NCBI GenBank assembly: GCA_017464475.1 | Contig: JAFTZQ010000024.1 | Location: 1-39,539, forward strand | Length of the DNA: 39,539 nt | Direction of reading: 5' to 3' | DNA from: Paludibacteraceae bacterium | GTDB lineage: Bacteria; Bacteroidota; Bacteroidia; Bacteroidales; Paludibacteraceae | Shown here: in pieces, positions 1 through 39,539 of the stretch | Position numbering within the stretch: position 1 is the stretch's first letter | How the letters are laid out: each line of letters begins with the position of its first letter | Program-made: the position numbers and the translations under genes | The notes under the pieces: model-generated | Told to the model about the DNA's origin: nothing | Databases searched by the model: none | The model's input: only the letters and a program-made list of their open reading frames with translations

Positions 1-43
1 CTTTAGTCCCTTGGGACATGGGATTAGGTGCAAAAATCTATCT

Positions 44-140
44 GGGAGTTTACTCGCAAGGACATTTTGGCAACTAAGCACAGTAAGAGCGCAGCTCAAA
101 AGCACACAAAAGGGTTTATTTAGGTTTATTTTCGTAATCA
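44..140 (+). repeat. Leader repeat copy A upstream of the first small gene
   Basis: This stretch shares two blocks with the region at 1050-1142. One is a GGGAG..CTC.CAAGGAC block near 44-63, and the other is a GGGTTTAT..GTTTATTTTC block near 112-133. The spacing between blocks is conserved, about 71 and 72 nt in the two copies. Each copy precedes a small Bacteroidales-specific gene. It may be a leader RNA or a degraded repeat; the function is unknown. A short hairpin (GTCCC/GGGAC) lies at 6-17, just before it. Confidence 0.4.
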
Positions 141-157
141 TCAAAATCATAAATAAT

Positions 158-415
158 ATGAAGAATTTAGTAAAAATCACCATCCGCTGCCAATCGGCAG
201 AAGAGATGCAGAAAGCCAAAGAGGCTGTTCTCTATCACTTGGAGACTCTCAATCCTGAGTTCCATGCAACCAACAACACCTTAACCGTCTCAGTTCCACC
301 GTTGGACCCGAAACTCTTCCTTCCGGACGAAGCCTGCTCTCTCATCCGTCAGACTCTCGCCCAGTCTCTAACCTTCATCCACGAATGGACGTGCACACTC
401 CATACTATTAATTAA
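158..415 (+). CDS. Conserved hypothetical protein, 85 aa
   Basis: The family is not recognised. I chose the ATG at 158 (MKNLVKITIRC) over the far upstream ATG at 11 because the upstream codons read through the leader repeat and lack protein-like composition. The protein is small and soluble, with no signal peptide or membrane segment. It starts with a beta-strand-like stretch, followed by an amphipathic helix (AEEMQKAKEAV) and a second strand-rich part. It lies 31 bp ahead of the next small gene and probably shares a transcript with the genes at 447 and 771. Coding status rests on composition and arrangement only. Confidence 0.6.
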   Translation: MKNLVKITIRCQSAEEMQKAKEAVLYHLETLNPEFHATNNTLTVSVPPLDPKLFLPDEACSLIRQTLAQSLTFIHEWTCTLHTIN

Positions 416-446
416 CACTATTTATTAACTCTAAAAAACTAAAGCT

Positions 447-755
447 ATGTCAAAGTACAATTTGGAAGTTCCTTTCACCGCCTTCAGTGGCAAAGTCTGC
501 AAACACTCGAAGATTATCTTCAAGAAAGTGCGCCAGACCAACTTCACTTCGCAGATCTGCAATCCCCGTACCAAACCCTTCACGGAAGCCGAACTGGCAC
601 GCCAGAGCAAGTTCCGTCAAGCAGCAGCCAACGCCAAGACAGCCTTGGCGGATCCCACCACCCGTGCCCCCTACGAAGCGGAGTTCAAATCCCAATCCAA
701 GTACCAAACCCTCTACGGCTTCGTCCTTGCCAAAGAATATGCCAAACTCGTTTAA
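447..755 (+). CDS. Small Bacteroidales-specific protein, paralogue 1, 102 aa
   Basis: Function unknown. It aligns by eye with the proteins at 1196-1531 and 38937-39326. The shared pattern is a short N-terminus, an SGK/QGR turn with beta-rich residues, a KPFTEAEL-like helix start, a run of Gln/Arg/Phe/Ala (RQSKFRQAAANAKTAL), an ADP or SDP turn, and a C-terminal TLYGFVLAKEY-like segment. It is basic and has no signal peptide or membrane helix. A nucleic-acid or filament-associated role is conceivable, but nothing in the sequence proves it. The start at 447 follows an A-rich leader typical of Bacteroidetes. It is 15 bp upstream of the lipoprotein at 771. Confidence 0.7.
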   Translation: MSKYNLEVPFTAFSGKVCKHSKIIFKKVRQTNFTSQICNPRTKPFTEAELARQSKFRQAAANAKTALADPTTRAPYEAEFKSQSKYQTLYGFVLAKEYAKLV

Positions 756-770
756 GAAAGGGGCTCAACG

Positions 771-977
771 ATGAAAAAATCAATGTCTATTATGTCGGAT
801 ACTATCCGGCACGGCATCCTCGCCGTCCTTCTGATGACCCTCAGCGCCGTCGCTCTCTCTTCCTGCAACGTCACCCGCACGATCACAACCGAGAGCCGCT
901 ACATCCAGCGCAATGACACCTCCATCGTCATCCAGTCCAAAACCATCGAGACCTACGATGCCTCGAAGAAGCTCTGA
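771..977 (+). CDS. Small lipoprotein, 68 aa
   Basis: A hydrophobic signal segment (residues 16-29) ends in a lipobox, LSSC, with the lipidated cysteine at about residue 32, so the protein is predicted to be exported and lipid-anchored. The mature part is only about 36 residues and Thr/Ser-rich (SCNVTRTITTESRY). I know similar tiny lipoproteins from Bacteroidales, where they sit beside small hypothetical genes, but no function is established. ATG at 783 or 792 would also keep the lipobox; the 771 start gives an unusually long N-region. It is likely cotranscribed with the gene at 447. Confidence 0.65.
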   Translation: MKKSMSIMSDTIRHGILAVLLMTLSAVALSSCNVTRTITTESRYIQRNDTSIVIQSKTIETYDASKKL

Positions 978-1195
978 TCTTTTATTTATGTTTATCGCCT
1001 CGGGCGTTTGTACTCCGCAGGAGTGTAGATTTGGTTGATGGAGCGGCATGGGAGCTTGCTCACAAGGACGCTCAAGCGAGCAAAGATACAAAAGCCCATC
1101 GGGCTACAAACGACTGAGGGGTTTATCTTTGTTTATGTTCTAAAAAATCAGCAACAAGGAAACTCTAATTATTAACAACCTATACCTTAACTAAA
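978..1195 (+). other. Intergenic leader with hairpins and repeat copy B
   Basis: There is no gene here. The second copy of the leader repeat occupies 1050-1142. Two small perfect hairpins are visible: ACTCC-gca-GGAGT at 1012-1024 and AGCCC-atc-GGGCT at 1093-1105. The 20-nt stretch at 1066-1085 reappears with one mismatch inside the ddl coding sequence at 2495-2514. Such a leader could be a regulatory RNA or simply repeat debris. Confidence 0.4.
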
Positions 1196-1531
1196 ATGGG
1201 AAAAGTAGTATTTGAAGACCCGATTCATCACATCTCGGGCAAGATCGCGAAGAAATTTCGCACGATTTACAATTACATGAAAGCCACCGGACTGAAATAT
1301 ACTTCCGTCCACGGTGAGCGTACCACCCAGCCCTCCACCAAGGAGTTGAAGGCACGCGAGCGTTTCGCCGGAGTGGCAGCGATGGTCACCGCACGCCGCG
1401 CCGATCTGACCAAGATCGTTGCTGACCAGCAGGCCTTCCTCGCGCAGAAAGACACTGCCGGTGGTGCCAAGACCATGCGGGCTTACCTGTGGCGCGTCTG
1501 CGGACAGGAGTATGACCAGCAGCAGGGGTAG
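1196..1531 (+). CDS. Small Bacteroidales-specific protein, paralogue 2, 111 aa
   Basis: Function unknown. It shares the overall pattern of the proteins at 447 and 38937: an N-terminal strand region with SGKIAKKF, a central QPSTKELKARERFAG segment matching the KPFTEAELARQSKFRQ region of paralogue 1, and a C-terminal aromatic helix (AYLWRVCGQEY). It is strongly basic and lacks signal and membrane segments. It stands alone after the hairpin-rich leader and is followed by the nested intergenic repeat and an intrinsic terminator. Divergence from its paralogues is high, so the family link rests on pattern rather than measured identity. Confidence 0.7.
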   Translation: MGKVVFEDPIHHISGKIAKKFRTIYNYMKATGLKYTSVHGERTTQPSTKELKARERFAGVAAMVTARRADLTKIVADQQAFLAQKDTAGGAKTMRAYLWRVCGQEYDQQQG

Positions 1532-1540
1532 CCCCGCTAC

Positions 1541-1677
1541 AATGTACAATTTACAATGTACAATGAACAAAGCGTCCTAGCGGCTTTGGTACAAAATTAA
1601 AAGTCCGTACGGATCTTAAAACATTGTACCAAACTCCGCAAGCCCTTTGTAAATTGTTAATTGTGAATTGTAAATTG
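1541..1677. repeat. Nested-hairpin intergenic repeat, copy 1
   Basis: The core at 1571-1650 matches 3468-3547 at 76 of 80 positions. It contains a perfect inverted repeat, TTTGGTACAA (1585-1594) with TTGTACCAAA (1624-1633), around the palindrome TCCGTACGGA. Outer arms of ACAAAG/CTTTGT and AT-rich ACAAT/ATTGT words extend the fold. The element is noncoding and resembles a small non-autonomous mobile element or a structured intergenic repeat. Confidence 0.75.
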
Positions 1678-1706
1678 AAAAAATCGTCCTGCGGGGCGAT
1701 TTTTTC
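1677..1706 (+). terminator. Intrinsic terminator
   Basis: GAAAAAATCG at 1677-1686 pairs perfectly with CGATTTTTTC at 1697-1706. Further G/C pairs close the loop, and the right arm supplies the T-run. It ends the transcript from 1196 and insulates the promoter that follows. Confidence 0.75.
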
Positions 1707-1714
1707 TCTTTTTA

Positions 1715-1746
1715 TTTGCATATATGCAAAAATTGTAGTACCTTTG
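1715..1746 (+). promoter_or_regulatory. Bacteroidetes-type promoter for the lipoprotein at 1772
   Basis: TTTG at 1715-1718 and TACCTTTG at 1739-1746 are separated by 20 bp, matching the known -33/-7 consensus of the Bacteroidetes primary sigma factor. The -33 box is part of a perfect 16-bp palindrome, TTTGCATATATGCAAA (1715-1730), which might bind a regulator. Confidence 0.75.
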
Positions 1747-1771
1747 TAGCCGATTTTAAATTAGGAGTAAT

Positions 1772-2266
1772 ATGAGAGTTAAAGAATACATTCTGGCATT
1801 GGGACTGTTGCTTTTGGGAATGACGGCATGTTCGCCAACGGAACCGGACGCGAAGAAATATGACGATCCGCGAGACGCTTTTGTGGGCGAATACGACTAC
1901 ACTTCCATCGGCGACATGGATATCTATATAGCGGGAAAGAAAGTCTATTCGACGCCGTTCGACAAAGACGGTTCGTTCGAGATCGTCAAAGAGACAGAGG
2001 CCAGCAAAGTGGCGATCGTCGGCATTATCTACGGCGACCAGGACTCCATTCACGCCATCGTGAACGGAAACCAATTGACATTGCAGAACAACTCCGCCAA
2101 TTATTCGAACGATTTGGGTACCATCAAGATGATGATTTCCTATGAGCCTGCGACGCTCACGGGAAATAAATTAGTTTGGGAAGCCGACGTGATAGGCATG
2201 GGAACCTTCCAGAGTTATTCCATCACCGCAGAGGGACATATATCGATGGAGGCAACGAAGAAATAG
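1772..2266 (+). CDS. Lipoprotein, beta-rich, 164 aa
   Basis: The signal peptide ends in lipobox GMTAC with the lipidated cysteine at residue 20. The mature part alternates short strands and turns (VGEYDYTSIGDMDIYIAGKK, GDQDSIHAIVNGNQLTL) as seen in small lipocalin-like or fatty-acid-binding-like folds of Bacteroidales lipoproteins, but no exact family is recognised. It is probably anchored in the cell envelope. Its own promoter is at 1715-1746. The G/C-rich hairpin at 2278-2296 separates it from ddl. Ligand and function are unknown. Confidence 0.75.
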   Translation: MRVKEYILALGLLLLGMTACSPTEPDAKKYDDPRDAFVGEYDYTSIGDMDIYIAGKKVYSTPFDKDGSFEIVKETEASKVAIVGIIYGDQDSIHAIVNGNQLTLQNNSANYSNDLGTIKMMISYEPATLTGNKLVWEADVIGMGTFQSYSITAEGHISMEATKK

Positions 2267-2277
2267 CCCCACCCCTT

Positions 2278-2296
2278 CCCTCCCCCGTAGGGAGGG
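2278..2296 (+). other. Intergenic hairpin before ddl
   Basis: CCCTCCC and GGGAGGG pair perfectly around a 5-nt loop. No T-run follows, so this is not a standard terminator; it may stabilise mRNA ends or attenuate. It is directly followed by tandem TTGAAAG-like units up to the ddl start codon. Confidence 0.55.
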
Positions 2297-2318
2297 AGAA
2301 AGTTGAAAGTTGAAAGTT

Positions 2319-3443
2319 ATGAAACGCAAAATAGCAATTATCGCCGGAGGAGACAGCAGCGAGCACGAGGTGTCGCTGCGTTCCGCAGCGGGTTTGTACT
2401 CCTTCATGGACAAGGAGCGGTATGATATTACCATCGTGCGGTTGCACGGCAAAGAATGGGTAGCCTACCCCCAGAAGTTCTATGACCGTCCACTGGACGC
2501 TCAATCGAGCAAAGCTCTTCACCCTGAAGGGAAGGGAGTAGAGGAATACTTCGCATCCAGTGAGACTTGTCCTATAGATAAGAATGATTTTTCTTTTACG
2601 CGCGGGAGCGTGAAGCACACGTTCGATTTCGCGTACATCACGATCCACGGCACACCGGGCGAGAACGGTCTGCTGCAGGGTTATCTGGAGATGATGGGTA
2701 TTCCTTATTCGTGCTGCAACGTGCTTGCCGCAGCCCTTACGTTCAACAAATACACCTGCAACCACTATCTCGCGGGCTTCGGATTTCCGATTGCCAAATC
2801 GGTTCTCATCCGCAAGAACGAATGGCTCAATGGGCAAATAAATGACCAAATGGTAAATGACCAAATCGTAAATGGTCTCGGTCTGCCTTGCTTCATCAAA
2901 TCGAACGTGGGCGGTTCGTCCTTCGGTTGCACGAAAGTGAAGAAAGAGGAGGACGTCATTCCGGCGATCGAGCGTGCGTTCCAAGAGGGCGACGAAGTGA
3001 TCTGCGAGGCGTACATGAAGGGAACGGAAGTAACCTGCGGCGTGTATAAGACCAAGGACAAAGCGGTCGCTTTCCCGATTACCGAAGTGGTGACGAAGAA
3101 TGAGTTCTTCGACTACGACGCCAAATACAAAGGTCAAGTCGATGAGATCACACCGGCGCGTATCCCGGACGCTATCCGCGACAAGATACAGGCGGAGACG
3201 CTGCGTATCTATGACATCATCGGCGCGAACGGCATCATCCGTGTCGATTGGATCATCACCGGTATGCGCAATACCGAGGACTATGTGGATCCGGTGGAGG
3301 ACATGAGTAAGATTCAGATCAATCTGCTGGAAGTGAACACGACGCCGGGCATGACGGCAACGAGTTTCATTCCGCAACAGGTTCGCGCCGCCGGACTTGA
3401 CATCAAAGAGGTACTGACGGACATTATTGAGAATAAGTTTTAA
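2319..3443 (+). CDS. ddl: D-alanine--D-alanine ligase
   Basis: This ATP-grasp enzyme joins two D-alanines for peptidoglycan precursor synthesis in the cytoplasm. Visible motifs are the N-terminal GGDSSEHEVSL (residues 10-20), HGTPGENGLLQGYLE (110-124), the glycine-rich ATP loop KSNVGGSSFG (about 194-203) and the C-terminal metal/substrate segment LLEVNTTPGM. The ATG at 2319 is preferred over the in-frame TTG at 2310. At 374 aa it is somewhat longer than usual. Residues about 171-186 (GQINDQMVNDQIVNG) are encoded by a short tandem repeat, and residues about 56-93 form an extra linker that includes a 20-nt stretch also found in the leader at 1066-1085. Key catalytic motifs are intact, so it is probably active. 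Confidence 0.93.
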   Translation: MKRKIAIIAGGDSSEHEVSLRSAAGLYSFMDKERYDITIVRLHGKEWVAYPQKFYDRPLDAQSSKALHPEGKGVEEYFASSETCPIDKNDFSFTRGSVKHTFDFAYITIHGTPGENGLLQGYLEMMGIPYSCCNVLAAALTFNKYTCNHYLAGFGFPIAKSVLIRKNEWLNGQINDQMVNDQIVNGLGLPCFIKSNVGGSSFGCTKVKKEEDVIPAIERAFQEGDEVICEAYMKGTEVTCGVYKTKDKAVAFPITEVVTKNEFFDYDAKYKGQVDEITPARIPDAIRDKIQAETLRIYDIIGANGIIRVDWIITGMRNTEDYVDPVEDMSKIQINLLEVNTTPGMTATSFIPQQVRAAGLDIKEVLTDIIENKF

Positions 3444-3569
3444 CAATTCACAATGTACAATGTACAAAGCGTCCTAGTGGCTTTGGTACAAAATTAGAAG
3501 TCCGTACGGATCTGAAAACATTGTACCAAACTCCGTAAGCCCTTTGTGAATTGTGAATTGATAATTGAT
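3444..3569. repeat. Nested-hairpin intergenic repeat, copy 2
   Basis: Second copy of the element at 1541-1677, in the same orientation and with only four differences in the 80-nt core. It fills the whole gap between ddl and the prenyltransferase gene. It also carries the TTTGGTACAA/TTGTACCAAA arms and the central TCCGTACGGA palindrome. Confidence 0.75.
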
Positions 3570-3576
3570 AATAAAT

Positions 3577-4545
3577 ATGCTTGATATTAACAAAGCGATA
3601 GAAGCCCTGAATTGGGACAAAGAGCCACGGGGACTGTACGAACCGATTGCTTACACGCTGGCATCGGGCGGCAAACGTCTGCGTCCGACTCTTGTGCTGG
3701 CCGCAGCCGAAGTGATCGTCAACGGCGGTCTGATCAACGGCGACGCGATCGAGCAAGCGCTGCCTGCCGCATTGGCGCTGGAGGTGTTTCATAACTTCAC
3801 CCTGCTGCACGACGACGTGATGGACCGCGCCACCGTTCGTCGCGGACGGGAGACCGTACACGTCAAATGGAACGACAACACGGCGATCCTCTCCGGCGAC
3901 CAGATGCTGATCGAGGCGTACAAACTGCTGTCGGACGTGCCGGCAGACAAACTGCCCAAAGTGCTCAAATGGTTCAACGAGATGGCAACCGGCATCTGCG
4001 AGGGACAACAGTTGGACGTTGATTTCGAGCACGCGAGCCAAGTCTCGATCGAGGACTATATGCACATGATCGAGCTGAAGACCTCCGTGCTGATTGCGAA
4101 CGCTATGCGTATAGGCGGTTACATCGCCGGAGCCAATGAGAACCAGCAAGAGGCGCTCTATCAATACGGACTGCATATCGGTCTTGCGTTCCAGATCCAA
4201 GACGACATCCTTGACGTCTATGGCGATCCGAAGACCTTCGGCAAAGCGATCGGAGGAGACATCTGTTGCGGCAAGAAGACTATTCTGCTGCTCTCCGCCC
4301 TGGAGAACGCCGATGCGGAGACCAAAGCGGAGCTGCTGCAATGGCTGATGACGACCGACCAGAACGAAGCGAAGATAGCTGCTGTGACGGAGATATACAA
4401 CCGTCTGGGTATCCGCGAGAAATGCGAAGCGGTGATGGAGGAACATACTTCTCTCGCTCTGGTGCAGCTGGACCGCCTGCCGCAGAACGACGCCACCGAC
4501 CGTTTGCGCGTCCTCGCAGAACAATTAGCAACAAGAAAATCGTAA
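3577..4545 (+). CDS. Trans-polyprenyl (farnesyl/geranylgeranyl-type) diphosphate synthase
   Basis: It condenses isopentenyl diphosphate with allylic diphosphates, supplying precursors for quinones or undecaprenyl-type lipids. It has 322 aa. The first Asp-rich motif is DDVMD at residues 79-83 and the second is DDILD at 209-213. The GGKRLRP segment at 31-37 and the lysine at about 168 (IELKTSVL) are also present. A Phe lies five residues before the first motif, a position that limits chain length in several short-chain enzymes, so a C15-C20 product is more likely than a long-chain one; this is inference. The start is ATG 3577, because the upstream TTG at 3565 lies in the repeat. Six bases separate it from the next gene. 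Confidence 0.9.
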   Translation: MLDINKAIEALNWDKEPRGLYEPIAYTLASGGKRLRPTLVLAAAEVIVNGGLINGDAIEQALPAALALEVFHNFTLLHDDVMDRATVRRGRETVHVKWNDNTAILSGDQMLIEAYKLLSDVPADKLPKVLKWFNEMATGICEGQQLDVDFEHASQVSIEDYMHMIELKTSVLIANAMRIGGYIAGANENQQEALYQYGLHIGLAFQIQDDILDVYGDPKTFGKAIGGDICCGKKTILLLSALENADAETKAELLQWLMTTDQNEAKIAAVTEIYNRLGIREKCEAVMEEHTSLALVQLDRLPQNDATDRLRVLAEQLATRKS

Positions 4546-4551
4546 AACATT

Positions 4552-5319
4552 ATGCCTTATCGTCGATTACCAAACACGGATTTAGCTCGTCTGCATGCCC
4601 TGCAAAACGCTATTCAGCGCGCCCAGACAGCAGACTATACGGAGCAAGTGATCCCATACAAAGTGCTGAGTGAGGCACAACGGTTCCTTGTGTCCTTTGA
4701 GAACGTAGTGATGCAATCCAAGGACAACTACAAGACCTCCGTCAATGCCAACAAACAATACCGCCATATCGTTCAGAATGCGCGGATGTACATATCGCAT
4801 TTTATCCAAGTGCTCAACCTCGCTGTCATCCGCGGCGAGATCAAGAAGGAGCAGAAACTGCTCTACGGTCTGGACCCGCACCAACATGTAGTGCCCGATC
4901 TGTCCACCGAAGAGTACCTGCTGGAATGGGGAAAGAAGATCATCGACGGTGAGCAGAAACGAATGGCGAACGGCGGTTTCCCGATTTACAATCCCGCCAT
5001 CAACAAAGTGAAAGTACATTATGATATCTTCTGCGAACACCAGCGCCAGCATACCTTCCATGTCCAGAACTCCGAACGCGTTCACGGAGACTTGGAGCCT
5101 TTGCGCGCACAGGCAGACGAGATTATATTGAATATATGGAACCTCGTAGAGGAGTTCTACAAGGACGAGTTGCCCTATGCCAAGATGATGAAATGCCAGC
5201 TATACGGCGTGATCTATTATTACCGCAAGGGCGAAAGAAAACTCTCAGCCGAGAGCGACCGAGAGTTAAAACGCCTCCAAGATAGCCAGCCGACTATCCA
5301 ATGGACAACTGAGGAGTGA
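4552..5319 (+). CDS. Conserved Bacteroidales protein of unknown function, 255 aa
   Basis: I recognise no named domain. The protein is soluble and helix-rich, with no signal peptide. It has amphipathic helices in the first half (VLSEAQRFLVSFENVVMQ; ARMYISHFIQVLNLAV) and a conserved-looking aromatic C-terminal half (LVEEFYKDELPYAKMMK, YGVIYYYRKGERKL). It starts 6 bp after the prenyltransferase stop and is probably cotranscribed with it. Its last 26 bases overlap the convergent cyclo-ligase gene at 5294, so the two 3' ends share coding DNA. Clear reading-frame composition and length support a real gene. Confidence 0.75.
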   Translation: MPYRRLPNTDLARLHALQNAIQRAQTADYTEQVIPYKVLSEAQRFLVSFENVVMQSKDNYKTSVNANKQYRHIVQNARMYISHFIQVLNLAVIRGEIKKEQKLLYGLDPHQHVVPDLSTEEYLLEWGKKIIDGEQKRMANGGFPIYNPAINKVKVHYDIFCEHQRQHTFHVQNSERVHGDLEPLRAQADEIILNIWNLVEEFYKDELPYAKMMKCQLYGVIYYYRKGERKLSAESDRELKRLQDSQPTIQWTTEE

Positions 5320-5896
5320 TGATGCGGTCCATCTTCGGCTCGCGGAACATGTGCGGAATGTCATGTTTCTTGAGTTGGTAGGAATAGCAGACACCTATCT
5401 TCTTAGCCGACAGCTGCTTCGATAGGAACTTGTCGTAATATCCTCCTCCGCGACCGATACGATGGCAGTGGTAGTCAAAGACGACCCCCGGAACGACAAT
5501 CAGGTCAATAGCCCCCTTGTACGTCTCCGTCTGCGGCTCCGGCACACCTAAGCGCCCCTTGCGCATCATATCCTCGCCGTCGTAAGGACGAACCTCCATC
5601 GAGCGGCGATGGGTCACAGGCAAGAGGAAAGTCTTTTCACCCGCGTACTTAGTGAGCAACGGACGCAAGTCCACCTCATTATGAATCGGGTAATAAAGCA
5701 AGACGGTGCGCGCATTGCGGAAGACAGACATCTGCTCCAACTGAGCAATGATCAAAGCGGACTGCTCCGCCACTTGGTCCGGCGTCATCATTCGACGCTG
5801 CTGCTCCACAATAGCACGGAGAGCCGCCTGCTCCCGACGGATACGAACCCAAGGCAGCCACATCAGAAAATCATGTATTTGTGATTCGAATAACAT
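5294..5896 (-). CDS. 5-formyltetrahydrofolate cyclo-ligase family protein
   Basis: It is predicted to convert 5-formyl-THF to 5,10-methenyl-THF with ATP, recycling folate. Family features are the N-terminal R-x-x-x-R helix region (VRIRREQAALRAIVEQ), LLYYPIHNEVDLRPL, the PVVTH-like LPVTHRRSMEVRPY, and the diagnostic VPGVVFDYHCHRIGRGGGYYDKFL motif. The length of 200 aa is normal. I set the start at ATG 5896 (MLFESQIHDF), about 25 nt below the predicted transcription start; the longer frame to 6013 runs through the promoter and into the divergent gene. A start at a later Met (MWLPWVRI) is possible. The 3' end overlaps the convergent gene at 4552-5319. Confidence 0.9.
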   Translation of the reverse strand: MLFESQIHDFLMWLPWVRIRREQAALRAIVEQQRRMMTPDQVAEQSALIIAQLEQMSVFRNARTVLLYYPIHNEVDLRPLLTKYAGEKTFLLPVTHRRSMEVRPYDGEDMMRKGRLGVPEPQTETYKGAIDLIVVPGVVFDYHCHRIGRGGGYYDKFLSKQLSAKKIGVCYSYQLKKHDIPHMFREPKMDRIITPQLSIG

Positions 5897-5913
5897 AGAA
5901 CTATTTGTAATTT

Positions 5914-5935
5914 TACCTTTGCGAGTGCAAAGGTA
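5914..5935. promoter_or_regulatory. Face-to-face -7 promoter elements in a perfect inverted repeat
   Basis: TACCTTTGC and its reverse complement GCAAAGGTA flank four bases, so each strand carries a TAnnTTTG -7 box. The leftward promoter has a TTGCGC-like -33 element around 5953-5958, within the start of the gene at 5951, and drives the cyclo-ligase. The rightward box would drive the gene at 5951, but its -33 element is unclear. Because the two -7 boxes overlap opposing start sites, the two transcripts should interfere. Confidence 0.6.
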
Positions 5936-5950
5936 CAACAAAAAAACGAT

Positions 5951-7288
5951 ATGCGCAAGTTTTTGAACATAATATTTGGCATTTTGCTCATTTTTCTCAC
6001 TTCGTGCGAGCAATCGAGCAGTACAACTGTTCCTTCTTCTGTAGCCAAGTTGACCGCTTTCTCGTTTGCGAAAGTGGACTCAATGCCCGGTTTGGCGGCT
6101 GCGGTCTTTACAGTAGATGAACGTCTCGACACCGGTTTGGTATGGAACAAAGACTCAATCCTCTATGGCACACGGATTGACCATGTAGTGCCCCGATTCA
6201 GTTTTGCCGCCACTCCCGGTTTTGCTGCGCTCCGTTTTCCGGACACGACTGTTGCGCTGACCGGATACGATACGCTCGATTTCACCAAGACGCCGATCTA
6301 CCTGACCATCCGTTCGGCAGATCGCACCAACACCAAGGTGTATGAGATTCGTCCGACGGTACACCAAGTGGACCCGGACCTCTTTACTTGGACGCAGCTC
6401 ACGGAAGCCGTTTATCCGGAGGATGACAGCGAACAGAAAGTGGTAGAGCTGGAGGATCAGTTCGTTATGATCGCTTCCAATGGTTTTGATCAGGAAGTTT
6501 ATTCATCTCCGGATGGTGCCGCGTGGACCGATTCAGGCGACCCGACAGGTCTTCCAGCCGGCACTCGTGTACGCCAGATCATTAGCGACGGACACACCCT
6601 CTATTACGGTCAGGGCAACGTCATTTACACATCCCCCGACGGCATCACATGGAACGCCAATACCGTCACAGAGAATGTCGTCTCCATGGTCATGTATTGG
6701 AACGAGAAAATATGGGTGCTTACCGGACAGGAGGAGGATTACCAATTATCGATTTGGGAAGACGATGAACTAAGCCCCAGTGGCTTGAAACCGAGCAGCG
6801 AATTCCCCGTGAGCGATTTTGCGACGGTCTGCTTCAAGACCGCCAGCGGCCGCCAACGCGCTATGATCGTAGGCGGCTTTGCCGAAAACGGACGCGCACT
6901 CAATACCCGCTGGAACCTCGAATACTCGGAGCATCCGCTGCCGGATGGCAAGTATCGAATGGAGGAGTTCTCTATCAGCCGTCCGTCCTTCAAGTCCCTT
7001 ACCGGTGTAACAATAGTCGAATACGACGAGGAGCTGATGATGTTCGGCGGCGTGGACGACAAAGTGCAGTATTTCGGACGCGATATCTATATCTCGGATG
7101 ACGAAGGTCTCACTTGGGTGAAAGCAGACACAACGAAAAACAGTCTGCCTGCCGTCTATCAGGCACGCCAGAAACAGACCGCTATCGTCCGAGACGATTA
7201 TATCTATCTTTTCGGAGGTCAAGACGCCACAAAGACACATAGCGATGTCTATCGAGGCAGACTAACCTCCATCAATTGGAACAAATAG
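5951..7288 (+). CDS. DUF6242 domain lipoprotein with kelch-like repeats
   Basis: The signal peptide ends in lipobox LTSC (Cys19), followed by a Ser/Thr-rich linker. The N-terminal 150 residues match the pattern of Bacteroidales DUF6242 proteins (FTVDERLDTGLVWNKDSILYGT, LDFTKTPIYLTIRSADRTNTKVYEIRPTVHQVDPD in pieces). The remainder is a beta-propeller-like array with repeated SPDGxxW and SDDEGLTWV motifs (residues about 180-440) and a terminal YLFGGQDA kelch signature. It is probably exposed on the cell surface or periplasmic side, with unknown ligand. The ATG at 5951 overlaps the -33 region of the divergent promoter. It lies 32 bp before pgk. Confidence 0.85.
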   Translation: MRKFLNIIFGILLIFLTSCEQSSSTTVPSSVAKLTAFSFAKVDSMPGLAAAVFTVDERLDTGLVWNKDSILYGTRIDHVVPRFSFAATPGFAALRFPDTTVALTGYDTLDFTKTPIYLTIRSADRTNTKVYEIRPTVHQVDPDLFTWTQLTEAVYPEDDSEQKVVELEDQFVMIASNGFDQEVYSSPDGAAWTDSGDPTGLPAGTRVRQIISDGHTLYYGQGNVIYTSPDGITWNANTVTENVVSMVMYWNEKIWVLTGQEEDYQLSIWEDDELSPSGLKPSSEFPVSDFATVCFKTASGRQRAMIVGGFAENGRALNTRWNLEYSEHPLPDGKYRMEEFSISRPSFKSLTGVTIVEYDEELMMFGGVDDKVQYFGRDIYISDDEGLTWVKADTTKNSLPAVYQARQKQTAIVRDDYIYLFGGQDATKTHSDVYRGRLTSINWNK

Positions 7289-7320
7289 CAACTAATTAAC
7301 AAACTAAAATATTCACAATT

Positions 7321-8571
7321 ATGACGATTAAAGATTACAAATTTGCCGGCAAGAAGGCAATCGTCCGTGTGGACTTCAATGTGCCTCTGGACGAAAACGG
7401 AAAGATCACAGATGACACCCGTATCCGCGGTGCACTCCCCACTCTCAAACACATCTTGGATGAAGGCGGTGCGCTCATCATCATGAGCCACATGGGCAAG
7501 CCGAAAGGCAAAGTGCAGGCTAAATTCAGCCTCAGCCAGATCGTGGACGCAGTAGCAGCTGCGCTCGGTCGCCCTGTTCAGTTCGCAGAGGATTGCGCCA
7601 AAGCGCAGGCACAGGCTGCAGCCCTCAAACCGGGAGAGGTACTGCTGCTGGAGAACCTCCGTTTCTATCCGGAGGAGGAAGGCAAACCGGTAGGTATCGA
7701 GAAAGAAGATCCGGCTTACGAGCCCGCCAAGAAAGAGATGAAAGCGCGCCAGAAAGAGTTCGCTAAGACCCTCGCTTCGTACGCAGACTGCTATGTAATG
7801 GACGCCTTCGGTACCGCTCACCGCAAACATGCTTCGACGGCAGTCATCGCAGACTATTTCGACGCAGACAACAAAATGCTCGGTTTCCTGATGGAGAAAG
7901 AGGTAGCGGCTGTGGACGCTGTTCTCGGCGACATCAAACGTCCGTTCGTGGCGATCATGGGTGGTTCGAAAGTAAGCTCCAAGATCGGTATCATCGAGAA
8001 CCTGCTGGGCAAAGTGGACAAACTGATCCTCTGCGGCGGTATGACTTATACGTTCGCAAAAGCACACGGCGGCGAGATCGGCGGTTCGATCGTTGAGCTC
8101 GACAAACTGGACGTAGCGCTGGGCGTTGAAGAGTTGGCAAAGAAGAACGGCGTAGAGCTTGTACTCGCTCCGGACGCAATCTGCGCAGACGACTTCAAGA
8201 ACGACGCAAACCAGAAGATCTTCCCGTCGGACGCTATTCCTGAGGGATGGCAAGGTATGGATGCAGGTCCTGAGGCACAGAAGAAATTTGCTGCTGCTAT
8301 CAAGGGCGCAAAGACCATTCTCTGGAACGGTCCTGCAGGTGTGTTCGAGTTCGATAATTTCTGCGACGGAAGCCGCGCTATCGGTCTGGCTATCGCAGAG
8401 GCTACCAAAGAAGGTGCATTCTCGCTCATCGGCGGTGGTGACTCGGTTGCGTGCGTCAATAAATTCGGTCTGGCAGACCAAGTATCGTATATCTCTACCG
8501 GTGGTGGTGCGCTGCTCGAAGCAATCGAAGGCAAAGTGCTCCCGGGTGTAGCAGCAATCAAAGGAGAATAA
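7321..8571 (+). CDS. pgk: Phosphoglycerate kinase
   Basis: This glycolytic enzyme transfers phosphate between 1,3-bisphosphoglycerate and ADP in the cytoplasm. Diagnostic segments are [12 protein letters not shown] near residue 17, the substrate-binding [10 protein letters not shown] (about 58-67), [15 protein letters not shown], the hinge [23 protein letters not shown], and the C-terminal nucleotide loop [14 protein letters not shown]. Its 416 aa length matches the family. An A/T-rich leader precedes the ATG. Only 3 bp separate its stop from the DUF3127 gene, so the two are cotranscribed. Confidence 0.98.
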
Positions 8572-8574
8572 GTC

Positions 8575-9003
8575 ATGGAAGTAGTTGGCAAGATTATTCA
8601 AGTGCTCCCTCCGCAAGAGGGAGTGGGCCGCAACGGCAACCCGTGGAAGCTGCAAGGCTATGTTCTGGAGACCGTAGAGAACTACCCGCGCAAAGTGCAT
8701 TTTGAGGTCTTTGGCGAGGATCGTATCAAGGCTAATCCGTGCGAGTTGGACCAGTTGGTGACTGTTTCCTTCGACATCGAGAGCCGCGAGTTCAACGGTC
8801 GTTGGTACACCTCTATCCGTGCATGGAAGATCCAGCAGGGTGACACCACGCAAGCAGCCGCTCCGGCAGCACCGGCAGCCGCTCCTGTAGCAGCTGCTCC
8901 GGCAACTCCTGCAGCTCCTGCTGCTCCTGCTGCTCCTGCAGCCCCGGCTAATGTAGATCCGTTTGACGCTTCTGCCGACGGCACCAGCGATCTGCCCTTT
9001 TGA
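8575..9003 (+). CDS. DUF3127 OB-fold protein with SSB-like tail, 142 aa
   Basis: Residues 1-90 form a predicted OB-fold of the DUF3127 family (VVGKIIQVLPPQEG, WKLQGYVLET, RKVHFEVFGEDRI, VTVSFDIESREFNGRWYTS in parts). A low-complexity Ala/Pro linker (about 95-127) follows, and the protein ends DLPF. This mirrors single-stranded DNA-binding protein, where a flexible linker carries an acidic tip ending in Pro-Phe that docks repair proteins. A role in nucleic-acid binding is therefore plausible but inferred. It is translationally coupled to the next gene (TGATG). Confidence 0.85.
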   Translation: MEVVGKIIQVLPPQEGVGRNGNPWKLQGYVLETVENYPRKVHFEVFGEDRIKANPCELDQLVTVSFDIESREFNGRWYTSIRAWKIQQGDTTQAAAPAAPAAAPVAAAPATPAAPAAPAAPAAPANVDPFDASADGTSDLPF

Positions 9004-9950
9004 TGAAGTGGACTAAGATCATATTACCCATTGTTCTGTTAGCGGGCGGTGCTATACTCTGCATCGCCCGTTGGCAGGCATGGTTCGGCATGCCCGCTGA
9101 ACCGCAATGGAGAGGAGAGAGTGTCGATTTTGTCTTTCCCTCTTTTAGCCATGACTCGACTCCAGAGTCGCTGGACATTCTGGTTCTCGGAGACATCCAT
9201 AATCATCTTACCACAGCCGACTATGACACTCTTGCAGCCCGCGTGCCGCAAGCGGATATCGTGGCGCAAGTGGGAGACTGGATGGACCGCGGACAGCGCT
9301 ATTACCAGCAACTGCTCATCCGCGAATGGGCCCACAGCGCGATGGCGAATACTCCCGTACTCGCTACGCCGGGCAACCATGAGTATTCCAAAGGGGTGAA
9401 AAAGACCCTCTCTCCTATCTGGGACGAGACTTTTCCACATCCTATAAACGGTCCCCAAGCGGTACCCGGCGCCAGTTATTATGTCGATCTGCCACAAGTG
9501 CGGTTTATTGCCATAGACACGAACCCGTTAGACCGTCTGGTTTATCTCACGCGGACGCTGACATGGCTGCACGAATTGCTGCAAGAGGCAGGAGATCGAT
9601 ATGTCATTGTGATGATGCACCACCCGGTGCTCTCTGCCGGTAAAGGAAGGGCGAACCCGATTATCTTCTCCGCGTTCCGCCATGCATTAGGCGAAGCGGA
9701 TCTTGTGCTGGCGGGTCATGACCATAGTTATATGCGCCGTGCTCCCTTCGTCGTTCTCAATACGGCAGGCAAACTCAAACAGCAACGTACGCATCTGCGC
9801 GCCGAAGTAGCAGATACGGTTCCGGTTTATGGACTAATTACCATCCCCGAGCCCCAATCAGCAGCCTATCCCCAATCACAAATGGTGTTTCGCGTCTATT
9901 CTCTAAGAGACGGAGCACTCCTCGATTCCCTCTATGTTGACCACCACTGA
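9003..9950 (+). CDS. Membrane-anchored metallophosphoesterase
   Basis: A calcineurin-like phosphoesterase with the full metal-ligand series: GDIHNH (about residues 60-65), GDWMDRG (about 95), GNHEY (about 125), MHHP, and GHDHSY. An N-terminal hydrophobic segment (IILPIVLLAGGAILCIA) anchors it with the catalytic domain probably outside the cytoplasm. The substrate is unknown; candidates are a phosphorylated lipid, a nucleotide or a polyphosphate ester. I chose ATG 9003, which overlaps the preceding stop by one base; an in-frame TTG at 9000 is less likely. The 3' end overlaps recO by 17 nt. 315 aa. Confidence 0.9.
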   Translation: MKWTKIILPIVLLAGGAILCIARWQAWFGMPAEPQWRGESVDFVFPSFSHDSTPESLDILVLGDIHNHLTTADYDTLAARVPQADIVAQVGDWMDRGQRYYQQLLIREWAHSAMANTPVLATPGNHEYSKGVKKTLSPIWDETFPHPINGPQAVPGASYYVDLPQVRFIAIDTNPLDRLVYLTRTLTWLHELLQEAGDRYVIVMMHHPVLSAGKGRANPIIFSAFRHALGEADLVLAGHDHSYMRRAPFVVLNTAGKLKQQRTHLRAEVADTVPVYGLITIPEPQSAAYPQSQMVFRVYSLRDGALLDSLYVDHH

Positions 9951-10551
9951 TGCGATTGTATTGTCGCTTCAGCCCCATTCGGACAAAGCGCACATTCTGC
10001 ATGCATACACGCGCACGGGCGGGCGCGTTAATTATATGGTGTATGGTCTTGGGCGCAAGAACACCGCCGGCAAATACAGTCCTCTCTCGGTCATCCAAAT
10101 CACCGCTAATACCCCTTCAGCCCAAGAGCTCAACGGTAAACCTGCATCGCTTCGCACGGCGCAACTCACATTTGTTCCGCGTACCATAACCGAAGATCCG
10201 TATAAGCGCACTATTGCGCTCTTCATCAGCGAAGTGCTATACCATGTGCTGCGCCACCCGATGCCGGATGAACAGATGTATGATTTTATCGAGTGTGCCG
10301 TAGAAAGGCTGGACGCTACTGCTGAACCGCAGAATTTTCATCTGTGCTTCATGTCAGATTTCGCTGCCGAGTTGGGTTTTGCTATCGACCCTTCTAATCC
10401 GCTCTCTGCACTTCAAAACGAGACCCATATTCCGTTCTCACGCACCGAACGGCAAGAGGTCCTCAGAAAACTATGCGAATATTTCGCTGAACATGTCGAA
10501 ACATGGCAAGATCCTAAATCTCTCGACGTTTTAATGGAGGTTTTTGACTAA
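9934..10551 (+). CDS. recO: DNA repair protein RecO
   Basis: RecO helps RecR load RecA onto SSB-coated single-stranded DNA in the RecFOR pathway. The N-terminal OB-fold start is typical (TDAIVLSLQPHSDKAHILHAYT, then GRVNYMVYGLGRK). The central helix includes ALFISEVLYHVLRHPMPDEQMYDFI, and the C-terminus is SLDVLMEVFD. At 205 aa it is shorter than many homologues and has no Cys zinc finger, which is usual in Bacteroidetes. It begins inside the phosphoesterase gene, so it is translationally coupled to it. A terminator follows at 10562-10588. Confidence 0.92.
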   Translation: MLTTTDAIVLSLQPHSDKAHILHAYTRTGGRVNYMVYGLGRKNTAGKYSPLSVIQITANTPSAQELNGKPASLRTAQLTFVPRTITEDPYKRTIALFISEVLYHVLRHPMPDEQMYDFIECAVERLDATAEPQNFHLCFMSDFAAELGFAIDPSNPLSALQNETHIPFSRTERQEVLRKLCEYFAEHVETWQDPKSLDVLMEVFD

Positions 10552-10561
10552 AAATGCATGC

Positions 10562-10588
10562 AAAAGCAAAAAAATTGCGTTTTTTTTT
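10562..10588 (+). terminator. Intrinsic terminator after recO
   Basis: GCAA (10566-10569) pairs with TTGC (10575-10578), and flanking A and T runs extend the stem past a one-base bulge. A run of at least nine T residues follows. The T-run overlaps the -33 box of the rpmH promoter. Confidence 0.6.
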
Positions 10589-10617
10589 GGTCAATTCAAA
10601 AAAAAGCAGTACCTTTG
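10586..10617 (+). promoter_or_regulatory. Promoter of the rpmH operon
   Basis: TTTG at 10586-10589 and TACCTTTG at 10610-10617 have a 20-bp spacer, a close match to the Bacteroidetes -33/-7 consensus. The start site near 10625 would give a leader of about 48 nt before rpmH. Confidence 0.8.
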
Positions 10618-10672
10618 CAGTCCATTTTGTGTAAACCCGTCCTCGTGAGAGGGCATAAATCGAATAAAAACA

Positions 10673-10831
10673 ATGAAACGTACATTCCAACCTTCCCAAC
10701 GCAAGCGTCGTAACAAACACGGCTTCTTGGAGAGAATGGCAACCGCAAACGGTCGCCGAGTATTGGCAGCACGCCGCGCTAAAGGTCGTAAGAAACTGAC
10801 TGTAGCCGACGAGGGACGCCACAAATTTTAA
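10673..10831 (+). CDS. rpmH: 50S ribosomal protein L34
   Basis: This small basic ribosomal protein starts [18 protein letters not shown] and continues [22 protein letters not shown], the near-universal L34 signature. At 52 aa it has a short C-terminal extension ([10 protein letters not shown]) relative to the 44-46 aa of many homologues. Its TAA overlaps the rbfA ATG (TAATG). It is not next to dnaA or rnpA here; it leads an operon with the ribosome-assembly gene rbfA. Confidence 0.97.
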
Positions 10832-11166
10832 TGGAGTCAACTAGACAACACAAGATCGCTCGTCTGATTCAAAAAGACATGAGCGACATCCTTTTGCGAT
10901 ACGCGCGCACGCTCCACGGAACATTGATATCCGTTAGTGAAGTGCGCGTGTCGCCTGATTTGTCTATAGCGCACATCTACCTTTCAATCTTCCCGCAAGA
11001 CAAAGTGAAGGAGACCATGGCGCTCATAGAAGACAACACTCACCGCTTCCGCGGTGAATTAGGCACATTGGAACGTCACCAATTGCGCATTATTCCGGAA
11101 ATCGTCTTCCATCTGGACGACACTATAGATCGTATGGAGCGCATTGATGAACTACTCTCGCATTGA
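10831..11166 (+). CDS. rbfA: Ribosome-binding factor A
   Basis: RbfA assists 30S subunit maturation by binding near the 16S rRNA 5' helix. It is a single KH-like domain of 111 aa. Family features are RQHKIARLIQKDMSDIL at the start, VSEVRVSPDLSIAHIYLSIF in the middle, and the ending IIPEIVFHLDDTIDRMERIDELL. It is coupled to rpmH by a TAATG overlap and itself overlaps the next gene by 20 nt. Confidence 0.95.
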   Translation: MESTRQHKIARLIQKDMSDILLRYARTLHGTLISVSEVRVSPDLSIAHIYLSIFPQDKVKETMALIEDNTHRFRGELGTLERHQLRIIPEIVFHLDDTIDRMERIDELLSH

Positions 11167-12370
11167 ATCTCATATCGCCTGGAGATACCTATTCTCCAAG
11201 AAAGGCCATAATGCCATTAATATCGTATCCGGTATTAGTGCGGCGGCAGTTGCTGTCGTGACGGCGGCGATGATCTGTGTGCTCAGTGTGATGAATGGTT
11301 TTGGGGCGCTGGTGGAACAGATGTTCTCCGAGTTTGATCCCGTTCTAATGGTCGTACCGACCCAAGGACAGACTTTGCGTACAGACGCCGAGCCTGTCGT
11401 TTCTTTATACGCGCGCGAGGATATAGAGGCTATCTCCATACAACTGGAGCAGACTGCGCTTATCCGGTACAAGGACCACCAACTGCCTGCACGTGTCATG
11501 GGCGTGGACTCGCTCTTCACCCGCACCGCTCATATCGATTCGATCATCACAGACGGTTTCTACTCTGTCTGGGACGGAGCTTTCGATCGCGCGGTTCTCG
11601 GGCGAGGATTGGCAGCACAAATAGGTATCAATGCCCATTTCACGGGCGCACTGCATCTCTACGCACCGGAACGCAACGGGCGGATCAATATGATGCGTCC
11701 CGATAAATCGCTACGGCATGAACACACCTTTATCGCCGGCACGTTTGCAGTGAACCAACTGGAGTACGACGACCAGCTGATGCTTGTCTCGCTGGATTTG
11801 GCGCAACGGCTCTTCGACCAGGACGAGCACACCGCCTCGGCTCTACGTATCCAGCCCAAAGAGGGAGTTAAAGTTGCATCGCTTAAATCACAGATAGCCC
11901 ATCTTCTGGGGAATGAGTACAGAGTGCTTGACCGCTATGAACAGCAACGTGATTTCTTCCGTATCTTAGGTATTGAGAAACTGCTGACCGTCTTACTTCT
12001 GGTTTTCATTCTAATTATTGCCAGTTTCAACATCATCGGTTCGCTCTCTATGCTCATCATCGACAAGTCCGACGATATCCGTATCCTTTCGGACTTGGGC
12101 GCAGACGCGGGTACGATCCGCCGCATCTTCCTCTTGGAAGGATGGTTCATCTCCTCCCTCGGCACGCTCTCGGGACTCATCATCGGTGTGCTCCTTTGCC
12201 TCGGTCAACAGCATTTCGGATGGCTTAAACTCGGCGATGGAGCAGACTATGTTATCTCGGCTTACCCGGTACAAGTGCAAGCGCCGGATATATTATTGGT
12301 TGCCCTGATCGTGCTGACGCTCGGTTTCCTCGCTGCCTATTACCCCACCCGTAAAATGAAAATCAAATGA
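11147..12370 (+). CDS. ABC transporter permease, LolC/LolE type
   Basis: An FtsX/MacB-family permease, probably part of a lipoprotein-releasing (Lol) exporter. The layout is diagnostic. There is an N-terminal cytoplasmic start ending FSKKGHNAINIVSGIS, one membrane helix (AAAVAVVTAAMICVLSVMNGFG), a large periplasmic domain of about 200 residues, then three C-terminal helices (LLVFILIIASFNIIGSLSML; FISSLGTLSGLIIGVLLCLG; ILLVALIVLTLGFLAAYYP). ATG 11147 lies inside rbfA; an in-frame TTG precedes it at 11144. No ATPase partner is in the window, so it must be encoded elsewhere. 407 aa. Confidence 0.9.
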   Translation: MNYSRIESHIAWRYLFSKKGHNAINIVSGISAAAVAVVTAAMICVLSVMNGFGALVEQMFSEFDPVLMVVPTQGQTLRTDAEPVVSLYAREDIEAISIQLEQTALIRYKDHQLPARVMGVDSLFTRTAHIDSIITDGFYSVWDGAFDRAVLGRGLAAQIGINAHFTGALHLYAPERNGRINMMRPDKSLRHEHTFIAGTFAVNQLEYDDQLMLVSLDLAQRLFDQDEHTASALRIQPKEGVKVASLKSQIAHLLGNEYRVLDRYEQQRDFFRILGIEKLLTVLLLVFILIIASFNIIGSLSMLIIDKSDDIRILSDLGADAGTIRRIFLLEGWFISSLGTLSGLIIGVLLCLGQQHFGWLKLGDGADYVISAYPVQVQAPDILLVALIVLTLGFLAAYYPTRKMKIK

Positions 12371-12897
12371 AAAAGATACTTTTATCTCTTTTAGTCCTCT
12401 TGGCTATAGCCCTATCCTCTTGCAGACCCTCCTCTCCTTCGGTCTATCGGGGTCTGCCTAAGACTTACACCACTGCATATGCCACCATGTATGGTCATTG
12501 CTATGACTCTATCTCGTCAGCGGTTTTGACGCTGGACCTCTATTCCGACGGATTGGAACTGACGAAGGACAACAGCATCCAAGGCACGGGATATAACCTC
12601 TGTTTGTCGGATGTGCTGGTACCCGATTCGCTATTGGAGGAAGGCACGTACTCTTCGTCCGACTCGGCTGAGCCGTTTACGTTTCTGCCCGGACGCAGTT
12701 ATGAGGGGTATCCGCACGGAGCGTATCTGCTGAACATTGAGGAGAACAAAGTGAAAACGATACAGGTTCTCGATTCAGGGCAGTTTGTCTATCGCAACGA
12801 CTCGCTGCTTTTCACGCTCTATTATCGCAATGCATACGGCTCAAAAGCCACCTATACCTGCTCGTACGCCGGTGCACTCATCCCGCTTTCCAAATGA
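12367..12897 (+). CDS. Lipoprotein of unknown function, 176 aa
   Basis: The signal peptide ends with ALSSC (Cys19). The mature domain is beta-rich with many Tyr/Ser/Asp residues (YATMYGHCYDSISSAVLTLDLYSDGLELT). It contains a second and third cysteine (GHCYDS, YNLCLSD) that could form a periplasmic disulfide. No family is recognised. ATGA overlaps on both sides place it firmly in the rpmH operon between the permease and xerD. Confidence 0.8.
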   Translation: MKKILLSLLVLLAIALSSCRPSSPSVYRGLPKTYTTAYATMYGHCYDSISSAVLTLDLYSDGLELTKDNSIQGTGYNLCLSDVLVPDSLLEEGTYSSSDSAEPFTFLPGRSYEGYPHGAYLLNIEENKVKTIQVLDSGQFVYRNDSLLFTLYYRNAYGSKATYTCSYAGALIPLSK

Positions 12898-13796
12898 CCA
12901 AAGACCCTGCGCAAATATTCAAAGAGTACCATACCTACCTACGGTTGGAGCGAGGCTATTCGCCGAATACCATCGAGGGATACGAGATGGACTTGGACAA
13001 GCTGCGCACGTACGGCGAGGAGCACAAGATTGACATTGTGCACATGGATTTCTACCAGCTGCAAGAGTTTATATTCGAGTATTTCAAGACCGTCCAGTCG
13101 GAGGCGACCCAAGCCCGCGTGTTAGCCGGTATTCATGCCTGGTTTCGGTTTCTGCTATACAAAGACTACATTGTGCAAGATCCTTCGGAACTGTTGGAAG
13201 GTCCGCGCAAATCCAAACACCTGCCCACCGTCCTTTCGCTGGAGGAAGTGAATCGGATGATGGAGGCTATTGACCTATCGTCGAACGAAGGGCATCGTAA
13301 TAGAGCGATGATGGAGATGCTTTACGGCAGTGGTCTGCGCGTGAGCGAGTTGGTGAACCTGCAACTCAGTAAGATATACCTCTCCGAGCACTATATGCTG
13401 ATAGAGGGCAAGGGGTCCAAGCAGCGTCTTGTGCCGATCTCGCCGGTAGCGGAAGAGTGGTTCGGTTACTGGATGCAAGAGCGCGCCACATGGCCTCTGA
13501 AACCCGAATCGCGGGATATAGCTTTTGTCAATCGCTACGGCCGTCCGCTCACACGGGCGATGGTCTTTACGATCGTACGGCGGCTATGCGCAGAAGCAGG
13601 TATCTCCAAGACCGTCTCGCCGCATACCCTCCGCCATTCGTTCGCTACCCATCTGCTGCAGAACGGTGCAGACCTGCGCGTCATCCAGCAACTGCTGGGT
13701 CACGAAGATTTGGCGACCACCGAGATATACACCCATCTCGATATTCAGGACCTGCGGCAAGCTGTGCTCCAATGCCATCCTGAGAATAAGAAATGA
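12894..13796 (+). CDS. xerD: Tyrosine recombinase XerD/XerC
   Basis: It resolves chromosome dimers at dif with a partner recombinase at the division septum. The protein has 300 aa with an N-terminal SAM-like core-binding domain (1-95) and a catalytic domain carrying all active residues: Arg149 in GSGLRVSEL, Lys173 in EGKGSKQR, His244 and Arg247 in HTLRHSFATHLL, His270 in LLGHEDL, and Tyr279 in EIYTHLD. The chromosomal operon context argues for a housekeeping Xer rather than a phage integrase. Starts and stops overlap the neighbours by ATGA. XerC versus XerD assignment is by similarity and not certain. Confidence 0.93.
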   Translation: MTKDPAQIFKEYHTYLRLERGYSPNTIEGYEMDLDKLRTYGEEHKIDIVHMDFYQLQEFIFEYFKTVQSEATQARVLAGIHAWFRFLLYKDYIVQDPSELLEGPRKSKHLPTVLSLEEVNRMMEAIDLSSNEGHRNRAMMEMLYGSGLRVSELVNLQLSKIYLSEHYMLIEGKGSKQRLVPISPVAEEWFGYWMQERATWPLKPESRDIAFVNRYGRPLTRAMVFTIVRRLCAEAGISKTVSPHTLRHSFATHLLQNGADLRVIQQLLGHEDLATTEIYTHLDIQDLRQAVLQCHPENKK

Positions 13797-16111
13797 AGCG
13801 ATGGTATCACATAGTATTCCTTTGGGCTGCTTTGCTCTGGGGGGAAAAGGTCTTTGCCGTAGAGACCATCATCGTGGGCGAAGTGGTGAATGAGACTACC
13901 GGCGAAGCGATTCCGAATGTCAACGTCCATTTCCGCGGCACGAAGATCGGCACTACTTCCGACGAAAACGGTTCGTACGCGCTGCGCGTGGATATGACGG
14001 CTAAAGCGCAACTCGTTTTCTCCGCAGTCGGCTATTACTCTCAGCGTTTCGACATCGAGCCAGGCACGATGGCTGGGTTGCAAGTAGCGATGCGCGAGAA
14101 AGTAGCAACGCTTACCGAAGTGGTTGTAGCTCCCAATGAGAACCCTGCATTAGAGATCCTTCGGCAAGTGCGTGCCCATCGTCCGGAGAACGACCGGACG
14201 CTTCATTCCGAGCGTTCTTCCACGGCCCTGCGCGAACAGACACTCTATATCTCTCATATCCAAAAGAAACATCTTCGTAGAGCGCTATGGCGTAGTTTGC
14301 AAGCCGGAATGATTGCGCAGGAGGACTCCACCTATATCATGCCGCTGTATCGCGAGACCCAGTCTTTTCGGCTGGAAGGCAAAGAGATGACCCCGGCGAA
14401 TGACCAACGTACACAATCTTTGGTACTCACTTCCACGGATTACTCGTCGCTCCTCGGAGGAGAGGGAAATCTCAATTTCTATGCCCCCTCTGTCAGTCTC
14501 ATGGGGCATGCCTTTCTCTCGCCACTCGCGTCAGGAGGCAACCTCTATTACCGCTATTATCTGGAGGAAGATTCAGCCTGCTGTCGAATCTCATTCCGTA
14601 CGCGCAATCCTTTCTATGCCACCTTCAACGGCGAGATGATTATTGACACTGCCACTTTTGCTTTGCGCGAATTCAAAGCATACGTGCCTGCCGAAGTAGC
14701 TGTCAATTACGTCAATACGCTTCATGTCTCGCAGTCGCTCCTGCCGGACGGTACGATCGCGAACGAACATATCTCCGTTCTCCTTGATTTTGCTATCAAG
14801 ACAGAGCAAGCCGGAACGGTCTTTCCTACCCTGCTATTGACTACCTCTCTTACTAATCCTGCGGCGAGCGCAAGTGAGCAGTCTTGGTCAGAGAGAGTTG
14901 ACACGCTTGCCACGGAACGGTCTTATAGTACGCAGGACGGTCTCTCCACCGACTCTGCTTTTGCCGCATTGGATTCGCTGCCCATCGTTCGCGCCGCCAA
15001 ATTCTTCGCCACCGTAGCCACCACCGGTTATATTCCGACAGGGACGCCTGTGGACATCGGTCATATCGAAGAGATATTGCAGGTGAACCAGCACGAAGGT
15101 GTCCATTTCGGTCTGCCTTTCCGCACGAACGAACGGTTCTCCAAAGTGGTTTCACTCGAAGCCTCTGTGGGTTATGGACTTCGGGATCGGTCTGCCAAAG
15201 GCATGGGGCGTGTCTCTGTCAATCTACCCACGCAGCGCAAGAACACGCTGCAACTCGAATACAACGACCATTATATCTGGTCGGAAGTGGATGATTTCTC
15301 TCGCCTCCTGCGCGAGAACTCGATGGGTTGGGGCAATTTCGATTTCACCGCCTATGCCTTTGAGGCGCTTCACCGCGACAGTCTCTATGTCAATACGGCA
15401 TTGCGTCAACGGCAGTTGCAGCTCTATTGGTTCGCCGACTGGACGCCTAATCTGGAGACGCGCGCGTACTTCCGCGCCGGTTGGATGCCCACTTATGCGT
15501 ATCAGTCCCTCAGTCTCATTGCACGTCTCTCTTGGGGAGAGCGCAAATACGACGGCTTTTTTATGCGCAGGTATGCGTACTCCGGCAAGTATCCGATTCT
15601 CTTTCTGGGCTTCGAGACCGGACATTGGAACGAAGGTCTGTATGCCCATTTGCGCCTTATGTTGAGCCAGCACGCGAATCTCGGAATGGGTGGCACGCTT
15701 GACTATGCGCTCCAAGGAGGTGCTATCTTCGGTCGCGTGCCTACGCCGCTGCTCTGGCAAGCGAACGCCAACCAAGGTTTTGCCTATGATCCCTACCGGT
15801 TCACCTTCCTTCGCGGCGGGCAACTATTGGCAGACAAATACGTAGCGCTCCAAGCCGAATGGAACGGTCAGGGTATTCTATTTAATCTCATTCCGGGTAT
15901 TCGATGGCTGCATCTGCGTGAACTATTTGAGGCGAAGATAGCCTATGGCTATTTGAGCCATCAGCCGGAAGCCGTCAGCAATCAGACGTTGTACGCCGAA
16001 CTCGGCGTCGGAATAGGTAATATCCTGCGTGTCTGCGACCTCTATTCCGTCTGGTCGCTCTCGCCGGAATTCCATTGGGGGATGCGTTTTCGCATCCATT
16101 TAGGACTCTAA
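13793..16111 (+). CDS. DUF5686 outer-membrane protein with carboxypeptidase-regulatory-like domain
   Basis: An exported 772-aa protein. It has a signal peptide (about 1-23), a CarboxypepD_reg-like beta-sandwich (about 25-115: VVNETTGEAIPNVNVHFRG, TTSDENGSYALRV, FSAVGYYSQ), then the DUF5686 body starting at NPALEILRQVRAHRPEND. The C-terminal part is rich in alternating aromatic strands (YFRAGWMPTYAYQSLSL, GMRFRIHLGL at the end), consistent with an outer-membrane beta-barrel. Architecture is typical of Bacteroidetes DUF5686 proteins, whose substrate is unknown. It is the last gene of the rpmH operon. Confidence 0.9.
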   Translation: MKRWYHIVFLWAALLWGEKVFAVETIIVGEVVNETTGEAIPNVNVHFRGTKIGTTSDENGSYALRVDMTAKAQLVFSAVGYYSQRFDIEPGTMAGLQVAMREKVATLTEVVVAPNENPALEILRQVRAHRPENDRTLHSERSSTALREQTLYISHIQKKHLRRALWRSLQAGMIAQEDSTYIMPLYRETQSFRLEGKEMTPANDQRTQSLVLTSTDYSSLLGGEGNLNFYAPSVSLMGHAFLSPLASGGNLYYRYYLEEDSACCRISFRTRNPFYATFNGEMIIDTATFALREFKAYVPAEVAVNYVNTLHVSQSLLPDGTIANEHISVLLDFAIKTEQAGTVFPTLLLTTSLTNPAASASEQSWSERVDTLATERSYSTQDGLSTDSAFAALDSLPIVRAAKFFATVATTGYIPTGTPVDIGHIEEILQVNQHEGVHFGLPFRTNERFSKVVSLEASVGYGLRDRSAKGMGRVSVNLPTQRKNTLQLEYNDHYIWSEVDDFSRLLRENSMGWGNFDFTAYAFEALHRDSLYVNTALRQRQLQLYWFADWTPNLETRAYFRAGWMPTYAYQSLSLIARLSWGERKYDGFFMRRYAYSGKYPILFLGFETGHWNEGLYAHLRLMLSQHANLGMGGTLDYALQGGAIFGRVPTPLLWQANANQGFAYDPYRFTFLRGGQLLADKYVALQAEWNGQGILFNLIPGIRWLHLRELFEAKIAYGYLSHQPEAVSNQTLYAELGVGIGNILRVCDLYSVWSLSPEFHWGMRFRIHLGL

Positions 16112-16181
16112 TGGTACGATTTTTGTAGTAGCATAACAGCTTGACATTTTAACAGTTTAACATTTTAACAACGATACAACT

Positions 16182-16433
16182 ATGGCAGTAGAAAGAAAAT
16201 TGATGCGCTCATCCAATAAGATTTTGGCAGGCGTTTGCGGCGGTATCGCCGAGTATTTTGAAGTGGATCCGACCTTGATTCGTGCTATATACGCAATCCT
16301 GGCGATCTTCACCACCGGTTTCCCCGGACTTCTCTTGTATCTCATTCTCATGTTGATCATGCCGGCGGCTCCAACTGCCCACAACGTAGAGGATGTGAAG
16401 TTCGAAGATGCAACCAAAAAAGAGGACAAGTAA
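16182..16433 (+). CDS. PspC domain protein, 83 aa
   Basis: A small membrane protein of the phage-shock-protein C family, linked to envelope stress. The signature KLMRSSNKILAGVCGGIAEYFEVDPTLIR spans residues 6-34, with a membrane helix IYAILAIFTTGFPGLLLYLILMLIM (about 36-60) and a charged tail. Upstream (16143-16169) is a 14-bp direct repeat of a CATTTTAACA word. Its last codons form the left arm of the terminator. It converges on an operon of other envelope-stress-type genes. Confidence 0.93.
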   Translation: MAVERKLMRSSNKILAGVCGGIAEYFEVDPTLIRAIYAILAIFTTGFPGLLLYLILMLIMPAAPTAHNVEDVKFEDATKKEDK

Positions 16434-16447
16434 TCGTCCTCTTTTTT
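16416..16447. terminator. Bidirectional intrinsic terminator
   Basis: AAAAAAGAGGAC (16416-16427) pairs perfectly with GTCCTCTTTTTT (16436-16447) around an 8-nt loop that contains the PspC stop codon. A and T runs on both sides make it work in both directions, so it also serves the leftward operon ending at 16465. Confidence 0.88.
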
Positions 16448-16464
16448 ATGCCATTCGCGACACA

Positions 16465-17514
16465 CTATTTGCTTTTCCGTATCCGTCCGCGGTAGTCATC
16501 TTGGTACGCACGCGAGCTGACACCCCGGTTCGCTATATAGCGGTCGTAATAGGAGATGATGAGGGTGGTGATCGGCAGCGCGATGATCATTCCTATCACG
16601 CCGCAAATGGCTCCCCATATGCTGAGACTCAGCAGGATTGCAGCCGGGCTCATTCCGGTGACATTTCCCATGATCTTAGGCGTAAGCACCATATCCTGAA
16701 TACTTTGCACGACGATAAACACGATTGCCATCAGCAGGAGTGTGAGCCAAACCGGTTGCCCGGTCTGCGCCGACTGGATCAGGCATAGCACGATACACGG
16801 CGGAATACCCAATGCCTGCATGTATGGCACCATGTTCAGCAGACCGATGATCAATCCCATCGCTATTCCCATCGGCATGCCGGTGATGGTAAAACCGATA
16901 GCGAACAGCACTCCGACGCAGGTTGCGACCATCGCTTGCCCGCGGAAATAGGCGTTCATGTTACGGTCTATATCGCCCATCAGCGTCACTACTCGCGGGC
17001 GAATCTTACGCGGGACGAACTTGCTGTAGTTCGCGCGGATGTTCGGAAAATCGATCATCAGAAAGATCAGGTACATGAACCCGATGAAGACCACCAGCAG
17101 TTCGCTCATCCAACTCAAGCCGCCGGTGATCCAATTGCCTATTTTCGGCAGCAGTTCCTTAATCGAAGTGGTCAGTTCCGGATTAGCCAGCAGGCTTTTC
17201 CAGTCCCATTCTTCCTGCCATTGCAGCAGTTTCTCCTGGGTCTCGGCAGACATGTACTGGTTGATGTCAAATGTTGCGATATAGTTCTGGAATCCCACCC
17301 AAGCGGTATTGACTTGCTCCATCACCGGTTTGCGCAATGCCGCGATAGCACCGACTACTATTCCGACTGCCAACACCAGCGTTATTACCACCGCCAGCGC
17401 GCGATTGCGCACGCGGCATTTGGTCTGGATAAACACCACAATCGGATCCAGCACATAAGCCAGCAGGAAACTGACGAAGAACGGCAGTAATACTCCGTAT
17501 AAACGACTGAACAT
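16465..17514 (-). CDS. AI-2E family transporter (PerM-like)
   Basis: A multi-pass permease of 349 aa. Hydrophobic segments include LLPFFVSFLLAYVLDPIVVF near the start, AVVITLVLAVGIVVGAIAAL, and a dense C-terminal block (GVLFAIGFTITGMPMGIAMGLIIGLLNMVPYMQALG; IVFIVVQSIQDMVLTPKIMG; ILLSLSIWGAICGVIGMIIALPI). The motifs GLLNMVPYMQ and DMVLTPKIMG are characteristic of the family. Members have been proposed to export autoinducer-2 or to act as Na+/H+ antiporters; which applies here is unknown. The start is 2 nt after the preceding stop. Confidence 0.92.
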   Translation of the reverse strand: MFSRLYGVLLPFFVSFLLAYVLDPIVVFIQTKCRVRNRALAVVITLVLAVGIVVGAIAALRKPVMEQVNTAWVGFQNYIATFDINQYMSAETQEKLLQWQEEWDWKSLLANPELTTSIKELLPKIGNWITGGLSWMSELLVVFIGFMYLIFLMIDFPNIRANYSKFVPRKIRPRVVTLMGDIDRNMNAYFRGQAMVATCVGVLFAIGFTITGMPMGIAMGLIIGLLNMVPYMQALGIPPCIVLCLIQSAQTGQPVWLTLLLMAIVFIVVQSIQDMVLTPKIMGNVTGMSPAAILLSLSIWGAICGVIGMIIALPITTLIISYYDRYIANRGVSSRAYQDDYRGRIRKSK

Positions 17515-17516
17515 AG

Positions 17517-18008
17517 TTATTTACGGATCTTACCGGTGATCAGGTTCCACACGCGGCTGAACAGATTCATGTAGAAATTCAGTTCGCGCGTCGCATTCTC
17601 TACTTGGCATTCGATGCGCACATTCTGCAACTCCACCTGGTGCTCAGCCTCCATGGTCTTGAGAGCCAGCTCTTCCTCCGTTTGAATCTCCTTGCTCAGC
17701 ATCTTGATAAACGGATGGATGAATAGCGGCTTGCGACAAACTAATGCGATGACAATCAGCACGATATAAGCACTTCCGATGATTAAAGCCGCAGCCCAAA
17801 CAGGCATGTAAGCCGACATCGCGTCGATTGCCGCTACGGCGCCGAACGTGAATAGCGCCAGCGCACATAATACCAGCGTAAAGATCAGCAGGAACAAACC
17901 CAGCACACGGCTGATAATACCGATTAGTCGCAGTCTGCCCACTTCGCCGACCGACTTGCCGTACTCGGTCAACTCGCTCTTGATCTGTTCAAAGATTTCG
18001 TTTTCCAT
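17517..18008 (-). CDS. DUF1469-like (phage holin superfamily III) membrane protein
   Basis: 163 aa with two adjacent hydrophobic segments (LIGIISRVLGLFLLIFTLVLCALALFTFGAVAAI; PVWAAALIIGSAYIVLIVIALVC) and a helical charged tail. The LRLIGIISRVLG start and the two-helix plan fit the Phage_holin_3_6/DUF1469 family, which in Bacteroidetes is usually a chromosomal envelope protein rather than a lysis protein. It lies between YtxH and AI-2E genes with 2-nt gaps on both sides. Confidence 0.85.
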   Translation of the reverse strand: MENEIFEQIKSELTEYGKSVGEVGRLRLIGIISRVLGLFLLIFTLVLCALALFTFGAVAAIDAMSAYMPVWAAALIIGSAYIVLIVIALVCRKPLFIHPFIKMLSKEIQTEEELALKTMEAEHQVELQNVRIECQVENATRELNFYMNLFSRVWNLITGKIRK

Positions 18009-18010
18009 AC

Positions 18011-18247
18011 TTATGCTTCCTCTTTTTTAGGTTCATCTTTCGGTTGCTCTGCTGTGGCATTCGCCTCAGCCAGATCTTGTTTCAACTGGTCGCAGTAATC
18101 CTGCATGTGTTTTTTCGCTTCCTCGGCGTAGTCAGCGATCTGCTGACGCACTTCTTCACCGGTTTTCGGGGTTAATAACATGGCAGCTGCTGCGCCTACT
18201 AATGCGCCGCCGATAAAGAGCGCGGCTCCCCTGAATAAATTTTTCAT
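18011..18247 (-). CDS. YtxH domain protein, 78 aa
   Basis: A short N-terminal membrane segment (GAALFIGGALVGAAAAMLLTP, residues 7-27) with the typical LTPKTGEEVRQQI motif is followed by a charged helical tail rich in Lys/Glu. YtxH proteins are stress-associated membrane proteins of unclear mechanism. It is 12 bp downstream of the MarR-type regulator, which suggests joint control through the operator at 18737. Confidence 0.9.
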   Translation of the reverse strand: MKNLFRGAALFIGGALVGAAAAMLLTPKTGEEVRQQIADYAEEAKKHMQDYCDQLKQDLAEANATAEQPKDEPKKEEA

Positions 18248-18259
18248 AATGGTATGATT

Positions 18260-18712
18260 TTATTTGTTGGTATGTTGTAATCCGTCTATCAGTTTGTCTA
18301 ACACCGGAATAATTGCCTTCAGGTCCTTCTCTGACACGTATCTGGTTATTTCCTCTGCCAAACCGAGAGGTATCTCTTTGGCTTTCTCGCGCATAGCGAG
18401 AGCTTGCGGCGTCAGCGAAACAATGCGTTGCCGTGTGTCTTTCTCGCCGCGCTTGCGCACAATGAGTCCGGCTTTCTCCATCCGCTGGAGTAGCGGCGTG
18501 ACAGTATTGGTTTCCAGATGCAGCCGTTTGGCGATGTCGTTCACCGGCAGATGATCGTGTTCCCATAGAATGAGCAAGACCAAGTATTGCGGATACGTAA
18601 TACCCAATTGCTCAAAATAGGGATTGTACGCACCTGCCACTAACCGCGAAGCGGTATAGAGCCGGAAGCAGAGTTGATTATCTAATTTCAGTTGTTCGTA
18701 CATTTCGTACAT
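18260..18712 (-). CDS. MarR-family regulator of the OhrR (redox-sensing) type
   Basis: A 150-aa winged-helix regulator. The start LKLDNQLCFRLYTASR places a cysteine at residue 15, the position of the peroxide-reactive Cys of OhrR, and YNPYFEQLGITYPQYLVLLILWE contains the two conserved tyrosines. The DNA-binding wing is LETNTVTPLLQRMEKAGLIVR..KDTRQR. It probably represses its own operon until oxidised by organic peroxide. Unlike classic ohrR it is not next to ohr; it leads YtxH, DUF1469 and AI-2E genes. A perfect palindrome lies 25 nt upstream of the start. Confidence 0.92.
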   Translation of the reverse strand: MYEMYEQLKLDNQLCFRLYTASRLVAGAYNPYFEQLGITYPQYLVLLILWEHDHLPVNDIAKRLHLETNTVTPLLQRMEKAGLIVRKRGEKDTRQRIVSLTPQALAMREKAKEIPLGLAEEITRYVSEKDLKAIIPVLDKLIDGLQHTNK

Positions 18713-18736
18713 GTTTTATAGTGGGTTTAATATTTT

Positions 18737-18759
18737 TTTTCGAACACGGTGTTCGAAAA
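18737..18759. promoter_or_regulatory. Likely MarR/OhrR operator
   Basis: The arm TTTTCGAACAC is repeated in perfect inversion as GTGTTCGAAAA around a single G. Two 11-bp arms with this symmetry suit a dimeric MarR protein. The site lies directly upstream of the regulator gene, so autoregulation is the simplest reading. Confidence 0.8.
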
Positions 18760-18772
18760 TTAGCGTTAGTTG

Positions 18773-18868
18773 TTCTTGGTGATTCTTAGTGATTTTTAGT
18801 CATCATCGAGGGTATTACCTGCCTATCGCCTACCTATTGCCTACCTATCGCCTACCTAATGCCTACCT
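18773..18868. repeat. Two short tandem arrays between the regulator and the VanX-like gene
   Basis: Positions 18773-18802 hold three 10-bp units of the TTCTTAGTGA type. Positions 18828-18868 hold about four 11-bp units of the GCCTACCTATC type, preceded by a 7-bp partial unit. The array lies a few bases past the 3' end of the dipeptidase gene (stop at 18877) and upstream of the MarR operator. No ORF or promoter is evident here. Confidence 0.7.
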
Positions 18869-18876
18869 GTTTCTTT

Positions 18877-19572
18877 TTATTCTATCGGGAAGTCAAAATA
18901 GGTATCGGGGTACGGTTCGTTCTTCAGCGTGAAGTGCCACCACTCGCTGTCTATGCCCTCAAAGCCGTGACGGAGCATCGCTTCGCGGAGAATAAGGCGG
19001 TTCTCGGATTGCCGGTAGAGCTTGCATCGGTAATCCGGATGGCTCTCAACTCCGAACCAGTCGAAAGGCGAACCCATATCCAGTTCCTTTCCGGTAGCCG
19101 CTTCCAAGAGCGTAAGGTCCACCGTCGAACCGCGGCTGTGGCTCGAACGCGCGTAAATATAGCCTTGCTCGAAAAGCAGGCTCTTGTCCACCATCGGGTA
19201 GAAAATCTTCTTCATCGCAGTGTCCTGTACGTCTTCCGCCCAGCGGATGAAATGGTTGACGGCGCGCTGCGGACGGTAGGTGTCCCAGATCTTGAGACGG
19301 TAACCGCGTGCTTTGAGTTCGTCGTTGACCGCTTTGAGAGAGTCTGCCGCTTGCCGGGTCATCAACGCCAGCGGTCGCTCGTAGCCGTCGATACGTGCAC
19401 CAACGAAGTTATAAGTGCTGTAATAGCGGATCTCCAGAATAGCATCGGGAATAACCTCGGTCACTTCCACAAAGTCCGAACGGTCATAGACGGGATCAAG
19501 GGTCTGTTCCGCTTTTGGCGTGCAGGCAGTCAGCGCCGCTATCGCAATAGTTAACAAAAAGATTTTTCTCAT
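18877..19572 (-). CDS. VanX-like M15 D-Ala-D-Ala dipeptidase, lipoprotein
   Basis: It is predicted to cleave D-Ala-D-Ala or related peptidoglycan fragments in the envelope. With the start at ATG 19572 it has 231 aa and a signal peptide ending LTAC (Cys17). Zinc ligands and catalytic residues are in place: His145 and Asp152 in SSHSRGSTVDLTL, Glu210 and His213 in SEWWHF, and Arg100 in DTYRPQRAV. The longer frame to 19626 begins inside the promoter and is rejected. Lipid anchoring suggests turnover or recycling of cell wall rather than cytoplasmic vancomycin resistance, and no VanH/VanA partners are present. Confidence 0.92.
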   Translation of the reverse strand: MRKIFLLTIAIAALTACTPKAEQTLDPVYDRSDFVEVTEVIPDAILEIRYYSTYNFVGARIDGYERPLALMTRQAADSLKAVNDELKARGYRLKIWDTYRPQRAVNHFIRWAEDVQDTAMKKIFYPMVDKSLLFEQGYIYARSSHSRGSTVDLTLLEAATGKELDMGSPFDWFGVESHPDYRCKLYRQSENRLILREAMLRHGFEGIDSEWWHFTLKNEPYPDTYFDFPIE

Positions 19573-19608
19573 ATTATTTACGAAATGTTCGTTAATTTTC
19601 CTTGTAAT

Positions 19609-19655
19609 GCGCCAATTTTGGCGCAAAGGTACTAAAAATAAATGATATATGCAAA
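19609..19655 (-). promoter_or_regulatory. Promoter of the VanX-like gene with start-site palindrome
   Basis: Read leftwards, TTTG (19652-19655) and TACCTTTG (19624-19631) are spaced by 20 bp, matching the -33/-7 consensus. A perfect inverted repeat, GCGCCAA-TT-TTGGCGC (19609-19624), covers the expected start site and could be an operator or a 5' hairpin. Confidence 0.72.
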
Positions 19656-19707
19656 CTTTTTTCCACTTATTCCTATTTTCTCCTTTCCTGGTTTAAAAGG
19701 ATAAATT

Positions 19708-19827
19708 TTATGCGAAGCAGAGACAGAGATTATCCACTTCGGATTGAAGTTTGGCGGGATTAGATCTCTTGAGTTTGGTAAGTTTGAGTAGCAGCTCCAC
19801 TTTACGGGCAAAAACAGGACTATACAT
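19708..19827 (-). CDS. Small ORF overlapping the AbiEi-like gene, 39 aa
   Basis: The ATG sits inside the last codons of the AbiEi-like gene (8-nt overlap, ATGTATAG), the usual spacing for translational coupling in AbiE operons. The product is basic at first and then acidic (VELLLKLTKLKRSNPAKL), ending LCLCFA. It has no similarity I can recognise to the nucleotidyltransferase toxin AbiEii, which is much longer. It may be a truncated partner, a small independent protein, or chance. Nothing coding follows it before the VanX promoter. Confidence 0.4.
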   Translation of the reverse strand: MYSPVFARKVELLLKLTKLKRSNPAKLQSEVDNLCLCFA

Positions 19828-20581
19828 AATTATAGACTTCAGTTGGGATGGTTATGTTATACTTGCTGACGTACTTACCTGTCGGGCTGATCATCCGTCG
19901 TCCGCGCCCCAGATCCACATGACTTGTATCTATCGCTTTGTACCAAGGATAGTTGGCTTTCTCAGCCAAATAAAGGAACAAACGCTTTACTTTGACCGAC
20001 GAACATTGTTCCAGTAATTGCTGAACGAGTTTCGGGCGCAAAGTGGTTAGCATTTCCATAATATAATACGTGTCCATGAGTGTCTGCGCTATGAAAGGAC
20101 GATTGAGACATTCCATGATAGCTCGTTCGGGAGAAGAGATAAGCAGTATTCTACCATCTTCTTCACGCTGCTCTAATCCGAGACTATTATCCGCCCAAAG
20201 TGATATGGTGTGATATCGAATTGTTCGATCCCATTCGGTTGTTAGAAACCATTGCGGCAGTTTTGCATGTGACTCCGTGAAGAGAAAAGCCAACGGTTTG
20301 CCCATCGGCACATAATGTGAGTACCCCCGTATATCCAAAGCTGTCTCGGCGCCTATGATACATTGCTTGCCGAGTTGGGAGTTATACGCAGATACAGCAC
20401 TAAAGAGCGGCACATTTGCACCTGCCACTTTATACACGCCATGAGCCACTTTCTCAAGCCATCCGCTTTGCACATACGCGGCTTGTTCTGCTCGATTGAT
20501 TCCCTGCGCGGTCAACCATGAACTGAACAGCAGAGTGTCTGTTCCATGAGCATCTATTATTTGCTTAATTTTTGTAGCCAT
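19820..20581 (-). CDS. AbiEi-type transcriptional regulator/antitoxin
   Basis: The 253-aa layout fits type IV antitoxins. There is an N-terminal winged-helix region (SWLTAQGINRAEQAAYVQSGWLEKVAHGVYK, about 22-52), in which a Trp-Leu-x-x-Val-x-x-Gly-Val-Tyr motif is diagnostic. A longer C-terminal domain with SSPERAIMECL (about 148-160) and RLFLYLAEKANYPWY follows. Family members repress their own operon and neutralise AbiEii, giving abortive phage defence. Here no AbiEii follows, only a 39-codon ORF, so the gene may be an orphan. Its own promoter is at 20619-20649. Confidence 0.82.
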   Translation of the reverse strand: MATKIKQIIDAHGTDTLLFSSWLTAQGINRAEQAAYVQSGWLEKVAHGVYKVAGANVPLFSAVSAYNSQLGKQCIIGAETALDIRGYSHYVPMGKPLAFLFTESHAKLPQWFLTTEWDRTIRYHTISLWADNSLGLEQREEDGRILLISSPERAIMECLNRPFIAQTLMDTYYIMEMLTTLRPKLVQQLLEQCSSVKVKRLFLYLAEKANYPWYKAIDTSHVDLGRGRRMISPTGKYVSKYNITIPTEVYNYV

Positions 20582-20618
20582 TGTACTGAATAATTATACA
20601 TTCAAGCAAAAATCTGCG

Positions 20619-20649
20619 CAAAGGTACTATTTTTTGTCGATATGCGCAA
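20619..20649 (-). promoter_or_regulatory. Promoter of the AbiEi-like gene
   Basis: Read leftwards, TACCTTTG lies at 20619-20626, with a TTGC-type -33 element at 20646-20649 and a 19-bp spacer. The predicted transcript starts about 30 nt upstream of the ATG at 20581. Confidence 0.7.
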
Positions 20650-20752
20650 GTGTTTTGTCATTTTTTTGATTTTTTCCTTTCACCTTCCCATTGATTATAC
20701 CCCTCTATATATGGACTTTTTTTACTTTTTCTGCATTTTGTAACTAAATTGC

Positions 20753-20890
20753 CGATTATTAAGATTCAGGTGGACACGGCAGGCTGACTACCCGCATACG
20801 AGACACCTACGGCACACATACGGGACGATAGAGCCCCGAAAATCGCCTCTTTTCGACCCTTAAAAGTTTCCGATTATTAAGATTTAGGTG
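20753..20890. repeat. Direct repeat pair; a third inverted copy is beyond the Ig-like gene
   Basis: CCGATTATTAAGATTCAGGTG (one base over 20 in full; only positions 20753-20773 are meant) recurs at 20870-20890 with one change. The first 14 bases recur in inverted orientation at about 22145-22160, upstream of the Ig-like gene. The gene is thus bracketed by opposed copies about 1.3 kb apart. Confidence 0.65.
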
Positions 20891-20994
20891 CGTTGTTCAC
20901 TTCACCAAATTGTAGCAGTCAATCAGCCATTCTCAAGCCACTATTAGACATAGCATAAGAAAGTTCTGCTGTTAAGAATTCTATACAACGAAAA

Positions 20995-21016
20995 CAAGTG
21001 ACCTTTCAGCCACTTG
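20995..21016 (-). terminator. Probable terminator of the Ig-like gene
   Basis: Read leftwards, CAAGTG pairs with CACTTG across a 10-nt loop and is followed by TTTT. It is a short stem, about 35 bp past the stop codon. Confidence 0.45.
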
Positions 21017-21051
21017 CTCTCGTATAAGGTTGCTATACCCTTACTATACCT

Positions 21052-22083
21052 TTACATAACCTCTTGACCCGTAACGGTATAAGTCTTATCACCGCGGAGA
21101 ATGAGGATCTGACCGTCCTTGATAAGTTTAGTGCTCTTTATATCACCCTGAATATCCTCAATTCCTGTTGCTTCTTCTAAAGCAGCCAGAGCTTCTTCGG
21201 CAGCGGTCAGTTTAGCCAAGTCCTTGACACTAACCAGTGCTTTCTGGTCATCGGTCAGAGCGTTGTATGCTGCGCGGGCTGCCTCGATAGCGGCTTTGTC
21301 GTCTAATGTGATATTCTCTACAGCAGGCAGGGCATCGAACAGAGCCACTACATCATCGGCAGCCTCTTGGTCAGGGTCAGTAACCGTAATAGTGCAGGTA
21401 GCGGTTTTGTCATCGGTGGTGTCATCTGGTGTGCCGTTGGTGGCGGTGGCGGTGATGGTAGCGGTGCCTGCGGCTACGGCGGTCACTACGCCGTTAGCTA
21501 CAGTTGCTACGGTTGGGTCGCTCGACGTCCATGTCACGGTCTTGTCCGTTGCGTCGTCGGGGGCGACGGTAGCGGTCAGCGTCAGCGTCTCGCCGCCTAT
21601 GGTCACTGCGGCTTCGGTCTGCGAGAGGGTGATGCCCGTGACGTTGACGGTGGTGGGATTCTCATAGCCATACACCTCAATTTTTTTTAAACCCTTACTT
21701 TGATAATTGCCACCATCAATGGGTGTGCCATTTATTCTCGGTGTCTTATCCTCTTCTGTGGTTTCTACAACAAATGGAGCTTCGCTATCAGTAGCAGTAC
21801 GATTGGCATCGTCATAGAATATACATTTTGTGATGGTATATCCTTCGGCAGCATTGACGGTAGCCGACCAACCGTATCCCCACCAGCCCCAGTTAGCTAA
21901 GTATGCTGAGGATCCATATGCAGTATAACTGAACGAAACGGTTGCAACGCCCTCTGTGCTGTAGTTTGCCTGTTCTTTGCCAGTTGCCGTAATTGTGGTC
22001 AGCAGCGTTTCTGTCTGTGCCACTGCGCCCGTCGCTGCCATCAGCAGCAGGGCGAGAATTGAAAATAGTTTTAATTTTTTCAT
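21052..22083 (-). CDS. Secreted Ig-like (Big_2) protein with C-terminal sorting-like tail
   Basis: 343 aa with a cleavable signal peptide (ends GAVAQ, about residue 23). Residues about 24-140 form a beta-rich domain with a YLANWGWWGYGWSAT aromatic cluster. A bacterial Ig-like type 2 domain follows (about 143-235: VTGITLSQTEAAVTIGGETLTL, WTSSDPTVATVANGVVTAVAAGTATITATA). Next comes a helical stretch of the ALTDDQKALV type (about 255-295). The end DGQILILRGDKTYTVTGQEVM resembles truncated sorting tails of secreted Bacteroidales proteins. It is probably surface-exposed or secreted. Inverted repeat copies flank it. Confidence 0.8.
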   Translation of the reverse strand: MKKLKLFSILALLLMAATGAVAQTETLLTTITATGKEQANYSTEGVATVSFSYTAYGSSAYLANWGWWGYGWSATVNAAEGYTITKCIFYDDANRTATDSEAPFVVETTEEDKTPRINGTPIDGGNYQSKGLKKIEVYGYENPTTVNVTGITLSQTEAAVTIGGETLTLTATVAPDDATDKTVTWTSSDPTVATVANGVVTAVAAGTATITATATNGTPDDTTDDKTATCTITVTDPDQEAADDVVALFDALPAVENITLDDKAAIEAARAAYNALTDDQKALVSVKDLAKLTAAEEALAALEEATGIEDIQGDIKSTKLIKDGQILILRGDKTYTVTGQEVM

Positions 22084-22364
22084 AATGATTTTGTTGTTTT
22101 AAATTGTTAATAATGTTAATTATTTGTTGTTTGCTTTTGGTGCCGATCTTAATAATCGGATATTTTTGAGGCTCTTTCTTGTGTCGTTTGTGTCTCGGTC
22201 ATCTCCCGCTCATCGCTCGGTCAAGGACTAGGGCTGTCCGCCAGCTTGCAATCTTAACGAGAGTACATTTTAGTACCCAGAGACCAAGTATCAAAGACTT
22301 TTCATCGAGCGTATCAACAAACACATACAGACATAAGAAAAGCGTGCGCTTTCGCTGCTTTCAT

Positions 22365-22500
22365 TTGATTGTTTGAGGAATTCTGGACTACCTTACTTAT
22401 TCAAATTTATGCACGGAAAACTCACGCTAATACGTGAGCGCACATAAAACCATGCTTGAATAAGTAATTGTTGAAAGTGTCCAGTTTTCAAACAATCAAG
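22365..22500. repeat. Large imperfect inverted repeat (about 135 nt hairpin)
   Basis: The left arm contains TTGATTGTTTGA, CTGGAC and TTACTTATTCAA. The right arm contains the reverse complements TTGAATAAGTAA, GTCCAG and TCAAACAATCAA in the mirrored order. Spacing is slightly different between the arms. The tip is a perfect stem CTCACG (22421-22426) with CGTGAG (22433-22438). The element could be a MITE-like insertion, a structured RNA, or a strong transcription barrier. Confidence 0.75.
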
Positions 22501-22550
22501 TCTTGGCTTTTTACGCTATAATGTATGTATGTTGTTTGTCTGTTGTTTTA

Positions 22551-22583
22551 TGCCATAGGCGGATTTTTTGTTTCTATGTTTGT
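22551..22583. repeat. Left direct repeat flanking the KilA-N gene
   Basis: This matches 23417-23453 apart from a 4-bp TTTG unit difference. On the minus strand the left copy reads the same leader and then ATG GCA TAA, a two-codon stub of the same start context. It begins 3 bp past the KilA-N stop codon. Confidence 0.85.
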
Positions 22584-22585
22584 AT

Positions 22586-23422
22586 TTAATCGTTGCCTTC
22601 GGTAAGGCGTTTGATTTCATTATTTTCAATAAGTGAACGCATCTGGGTAATTGCAATCTGGTTGAGCTGGCGCAGACGTTCAGCAGAGGATAAACCCTGA
22701 CGGATAAATACAGCGTTCAAACTCTCCATATTACTTAACACTACCAGTTGTTCTAAAGTAGCATAATCACGCATGTTGCCTTCTTTATCCGGATTCGCCA
22801 TCCGCCACTGGATAGCCGTCATTCCAAACAAGGCTACGTTCAACAGATCGGCTTCTGATGCGTATATGCCTGTGAGTTGTTGCGGTGTTACCTCTGGCGG
22901 AACAAGTGTGTCTTTGATAGCGTCCGTATGAATACGGTAATTGATTTTAGAAAGAGTGCGCTGCACGCTCCAACCTAATTTCAGACGGTCAGTTTCGTCA
23001 TCTTTGAGGCGTTGGTACTCGCGAATGAGATAGAACTTGAATTCCGGACTAAGCCATGACGCAAATTCAAAAGCAATATCTTTATGCGCATAAGTACCTC
23101 CGTATCTGCCGGGAGTGGCTACTATACCGATGGCGTTGGTCCGTTCTATCCATTGTTTGCTCGTCAGGACAAATCCATTCGTGCCTGCTTCCATTCTAAT
23201 ATTACTGAATTCCGTAACATTAAAATCGGGATTATTAATGCGCTCCCAAATACCCAAGAAGTCCACCGCATAGCGCGTAGAAAGCCAGTGAGAAATGACC
23301 AAGCCAGTTGCCTCTGCATTCTTGTATCTCGCCATGTCTGTGAGCGAGATGTAATCCTCTGTTTGCTGCTTGATAATTACTACTTCGTCATTCCCTACCT
23401 GTATAGTACGTTTCTTTGCCAT
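22586..23422 (-). CDS. KilA-N domain protein, 278 aa
   Basis: The N-terminal KilA-N DNA-binding domain occupies about residues 10-125. Evidence is ISLTDMARYKN, IVISHWLSTRYAVDFLGIWE-type sequence, and the conserved end GRYGGTYAHKDIAFEFASWLSPEFKFYLIREYQRLK. The C-terminal half (LTGIYASEADLLNVALFGMTAIQWR) is helical and typical of chromosomal or prophage KilA-N proteins; its role is unknown. KilA-N proteins occur in phages and in accessory islands, usually as DNA-binding regulators. The start codon and leader lie within a repeat that is duplicated after the stop, suggesting a mobile or exchangeable cassette. Confidence 0.9.
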   Translation of the reverse strand: MAKKRTIQVGNDEVVIIKQQTEDYISLTDMARYKNAEATGLVISHWLSTRYAVDFLGIWERINNPDFNVTEFSNIRMEAGTNGFVLTSKQWIERTNAIGIVATPGRYGGTYAHKDIAFEFASWLSPEFKFYLIREYQRLKDDETDRLKLGWSVQRTLSKINYRIHTDAIKDTLVPPEVTPQQLTGIYASEADLLNVALFGMTAIQWRMANPDKEGNMRDYATLEQLVVLSNMESLNAVFIRQGLSSAERLRQLNQIAITQMRSLIENNEIKRLTEGND

Positions 23423-23453
23423 AGGCGGATTTTTTGTTTGTTTCTATGTTTGT
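23417..23453. repeat. Right direct repeat at the KilA-N start
   Basis: It contains the KilA-N start codon (CAT at 23420-23422 on this strand) and its 5' leader. It equals the copy at 22551-22583 plus one extra TTTG unit. Confidence 0.85.
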
Positions 23454-23524
23454 TTTTGTTATATTGTTTTCTTCTGCTCCTTTATTTCTGCAGAAACAAG
23501 AGATTATTATACTACGTGCATATA

Positions 23525-25012
23525 CTATTTTGTTATTATCTCCCAATGACCGCCTTTATCCGGTCCGACACGGCGGATGATGCCTTGTTCCTGCAAATTC
23601 TTGAGGTGTACTTGCACATTACGTGGTGCTATTCCGACTTCATTAGCTATCGAATCAGCCGTTGCGTTCGGATTCTTCCATATATATCGTACAATTTTTG
23701 CACGCATCGTAGATAAGTTTTCTACGATGTTTTCTACGATGTTTTCTACGATGGTATTCTCCCTACTTGCATGTCTTATTTGATGTCCCGTTTGATCAGT
23801 AACTGGAGCATCACTTTCTTTTACTGCACTTTCGGGCGTAATGATTTCTTCAAAGAGAGTCGTTTGGAGAATGAAATAATTAGGATTAAAATTCAGTAAG
23901 GGTGTTCCGGTTTGCTCCAACTCCGTACAGATACGATCAATACCTTCTCCAAACTCCTTAACAAACTTATATGCCTTCAGAAACAAGGCAATCTTCGGAT
24001 TTCGGGAGAAATGGGTGTGGCGGATATTCTCCGGTCGTACCAAACCCGGCAGACGTCCCGGCGTCTCAAAGACAATACGGTTGTCGAACATCTTGATCTG
24101 AATCTCTGTGCCGGCTATACTATAATCCCGATGACAAACAGAATTGACGACCAACTCTTGTATCGCAAATTTAGAATAGTTGCGCTTGGTCACAAATTGT
24201 CCGTGTTCTCCCAAGAACGAATACTCACGCACTTGCGTCTCCAGATAATCTATCGTACGCCGCACTTGATCCAAGATGGTACCTTCAAATGTCACGTCTT
24301 TTATGACATTCATCTCACGACCGAACTTTTCCTCTGTACCATTATAGCGAATAAACCGGGTACGGGCACGTTGGAAAAAACGTTGCGGATATTTTCCGAA
24401 GAGTAAGATGCACGCCTTGCTGATTCGTTCTTTGCCGTCCTTTGTAGTAATAAAATTGTTATTCTCACGCAAATACTCCAAGGGAGACTTGCCATACCCG
24501 ATAGTTCGCACGAAATCAGCAACGGCTTCCATATTGACATCCTCAATAGTGGCATCAGCTAAAGGCTCATCCTCAAAATTGCGTTCGCCTTTGTCAGACA
24601 TCAGTTGCAACCGCTCTTCAAAATTCAGTTTCTTGCTCTTATCTCCGACACGCATATAACACTCATCGTTCTGCGTAGCATGCAGACGACTGCTAGCAGG
24701 CACTTGAATAAGCAGAATCCGGTTGGCTCGCCCGTGTTCGTCCGTACAAGGCAAATAGGAAAAAGAGACAGGGACAGAAGGCACACAGAGATCCATCGGC
24801 ACACACAACAAGTCATTGAGGTGCTTTGCCTCTTGGTCAATACCCTCAATGCGCCGATTCGTATCAGAGACACCAACTGCCAGTATTCCGCCATCCGCAT
24901 TAGCCATCGCCACAATGGGAACAGCCAGAGCTTTTGCGCTGACCTGAATACTCTTGCAATCGAAAGTTTGTCCTTCGGGCAGTTGTTGTATGTCTTCAAG
25001 AGTTAACGACAT
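23525..25012 (-). CDS. AlbA_2/Schlafen-type ATP-binding regulator with C-terminal winged helix
   Basis: This 495-aa protein is often named RecG-like although it is not a helicase. An N-terminal AlbA_2 (DUF4062/Schlafen-fold) domain spans about 1-135 (FDCKSIQVSAKALAVPIVAMANADGGILAVGVSD). The next region holds a GHKL-type ATPase-like segment (KFAIQELVVNSVCHRDYSIAGTEIQIKMFDNRIVFETPG in parts, about 280-325), with the conserved N-box ELVVNSVCHRDY. A winged helix at about 430-490 follows (NATADSIANEVGIAPRNVQVHLKNLQEQGII). Three tandem IVEN motifs link the parts. It is probably a nucleic-acid-binding regulator. It has its own promoter. Confidence 0.88.
   Translation of the reverse strand: MSLTLEDIQQLPEGQTFDCKSIQVSAKALAVPIVAMANADGGILAVGVSDTNRRIEGIDQEAKHLNDLLCVPMDLCVPSVPVSFSYLPCTDEHGRANRILLIQVPASSRLHATQNDECYMRVGDKSKKLNFEERLQLMSDKGERNFEDEPLADATIEDVNMEAVADFVRTIGYGKSPLEYLRENNNFITTKDGKERISKACILLFGKYPQRFFQRARTRFIRYNGTEEKFGREMNVIKDVTFEGTILDQVRRTIDYLETQVREYSFLGEHGQFVTKRNYSKFAIQELVVNSVCHRDYSIAGTEIQIKMFDNRIVFETPGRLPGLVRPENIRHTHFSRNPKIALFLKAYKFVKEFGEGIDRICTELEQTGTPLLNFNPNYFILQTTLFEEIITPESAVKESDAPVTDQTGHQIRHASRENTIVENIVENIVENLSTMRAKIVRYIWKNPNATADSIANEVGIAPRNVQVHLKNLQEQGIIRRVGPDKGGHWEIITK
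23717..23752 (-). repeat. In-frame 12-bp tandem repeat inside the AlbA_2 gene
   Basis: Three perfect GTTTTCTACGAT units encode three IVEN motifs just before the winged helix. The unit length is a multiple of three, so copy-number change would alter linker length but not the frame. Confidence 0.9.
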
Positions 25013-25034
25013 TTCTTCCTTTCAATTTTGCTTG

Positions 25035-25065
25035 CAAAATTACTGCTTTTTTTCGACATATGCAA
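25035..25065 (-). promoter_or_regulatory. Promoter of the AlbA_2 gene
   Basis: Read leftwards, TAATTTTG lies at 25035-25042 with a TTGC -33 element at 25062-25065 and a 19-bp spacer. A CATATG palindrome overlaps the -33 side. Confidence 0.62.
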
Positions 25066-25118
25066 GTATTTGGGTAAAAATCGTTTTTGAGTGTGCGTTT
25101 TTCTGGCGATTTTGTGTG

Positions 25119-25156
25119 TCGGTCATCGCTCGGTTGTGAGTCGGTCATCGGTCGGT
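25119..25156. repeat. Tandem CGGTCATCGCTCGGT-type repeat
   Basis: TCGGTCATCGCTCGGT (25119-25134) is repeated at 25141-25156 with one base changed. A rearranged copy is at 22195-22222. Together the copies bracket the KilA-N and AlbA_2 genes. Confidence 0.65.
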
Positions 25157-25177
25157 GGAGGGGGCTAAAAGTAACTA

Positions 25178-25924
25178 TTATTTAATCAGTTTGTTCAGTT
25201 GTTTGTCTGTCGCTTCCGGTAGGATCTCCCGCAGATGGGCGAGGATGCGTTCGTACGATTCTTGCGGCGTGCGGAGGGCGGTGTGTGTCTCGTCGGCATA
25301 AGGCAGACACGCTTCGCGACCTAACAGATTCTCCGGCGTATTGAGTAACTGCCAACCGAAACCGTACTCTTTGCCGTGCTTGTCACGCGGATAGACGAAG
25401 TCTTCGGTGACGATATAACAGCCCATCTGCAGTCTGTTGACATAGGCATCAAATCGGCTGCGCATCTTCGGTCCGGTCATGCCGCAGGCGGCACGCAGGT
25501 CCCGCGCAACGGCACTGCCCTGTTCGCGGAGCGTGGTGAGGATGGCTTCTTCTACGGAGCCGATCTCCGGCTGGGGATAGATAGAGCGGCGGTAGTTATA
25601 GAAATCGCGCCACCACTCGCGGCTGATGAAGCCTGCTTTGCCGCCGAAGAACTTGCCATAGACGCAGTTGCCTTCGGTGATGGCAGGTCCTTTCCACGTC
25701 CACAACGGCCATTCCCACGAGCCGTCGTCAAACTGCACATAGTGGTAGTCCGGCGCCATCATCTCCTCCGCGCAGTAACCGTCAATGCCGCTGTCCAGCA
25801 GCGGCAGGAAACCTAATTGTTGGATGCGCTCAATCAGCTGCGGACACGAACTTATTTCGTACTGCCCGGATGTGCCGCTGTTCCGCTGCTGCAAGCTCAA
25901 TAAATAATCCCGTACGCTATTCAT
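25178..25924 (-). CDS. AlkZ-related winged-helix protein (putative)
   Basis: I assign this tentatively to the AlkZ-related protein group, whose relatives include DNA glycosylases for bulky alkylation or crosslinks. Supporting features are the QFDDGSWEWPLWTWKGPAI, YGKFFGGKAGFISREWW and YNYRRS segments in the first half and a helix-turn-helix-like segment (about 125-165: GSVEEAILTTLREQGSAVARDLRAACG). No catalytic residue can be confirmed by eye, so the catalytic activity is unproven. 248 aa. It overlaps the upstream acetyltransferase gene by 8 nt and ends the large leftward operon. Confidence 0.65.
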   Translation of the reverse strand: MNSVRDYLLSLQQRNSGTSGQYEISSCPQLIERIQQLGFLPLLDSGIDGYCAEEMMAPDYHYVQFDDGSWEWPLWTWKGPAITEGNCVYGKFFGGKAGFISREWWRDFYNYRRSIYPQPEIGSVEEAILTTLREQGSAVARDLRAACGMTGPKMRSRFDAYVNRLQMGCYIVTEDFVYPRDKHGKEYGFGWQLLNTPENLLGREACLPYADETHTALRTPQESYERILAHLREILPEATDKQLNKLIK

Positions 25925-26471
25925 TTTTTTTGATTATTTTGGCAGGGTTGCCGGCGACTACTACATCATCGGGGATGTCGTGGGTGACGACCGAACCGGC
26001 ACCGACGATGACGCGGTTGCCGATAGTCACACCCGGACAGACGATCACTCCCCCACCCAACCAGCAGTCATCGCCTATACGGATCGGTTTTCCGGTTTCT
26101 ATGGTCTGCCGGCGCTCCATATAGTCATGCGGATGGTCGGGCGTCAGCAGTTGGCAGTTCGGTCCGATGAGCGTGTGGGCACCGATGGTGATACCTCCGC
26201 CGTCCAGGAAGACGCCGTTGAAATTGACCATCGAACCTTCGCCGATGGAGATACGATTACCGTGGTCGCAACGGAAAGGCGGGCAGATGATCACTGACGG
26301 GTGCGCATCAGGGATGAGCGCGTGGATGCAGCGATGCAGTTCGTCCATGTCCCATGCACCGCACTGGTTGAGGTCCCGCATGGCATAATACGCCCGCAGG
26401 ATATTCGCCTGAACTTCCTCGTCCGTATAGTCGTACGGCAGGTTATGAAGCATTTTTTCGTATTCGGTCAT
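25917..26471 (-). CDS. maa: Sugar O-acetyltransferase (maltose acetyltransferase family)
   Basis: It transfers acetyl from acetyl-CoA to sugar hydroxyls. At 184 aa it has the full left-handed beta-helix. There is an N-terminal helical cap (MLHNLPYDYTDEEVQANILRAYYAMRDLN), then hexapeptide repeats such as GNRISIGEGSMVNFNGVFLDGGGITIGAHTLIGPN, the active-site histidine in LLTPDHPHD, and the C-terminal PDDVVVAGNPAKIIK. The acceptor is unknown. It lies 18 bp after the MBL-rubredoxin gene. Confidence 0.92.
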   Translation of the reverse strand: MTEYEKMLHNLPYDYTDEEVQANILRAYYAMRDLNQCGAWDMDELHRCIHALIPDAHPSVIICPPFRCDHGNRISIGEGSMVNFNGVFLDGGGITIGAHTLIGPNCQLLTPDHPHDYMERRQTIETGKPIRIGDDCWLGGGVIVCPGVTIGNRVIVGAGSVVTHDIPDDVVVAGNPAKIIKKNE

Positions 26472-26489
26472 TTTTGTATGCAGCTTATA

Positions 26490-27431
26490 TTACGCCTTGT
26501 TGAATTTGGATTTGGGCTGTTTGCAACGGGGGCATTTCCAGTCATCGGGCAGGTCTTCGAAGGCTACACCGTCGTGTTCAGCAGGGTCATAGACATAGCC
26601 GCAGATGGAACATACGTATTTGCCGCTGCCCTCTTGGTTGGAGAAGTCCACTTCGGCAAAGACCGTCGGAACGGGGTTGTTGAGGTCGATGACACGTTTG
26701 GCTTCGAGGTTCTCATAACCCTGCGGTGTGTGCGTACCCATATAGACCGTAGGATGGTTTTGAACGAACTCCCGCACGCGGTCCATCGTCTCACGGGCTG
26801 CCGTCAGGTCGTCATAGACGACAGACAGTTTGTTCTCATAGAGCGCTTCGTCCACGTAAGTGATGTCGCCTTGGAACATATAGAACAGTCCTTCGTTCTC
26901 GGCGATGATGAGGCTGTTGCCGTTGGTGTGACCTTTCGCTTTGATGAAATAGATGCCGTCGCAGATATTCTGGCTCTCGGGGAAATTATAATATGCGCCG
27001 TCGGTGAAACGGACAGGCACCAGGTTTGTCAGTCCGTGCAGTTCTGGGGCACTCAGTTCGTCTGCGTTTACGAAGATTTGCGCATTGGGGAACGAACGCA
27101 GTTCTCCGGAGTGGTCTGCATGACGGTGGGTCAAGAGGATCTTGGTTACTTGTTCGGGTTGGTAGCCCAGTGCTTTGAGTGCGTCCATGTACGAACAGAT
27201 GTCCTTGCCCGTATAGATGAGTGATTGCTCATTGGGCACCTCTTCCGGCGTGCCGGCAGGAAGACCTGTGTCCACCAGAATGACGTCCTTGCCGGTGTCA
27301 ATCAGGTAGTTTTGGAGACTGCCGCGATAGCGGATATTGAGGTTGAACTGGTCTTTGCCTTCTTCGCCACCGAAGGCGAACGGCTGTGAGTAGAATCCGT
27401 CTTTGCGGAACTTAATGGCTTTGATTTGCAT
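26490..27431 (-). CDS. Metallo-beta-lactamase-fold protein fused to rubredoxin
   Basis: 313 aa. Residues 1-265 form an MBL-fold hydrolase with THRHADH at 101-107, His168 in GHTNG, and Asp189 in FQGDIT as metal ligands. Residues 271-313 are a complete rubredoxin ([10 protein letters not shown] with a C-terminal CPRC). Homologous MBL proteins act as lactonases, thiol-ester hydrolases or flavodiiron-type oxygen or NO reductases. Because no flavodoxin domain is present, a redox-linked hydrolase or an oxygen-scavenging partner is plausible. The substrate is not known. Confidence 0.9.
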
Positions 27432-27475
27432 AGTTGTATGTGCTTTTAAGTGTTATTTGTCCTATAATATACGCA

Positions 27476-28297
27476 TCAACATTCAATGCTTTGGTGGAGT
27501 GCTGCAATAAAATCTGTCATGAACGTATTGCGTGTGGGTCCGTCCAGCAGCAAGAGGGACAGATACGGATTCAGGTCTTCCAACTCCACCAGTAGCAGCT
27601 CACCTGTCTGCGTGCGACAGGCATCTACCCGCTGGATGCCATGGCGGATACCATTCCAGCGGATGAAACACTCTGCAAACGCGATGTCCTCTGCTGTATA
27701 GTTGTATGGTTTGAGTTCCCACCGTTTGGACTTATCCGGCGCATAGAGGGCGTATTCCAGTTTATCGTCCACGAAATAGAAGGACAGTTCGTAAAGGAAG
27801 TTTATCTTCGGCTGAATAAGCATTGTGCCATCCTCTATCGTCCGCTCTTGCAGTTCCCCGCGCGAGAGAAACTCCAGTCCGATGGAGTCGGCTCCGTCTT
27901 TGGGTTTGATGACATATGTATCTGTTTCCGGCAGGCGGTGCAGGTCGGCTTTTCTGTCCACGGTGGGAATAACCGGATAACCGGCTTCCGTCAGATTCAG
28001 CAAGTACTGCTTGCCCTGCATGTCTGCTTTTCCCGTCAGTTCGTTATAGACCTTCAGGTTATTTGCCTTTGCACGTGCCACAAAAGCCCGATACGTGTCC
28101 GGGAAACCGCTCACGCCGCCTGTGTTTCGGAAGACGACCAAATCAGCGTCTTTCTCAAAAGCCGCAGCGTTCATAGGGTGGCATAGCGCAACATCAAACG
28201 TCTCCCGCAGTTGGCCGGTGATAAAGATGTCCTCGTCGCAATAGGTGCGTCCCTTTGCCTCGTAGTTCAAATCTGTCAGATATAGAATCTTTTTCAT
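27476..28297 (-). CDS. ATP-grasp family protein, 273 aa
   Basis: The fold is that of an ATP-grasp ligase of the RimK/GshB kind. Features are the N-terminal substrate domain, KGKQYLLNLTEAGYPVIPTV around residue 92, the ATP-binding TYVIKPKDGADSIGLEFLS (about 135-153), and the C-terminal RVDACRTQTGELLLVELEDLNPYLSL with its acidic metal-binding residues. It probably joins a carboxylate to an amine or thiol, but the substrates are unknown. The ATG overlaps the stop of the MmcQ/YjbR gene. Confidence 0.85.
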   Translation of the reverse strand: MKKILYLTDLNYEAKGRTYCDEDIFITGQLRETFDVALCHPMNAAAFEKDADLVVFRNTGGVSGFPDTYRAFVARAKANNLKVYNELTGKADMQGKQYLLNLTEAGYPVIPTVDRKADLHRLPETDTYVIKPKDGADSIGLEFLSRGELQERTIEDGTMLIQPKINFLYELSFYFVDDKLEYALYAPDKSKRWELKPYNYTAEDIAFAECFIRWNGIRHGIQRVDACRTQTGELLLVELEDLNPYLSLLLLDGPTRNTFMTDFIAALHQSIEC

Positions 28298-28641
28298 TTT
28301 TTCTTGGTGTATTTGGCTTTAACAATCTCGTAGGAGTTCTTCGTCAGTTCGCGCAGCAAGGAGTCCGGAGCGGTATGGGGATCAATGCCCAACCAGTATT
28401 TGGCGGATTCGTTGTAGGGGGCGTCGATGCAATCGTATTGCGCCTTCAGCTCGTCTATCCGTTCGGGCTGGCATTTGAGCGTCACGACCGAGTAATCGGC
28501 GCAGTCGAAGAAGGCAAACATGTGTCCGCAGACATAGAAAACGAGCACGTTCTCGCCGCTCTTGAACATGGTGAACGGCAGTTTCTCCTCTACATCCGCG
28601 CCCAGCGAGAGGCAGTAATCTCTGTAATCTTCGATGTTCAT
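28294..28641 (-). CDS. MmcQ/YjbR family protein, copy A
   Basis: A 115-aa protein of the MmcQ/YjbR (CyaY-like fold) family, whose members have been suggested to bind DNA. Recognisable segments are LGADVEEKLPFTMFKSGENVLVFYVCGHMFAFFD, LKCQPERIDELKAQY, and YWLGIDPHTAPDSLL. It is 107/115 identical to the gene at 31162-31509 and lies in the same operon. Residues 1-72 are identical in both. It overlaps both the upstream YdeI-like and the downstream ATP-grasp gene by 4 nt. Confidence 0.92.
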   Translation of the reverse strand: MNIEDYRDYCLSLGADVEEKLPFTMFKSGENVLVFYVCGHMFAFFDCADYSVVTLKCQPERIDELKAQYDCIDAPYNESAKYWLGIDPHTAPDSLLRELTKNSYEIVKAKYTKKK

Positions 28642-28985
28642 ATTTTTGTTTTGGGCATAGCTTGCAAGCCGGCCTCCGTCATCAATCCTCTTTCTATCAG
28701 ACTATGGCAGCGTTGGACATTCAGTTCCGTCCAATGACTACCTTTGCGGCGAGGTGAGAGACGCTGCGCCAACCGCCCGTCGCCGATCCGTTTCAGCGTG
28801 CTGTCAATCCAGCCGAAACATAGCGCCTCTTCCACGACCTCCAGATAAGGCAGGCAGTCGCCATCGGGTTTTTGCTTTCCGCGATAGATTGCCACCCAGC
28901 ATTGTTTGGCTTGCCTGTGGTGGGTAAGCAACCATTCGCGCAGCTGCTTGCGGTCACTATATTCCAGCAGATCAACTATCTCCAT
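28638..28985 (-). CDS. YdeI/OmpD-associated-like protein, short
   Basis: 115 aa similar to the N-terminal core of the YdeI/OmdA family (YLEVVEEALCFGWIDSTLKRIGDGRLAQRLSPRRKGSHWTELNVQRCHSLIERGLMTEAG). Full-length relatives are about 190 aa, so this is a truncated or minimal form. It ends at the coupled MmcQ/YjbR gene (ATGA), so the loss of the C-terminal part may be ancient. The function is unclear; the family has been linked to bacteriocin tolerance. Confidence 0.82.
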   Translation of the reverse strand: MEIVDLLEYSDRKQLREWLLTHHRQAKQCWVAIYRGKQKPDGDCLPYLEVVEEALCFGWIDSTLKRIGDGRLAQRLSPRRKGSHWTELNVQRCHSLIERGLMTEAGLQAMPKTKI

Positions 28986-29002
28986 GTTATATCTTCTGAG
29001 TT

Positions 29003-29803
29003 TTAAGGGTTCGTTATTTTTTCTTTCAGTTCTTTGATATCCTGTTCCAGACGTGTCTGCTGTTTCTCCATTCGGTCTAACTGCGTTTTGAGGTCGTCGT
29101 TATTGTCAGCCACCATGGCATCCACGAACACCGAGTTGATGAACGACAAGCCGAGAATACCGAAGGCTGCGAGCAGCAAACAGAAATAGAGCCTTGTTAT
29201 TCTTCCGACAAACGGCGATGTAGCAGCAGCTATAGCGTCGGGTATCTCATACCATCCTTCGACGGTAAATACTCTGAAAACCGAATAGATAGAGCGTATA
29301 GGTGTGGCGAAATAGTCAGGAGCCACTTCTCGGTACAAGCTGCAGTTGATCAGCCCGAACAGCACTAAGAGCACTCCGAAACCGAACAGCACTACGCCCG
29401 AGTCACGCAATGCGCGCTTGAGTCCGGCGCCTATCTGCGCTATGTTCGGGAAGAAATGGAACAGGCGCAGGAATCGTATCACGCGCAAGAGCCGCAGCGT
29501 AAGGATGGCTGAGAAATTGAAGGTAGTAATATCGAGGAACGGCACCACCAGCGATGGCAGCGACAGGATGACTAACATCCCGTCCAGCCTGTTCCATCCG
29601 TCGTGCCAATATTTCTTTGCGCCGAAACACACCTGTTTAGCAATCATCTCCAACAGAAAAATGACCGTGCAGGCTATGTCTATCCCTAATAACAGCGGAT
29701 GGTTGAGCCCCGATTCCTGCATGTAAATGACCACTGAATTGATGAGTATGACCACCAGAATAACGTGGTCGTTCAGTAGTGTCTTGTCTAATAAGCGTCT
29801 CAT
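29003..29803 (-). CDS. Voltage-gated cation channel (BacNav-like), 266 aa
   Basis: A six-helix channel subunit. S1-S3 run from about residue 14 to 95, and S4 (LTLRLLRVIRFLRLFHFFP, about 101-119) carries Arg at 104, 107, 110 and 113. The pore helix and filter follow at about 170-185, ending TVEGW (180-184). S6 (LYFCLLLAAFGILGLSFINSVFVDAM) and a C-terminal coiled coil (LDRMEKQQTRLEQDIKELKEK, about 242-262) complete it. The filter differs from the LESW of NaChBac-type sodium channels, so selectivity is uncertain. Tetrameric assembly via the coiled coil is expected. Confidence 0.88.
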   Translation of the reverse strand: MRRLLDKTLLNDHVILVVILINSVVIYMQESGLNHPLLLGIDIACTVIFLLEMIAKQVCFGAKKYWHDGWNRLDGMLVILSLPSLVVPFLDITTFNFSAILTLRLLRVIRFLRLFHFFPNIAQIGAGLKRALRDSGVVLFGFGVLLVLFGLINCSLYREVAPDYFATPIRSIYSVFRVFTVEGWYEIPDAIAAATSPFVGRITRLYFCLLLAAFGILGLSFINSVFVDAMVADNNDDLKTQLDRMEKQQTRLEQDIKELKEKITNP

Positions 29804-29806
29804 ATA

Positions 29807-31150
29807 TTAGTTTGTTTTAATCACTTGTACGGACGGGACATTCAGGCGGATGGCAAGCCACTGCTCCATACGCGCGAGGTCTTCCGGGCGGAGCATCTCT
29901 TGCTTATGGTGCGCAGTCGGTTTCTCGGAGATGACCAGCAGTACGGTGGAGTCTGCTCTAGCAAGGGTGATTCGGTCTATGGACGACCATTGTGCGCGCA
30001 GTTCGTTACTGATCTGCTCCGTCGGCAGAACCAGCGCTTCATAGGCCTCCAGTTGTTGCCGGAGCGCCTTAATCGAATCATCGCGCTGACGCAGTTGCTG
30101 CTCGGTGGACGCCAGCCAGTCTCGCATGACCTCCGTCTCGTTCAAGCGGCGGACTTCGATAGTGGCATCTTCCTGAAAGAGTATCTGTGCGTGCGAGATC
30201 CCGTGTTTCTCTGCGTTCGTATAGAGTTGTGCGCGAGACTCAGGGCTTAGGGCTTCGCCTGCCAGACGCAGCGTGAGCGTATAAGGTTTGACGGACATGT
30301 CCGTGCTATAATCATAGATATATGTACCTCCGACGGCTTGGTTCTCCTTCACAAAATGCCGTGCTTCGGTAGTGAAGCGGTTCTCGCGGACGATACTGTA
30401 TGCCGTGAAGAAACTGGGCACCAACACAACGAGAATCAACAAAACGTACGAGATGATTCTCCGGCGCGAGGTTCCGTCTTTCTCTTCCACCACAGGAAAA
30501 CGCAAGTACTTGACCGCCAGGAAAGTAGCCAAGGCGATGAAGATACAGTTGATGAAGAACAGATAGAGCGCTCCTGCTGCGTATTGCCAGTTGAGGCTGG
30601 CGATCCCGTAACCGACCGTACAGAGCGGCGGCATGAGCGCGGTAGCGATCGCCACGCCGGAAAGGACTGTTCCTTTCTCTTTGCGCGAGAGTTCCAAGAT
30701 GCCGGCAATACCTCCGAAGAAAGCGATGAGCACATCATATACGGAAGGGTTGGTGCGCGCTAACAGTTCTGTGGGATTGTCCGTCTCCAGAGGCGTTACC
30801 ATGAAATAGAGCGTCGATGCCAGAAGGCTGATAGCGAACATGATTCCGAGGTTCTTGAGCGACTGGAGCAGCAGGTCTGTGTCGTTGGTTCCCAAGCCCA
30901 TGCCGAAACCGATAATAGGACTCATCAGCGGCGAGATAAGCATGGCGCCGATGATCACCGGAATGGAGTTGACATTCAAACCGACCGAAGCAATGACGAT
31001 CGCCACAAAGAGGATGTAGATGTTCGGTCCGCGGAAAGGAATATTGCTGCGAATGTTCGCGCTGGCGGCAAGTACATCGATGTAATCCGTCACACTCAGT
31101 TGCTCGCGGAAGAACTGCTTTGCCCGTTCTTTGAATTCTGAATAGGTCAT
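29807..31150 (-). CDS. DUF389 integral membrane protein, 447 aa
   Basis: The N-terminal half has the DUF389 membrane core: IYILFVAIVIASVGLNVNSIPVIIGAMLISPLMSPIIGFGMGLGTND, a MFAISLLASTLYFMVTPLE segment, and ALMPPLCTVGYGIA. The C-terminal half is a soluble domain ending in a helix with many charged residues. The family is sometimes called TIGR00341 or hydrophobic-domain protein; function unknown. It precedes the channel gene by 3 nt. Confidence 0.9.
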   Translation of the reverse strand: MTYSEFKERAKQFFREQLSVTDYIDVLAASANIRSNIPFRGPNIYILFVAIVIASVGLNVNSIPVIIGAMLISPLMSPIIGFGMGLGTNDTDLLLQSLKNLGIMFAISLLASTLYFMVTPLETDNPTELLARTNPSVYDVLIAFFGGIAGILELSRKEKGTVLSGVAIATALMPPLCTVGYGIASLNWQYAAGALYLFFINCIFIALATFLAVKYLRFPVVEEKDGTSRRRIISYVLLILVVLVPSFFTAYSIVRENRFTTEARHFVKENQAVGGTYIYDYSTDMSVKPYTLTLRLAGEALSPESRAQLYTNAEKHGISHAQILFQEDATIEVRRLNETEVMRDWLASTEQQLRQRDDSIKALRQQLEAYEALVLPTEQISNELRAQWSSIDRITLARADSTVLLVISEKPTAHHKQEMLRPEDLARMEQWLAIRLNVPSVQVIKTN

Positions 31151-31161
31151 ATTGTATTGGG

Positions 31162-31509
31162 TTATTTCTTTTTGCTATATTTGGATTTGACAATCTCGTA
31201 AGAGTTGCGGGTGAGGTCGCGGAGCAAGGTGTCCGGCGCAGTACGCGGATCAATGCCCAGCCAATATTTGGCGGATTCGTTATAGGGCTTGCCGATGCAG
31301 TCGTATTGCGCTTTCAGTTCGTCTATCCGCTCGGGCTGGCATTTGAGTGTCACGACGGAGTAATCGGCGCAGTCGAAGAACGCGAACATGTGTCCGCAGA
31401 CATAGAAAACCAACACGTTCTCGCCGCTCTTGAACATGGTGAACGGCAGTTTTTCCTCTACATCTGCGCCCAGCGAGAGGCAGTAGTCTCTGTAATCTTC
31501 GATGTTCAT
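31162..31509 (-). CDS. MmcQ/YjbR family protein, copy B
   Basis: Starts at ATG 31509; the longer frame to 31605 reads into the lipoprotein gene. This is the duplicate of the gene at 28294-28641. All 8 differences fall after residue 72, and the DNA of the first half is also closer than that of the second half. This pattern suggests recent duplication with continued exchange of the 5' part. It overlaps the upstream lipoprotein gene by 4 nt and sits 11 bp before DUF389. Confidence 0.92.
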   Translation of the reverse strand: MNIEDYRDYCLSLGADVEEKLPFTMFKSGENVLVFYVCGHMFAFFDCADYSVVTLKCQPERIDELKAQYDCIGKPYNESAKYWLGIDPRTAPDTLLRDLTRNSYEIVKSKYSKKK

Positions 31510-32021
31510 TTTGTTAACGTATTCAGGGTAGTTATGGAGAGTTCGCTCATGCCTTCGATGGCGTCGCTCACGTTGAGCAGCAGTTTGGGGTTGCTCACAT
31601 CCCAATGGAAGGTGCCGGAGTCACTGTAACGCGCCGTCTCCGATTGCAGCACATAGACATAGCCGAAAGTCCTGCCGTTTTGGACGAGGCGGTCGATACA
31701 GAGGACACGCTTCGCTTTGCGGTTGATGACGATGTTGCGCCAGATGACGCTGGACGGCTGTGTGTGGTGGGTCGGGGCAAAAGTAGTCTGGTAGATCATG
31801 CTTGCTCCTTCGCTGTCCACCTCATAGTCCGGAAGCAGGCTGATATAGGCATCGCTGCGGAAGGAATAGGTGTTGTCGTGGTTGCTAACCGCCTTCAGAT
31901 CGCTTACCTTGAAGGGAAGGTCCTTTTGCACGTCTTTTGCGAATTCCTCGCTTGTGGTTGGCCTTTGTACCGCGCAGGAGCAGAGGGCAAAGGCTAATAT
32001 GTAAAATATGGTTCTTTTCAT
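31506..32021 (-). CDS. Lipoprotein of unknown function, 171 aa
   Basis: The start ATG 32021 gives MKRTIFYILAFALCSC, a short signal peptide with lipobox at Cys16. Its signal sequence resembles that of the DUF6624 lipoprotein at 37284 (MKRTVFYILVLALYGC). The mature part is beta-rich with a repeated aromatic pattern (SMIYQTTFAPTHHTQPSSVIW; VLCIDRLVQNGRTFGYVYVLQ). No family is recognised. It starts the large leftward operon and lies 34 bp after the Hsp70-like gene, so it may also be reached by read-through. Confidence 0.78.
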   Translation of the reverse strand: MKRTIFYILAFALCSCAVQRPTTSEEFAKDVQKDLPFKVSDLKAVSNHDNTYSFRSDAYISLLPDYEVDSEGASMIYQTTFAPTHHTQPSSVIWRNIVINRKAKRVLCIDRLVQNGRTFGYVYVLQSETARYSDSGTFHWDVSNPKLLLNVSDAIEGMSELSITTLNTLTK

Positions 32022-32055
32022 TTTGTTATTTTGTGCAGTCATAGTATATTATAAC

Positions 32056-33648
32056 TTAATCATCCGCTAAACCATACATATCTTCTGGCCTACGTCCCCA
32101 AATCAATTCAGGTGCATCGCCTTTCTTTGGAAGGTGCGCGAAGATTTCATGTAAATCGGAAATTTTAATATTGTCACCTTCTTCTCTTTGTACAGACAAA
32201 CCCAGTGCAGTAGAAAGAATAGGAGCCAATGATAACACCTCGTCTGCTTTCTCTAAATAGAAGCCATTCCATATACGTTTGTCCATGCGTCTTATATCAG
32301 TAAATTGATGTATCTCCTGGCAAAGGAAATCATAAGTGGAACCGCCACCGCTATAGACCACAATTCTATTTTCCAGAGCTTCATATATCGCAATCTTTGA
32401 TAAATCAACCTTGTCAAATGCTTTGAGAATATCGTGAATTATCATCTTGCATGAATTTCTAACTTCCTTAATCAGAGAATCTACAGCCATAGCACGATCA
32501 CACTCTGGAATATCATTTAACGAATTTTGTCTCCATATATCAAGGTGCTTAGCCGAAGTCTCTACGATATAATTAATACCCTTATCAATTGAAGTATAAC
32601 CGTATATGTGAGGGGCATCGTCTTCGTCTATATTGAACAGCGAAATATCTGTAGTACCTCCTCCAATATCAACGACAAAACTAATACCTTTTTCAATTTG
32701 CTTTTTGGCAGTAACAGTCACTAGGTTTGCATAGGCTTCCGGTAAAGCCAAAATACCATACTCTTTCGCTTTCTCCTCTGATGGGTGAATTATTTCCGTT
32801 AATTCAGTTAATTCTTGATAGGTAGATAAGAGGAAAGCATCTTTATCTCCATGAAATACATCTTCCACCAAATAATATGCAGATAAAATCAAGCGGTATG
32901 CATGATTTCTTCGAGTGAATAATCTCTTGGCATCTGTAGGAAATCCCAACTGAACGCTAAAAGTCTGACCATATTCTGCTTCTAAATCAAATAAGATATT
33001 AGCGATGTACCAGATAGATAATAAGTCTTTATCTATGCTATCATTCCATCGAATGGCATTTGAGAATGTAGCTTGTTTGAAATAGCGGAAAATAGCCGGT
33101 ACTTTATGTGTCGCTTTATACTCCCACTCTCTATGTTCTTCCTCATATTTCCGCATGGCTTGTTCATACAAAGCATACTCTTGCTCAAATTTCTTTTGAG
33201 CCTTCTCATATTTAATTTTCCATATTCGCAAATCTTGATCGTAGTCCAATTGCGCTTCCTTACAGGCTTTTTCCCATTCTTGTTCTTGTGAGTTCTTTCC
33301 ACCAGCCCACGCCTTTAGTACATCCTTCCAATCTTGTTTTTGAGGCTTAGGTTTCTCTGGTAATTTCAATTTTGGCTTAGGCTCAGAAAATACCATGACA
33401 GGCTCTCGCAAATTTGGCATCTGAGGTTCTGCTCCTGCATCCACGCCGATTTCTCCGACACATGATTTATTAACATGTCCATACGTCAAAGTATCGTCAT
33501 TGTTTATCTGAACAACCGAAGGCAAAGTATATGACTCCCCATCCGGTGTTTTGAATTTCCAAAATTTATATACTGGACGCTGAGGGTCTGAGCGATCCTC
33601 TATGCATACCTTTGTTTGATGAGTTCCAAAGTCAAATCCAACAACCAT
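32056..33648 (-). CDS. Hsp70/actin-superfamily ATPase with coiled-coil insertion
   Basis: A 530-aa ATPase of the Hsp70/actin fold. The phosphate-1 motif is VGFDFGTHQTKV (3-14), LPEAYANLV (302-310) is like the connect region, phosphate-2 is VVDIGGGTTDISLF (325-338), and the adenosine motif is VVYSGGGSTYD (430-440). Between residues about 115 and 180 it carries a long charged coiled coil instead of the usual Hsp70 subdomain. The C-terminal peptide-binding domain of DnaK is absent. It is 4 bp downstream of the SNF2 helicase and surely works with it. The role is unknown; clients could be the helicase or a phage component. Confidence 0.85.
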   Translation of the reverse strand: MVVGFDFGTHQTKVCIEDRSDPQRPVYKFWKFKTPDGESYTLPSVVQINNDDTLTYGHVNKSCVGEIGVDAGAEPQMPNLREPVMVFSEPKPKLKLPEKPKPQKQDWKDVLKAWAGGKNSQEQEWEKACKEAQLDYDQDLRIWKIKYEKAQKKFEQEYALYEQAMRKYEEEHREWEYKATHKVPAIFRYFKQATFSNAIRWNDSIDKDLLSIWYIANILFDLEAEYGQTFSVQLGFPTDAKRLFTRRNHAYRLILSAYYLVEDVFHGDKDAFLLSTYQELTELTEIIHPSEEKAKEYGILALPEAYANLVTVTAKKQIEKGISFVVDIGGGTTDISLFNIDEDDAPHIYGYTSIDKGINYIVETSAKHLDIWRQNSLNDIPECDRAMAVDSLIKEVRNSCKMIIHDILKAFDKVDLSKIAIYEALENRIVVYSGGGSTYDFLCQEIHQFTDIRRMDKRIWNGFYLEKADEVLSLAPILSTALGLSVQREEGDNIKISDLHEIFAHLPKKGDAPELIWGRRPEDMYGLADD

Positions 33649-33652
33649 ATTA

Positions 33653-36600
33653 TTATTTGATATTGATTAGGTTAATCGAAACTAATTTATAACTAACTTT
33701 GAGCTCAAAATCACGAAGCAGAATGGCTCGTTTCTCTTGATACTCTTGTTCTACATTTTGCATACGTGTCTCTGTTGCCTTTATACGCTGCTCAGCGTTT
33801 TTTCTTTCTTCATCTGACCATGCGTAAGTATAAGCATCTTGAGCACGCCTCAACTGGTTCTCTAAGCGAGCCATTTCTTGGAATTGGTGAAACTTTTCCA
33901 TTTGAGAAAGCTTGATATTCTGCTGGCTTCGCAGATTCACTTCCAAGTCTTGCTTGCGCTCTTGAGCGTATTTCGATACATTCTCAAGCAAGGCATATTT
34001 CAAATTTTCAATATGCTCGTCATTGTAATCAGGTAGGTTTGCTATATTGCGATAACTGCCGTATACTTGACTTTGACCAAGCATCTTGAAAACTATATTT
34101 TCATCGGCAATAACCATATCATTCTTCCAATCGTATAAAATCGGATATTGTGTCGATGTTTCCTTGAGTGCTCCCTGAACAACGTAGCTGGTCTCTATGG
34201 AATAGATAGCAAGGAAATATGATTGTTCCATTAATTGTACAGGAAGGTATTGTTTGTCAATATCAAACACGAAAGTAATATCGTTCGGATTTTTTTCTAT
34301 GTTGAAATATTGCAGTGCTGCTTGAATAATTGGATGATGAATGTTAACAAAAATAATCTCGGGATTCTCATATGCCACTTCTTGCTTGAAAGTAATTAAG
34401 AACTCAGACTTCTCCATAGTTTTTGTTTTGAACACAGAGAATTGGTATTGTGATTCATCATCAGAAGGCACATATTGAGCCAAAAAATTCTTCAAACATC
34501 CGACATTGGCTTTTGGCAAGCAGAACTTGTACGTGCCATTCCCAATACTTTCAAGAGCACATGCTGGAAGTCTTTTGTGGATTAGTAAAACTACGTACGA
34601 CAACAACTCGTTATCGGTCAAATACGAATGGGTGGTAAGGATACGATTCACCTCATTCTGAAAATATGTGTCAATAGTTAGTGTGTTGGTCTGGTTCTCT
34701 TCGATTTTCTTAATTTGCTGTTTCTCATTTTCAATGGCTTGTGCTATATCATCAATTTTGCGCTGTCTTTCTGTGGCAGACAGATTATTACAAAATAGAT
34801 CTTTTTCCAATTTGGTATATGCAGACTGAATCGTATCAGTTGTTCCTGCATAACTGGCATCTAAGATGGCTTCCAAGTCTCCTATGGACTCCGTGAAGAT
34901 ACCGATACGCATCAATAAGCGTTGATATATATCTTCTTGAATGGAGTTATGCACTACCAAATTGTAAATCTTTACTATCGGACTTTGTTGCCCGAAACGA
35001 TCAATACGACCGATACGCTGCTCGACTACCATCGGGTTCCAAGGGAGGTCGTAGTTCACCATTGAATGGCAAAATTGTAGGTCAAGACCTTCACTTCCAA
35101 CTTCAGAGGAGAGTAATATTTGAATTTTGGGGTCGTGCTTAAATCTTGCCAATTCTTCATCGCGGTTTTCCATACCACCCAATATCATTGCACACTTATA
35201 TCCTGCTCTTCCTAAACGGATACGCAGATACTTTAATGTTTTTTTGAAGATGGCAAATAAAATGATTTTCTGTTCTCCGTTAGAACCTAATACCTCATCT
35301 AAAATATTAAGTAATAACGAGACCTTGGCATCTTCACAGTCAGCATAGCGGTCTATGCCTTTATCCAAGTCATCGTCGTCATTAAGATATGCATAAACAC
35401 TACTCGCGACCTGACGCTTCTTAGTAACAAGACCAAGTGAAGCACCTGCATTTAGTTTTTCTTCTCCCCATTCATCAATATATGAATTATCTTCAATATA
35501 TTGTTCAATTACATCATCGAATACCTCGCGCTCCTTGGGATTTAGTTCTACTGATATAGGAAAAGGATGTCGCTCTGCTTGAGTCCAATCTGTTGTGATT
35601 TCTCTTCGCCTTGTCCTTGAAAATATATTATTCAATTCGCTCATTGATGTAATGTCGAATTGTAACTTAGCTCTGATGGTTAGGTTGTCATCGCCACTCT
35701 TCATTGTTTCAACACAACGTTGATACAATGGGTTGTCCGCATAGTAATCAGAAATCTTTACAATTTGTGGTCTGTAAAACTCTGATCCGTTATCTTCATT
35801 ATAGAATCGATATTGAAGCGCAATTTCAGCATTGGATAAATCGGCGCAAATATCTCTTAATGGACGTGCAGTCCTCAGTTCTCGTAATGTTTGTAGAAAA
35901 GGCTGATTCAGTGATAGACTATTATGAAACTCAATATCATTGTCAAATTGTACTGGTGCTAATATGTGCAGCAAATTATATAGGTTTTCATCGCTGATCA
36001 TAATTGGTGTAGCCGTTAGCATGACCATGGATCTCGCTTGCGCTGCAATAAGTTCCACACCTCTATGGGTTGCTGTAGAAGCATTACGAACTTTGTGTGC
36101 CTCATCGCAAAGTACAAGGCTAAAAGTAATTGCAGAATGAACGATGATATTTAGAAATGAATTAGGATCTTCTTGTTTCTTCTTGTCGTCTTTACGTGGT
36201 GCTTGAACCCTTTCGTAGTTGATAATGCCACGGAATGAACCATTACGCATGCGGATGTCACTAAGAAAGTCCTTCGCATTCTCATAAATCTTAAACTTGA
36301 GATTGAACTTCTCGTCCATTTCGTTTTTCCATTTCAATCTCAATGATTTAGGGCAAATAATCAATACATTGCGCAACTCTTTTCGTGCCAACATTTCAAG
36401 CATGATATGTCCGGCTTCAATAGTTTTACCAAGACCGACTTCGTCTGCAACTAATAAGCGACGATTTTCTGAGTTTAAGAATTTGAGTAGCGGCTTAAAT
36501 TGATATGCTTTGAATAAAGTTTTTGATGCTTTTAAGGATGCAATTGTACTATTACTTGAATTCTCTATTTTATAAGACGTATTGATGCGAGCAAAGTCAT

Positions 36601-36820
36601 CATAAGAACCAAATTTATGTTTCTTTATTCTGTCAAAAGGGTTGCTAATATCAAAGTCTTCCAAAAGGAATGACTCCAAAATCGTTTCTGCATTGGCTGA
36701 GCCATCAAACCTAATATCATAAGTCTGACGACCTCGGCTCGGTTGACCAACAGAAACAATTTGTCCTCGTTTATTAGAAACAACCTCTCTAACAATATCT
36801 CCTATAGAAAACTTTGGCAT
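33653..36820 (-). CDS. SNF2/RapA-like DEAH-box ATPase
   Basis: A 1055-aa SNF2-family ATPase (start ATG 36820; a TTG at 36829 also fits). An N-terminal SH3-like segment (FSIGDIVREVVSNKRGQIVSV) is followed by the ATPase: Walker A DEVGLGKTIEAG (126-137), DEAH at 239-242, LTATP at 268-272, and QRIGRIDRFGQ at about 601-611, the RapA-like motif VI. A C-terminal region of about 400 residues ends in a long charged coiled coil (about 960-1040). RapA recycles RNA polymerase, but accessory homologues with extra domains are common in phage-defence islands. Its AT-rich base composition differs from the flanks. Confidence 0.9.
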   Translation of the reverse strand: MPKFSIGDIVREVVSNKRGQIVSVGQPSRGRQTYDIRFDGSANAETILESFLLEDFDISNPFDRIKKHKFGSYDDFARINTSYKIENSSNSTIASLKASKTLFKAYQFKPLLKFLNSENRRLLVADEVGLGKTIEAGHIMLEMLARKELRNVLIICPKSLRLKWKNEMDEKFNLKFKIYENAKDFLSDIRMRNGSFRGIINYERVQAPRKDDKKKQEDPNSFLNIIVHSAITFSLVLCDEAHKVRNASTATHRGVELIAAQARSMVMLTATPIMISDENLYNLLHILAPVQFDNDIEFHNSLSLNQPFLQTLRELRTARPLRDICADLSNAEIALQYRFYNEDNGSEFYRPQIVKISDYYADNPLYQRCVETMKSGDDNLTIRAKLQFDITSMSELNNIFSRTRRREITTDWTQAERHPFPISVELNPKEREVFDDVIEQYIEDNSYIDEWGEEKLNAGASLGLVTKKRQVASSVYAYLNDDDDLDKGIDRYADCEDAKVSLLLNILDEVLGSNGEQKIILFAIFKKTLKYLRIRLGRAGYKCAMILGGMENRDEELARFKHDPKIQILLSSEVGSEGLDLQFCHSMVNYDLPWNPMVVEQRIGRIDRFGQQSPIVKIYNLVVHNSIQEDIYQRLLMRIGIFTESIGDLEAILDASYAGTTDTIQSAYTKLEKDLFCNNLSATERQRKIDDIAQAIENEKQQIKKIEENQTNTLTIDTYFQNEVNRILTTHSYLTDNELLSYVVLLIHKRLPACALESIGNGTYKFCLPKANVGCLKNFLAQYVPSDDESQYQFSVFKTKTMEKSEFLITFKQEVAYENPEIIFVNIHHPIIQAALQYFNIEKNPNDITFVFDIDKQYLPVQLMEQSYFLAIYSIETSYVVQGALKETSTQYPILYDWKNDMVIADENIVFKMLGQSQVYGSYRNIANLPDYNDEHIENLKYALLENVSKYAQERKQDLEVNLRSQQNIKLSQMEKFHQFQEMARLENQLRRAQDAYTYAWSDEERKNAEQRIKATETRMQNVEQEYQEKRAILLRDFELKVSYKLVSINLINIK

Positions 36821-36890
36821 AATATACAACTGTTTATCTTAATAAATATAATTTATCCATTTAGGGCATAGTTAGCAGGAAAAGAATAAT

Positions 36891-37010
36891 TCATCTATCA
36901 AGCAGCCACTCTGCCAAATCGATGATTTGAATACCTTGGTAATCGTATTTCGGTACGCGAGTGCGGGCAATACTTCCCAAAATCACATTTTTTACAATTT
37001 GGAAAGTCAA
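36891..37010 (-). pseudogene. Possible coding remnant in the SNF2 leader
   Basis: A minus-strand frame with no ATG (TTG at 37010 or GTG at 36986) reads TFQIVKNVILGSIARTRV and then PKYDYQGIQIIDLAEWLLDR to a TGA at 36891. The composition is protein-like and it reads like the C-terminal end of a larger gene, but no family is recognised. It starts at the predicted transcription start site, so it is not a normal start. Confidence 0.3.
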
Positions 37011-37078
37011 ACCCGCTACAAAGGTACTCTTTTTTTGTTAATTATGCAAGAGTTTGCACGCTTTTTCCATAAAATCAT
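37010..37078 (-). promoter_or_regulatory. Promoter cassette copy P1 (SNF2-Hsp70-like unit)
   Basis: Read leftwards: a TTGC -33 element (37046-37049), TACCTTTG -7 box (37019-37026), and a run of seven A residues between them. The 70-bp segment recurs at 37218-37286 and 38277-38348. Confidence 0.72.
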
Positions 37079-37084
37079 CCTGAT

Positions 37085-37210
37085 CTATGCTTCTTTCCGC
37101 AGTTGGGCGATGATGATTTTCAAATCCAAAGTACCTTTTGCCTCTTTTAATTGATCCTGTAATAATGTACGTTCAATCAGTTTCATTTCCAAAACTTTAA
37201 TTATTTTCAT
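37085..37210 (-). CDS. Small chimeric-looking ORF, 41 aa
   Basis: Starts at ATG 37210 just below promoter copy P2. Its first ~20 codons (MKIIKVLEMKLIERTLL) match the frame fused ahead of the DUF6624 lipoprotein gene at 38196-38270, at 15 of 17 residues over the best part. Its last residues, KIIIAQLRKEA, resemble the C-terminus of the paralogue at 38937 (FIIAQLRKEAE). It could be a real small protein or a deletion relic that joined two genes. It lies between P1 and P2. Confidence 0.55.
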   Translation of the reverse strand: MKIIKVLEMKLIERTLLQDQLKEAKGTLDLKIIIAQLRKEA

Positions 37211-37217
37211 TTTTTAG

Positions 37218-37286
37218 AAATCCGCTGCAAAGGTACTGTTTTTTTGCTAATTATACAAGAGTTTGCACGCTTTTCCTATAAAATCA
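37218..37286 (-). promoter_or_regulatory. Promoter cassette copy P2
   Basis: Read leftwards: TTG-type -33 element (37256-37258), TACCTTTG (37228-37235). It matches copies P1 and P3. It begins at the stop codon of the DUF6624 gene, whose TAA is at 37284-37286. Confidence 0.7.
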
Positions 37287-38195
37287 TTTATTCCATTTAG
37301 CGTTCATCTGTTTTGCATATTCTTCCAACGGAGGCATACCTGCTGCGCTACGCCAGATATTCACACTATCAGTATTGAGCAAAGTGTAGATCACTCGCTC
37401 TCCTGTTGAATCTTCTACAATCTGCGATCCGTACCGCTGCGGCTTGCCTTCAAACAGGGCGATACGATCTTCCAACAAAGCCATATCCTCCATGCTCAGT
37501 TCGCCTTGTTCTGCCGCTTCGCGCAAGAATGGATAGAACTCTTTTTGCGTATCGAGATCGCTATGCTGGACTACAAGCCATATAACAGAGTTCGCCGAGC
37601 CTACTATTGTTTTAGACGGAAAACCGTACGTGTCAAAGATGTCCCGGATTTCTTGCAGATTGGCCTCGTCTGCTTGTTGCATAGCGTGGATGAGTGAATC
37701 ACGTAGGACTGGATTATCCGGCTTCGTCTGACAAGCAAACAAGAACGCGTGTCTCGGTTCTTGGTCGCGCAAGAAGATGGTTCGCAGGCGTGCAATCAAT
37801 TCATGATTATAATCTTTCTCTATGCGCTCTTGTCGGGATTGAACCGTGTCTTTCAGCACTTGCCATTCGGGGAATTGATGTAATGGCAGAAAGTCCGGAT
37901 TCTCCGCAAAGTTGGAAGTGTACCATTCTTTGTCGTTGCTAATCAATTGGTTGAGGCGCATGAATGCAGTTTGCTCATCACCTGCCATAGCTGCGATTGC
38001 GGCTGCATTGGAATAGTGATAGTCCTGTGGTGCTGCATCGGAGGCATTGAAAGCTTGTTTGTAATAACTGTTAGCCTGCTTGTAGTCTTGTGCCATATAG
38101 CACGAATCAGCCTTTTGTACCGCCTCGTGAAATGCCAACGGCTTTTGACATCCGTATAATGCAAGTACCAATATGTAAAAAACAGTTCTTTTCAT
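37284..38195 (-). CDS. DUF6624 lipoprotein with TPR-like N-terminus, 303 aa
   Basis: I chose ATG 38195 because it begins a proper lipoprotein signal peptide (MKRTVFYILVLALYGC, Cys16). The in-frame ATG 38270 adds 25 residues shared with the 41-aa ORF and no export function. The N-terminal region is TPR-like (VQKADSCYMAQDYKQANSYYKQAFN). The C-terminal domain shows the DUF6624 signature (QHSDLDTQKEFYPFLREAAEQGEL, RIALFEGKPQRYGSQIV). Cell-envelope location is expected; the function is unknown. The gene lies downstream of promoter copy P3. Confidence 0.82.
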   Translation of the reverse strand: MKRTVFYILVLALYGCQKPLAFHEAVQKADSCYMAQDYKQANSYYKQAFNASDAAPQDYHYSNAAAIAAMAGDEQTAFMRLNQLISNDKEWYTSNFAENPDFLPLHQFPEWQVLKDTVQSRQERIEKDYNHELIARLRTIFLRDQEPRHAFLFACQTKPDNPVLRDSLIHAMQQADEANLQEIRDIFDTYGFPSKTIVGSANSVIWLVVQHSDLDTQKEFYPFLREAAEQGELSMEDMALLEDRIALFEGKPQRYGSQIVEDSTGERVIYTLLNTDSVNIWRSAAGMPPLEEYAKQMNAKWNK

Positions 38196-38270
38196 TCTGC
38201 CTCTTTTAACTAGGTCTAGTAATAATGTACGTTCAATTAGTCTCATTTCCAAAACTTTAATTATTTTCAT
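38196..38270 (-). repeat. Duplicated 5' segment of a small ORF fused in frame to the lipoprotein gene
   Basis: These 25 codons are the counterpart of codons 1-20 and the following segment at 37134-37210 (both read MKIIKVLEM-LIERTLL, then diverge). They run in frame into the lipoprotein start at 38195. The duplicate extends to P3, giving about 140 bp of homology at both sites. Confidence 0.7.
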
Positions 38271-38276
38271 TTTTCA

Positions 38277-38348
38277 GAAATCTGCTGCAAATATACTCTT
38301 TTTTTGTTAATTATGCAAGAGTTTGTTCGCTTTTCCTGTATTATCATT
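38277..38348 (-). promoter_or_regulatory. Promoter cassette copy P3
   Basis: Read leftwards: TTGC (38315-38318) and TATATTTG (38288-38295), matching TAnnTTTG; the spacer is 19 bp. Same run of A residues as in P1 and P2. Confidence 0.7.
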
Positions 38349-38365
38349 CTAATATATACCTCTTT

Positions 38366-38818
38366 TTACATATAATTTACCACTCCGAATACTACGTGGC
38401 ACAGCATAAAGCCGGAGGCAAAGAGTATGGATGGGAGATTCCTTCGGTCTGTGGCATACAGCACAAAGGCTATGCACGGAGGCAGGGTCAAAAGCCCGAT
38501 AACAAGCTTCCCAACAATACCCGAATAGAACAGACACCAGCCTGTATAGTATGCCGCCAGACACGCTATCACGCCAATAATCAGAGGCGAGAGCTGCATT
38601 TTACCGGCATTCTTGTTTTTAACCATACACAGACTTGCAATCATCAGTACTTGCAGCACAGCCCCGATGGTGTCTGTTACCGGTGTGACGGATACCGTTC
38701 GCAAGATGTCGTTTGGAGCCGGCACACCGAACCAGAAGAGATTAGGTATCATCACTAACACGAACAACCCCAATGCCCATGCGTCAAAGCCAAATTTATA
38801 TTTCCCGGTTATTTTCAT
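38366..38818 (-). CDS. Multi-pass membrane protein, 150 aa
   Basis: About five hydrophobic segments cover most of the protein (AWALGLFVLVMIPNLFWFGV; IGAVLQVLMIASLCMV; LIIGVIACLAAYYTGWCLFYSGI; LVIGLLTLPPCIAFVLYA; LPSILFASGFMLCHVVFGVV). The family is not recognised. A 5' hairpin at 38847-38861 precedes it. It ends shortly before promoter copy P3 and lies between the DUF6624 gene and the small paralogue. Confidence 0.7.
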   Translation of the reverse strand: MKITGKYKFGFDAWALGLFVLVMIPNLFWFGVPAPNDILRTVSVTPVTDTIGAVLQVLMIASLCMVKNKNAGKMQLSPLIIGVIACLAAYYTGWCLFYSGIVGKLVIGLLTLPPCIAFVLYATDRRNLPSILFASGFMLCHVVFGVVNYM

Positions 38819-38846
38819 TCTTTTTCAGTTTTTGTTTGTTGTTTTC

Positions 38847-38861
38847 CCGACTAGCAGTCGG
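38847..38861. other. Small perfect hairpin in the 5' region
   Basis: CCGACT pairs with AGTCGG across an AGC loop. A TTCCTTTG word on the minus strand, similar to a -7 box, is directly next to it at about 38863-38870, so the hairpin may lie at the very 5' end of the transcript of the gene at 38366. Confidence 0.45.
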
Positions 38862-38936
38862 AGCAAAGGAAGAATATGCACGGCTTATCTGTTTTATTCC
38901 TTGCCATAGATCATGGTCACTGGTCATGCTCTTTGC

Positions 38937-39326
38937 TTATTCTGCTTCCTTTCGCAACTGCGCGATGATGAAGCCACGGAGGGTGGAATAGAATTTTTCT
39001 TGGGTGGCGGCGGTGGAGTTGTCACCGAAGAAACGACGGTTCGCACGGCTGAGGCTCTTGGCGGCGAGGGCTTTATAGTCGGCGTACCGGGCTTGCCAAT
39101 AAGCGAGACGGGTTGGGTCGGAGAGTTCCGCTTTGGCTCGTTTGGAGCACTCGCCAAAAGACGCAAAAGTGGCGCGCTGGTTGGCGGTGAGTTTCTTCTT
39201 GTTTTTGTGCAGGGGATAATTACTAATGACCGTCTTGCCGTGACGGTTGGTGACATAAAACTCGCTGTCGCCCGTGAGGCGGCCTTGCAGTTTGGATAAT
39301 AGGATGTCTAATTCAGCTTTTGCCAT
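38937..39326 (-). CDS. Small Bacteroidales-specific protein, paralogue 3, 129 aa
   Basis: Function unknown. It has the pattern of the proteins at 447 and 1196 and is the most complete member: LSKLQGRLTGDSEFYVTNRHGKTVISNYP, then KLTANQRATFASFGECSKRAKAELSDPTRLAYWQARY, ending TLRGFIIAQLRKEAE. It is basic and has no signal peptide. Its C-terminal words also occur in the 41-aa ORF at 37085. The end of an IS3 element lies only 65 bp upstream of its start, so promoter disruption or supply by the IS is possible. Confidence 0.75.
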   Translation of the reverse strand: MAKAELDILLSKLQGRLTGDSEFYVTNRHGKTVISNYPLHKNKKKLTANQRATFASFGECSKRAKAELSDPTRLAYWQARYADYKALAAKSLSRANRRFFGDNSTAATQEKFYSTLRGFIIAQLRKEAE

Positions 39327-39390
39327 TGTGGTTGGTGTTTTTTTAGATCGCCCAAGCTTGGTCGATACTATGGTTTTGTGCCGAGTGAGG

Positions 39391-39539
39391 TGTCCCCCAA
39401 AAGTTGGACAGGGTTAGTAAATGTTGTTCGATGTATGCATGTTCGTTGACATGTGGGGTATTTGTTCTTTTAGTTGTCGTTTGTATGTTGTTGGCGGTAT
39501 TGGACAGGAGACATCGACAAGCGGAGTTTGATGCGGTCA
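39391..39539 (-). mobile_element. IS3-family insertion sequence, right end only
   Basis: The terminal sequence TGTCCCCCAAAAGTTGGACA starts at 39391 and resembles the ends of IS3-family elements. The element continues out of the window. The transposase end lies inside it. Confidence 0.78.
39470..39538 (-). CDS. IS3-family transposase, C-terminal end, partial
   Basis: The minus frame reads DRIKLRLSMSPVQYRQQ to a TAA at 39470-39472. The IK-RL-MSPVQYR signature is the typical C-terminus of IS3 OrfB transposases, which carry the DDE catalytic domain upstream. Only 22 codons are in the window, so the condition of the rest cannot be judged. Confidence 0.8.
   Translation of the reverse strand, partial: DRIKLRLSMSPVQYRQQHTNDN

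Follow-up and report, generated by a model that had tools for sequence, protein, structure and literature searches.

The window analysed here, i.e., the whole stretch of 39,539 nucleotides, carries two adjacent minus-strand genes encoding an SNF2-family ATPase and a predicted Hsp70/actin-fold ATPase, separated by an intergenic gap of 4 bp. These genes, the elements within them and the flanking sequence are as follows, with the basis of the assignment in brackets where it is specific to the feature.

31506..32042, minus strand: lipoprotein-like flanking gene, 178 residues, belonging to the host and not to the module (comparison with genome G723)
32028..36888, no strand: inserted segment of 4,861 bp with a GC content of 0.376 (comparison with G723, a genome of the same genus)
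32056..33648, minus strand: predicted Hsp70/actin-fold ATPase, nucleotide-binding domain only, with an insert, 530 residues (open reading frame list, profiles, alignment)
33085..33477, minus strand: insert of the Hsp70-like protein spanning residues 58-188, in part coiled-coil-like (alignment, periodicity test)
33653..36820, minus strand: SNF2-family ATPase of the RapA/DrmD/BrxHII type, 1055 residues (open reading frame list, Pfam, PADLOC, profile comparisons)
34988..35020, minus strand: SNF2 motif VI region QRIGRIDRFGQ, residues 601-611 (aligned with RapA)
36095..36106, minus strand: SNF2 Walker B box DEAH, residues 239-242 (D and E without variation, H shared by at least 90%)
36422..36436, minus strand: SNF2 Walker A motif GLGKT, residues 129-133 (all five residues invariant in the 47 aligned proteins)
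36889..36971, minus strand: host remnant, the final 26 codons of a gene preserved whole in G723 (DNA identity 95%)
36972..37072, minus strand: promoter-like stretch TACCTTTG of the deleted host gene (motif and comparison with G723)
37284..38270, minus strand: DUF6624/TPR lipoprotein-like flanking gene, belonging to the host and not to the module

In G723 the corresponding site is empty, with 14 bp in place of the 4,861 bp found here, and the inserted segment consists of the SNF2 and Hsp70-like genes and no other gene. Both genes entered this genome jointly, as a whole inserted unit, and the empty site identifies the pair as mobile. The original prediction had placed them in an AT-rich island extending over 32056..37078. 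The base composition bears this out, the GC content of 0.376 for 32028–36888 comparing with 0.439–0.534 across positions 1–32027, sampled in 272 overlapping segments of equal length; the extent needed correction, since the end at 37078 overshoots the SNF2 start by 258 bp, and all but 32028–36888 is host DNA. The SNF2 start is a conserved ATG, and an in-frame TTG 9 bp upstream (36829) would give 1058 residues. The truncated host gene is intact in G723, where it encodes 407 residues (an AAA ATPase by eye) and is followed immediately 3' by the lipoprotein-like gene. Its promoter-like stretch, called from the Bacteroidetes promoter motif, now precedes the SNF2 start by about 200 bp and may drive the pair. 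A PADLOC scan of the four flanking proteins in the window found no defence genes, and a Pfam scan assigned further neighbours to YjbR and DUF389.

The SNF2 protein matches the Pfam families SNF2-rel_dom (1.7e-21) and Helicase_C (8.1e-20). Its top profile is that of DISARM DrmD (402.6 bits, PADLOC), to which it aligns in one collinear match, residues 67-1038 to profile positions 69-1001 of 1021. The closest solved structure by sequence is RapA, with which both helicase lobes align, as does a short post-helicase patch with a score that is non-significant alone. A Pfam scan detected no nuclease family in either protein of the pair.

Assignment of the partner to the Hsp70/actin fold is suggested by several individually weak similarities. 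All its Pfam matches fall below the curated cut-offs, the majority being to actin/Hsp70-fold families, and there is none to Pfam HSP70 at E values up to 0.1. A profile of 50 relatives gives weak ties to MreB (2e-4), Hsc70 (2e-3) and ParM (0.016), which span the phosphate-2/adenosine half of the protein. The Hsp70-type nucleotide-binding motifs (phosphate 1, acid, phosphate 2 and adenosine) are present, with residues conserved in 45–48 of 48 relatives; together with the invariant SNF2 Walker A, this confirms that both proteins carry intact nucleotide-binding motifs. The insert measures 10-13 residues in 23 of the 48 relatives, 38 in one, 88-93 in seven and 129-216 in 17, the window copy among the last. 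Outside it the protein comprises about 400 residues, leaving little room for a substrate-binding domain, and the C-terminal peptide-binding domain of an Hsp70/DnaK chaperone is absent. The protein thus appears from its sequence to consist of a nucleotide-binding domain and a variable insert only, in keeping with the view that it is not a standard chaperone. Long coiled coils, predicted for both proteins, hold up in part: helical/heptad periodicity is found in the Hsp70 insert (residues 112–185, score reached by 7 of 2000 shuffles; 58–188, by 30 of 2000) and in SNF2 residues 655–720 (4 of 2000), but not in the SNF2 C-terminal helices 930–1035 (830 of 2000).

The distribution of the pair was assessed in 55 loci, namely the window, the regions from G589, G517 and G016 (L032, L049 and L033, standing in for their copies L052, L054 and L056) and 51 other loci obtained by scanning 84,980 species genomes with a pattern. 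Gene calling followed a longest-ORF rule, and the set includes the near-copies L061/L062 and L065/L066. The Hsp70-like alignment (A4) holds 50 of the 55 proteins and the SNF2 alignment (A5) 47; comparisons over 48 rows omit L055, L059, L062, L065, L084, L091 and L092. In 54 of 54 relatives both genes are on one strand and the SNF2 gene immediately precedes its Hsp70-like partner; in 54 of the 55 loci the gap between them ranges from -14 to 25 bp. Between the two proteins, the distance matrices show a correlation of r = 0.897 (48 of 55 loci), the best of 2000 permutations reaching 0.265. The genes are co-inherited and constitute a real pair, as had been proposed, and their invariable co-occurrence suggests that the proteins probably form one complex. 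The commonest further gene at a fixed place encodes an LRR protein, which occurs in just 6 of the 55 loci and is therefore not core to the module.

The pair occurs across gut and environmental bacteria, and many gut copies sit among ordinary genes. Of 295 genomes sampled within the order, two contain both genes, the window's own being one of them, and the other 293 contain neither at the cut-offs used. Weak matches in the genome samples that were judged FtsA/MreB/ParM-like from the region matched and the length of the ORF were excluded from the counts, namely 18 of 20 genomes in one sample (own and G016 kept), 17 of 19 in a second (own and G589 kept) and 12 of 15 in a third (own, G589 and G517 kept). 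Plasmid and phage record collections gave no match to the Hsp70-like proteins of the window and L078, nor plasmid records to that of L032. The Hsp70-like protein of G016, fused to a PtuA-like ATPase, returned 119 plasmid records, the 20 listed matching its PtuA-like part. A single-sequence viral scan found nothing, and a profile scan of IMG/VR retrieved five loci, among them L131, which carries the pair; the other four are weak matches without SNF2, two of them ParM-like by eye.

Recognised defence genes are present in the fetched flanks of at least 22 of the 55 loci; in the remaining 32 and the window, the flanks scanned contain no recognised defence neighbour. With the same contigs as control, 15 defence matches fall within 2.5 kb of the pair (232 kb in all), and successively farther out 6 in 199 kb, 7 in 158 kb and, beyond 7.5 kb, 0 in 77 kb; the numbers in this trend are small and it is not smooth. 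The neighbours include type I restriction-modification (R-M) genes in 8 loci (gene clusters and PADLOC tallies), a PDC-S68 cluster in 3, a BREX operon at L049 (the G517 relative) and L050, BrxL 35 bp upstream of the pair at L102, and EVE-McrB with McrC 1 bp upstream at L088; the pair is found at either end of the BREX operon. In G016, the only Hsp70-like–PtuA fusion recognised is followed by PtuB, with a type III R-M system also there. Eco57I-type methylase/ResIII, GmrSD, mad8 and WYL regulators occur as well. PADLOC tallies, drawn from all loci but the window, L062 and L065, take in 220 neighbours of at least 120 residues in positions +1 to +3 and -2 to -4 and list the first 25 families out of 403 and out of 232. 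Clusters c2, c5, c7 and c16 were labelled from these tallies and by eye, L058, L093, L082 and L104 through cluster membership, and L032 counts as a defence locus on its PLD, RecQ-like and HNH neighbours.

The joint travel of the two genes and the many loci in or beside anti-virus clusters suggest that the pair is probably a little-described piece of bacterial immunity. We favour, with a probability of roughly 60%, a transferable two-gene module directed against mobile elements (phages or plasmids). The SNF2 subunit would track along duplex DNA or a DNA-bound polymerase, the Hsp70-fold subunit would serve as a nucleotide-gated switch or adaptor sensing foreign DNA or an infection cue, and its insert or fused partner would pass the signal to an effector. 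Linked effectors (PtuAB fusion, R-M, McrBC, BREX) would then cut or block, and in stand-alone copies such as that of the window, where no nuclease was recognised, the motor might strip or stall polymerases on invader DNA or, alternatively, borrow an effector encoded elsewhere in the genome. The defence role raised by the original prediction is supported by the rarity of the pair and its neighbourhood, measured against the same contigs, but receives no local support from the four proteins flanking the window copy. As far as the check could be run, the pair is neither absent from defence islands nor a universal core gene, and the defence reading survived it.

A more specific proposal, which we regard as rather unlikely, is a stand-alone, nuclease-free immune machine in which an SNF2 motor, in permanent partnership with an actin/Hsp70-fold ATPase, would remodel proteins on invading DNA, or clear them from it, polymerases for example, and would acquire interchangeable effectors by way of the Hsp70-fold subunit; by analogy, it would be a bacterial functional parallel, as a non-homologous complex, to eukaryotic SNF2-actin/Arp remodellers. 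It is similarly improbable that the pair has no defence activity alone and instead enhances or controls effectors of the R-M, BREX or Septu type encoded nearby or elsewhere. Its position in or beside type I R-M clusters and at both ends of BREX operons, and the PtuA fusion, speak for such an accessory function, as do R-M neighbours in 8 of 17 loci with inserts of at least 120 residues vs 2 of 31 with shorter ones (Fisher p 0.002); however, that link comprises only three independent phylogenetic contrasts and is thus not established, and the window pair was inserted alone while 32 other loci have no recognised defence neighbours. For the same reason, adaptation of the insert length to R-M partners is not claimed.

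A transcription-stress role, also suggested originally, is less likely still. A RapA paralogue recycling or evicting stalled RNA polymerase under an Hsp70-fold regulator, with a benefit not tied to phages, would fit RapA as the closest solved structure and the aligned post-helicase patch, but the SNF2 protein reaches only 184 of the 576 bits set as the RapA cut-off, and 356 with DrmD, and the pair is rare, mobile and located beside defence genes, unlike a housekeeping factor. A cassette for segregation or competition of a mobile element, built from an actin-like (ParM-like) ATPase and a DNA motor, is very doubtful, since the weak matches to MreB and the partition-protein family phrog_691 (3e-5) and the one copy on an IMG/VR contig stand against an inserted unit of two genes only, the lack of the Hsp70-like protein in any plasmid or phage record searched, and four other IMG/VR matches that are weak and without SNF2.

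The literature searched contains neither a description nor a name for the SNF2–Hsp70-like pair, in agreement with the initial impression that it is not a named system. PADLOC's PDC-M61 was rejected as a known candidate: weak matches to PDC-M61B are seen in 42 of 50 Hsp70-like proteins (best E 2.6e-7), but the match is short and partial (44 residues and 22 bits for the window protein), PDC-M61A is not among the best 25 of 41 SNF2 matches, and a literature search by name found nothing. Neither the window pair nor its four scanned flanking proteins include PtuA or PtuB, and the likeness to Septu (PtuA-PtuB) is that of the G016 fusion.

BREX type 3, DISARM class I and ARMADA each include a RapA-like SNF2 helicase, and published descriptions give BrxHII and ArmA the domain order TUDOR, SNF2, degenerate REase and a C-terminal domain with coiled-coil-like helices, which on inspection fits the length and layout of the window SNF2. 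The pair, however, has no constant methyltransferase or YprA helicase neighbour, the PADLOC BrxHI|BrxHII model yields 181 bits vs 403 for DrmD, and no BrxA, BrxB, BrxC, PglX or PglZ was found in the four flanking proteins. A PglZ-domain ORF on another contig of this genome may be PorX-like. Compared with RapA, whose helicase lobes both align, the window protein differs in score, in its accessory distribution and in its fixed Hsp70-like partner. DrmD is the best and nearly full-length match, but the protein scores 355.6 bits against an equivalog cut-off of 610 and its partner is an Hsp70-like ATPase; with no MZB/DUF1998 protein (PF09369, the domain carried by DrmA/DrmB) found in this 71%-complete genome, assignment to DISARM was rejected.

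Hsp70-like ATPases, some without a peptide-binding domain, likewise occur in conflict systems, namely CnuD of CoCoNuTs and the HSP70-only proteins of GAP1-N2 GTPase systems, according to published descriptions. CnuD is described there as having both a nucleotide-binding and a substrate-binding domain (NBD, SBD), McrBC partners and Walker A-like motifs that are degenerate, whereas the window protein is a nucleotide-binding domain alone with intact motifs and an SNF2 partner, a distinction drawn by description. CoCoNuT type III pairs an Hsp70-like NBD/SBD protein with an NxD McrB GTPase; in the present set one locus, L088, has an EVE-McrB/McrC pair adjoining the module. In BREX, DISARM and ARMADA, many parts act jointly with the RapA-like SNF2 protein, and the motor's own contribution is difficult to single out; in the present pair a motor of this kind is reduced to a two-gene unit with one constant partner, a unit that entered this genome in a single insertion and occurs with several effector types. 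Such a minimal system makes the part played by the motor, and by Hsp70-fold switches in bacterial immunity, directly testable.

The pair lies on contig C12 of the window's own genome (1.9 Mb, 71% complete), where 4 bp separate the SNF2 gene from the Hsp70-like gene that follows it:

36820–33653, minus strand, open reading frame of the SNF2-family ATPase, 1055 aa
33648–32056, minus strand, open reading frame of the Hsp70/actin-fold ATPase, 530 aa

The pair is AT-rich, with a GC content of 0.376 (32028–36888) compared with 0.439–0.534 in 272 overlapping segments of the same length from positions 1–32027. The genome G723, from the same genus, matches the window at 36971–36889 (95%) and at 32027–31164 (83%), and between these flanks there are 14 bp in G723 versus 4,861 bp in the window. 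The latter segment comprises the two genes, 68 bp ahead of the SNF2 start codon (ATG) and 28 bp past the Hsp70-like stop codon, and the pair moves as the two genes alone. Upstream of this site, G723 has a complete 407-aa gene that by eye encodes an AAA ATPase. The window retains only its promoter-like start and last 26 codons; since that start was left in place, the pair may be driven by the promoter of the deleted host gene. In a second relative, G740, which lacks the pair, a homologue of the gene at 37284–38270 runs straight into the leader of the gene at 31506–32042; outside that junction the arrangement differs.

Promoter-like repeats (three of 88 nt and two of 144 nt) flank a duplicated small ORF start at 37009–38365, and lie upstream of both the pair and a gene for a 328-aa lipoprotein-like protein. 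The contig end (39385–39539) is 87–99% identical to five other places in the same genome (C4, C11, C17, C19 and C26), and this repeat therefore probably broke the assembly. A patchily AT-richer stretch of the window holds genes for proteins that by eye resemble an AbiEi antitoxin (19820–20581), KilA-N (22586–23422) and AlbA_2 (23525–25012).

Three more carriers, G016, G589 and G517, came out of sampled Bacteroidota genomes searched with single sequences and with profiles; weaker matches were set aside as FtsA/MreB/ParM-like on the basis of length and matched region. When 84,980 species genomes were scanned with a profile, 584 pattern matches were obtained and, from these, 54 loci that include the three known carriers; in 54/54 an SNF2 ORF is located immediately 5' on the same strand. 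In the resulting set of 55 non-redundant loci, window counted, only the SNF2 and Hsp70-like families keep a fixed position. In 54 of the 55 the two genes are separated by −14 to 25 bp, the exception being L055 (170 bp), where the SNF2 piece is short and the Hsp70 start unsure. Across 48 loci the pairwise distance matrices of the two proteins show a correlation of 0.897, the best of 2000 permutations reaching 0.265. Among 295 Bacteroidales genomes including the window's, surveyed at cut-offs of 1e-10 and 1e-100 with profiles that both contain the respective window protein (the G016 protein being part of the Hsp70 profile only), each gene occurs in two genomes, the same two for both. All phylum-labelled loci in the SNF2 tree are Bacteroidota except L058, from a MAG labelled Moraxellaceae; it is placed inside a Bacteroidota clade, and the MAG may be misbinned. 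Judged by record titles, the bacterium P3 MAG holds two divergent copies of the pair (L066 and L104). A word search of open-licence PubMed Central papers found no description of the pair.

Defense genes lie in the flanks of the pair in at least 22 of the 55 loci, a minimum given that many contigs are truncated and that the scan covered part of the neighbors; among the neighbors scanned, none was seen in the other 33, which include the window. In G016 the Hsp70-like protein forms a fusion with PtuA, and PtuB and type III restriction-modification (R-M) genes (Mod by eye) come next; in G517 brxA-brxB-brxC come after the pair, pglZ and brxL being further downstream with a methylase between (by eye). 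BrxL is encoded 35 bp upstream of the pair in L102, and EVE-McrB and McrC directly upstream in L088. The remaining neighbors are type I R-M clusters (L063, L069, L086, L087, L088, L090, L101, L103), C5 methylases (L097 and L105, by eye plus PADLOC tally), the PDC-S68 cluster (L053, L058, L093), Eco57I-type/ResIII proteins (L070, and by cluster membership L082 and L104), GmrSD_N (L084), mad8 (L078), and PLD, RecQ-like and HNH genes (L032, in G589). Members of the neighbor-protein clusters c2, c5, c7, c9, c12 and c16 are densest beside the pair, with 15 in 232 kb (within 2.5 kb), 6 in 199 kb, 7 in 158 kb and 0 in 77 kb (beyond 7.5 kb), a fall that is not smooth, in a small comparison within the same contigs and not a random-locus control.

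The alignment of PDLC00287, the PADLOC model for PtuA, to the G016 fusion (L033, 6706–9339) begins at residue 420 and extends into its Hsp70-like half, and some catalogued PtuA proteins may thus include part of this Hsp70 domain. In L078 (709–6822; Phocaeicola abscessus) the sequence resembling MADS mad8 is the C-terminus of a 1807-aa protein, and a PP2C-like gene (by eye) lies 12 bp upstream of the pair. In one clade (L065, L066, L069, L070, L073, L077) the pair is directly followed by a further gene, which encodes a BspA-type leucine-rich-repeat protein in both scanned loci (L069 and L073); Hsp70 inserts measured in five loci of this clade are 88–93 aa. Elsewhere in the window's own genome (C13, 28578–33641) there are two PglZ-domain matches, one above cut-off, which we take to be possibly PorX-like regulators rather than BREX.

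The window Hsp70-like protein reaches none of the curated family cut-offs. A profile of 50 relatives weakly matches MreB (2e-4), Hsc70 (2e-3) and ParM (0.016) in the PDB. Of 48 relatives, 45–48 keep the residues of the phosphate-1, acid, phosphate-2 and adenosine motifs. Judged by its length, the protein is a predicted nucleotide-binding domain without the peptide-binding domain. Its insert varies from 10 to 216 aa across relatives; R-M neighbors accompany 8 of 17 loci with long inserts versus 2 of 31 others, only a hint of an association because it comprises 3 independent contrasts.

We infer that the two proteins form a complex. The SNF2 motor would track along DNA or a DNA-bound polymerase, the Hsp70-fold subunit would serve as a nucleotide-gated switch, and the effector could be coupled through the variable insert or a fused partner. 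No nuclease was recognized in the window version of the pair, which would therefore have to act by itself, either clearing machinery from foreign DNA or stalling it there, or alternatively borrow an effector.

The Pfam domains SNF2-rel_dom and Helicase_C are both recognized in the SNF2 protein. The DISARM DrmD profile covers nearly its full length at 355.6 bits, below the curated cut-off of 610, and it scores 184 bits against RapA (cut-off 576) and 198 bits against DpdE (cut-off 500). In L063 (2525–7321) the SNF2 protein carries an N-terminal extension of ~300 aa with no Pfam match there, and a hydrolase-like gene (by eye) lies 3 bp upstream. A passage of PMC12839542 assigns to BREX type 3 and related systems RapA-like SNF2 helicases that combine TUDOR, SNF2 and degenerate REase domains with a C-terminal domain containing two coiled-coil-like helices; one of PMC12458937 describes BrxHII/RapA-like helicases as common to DISARM class I and ARMADA. 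The pair brings such a helicase together with an Hsp70-like ATPase, a kind of protein also described in conflict systems. By sequence, RapA is the closest solved structure to the window SNF2 protein; both helicase lobes align, as does a stretch behind them (query 806–838) whose score alone is not significant.
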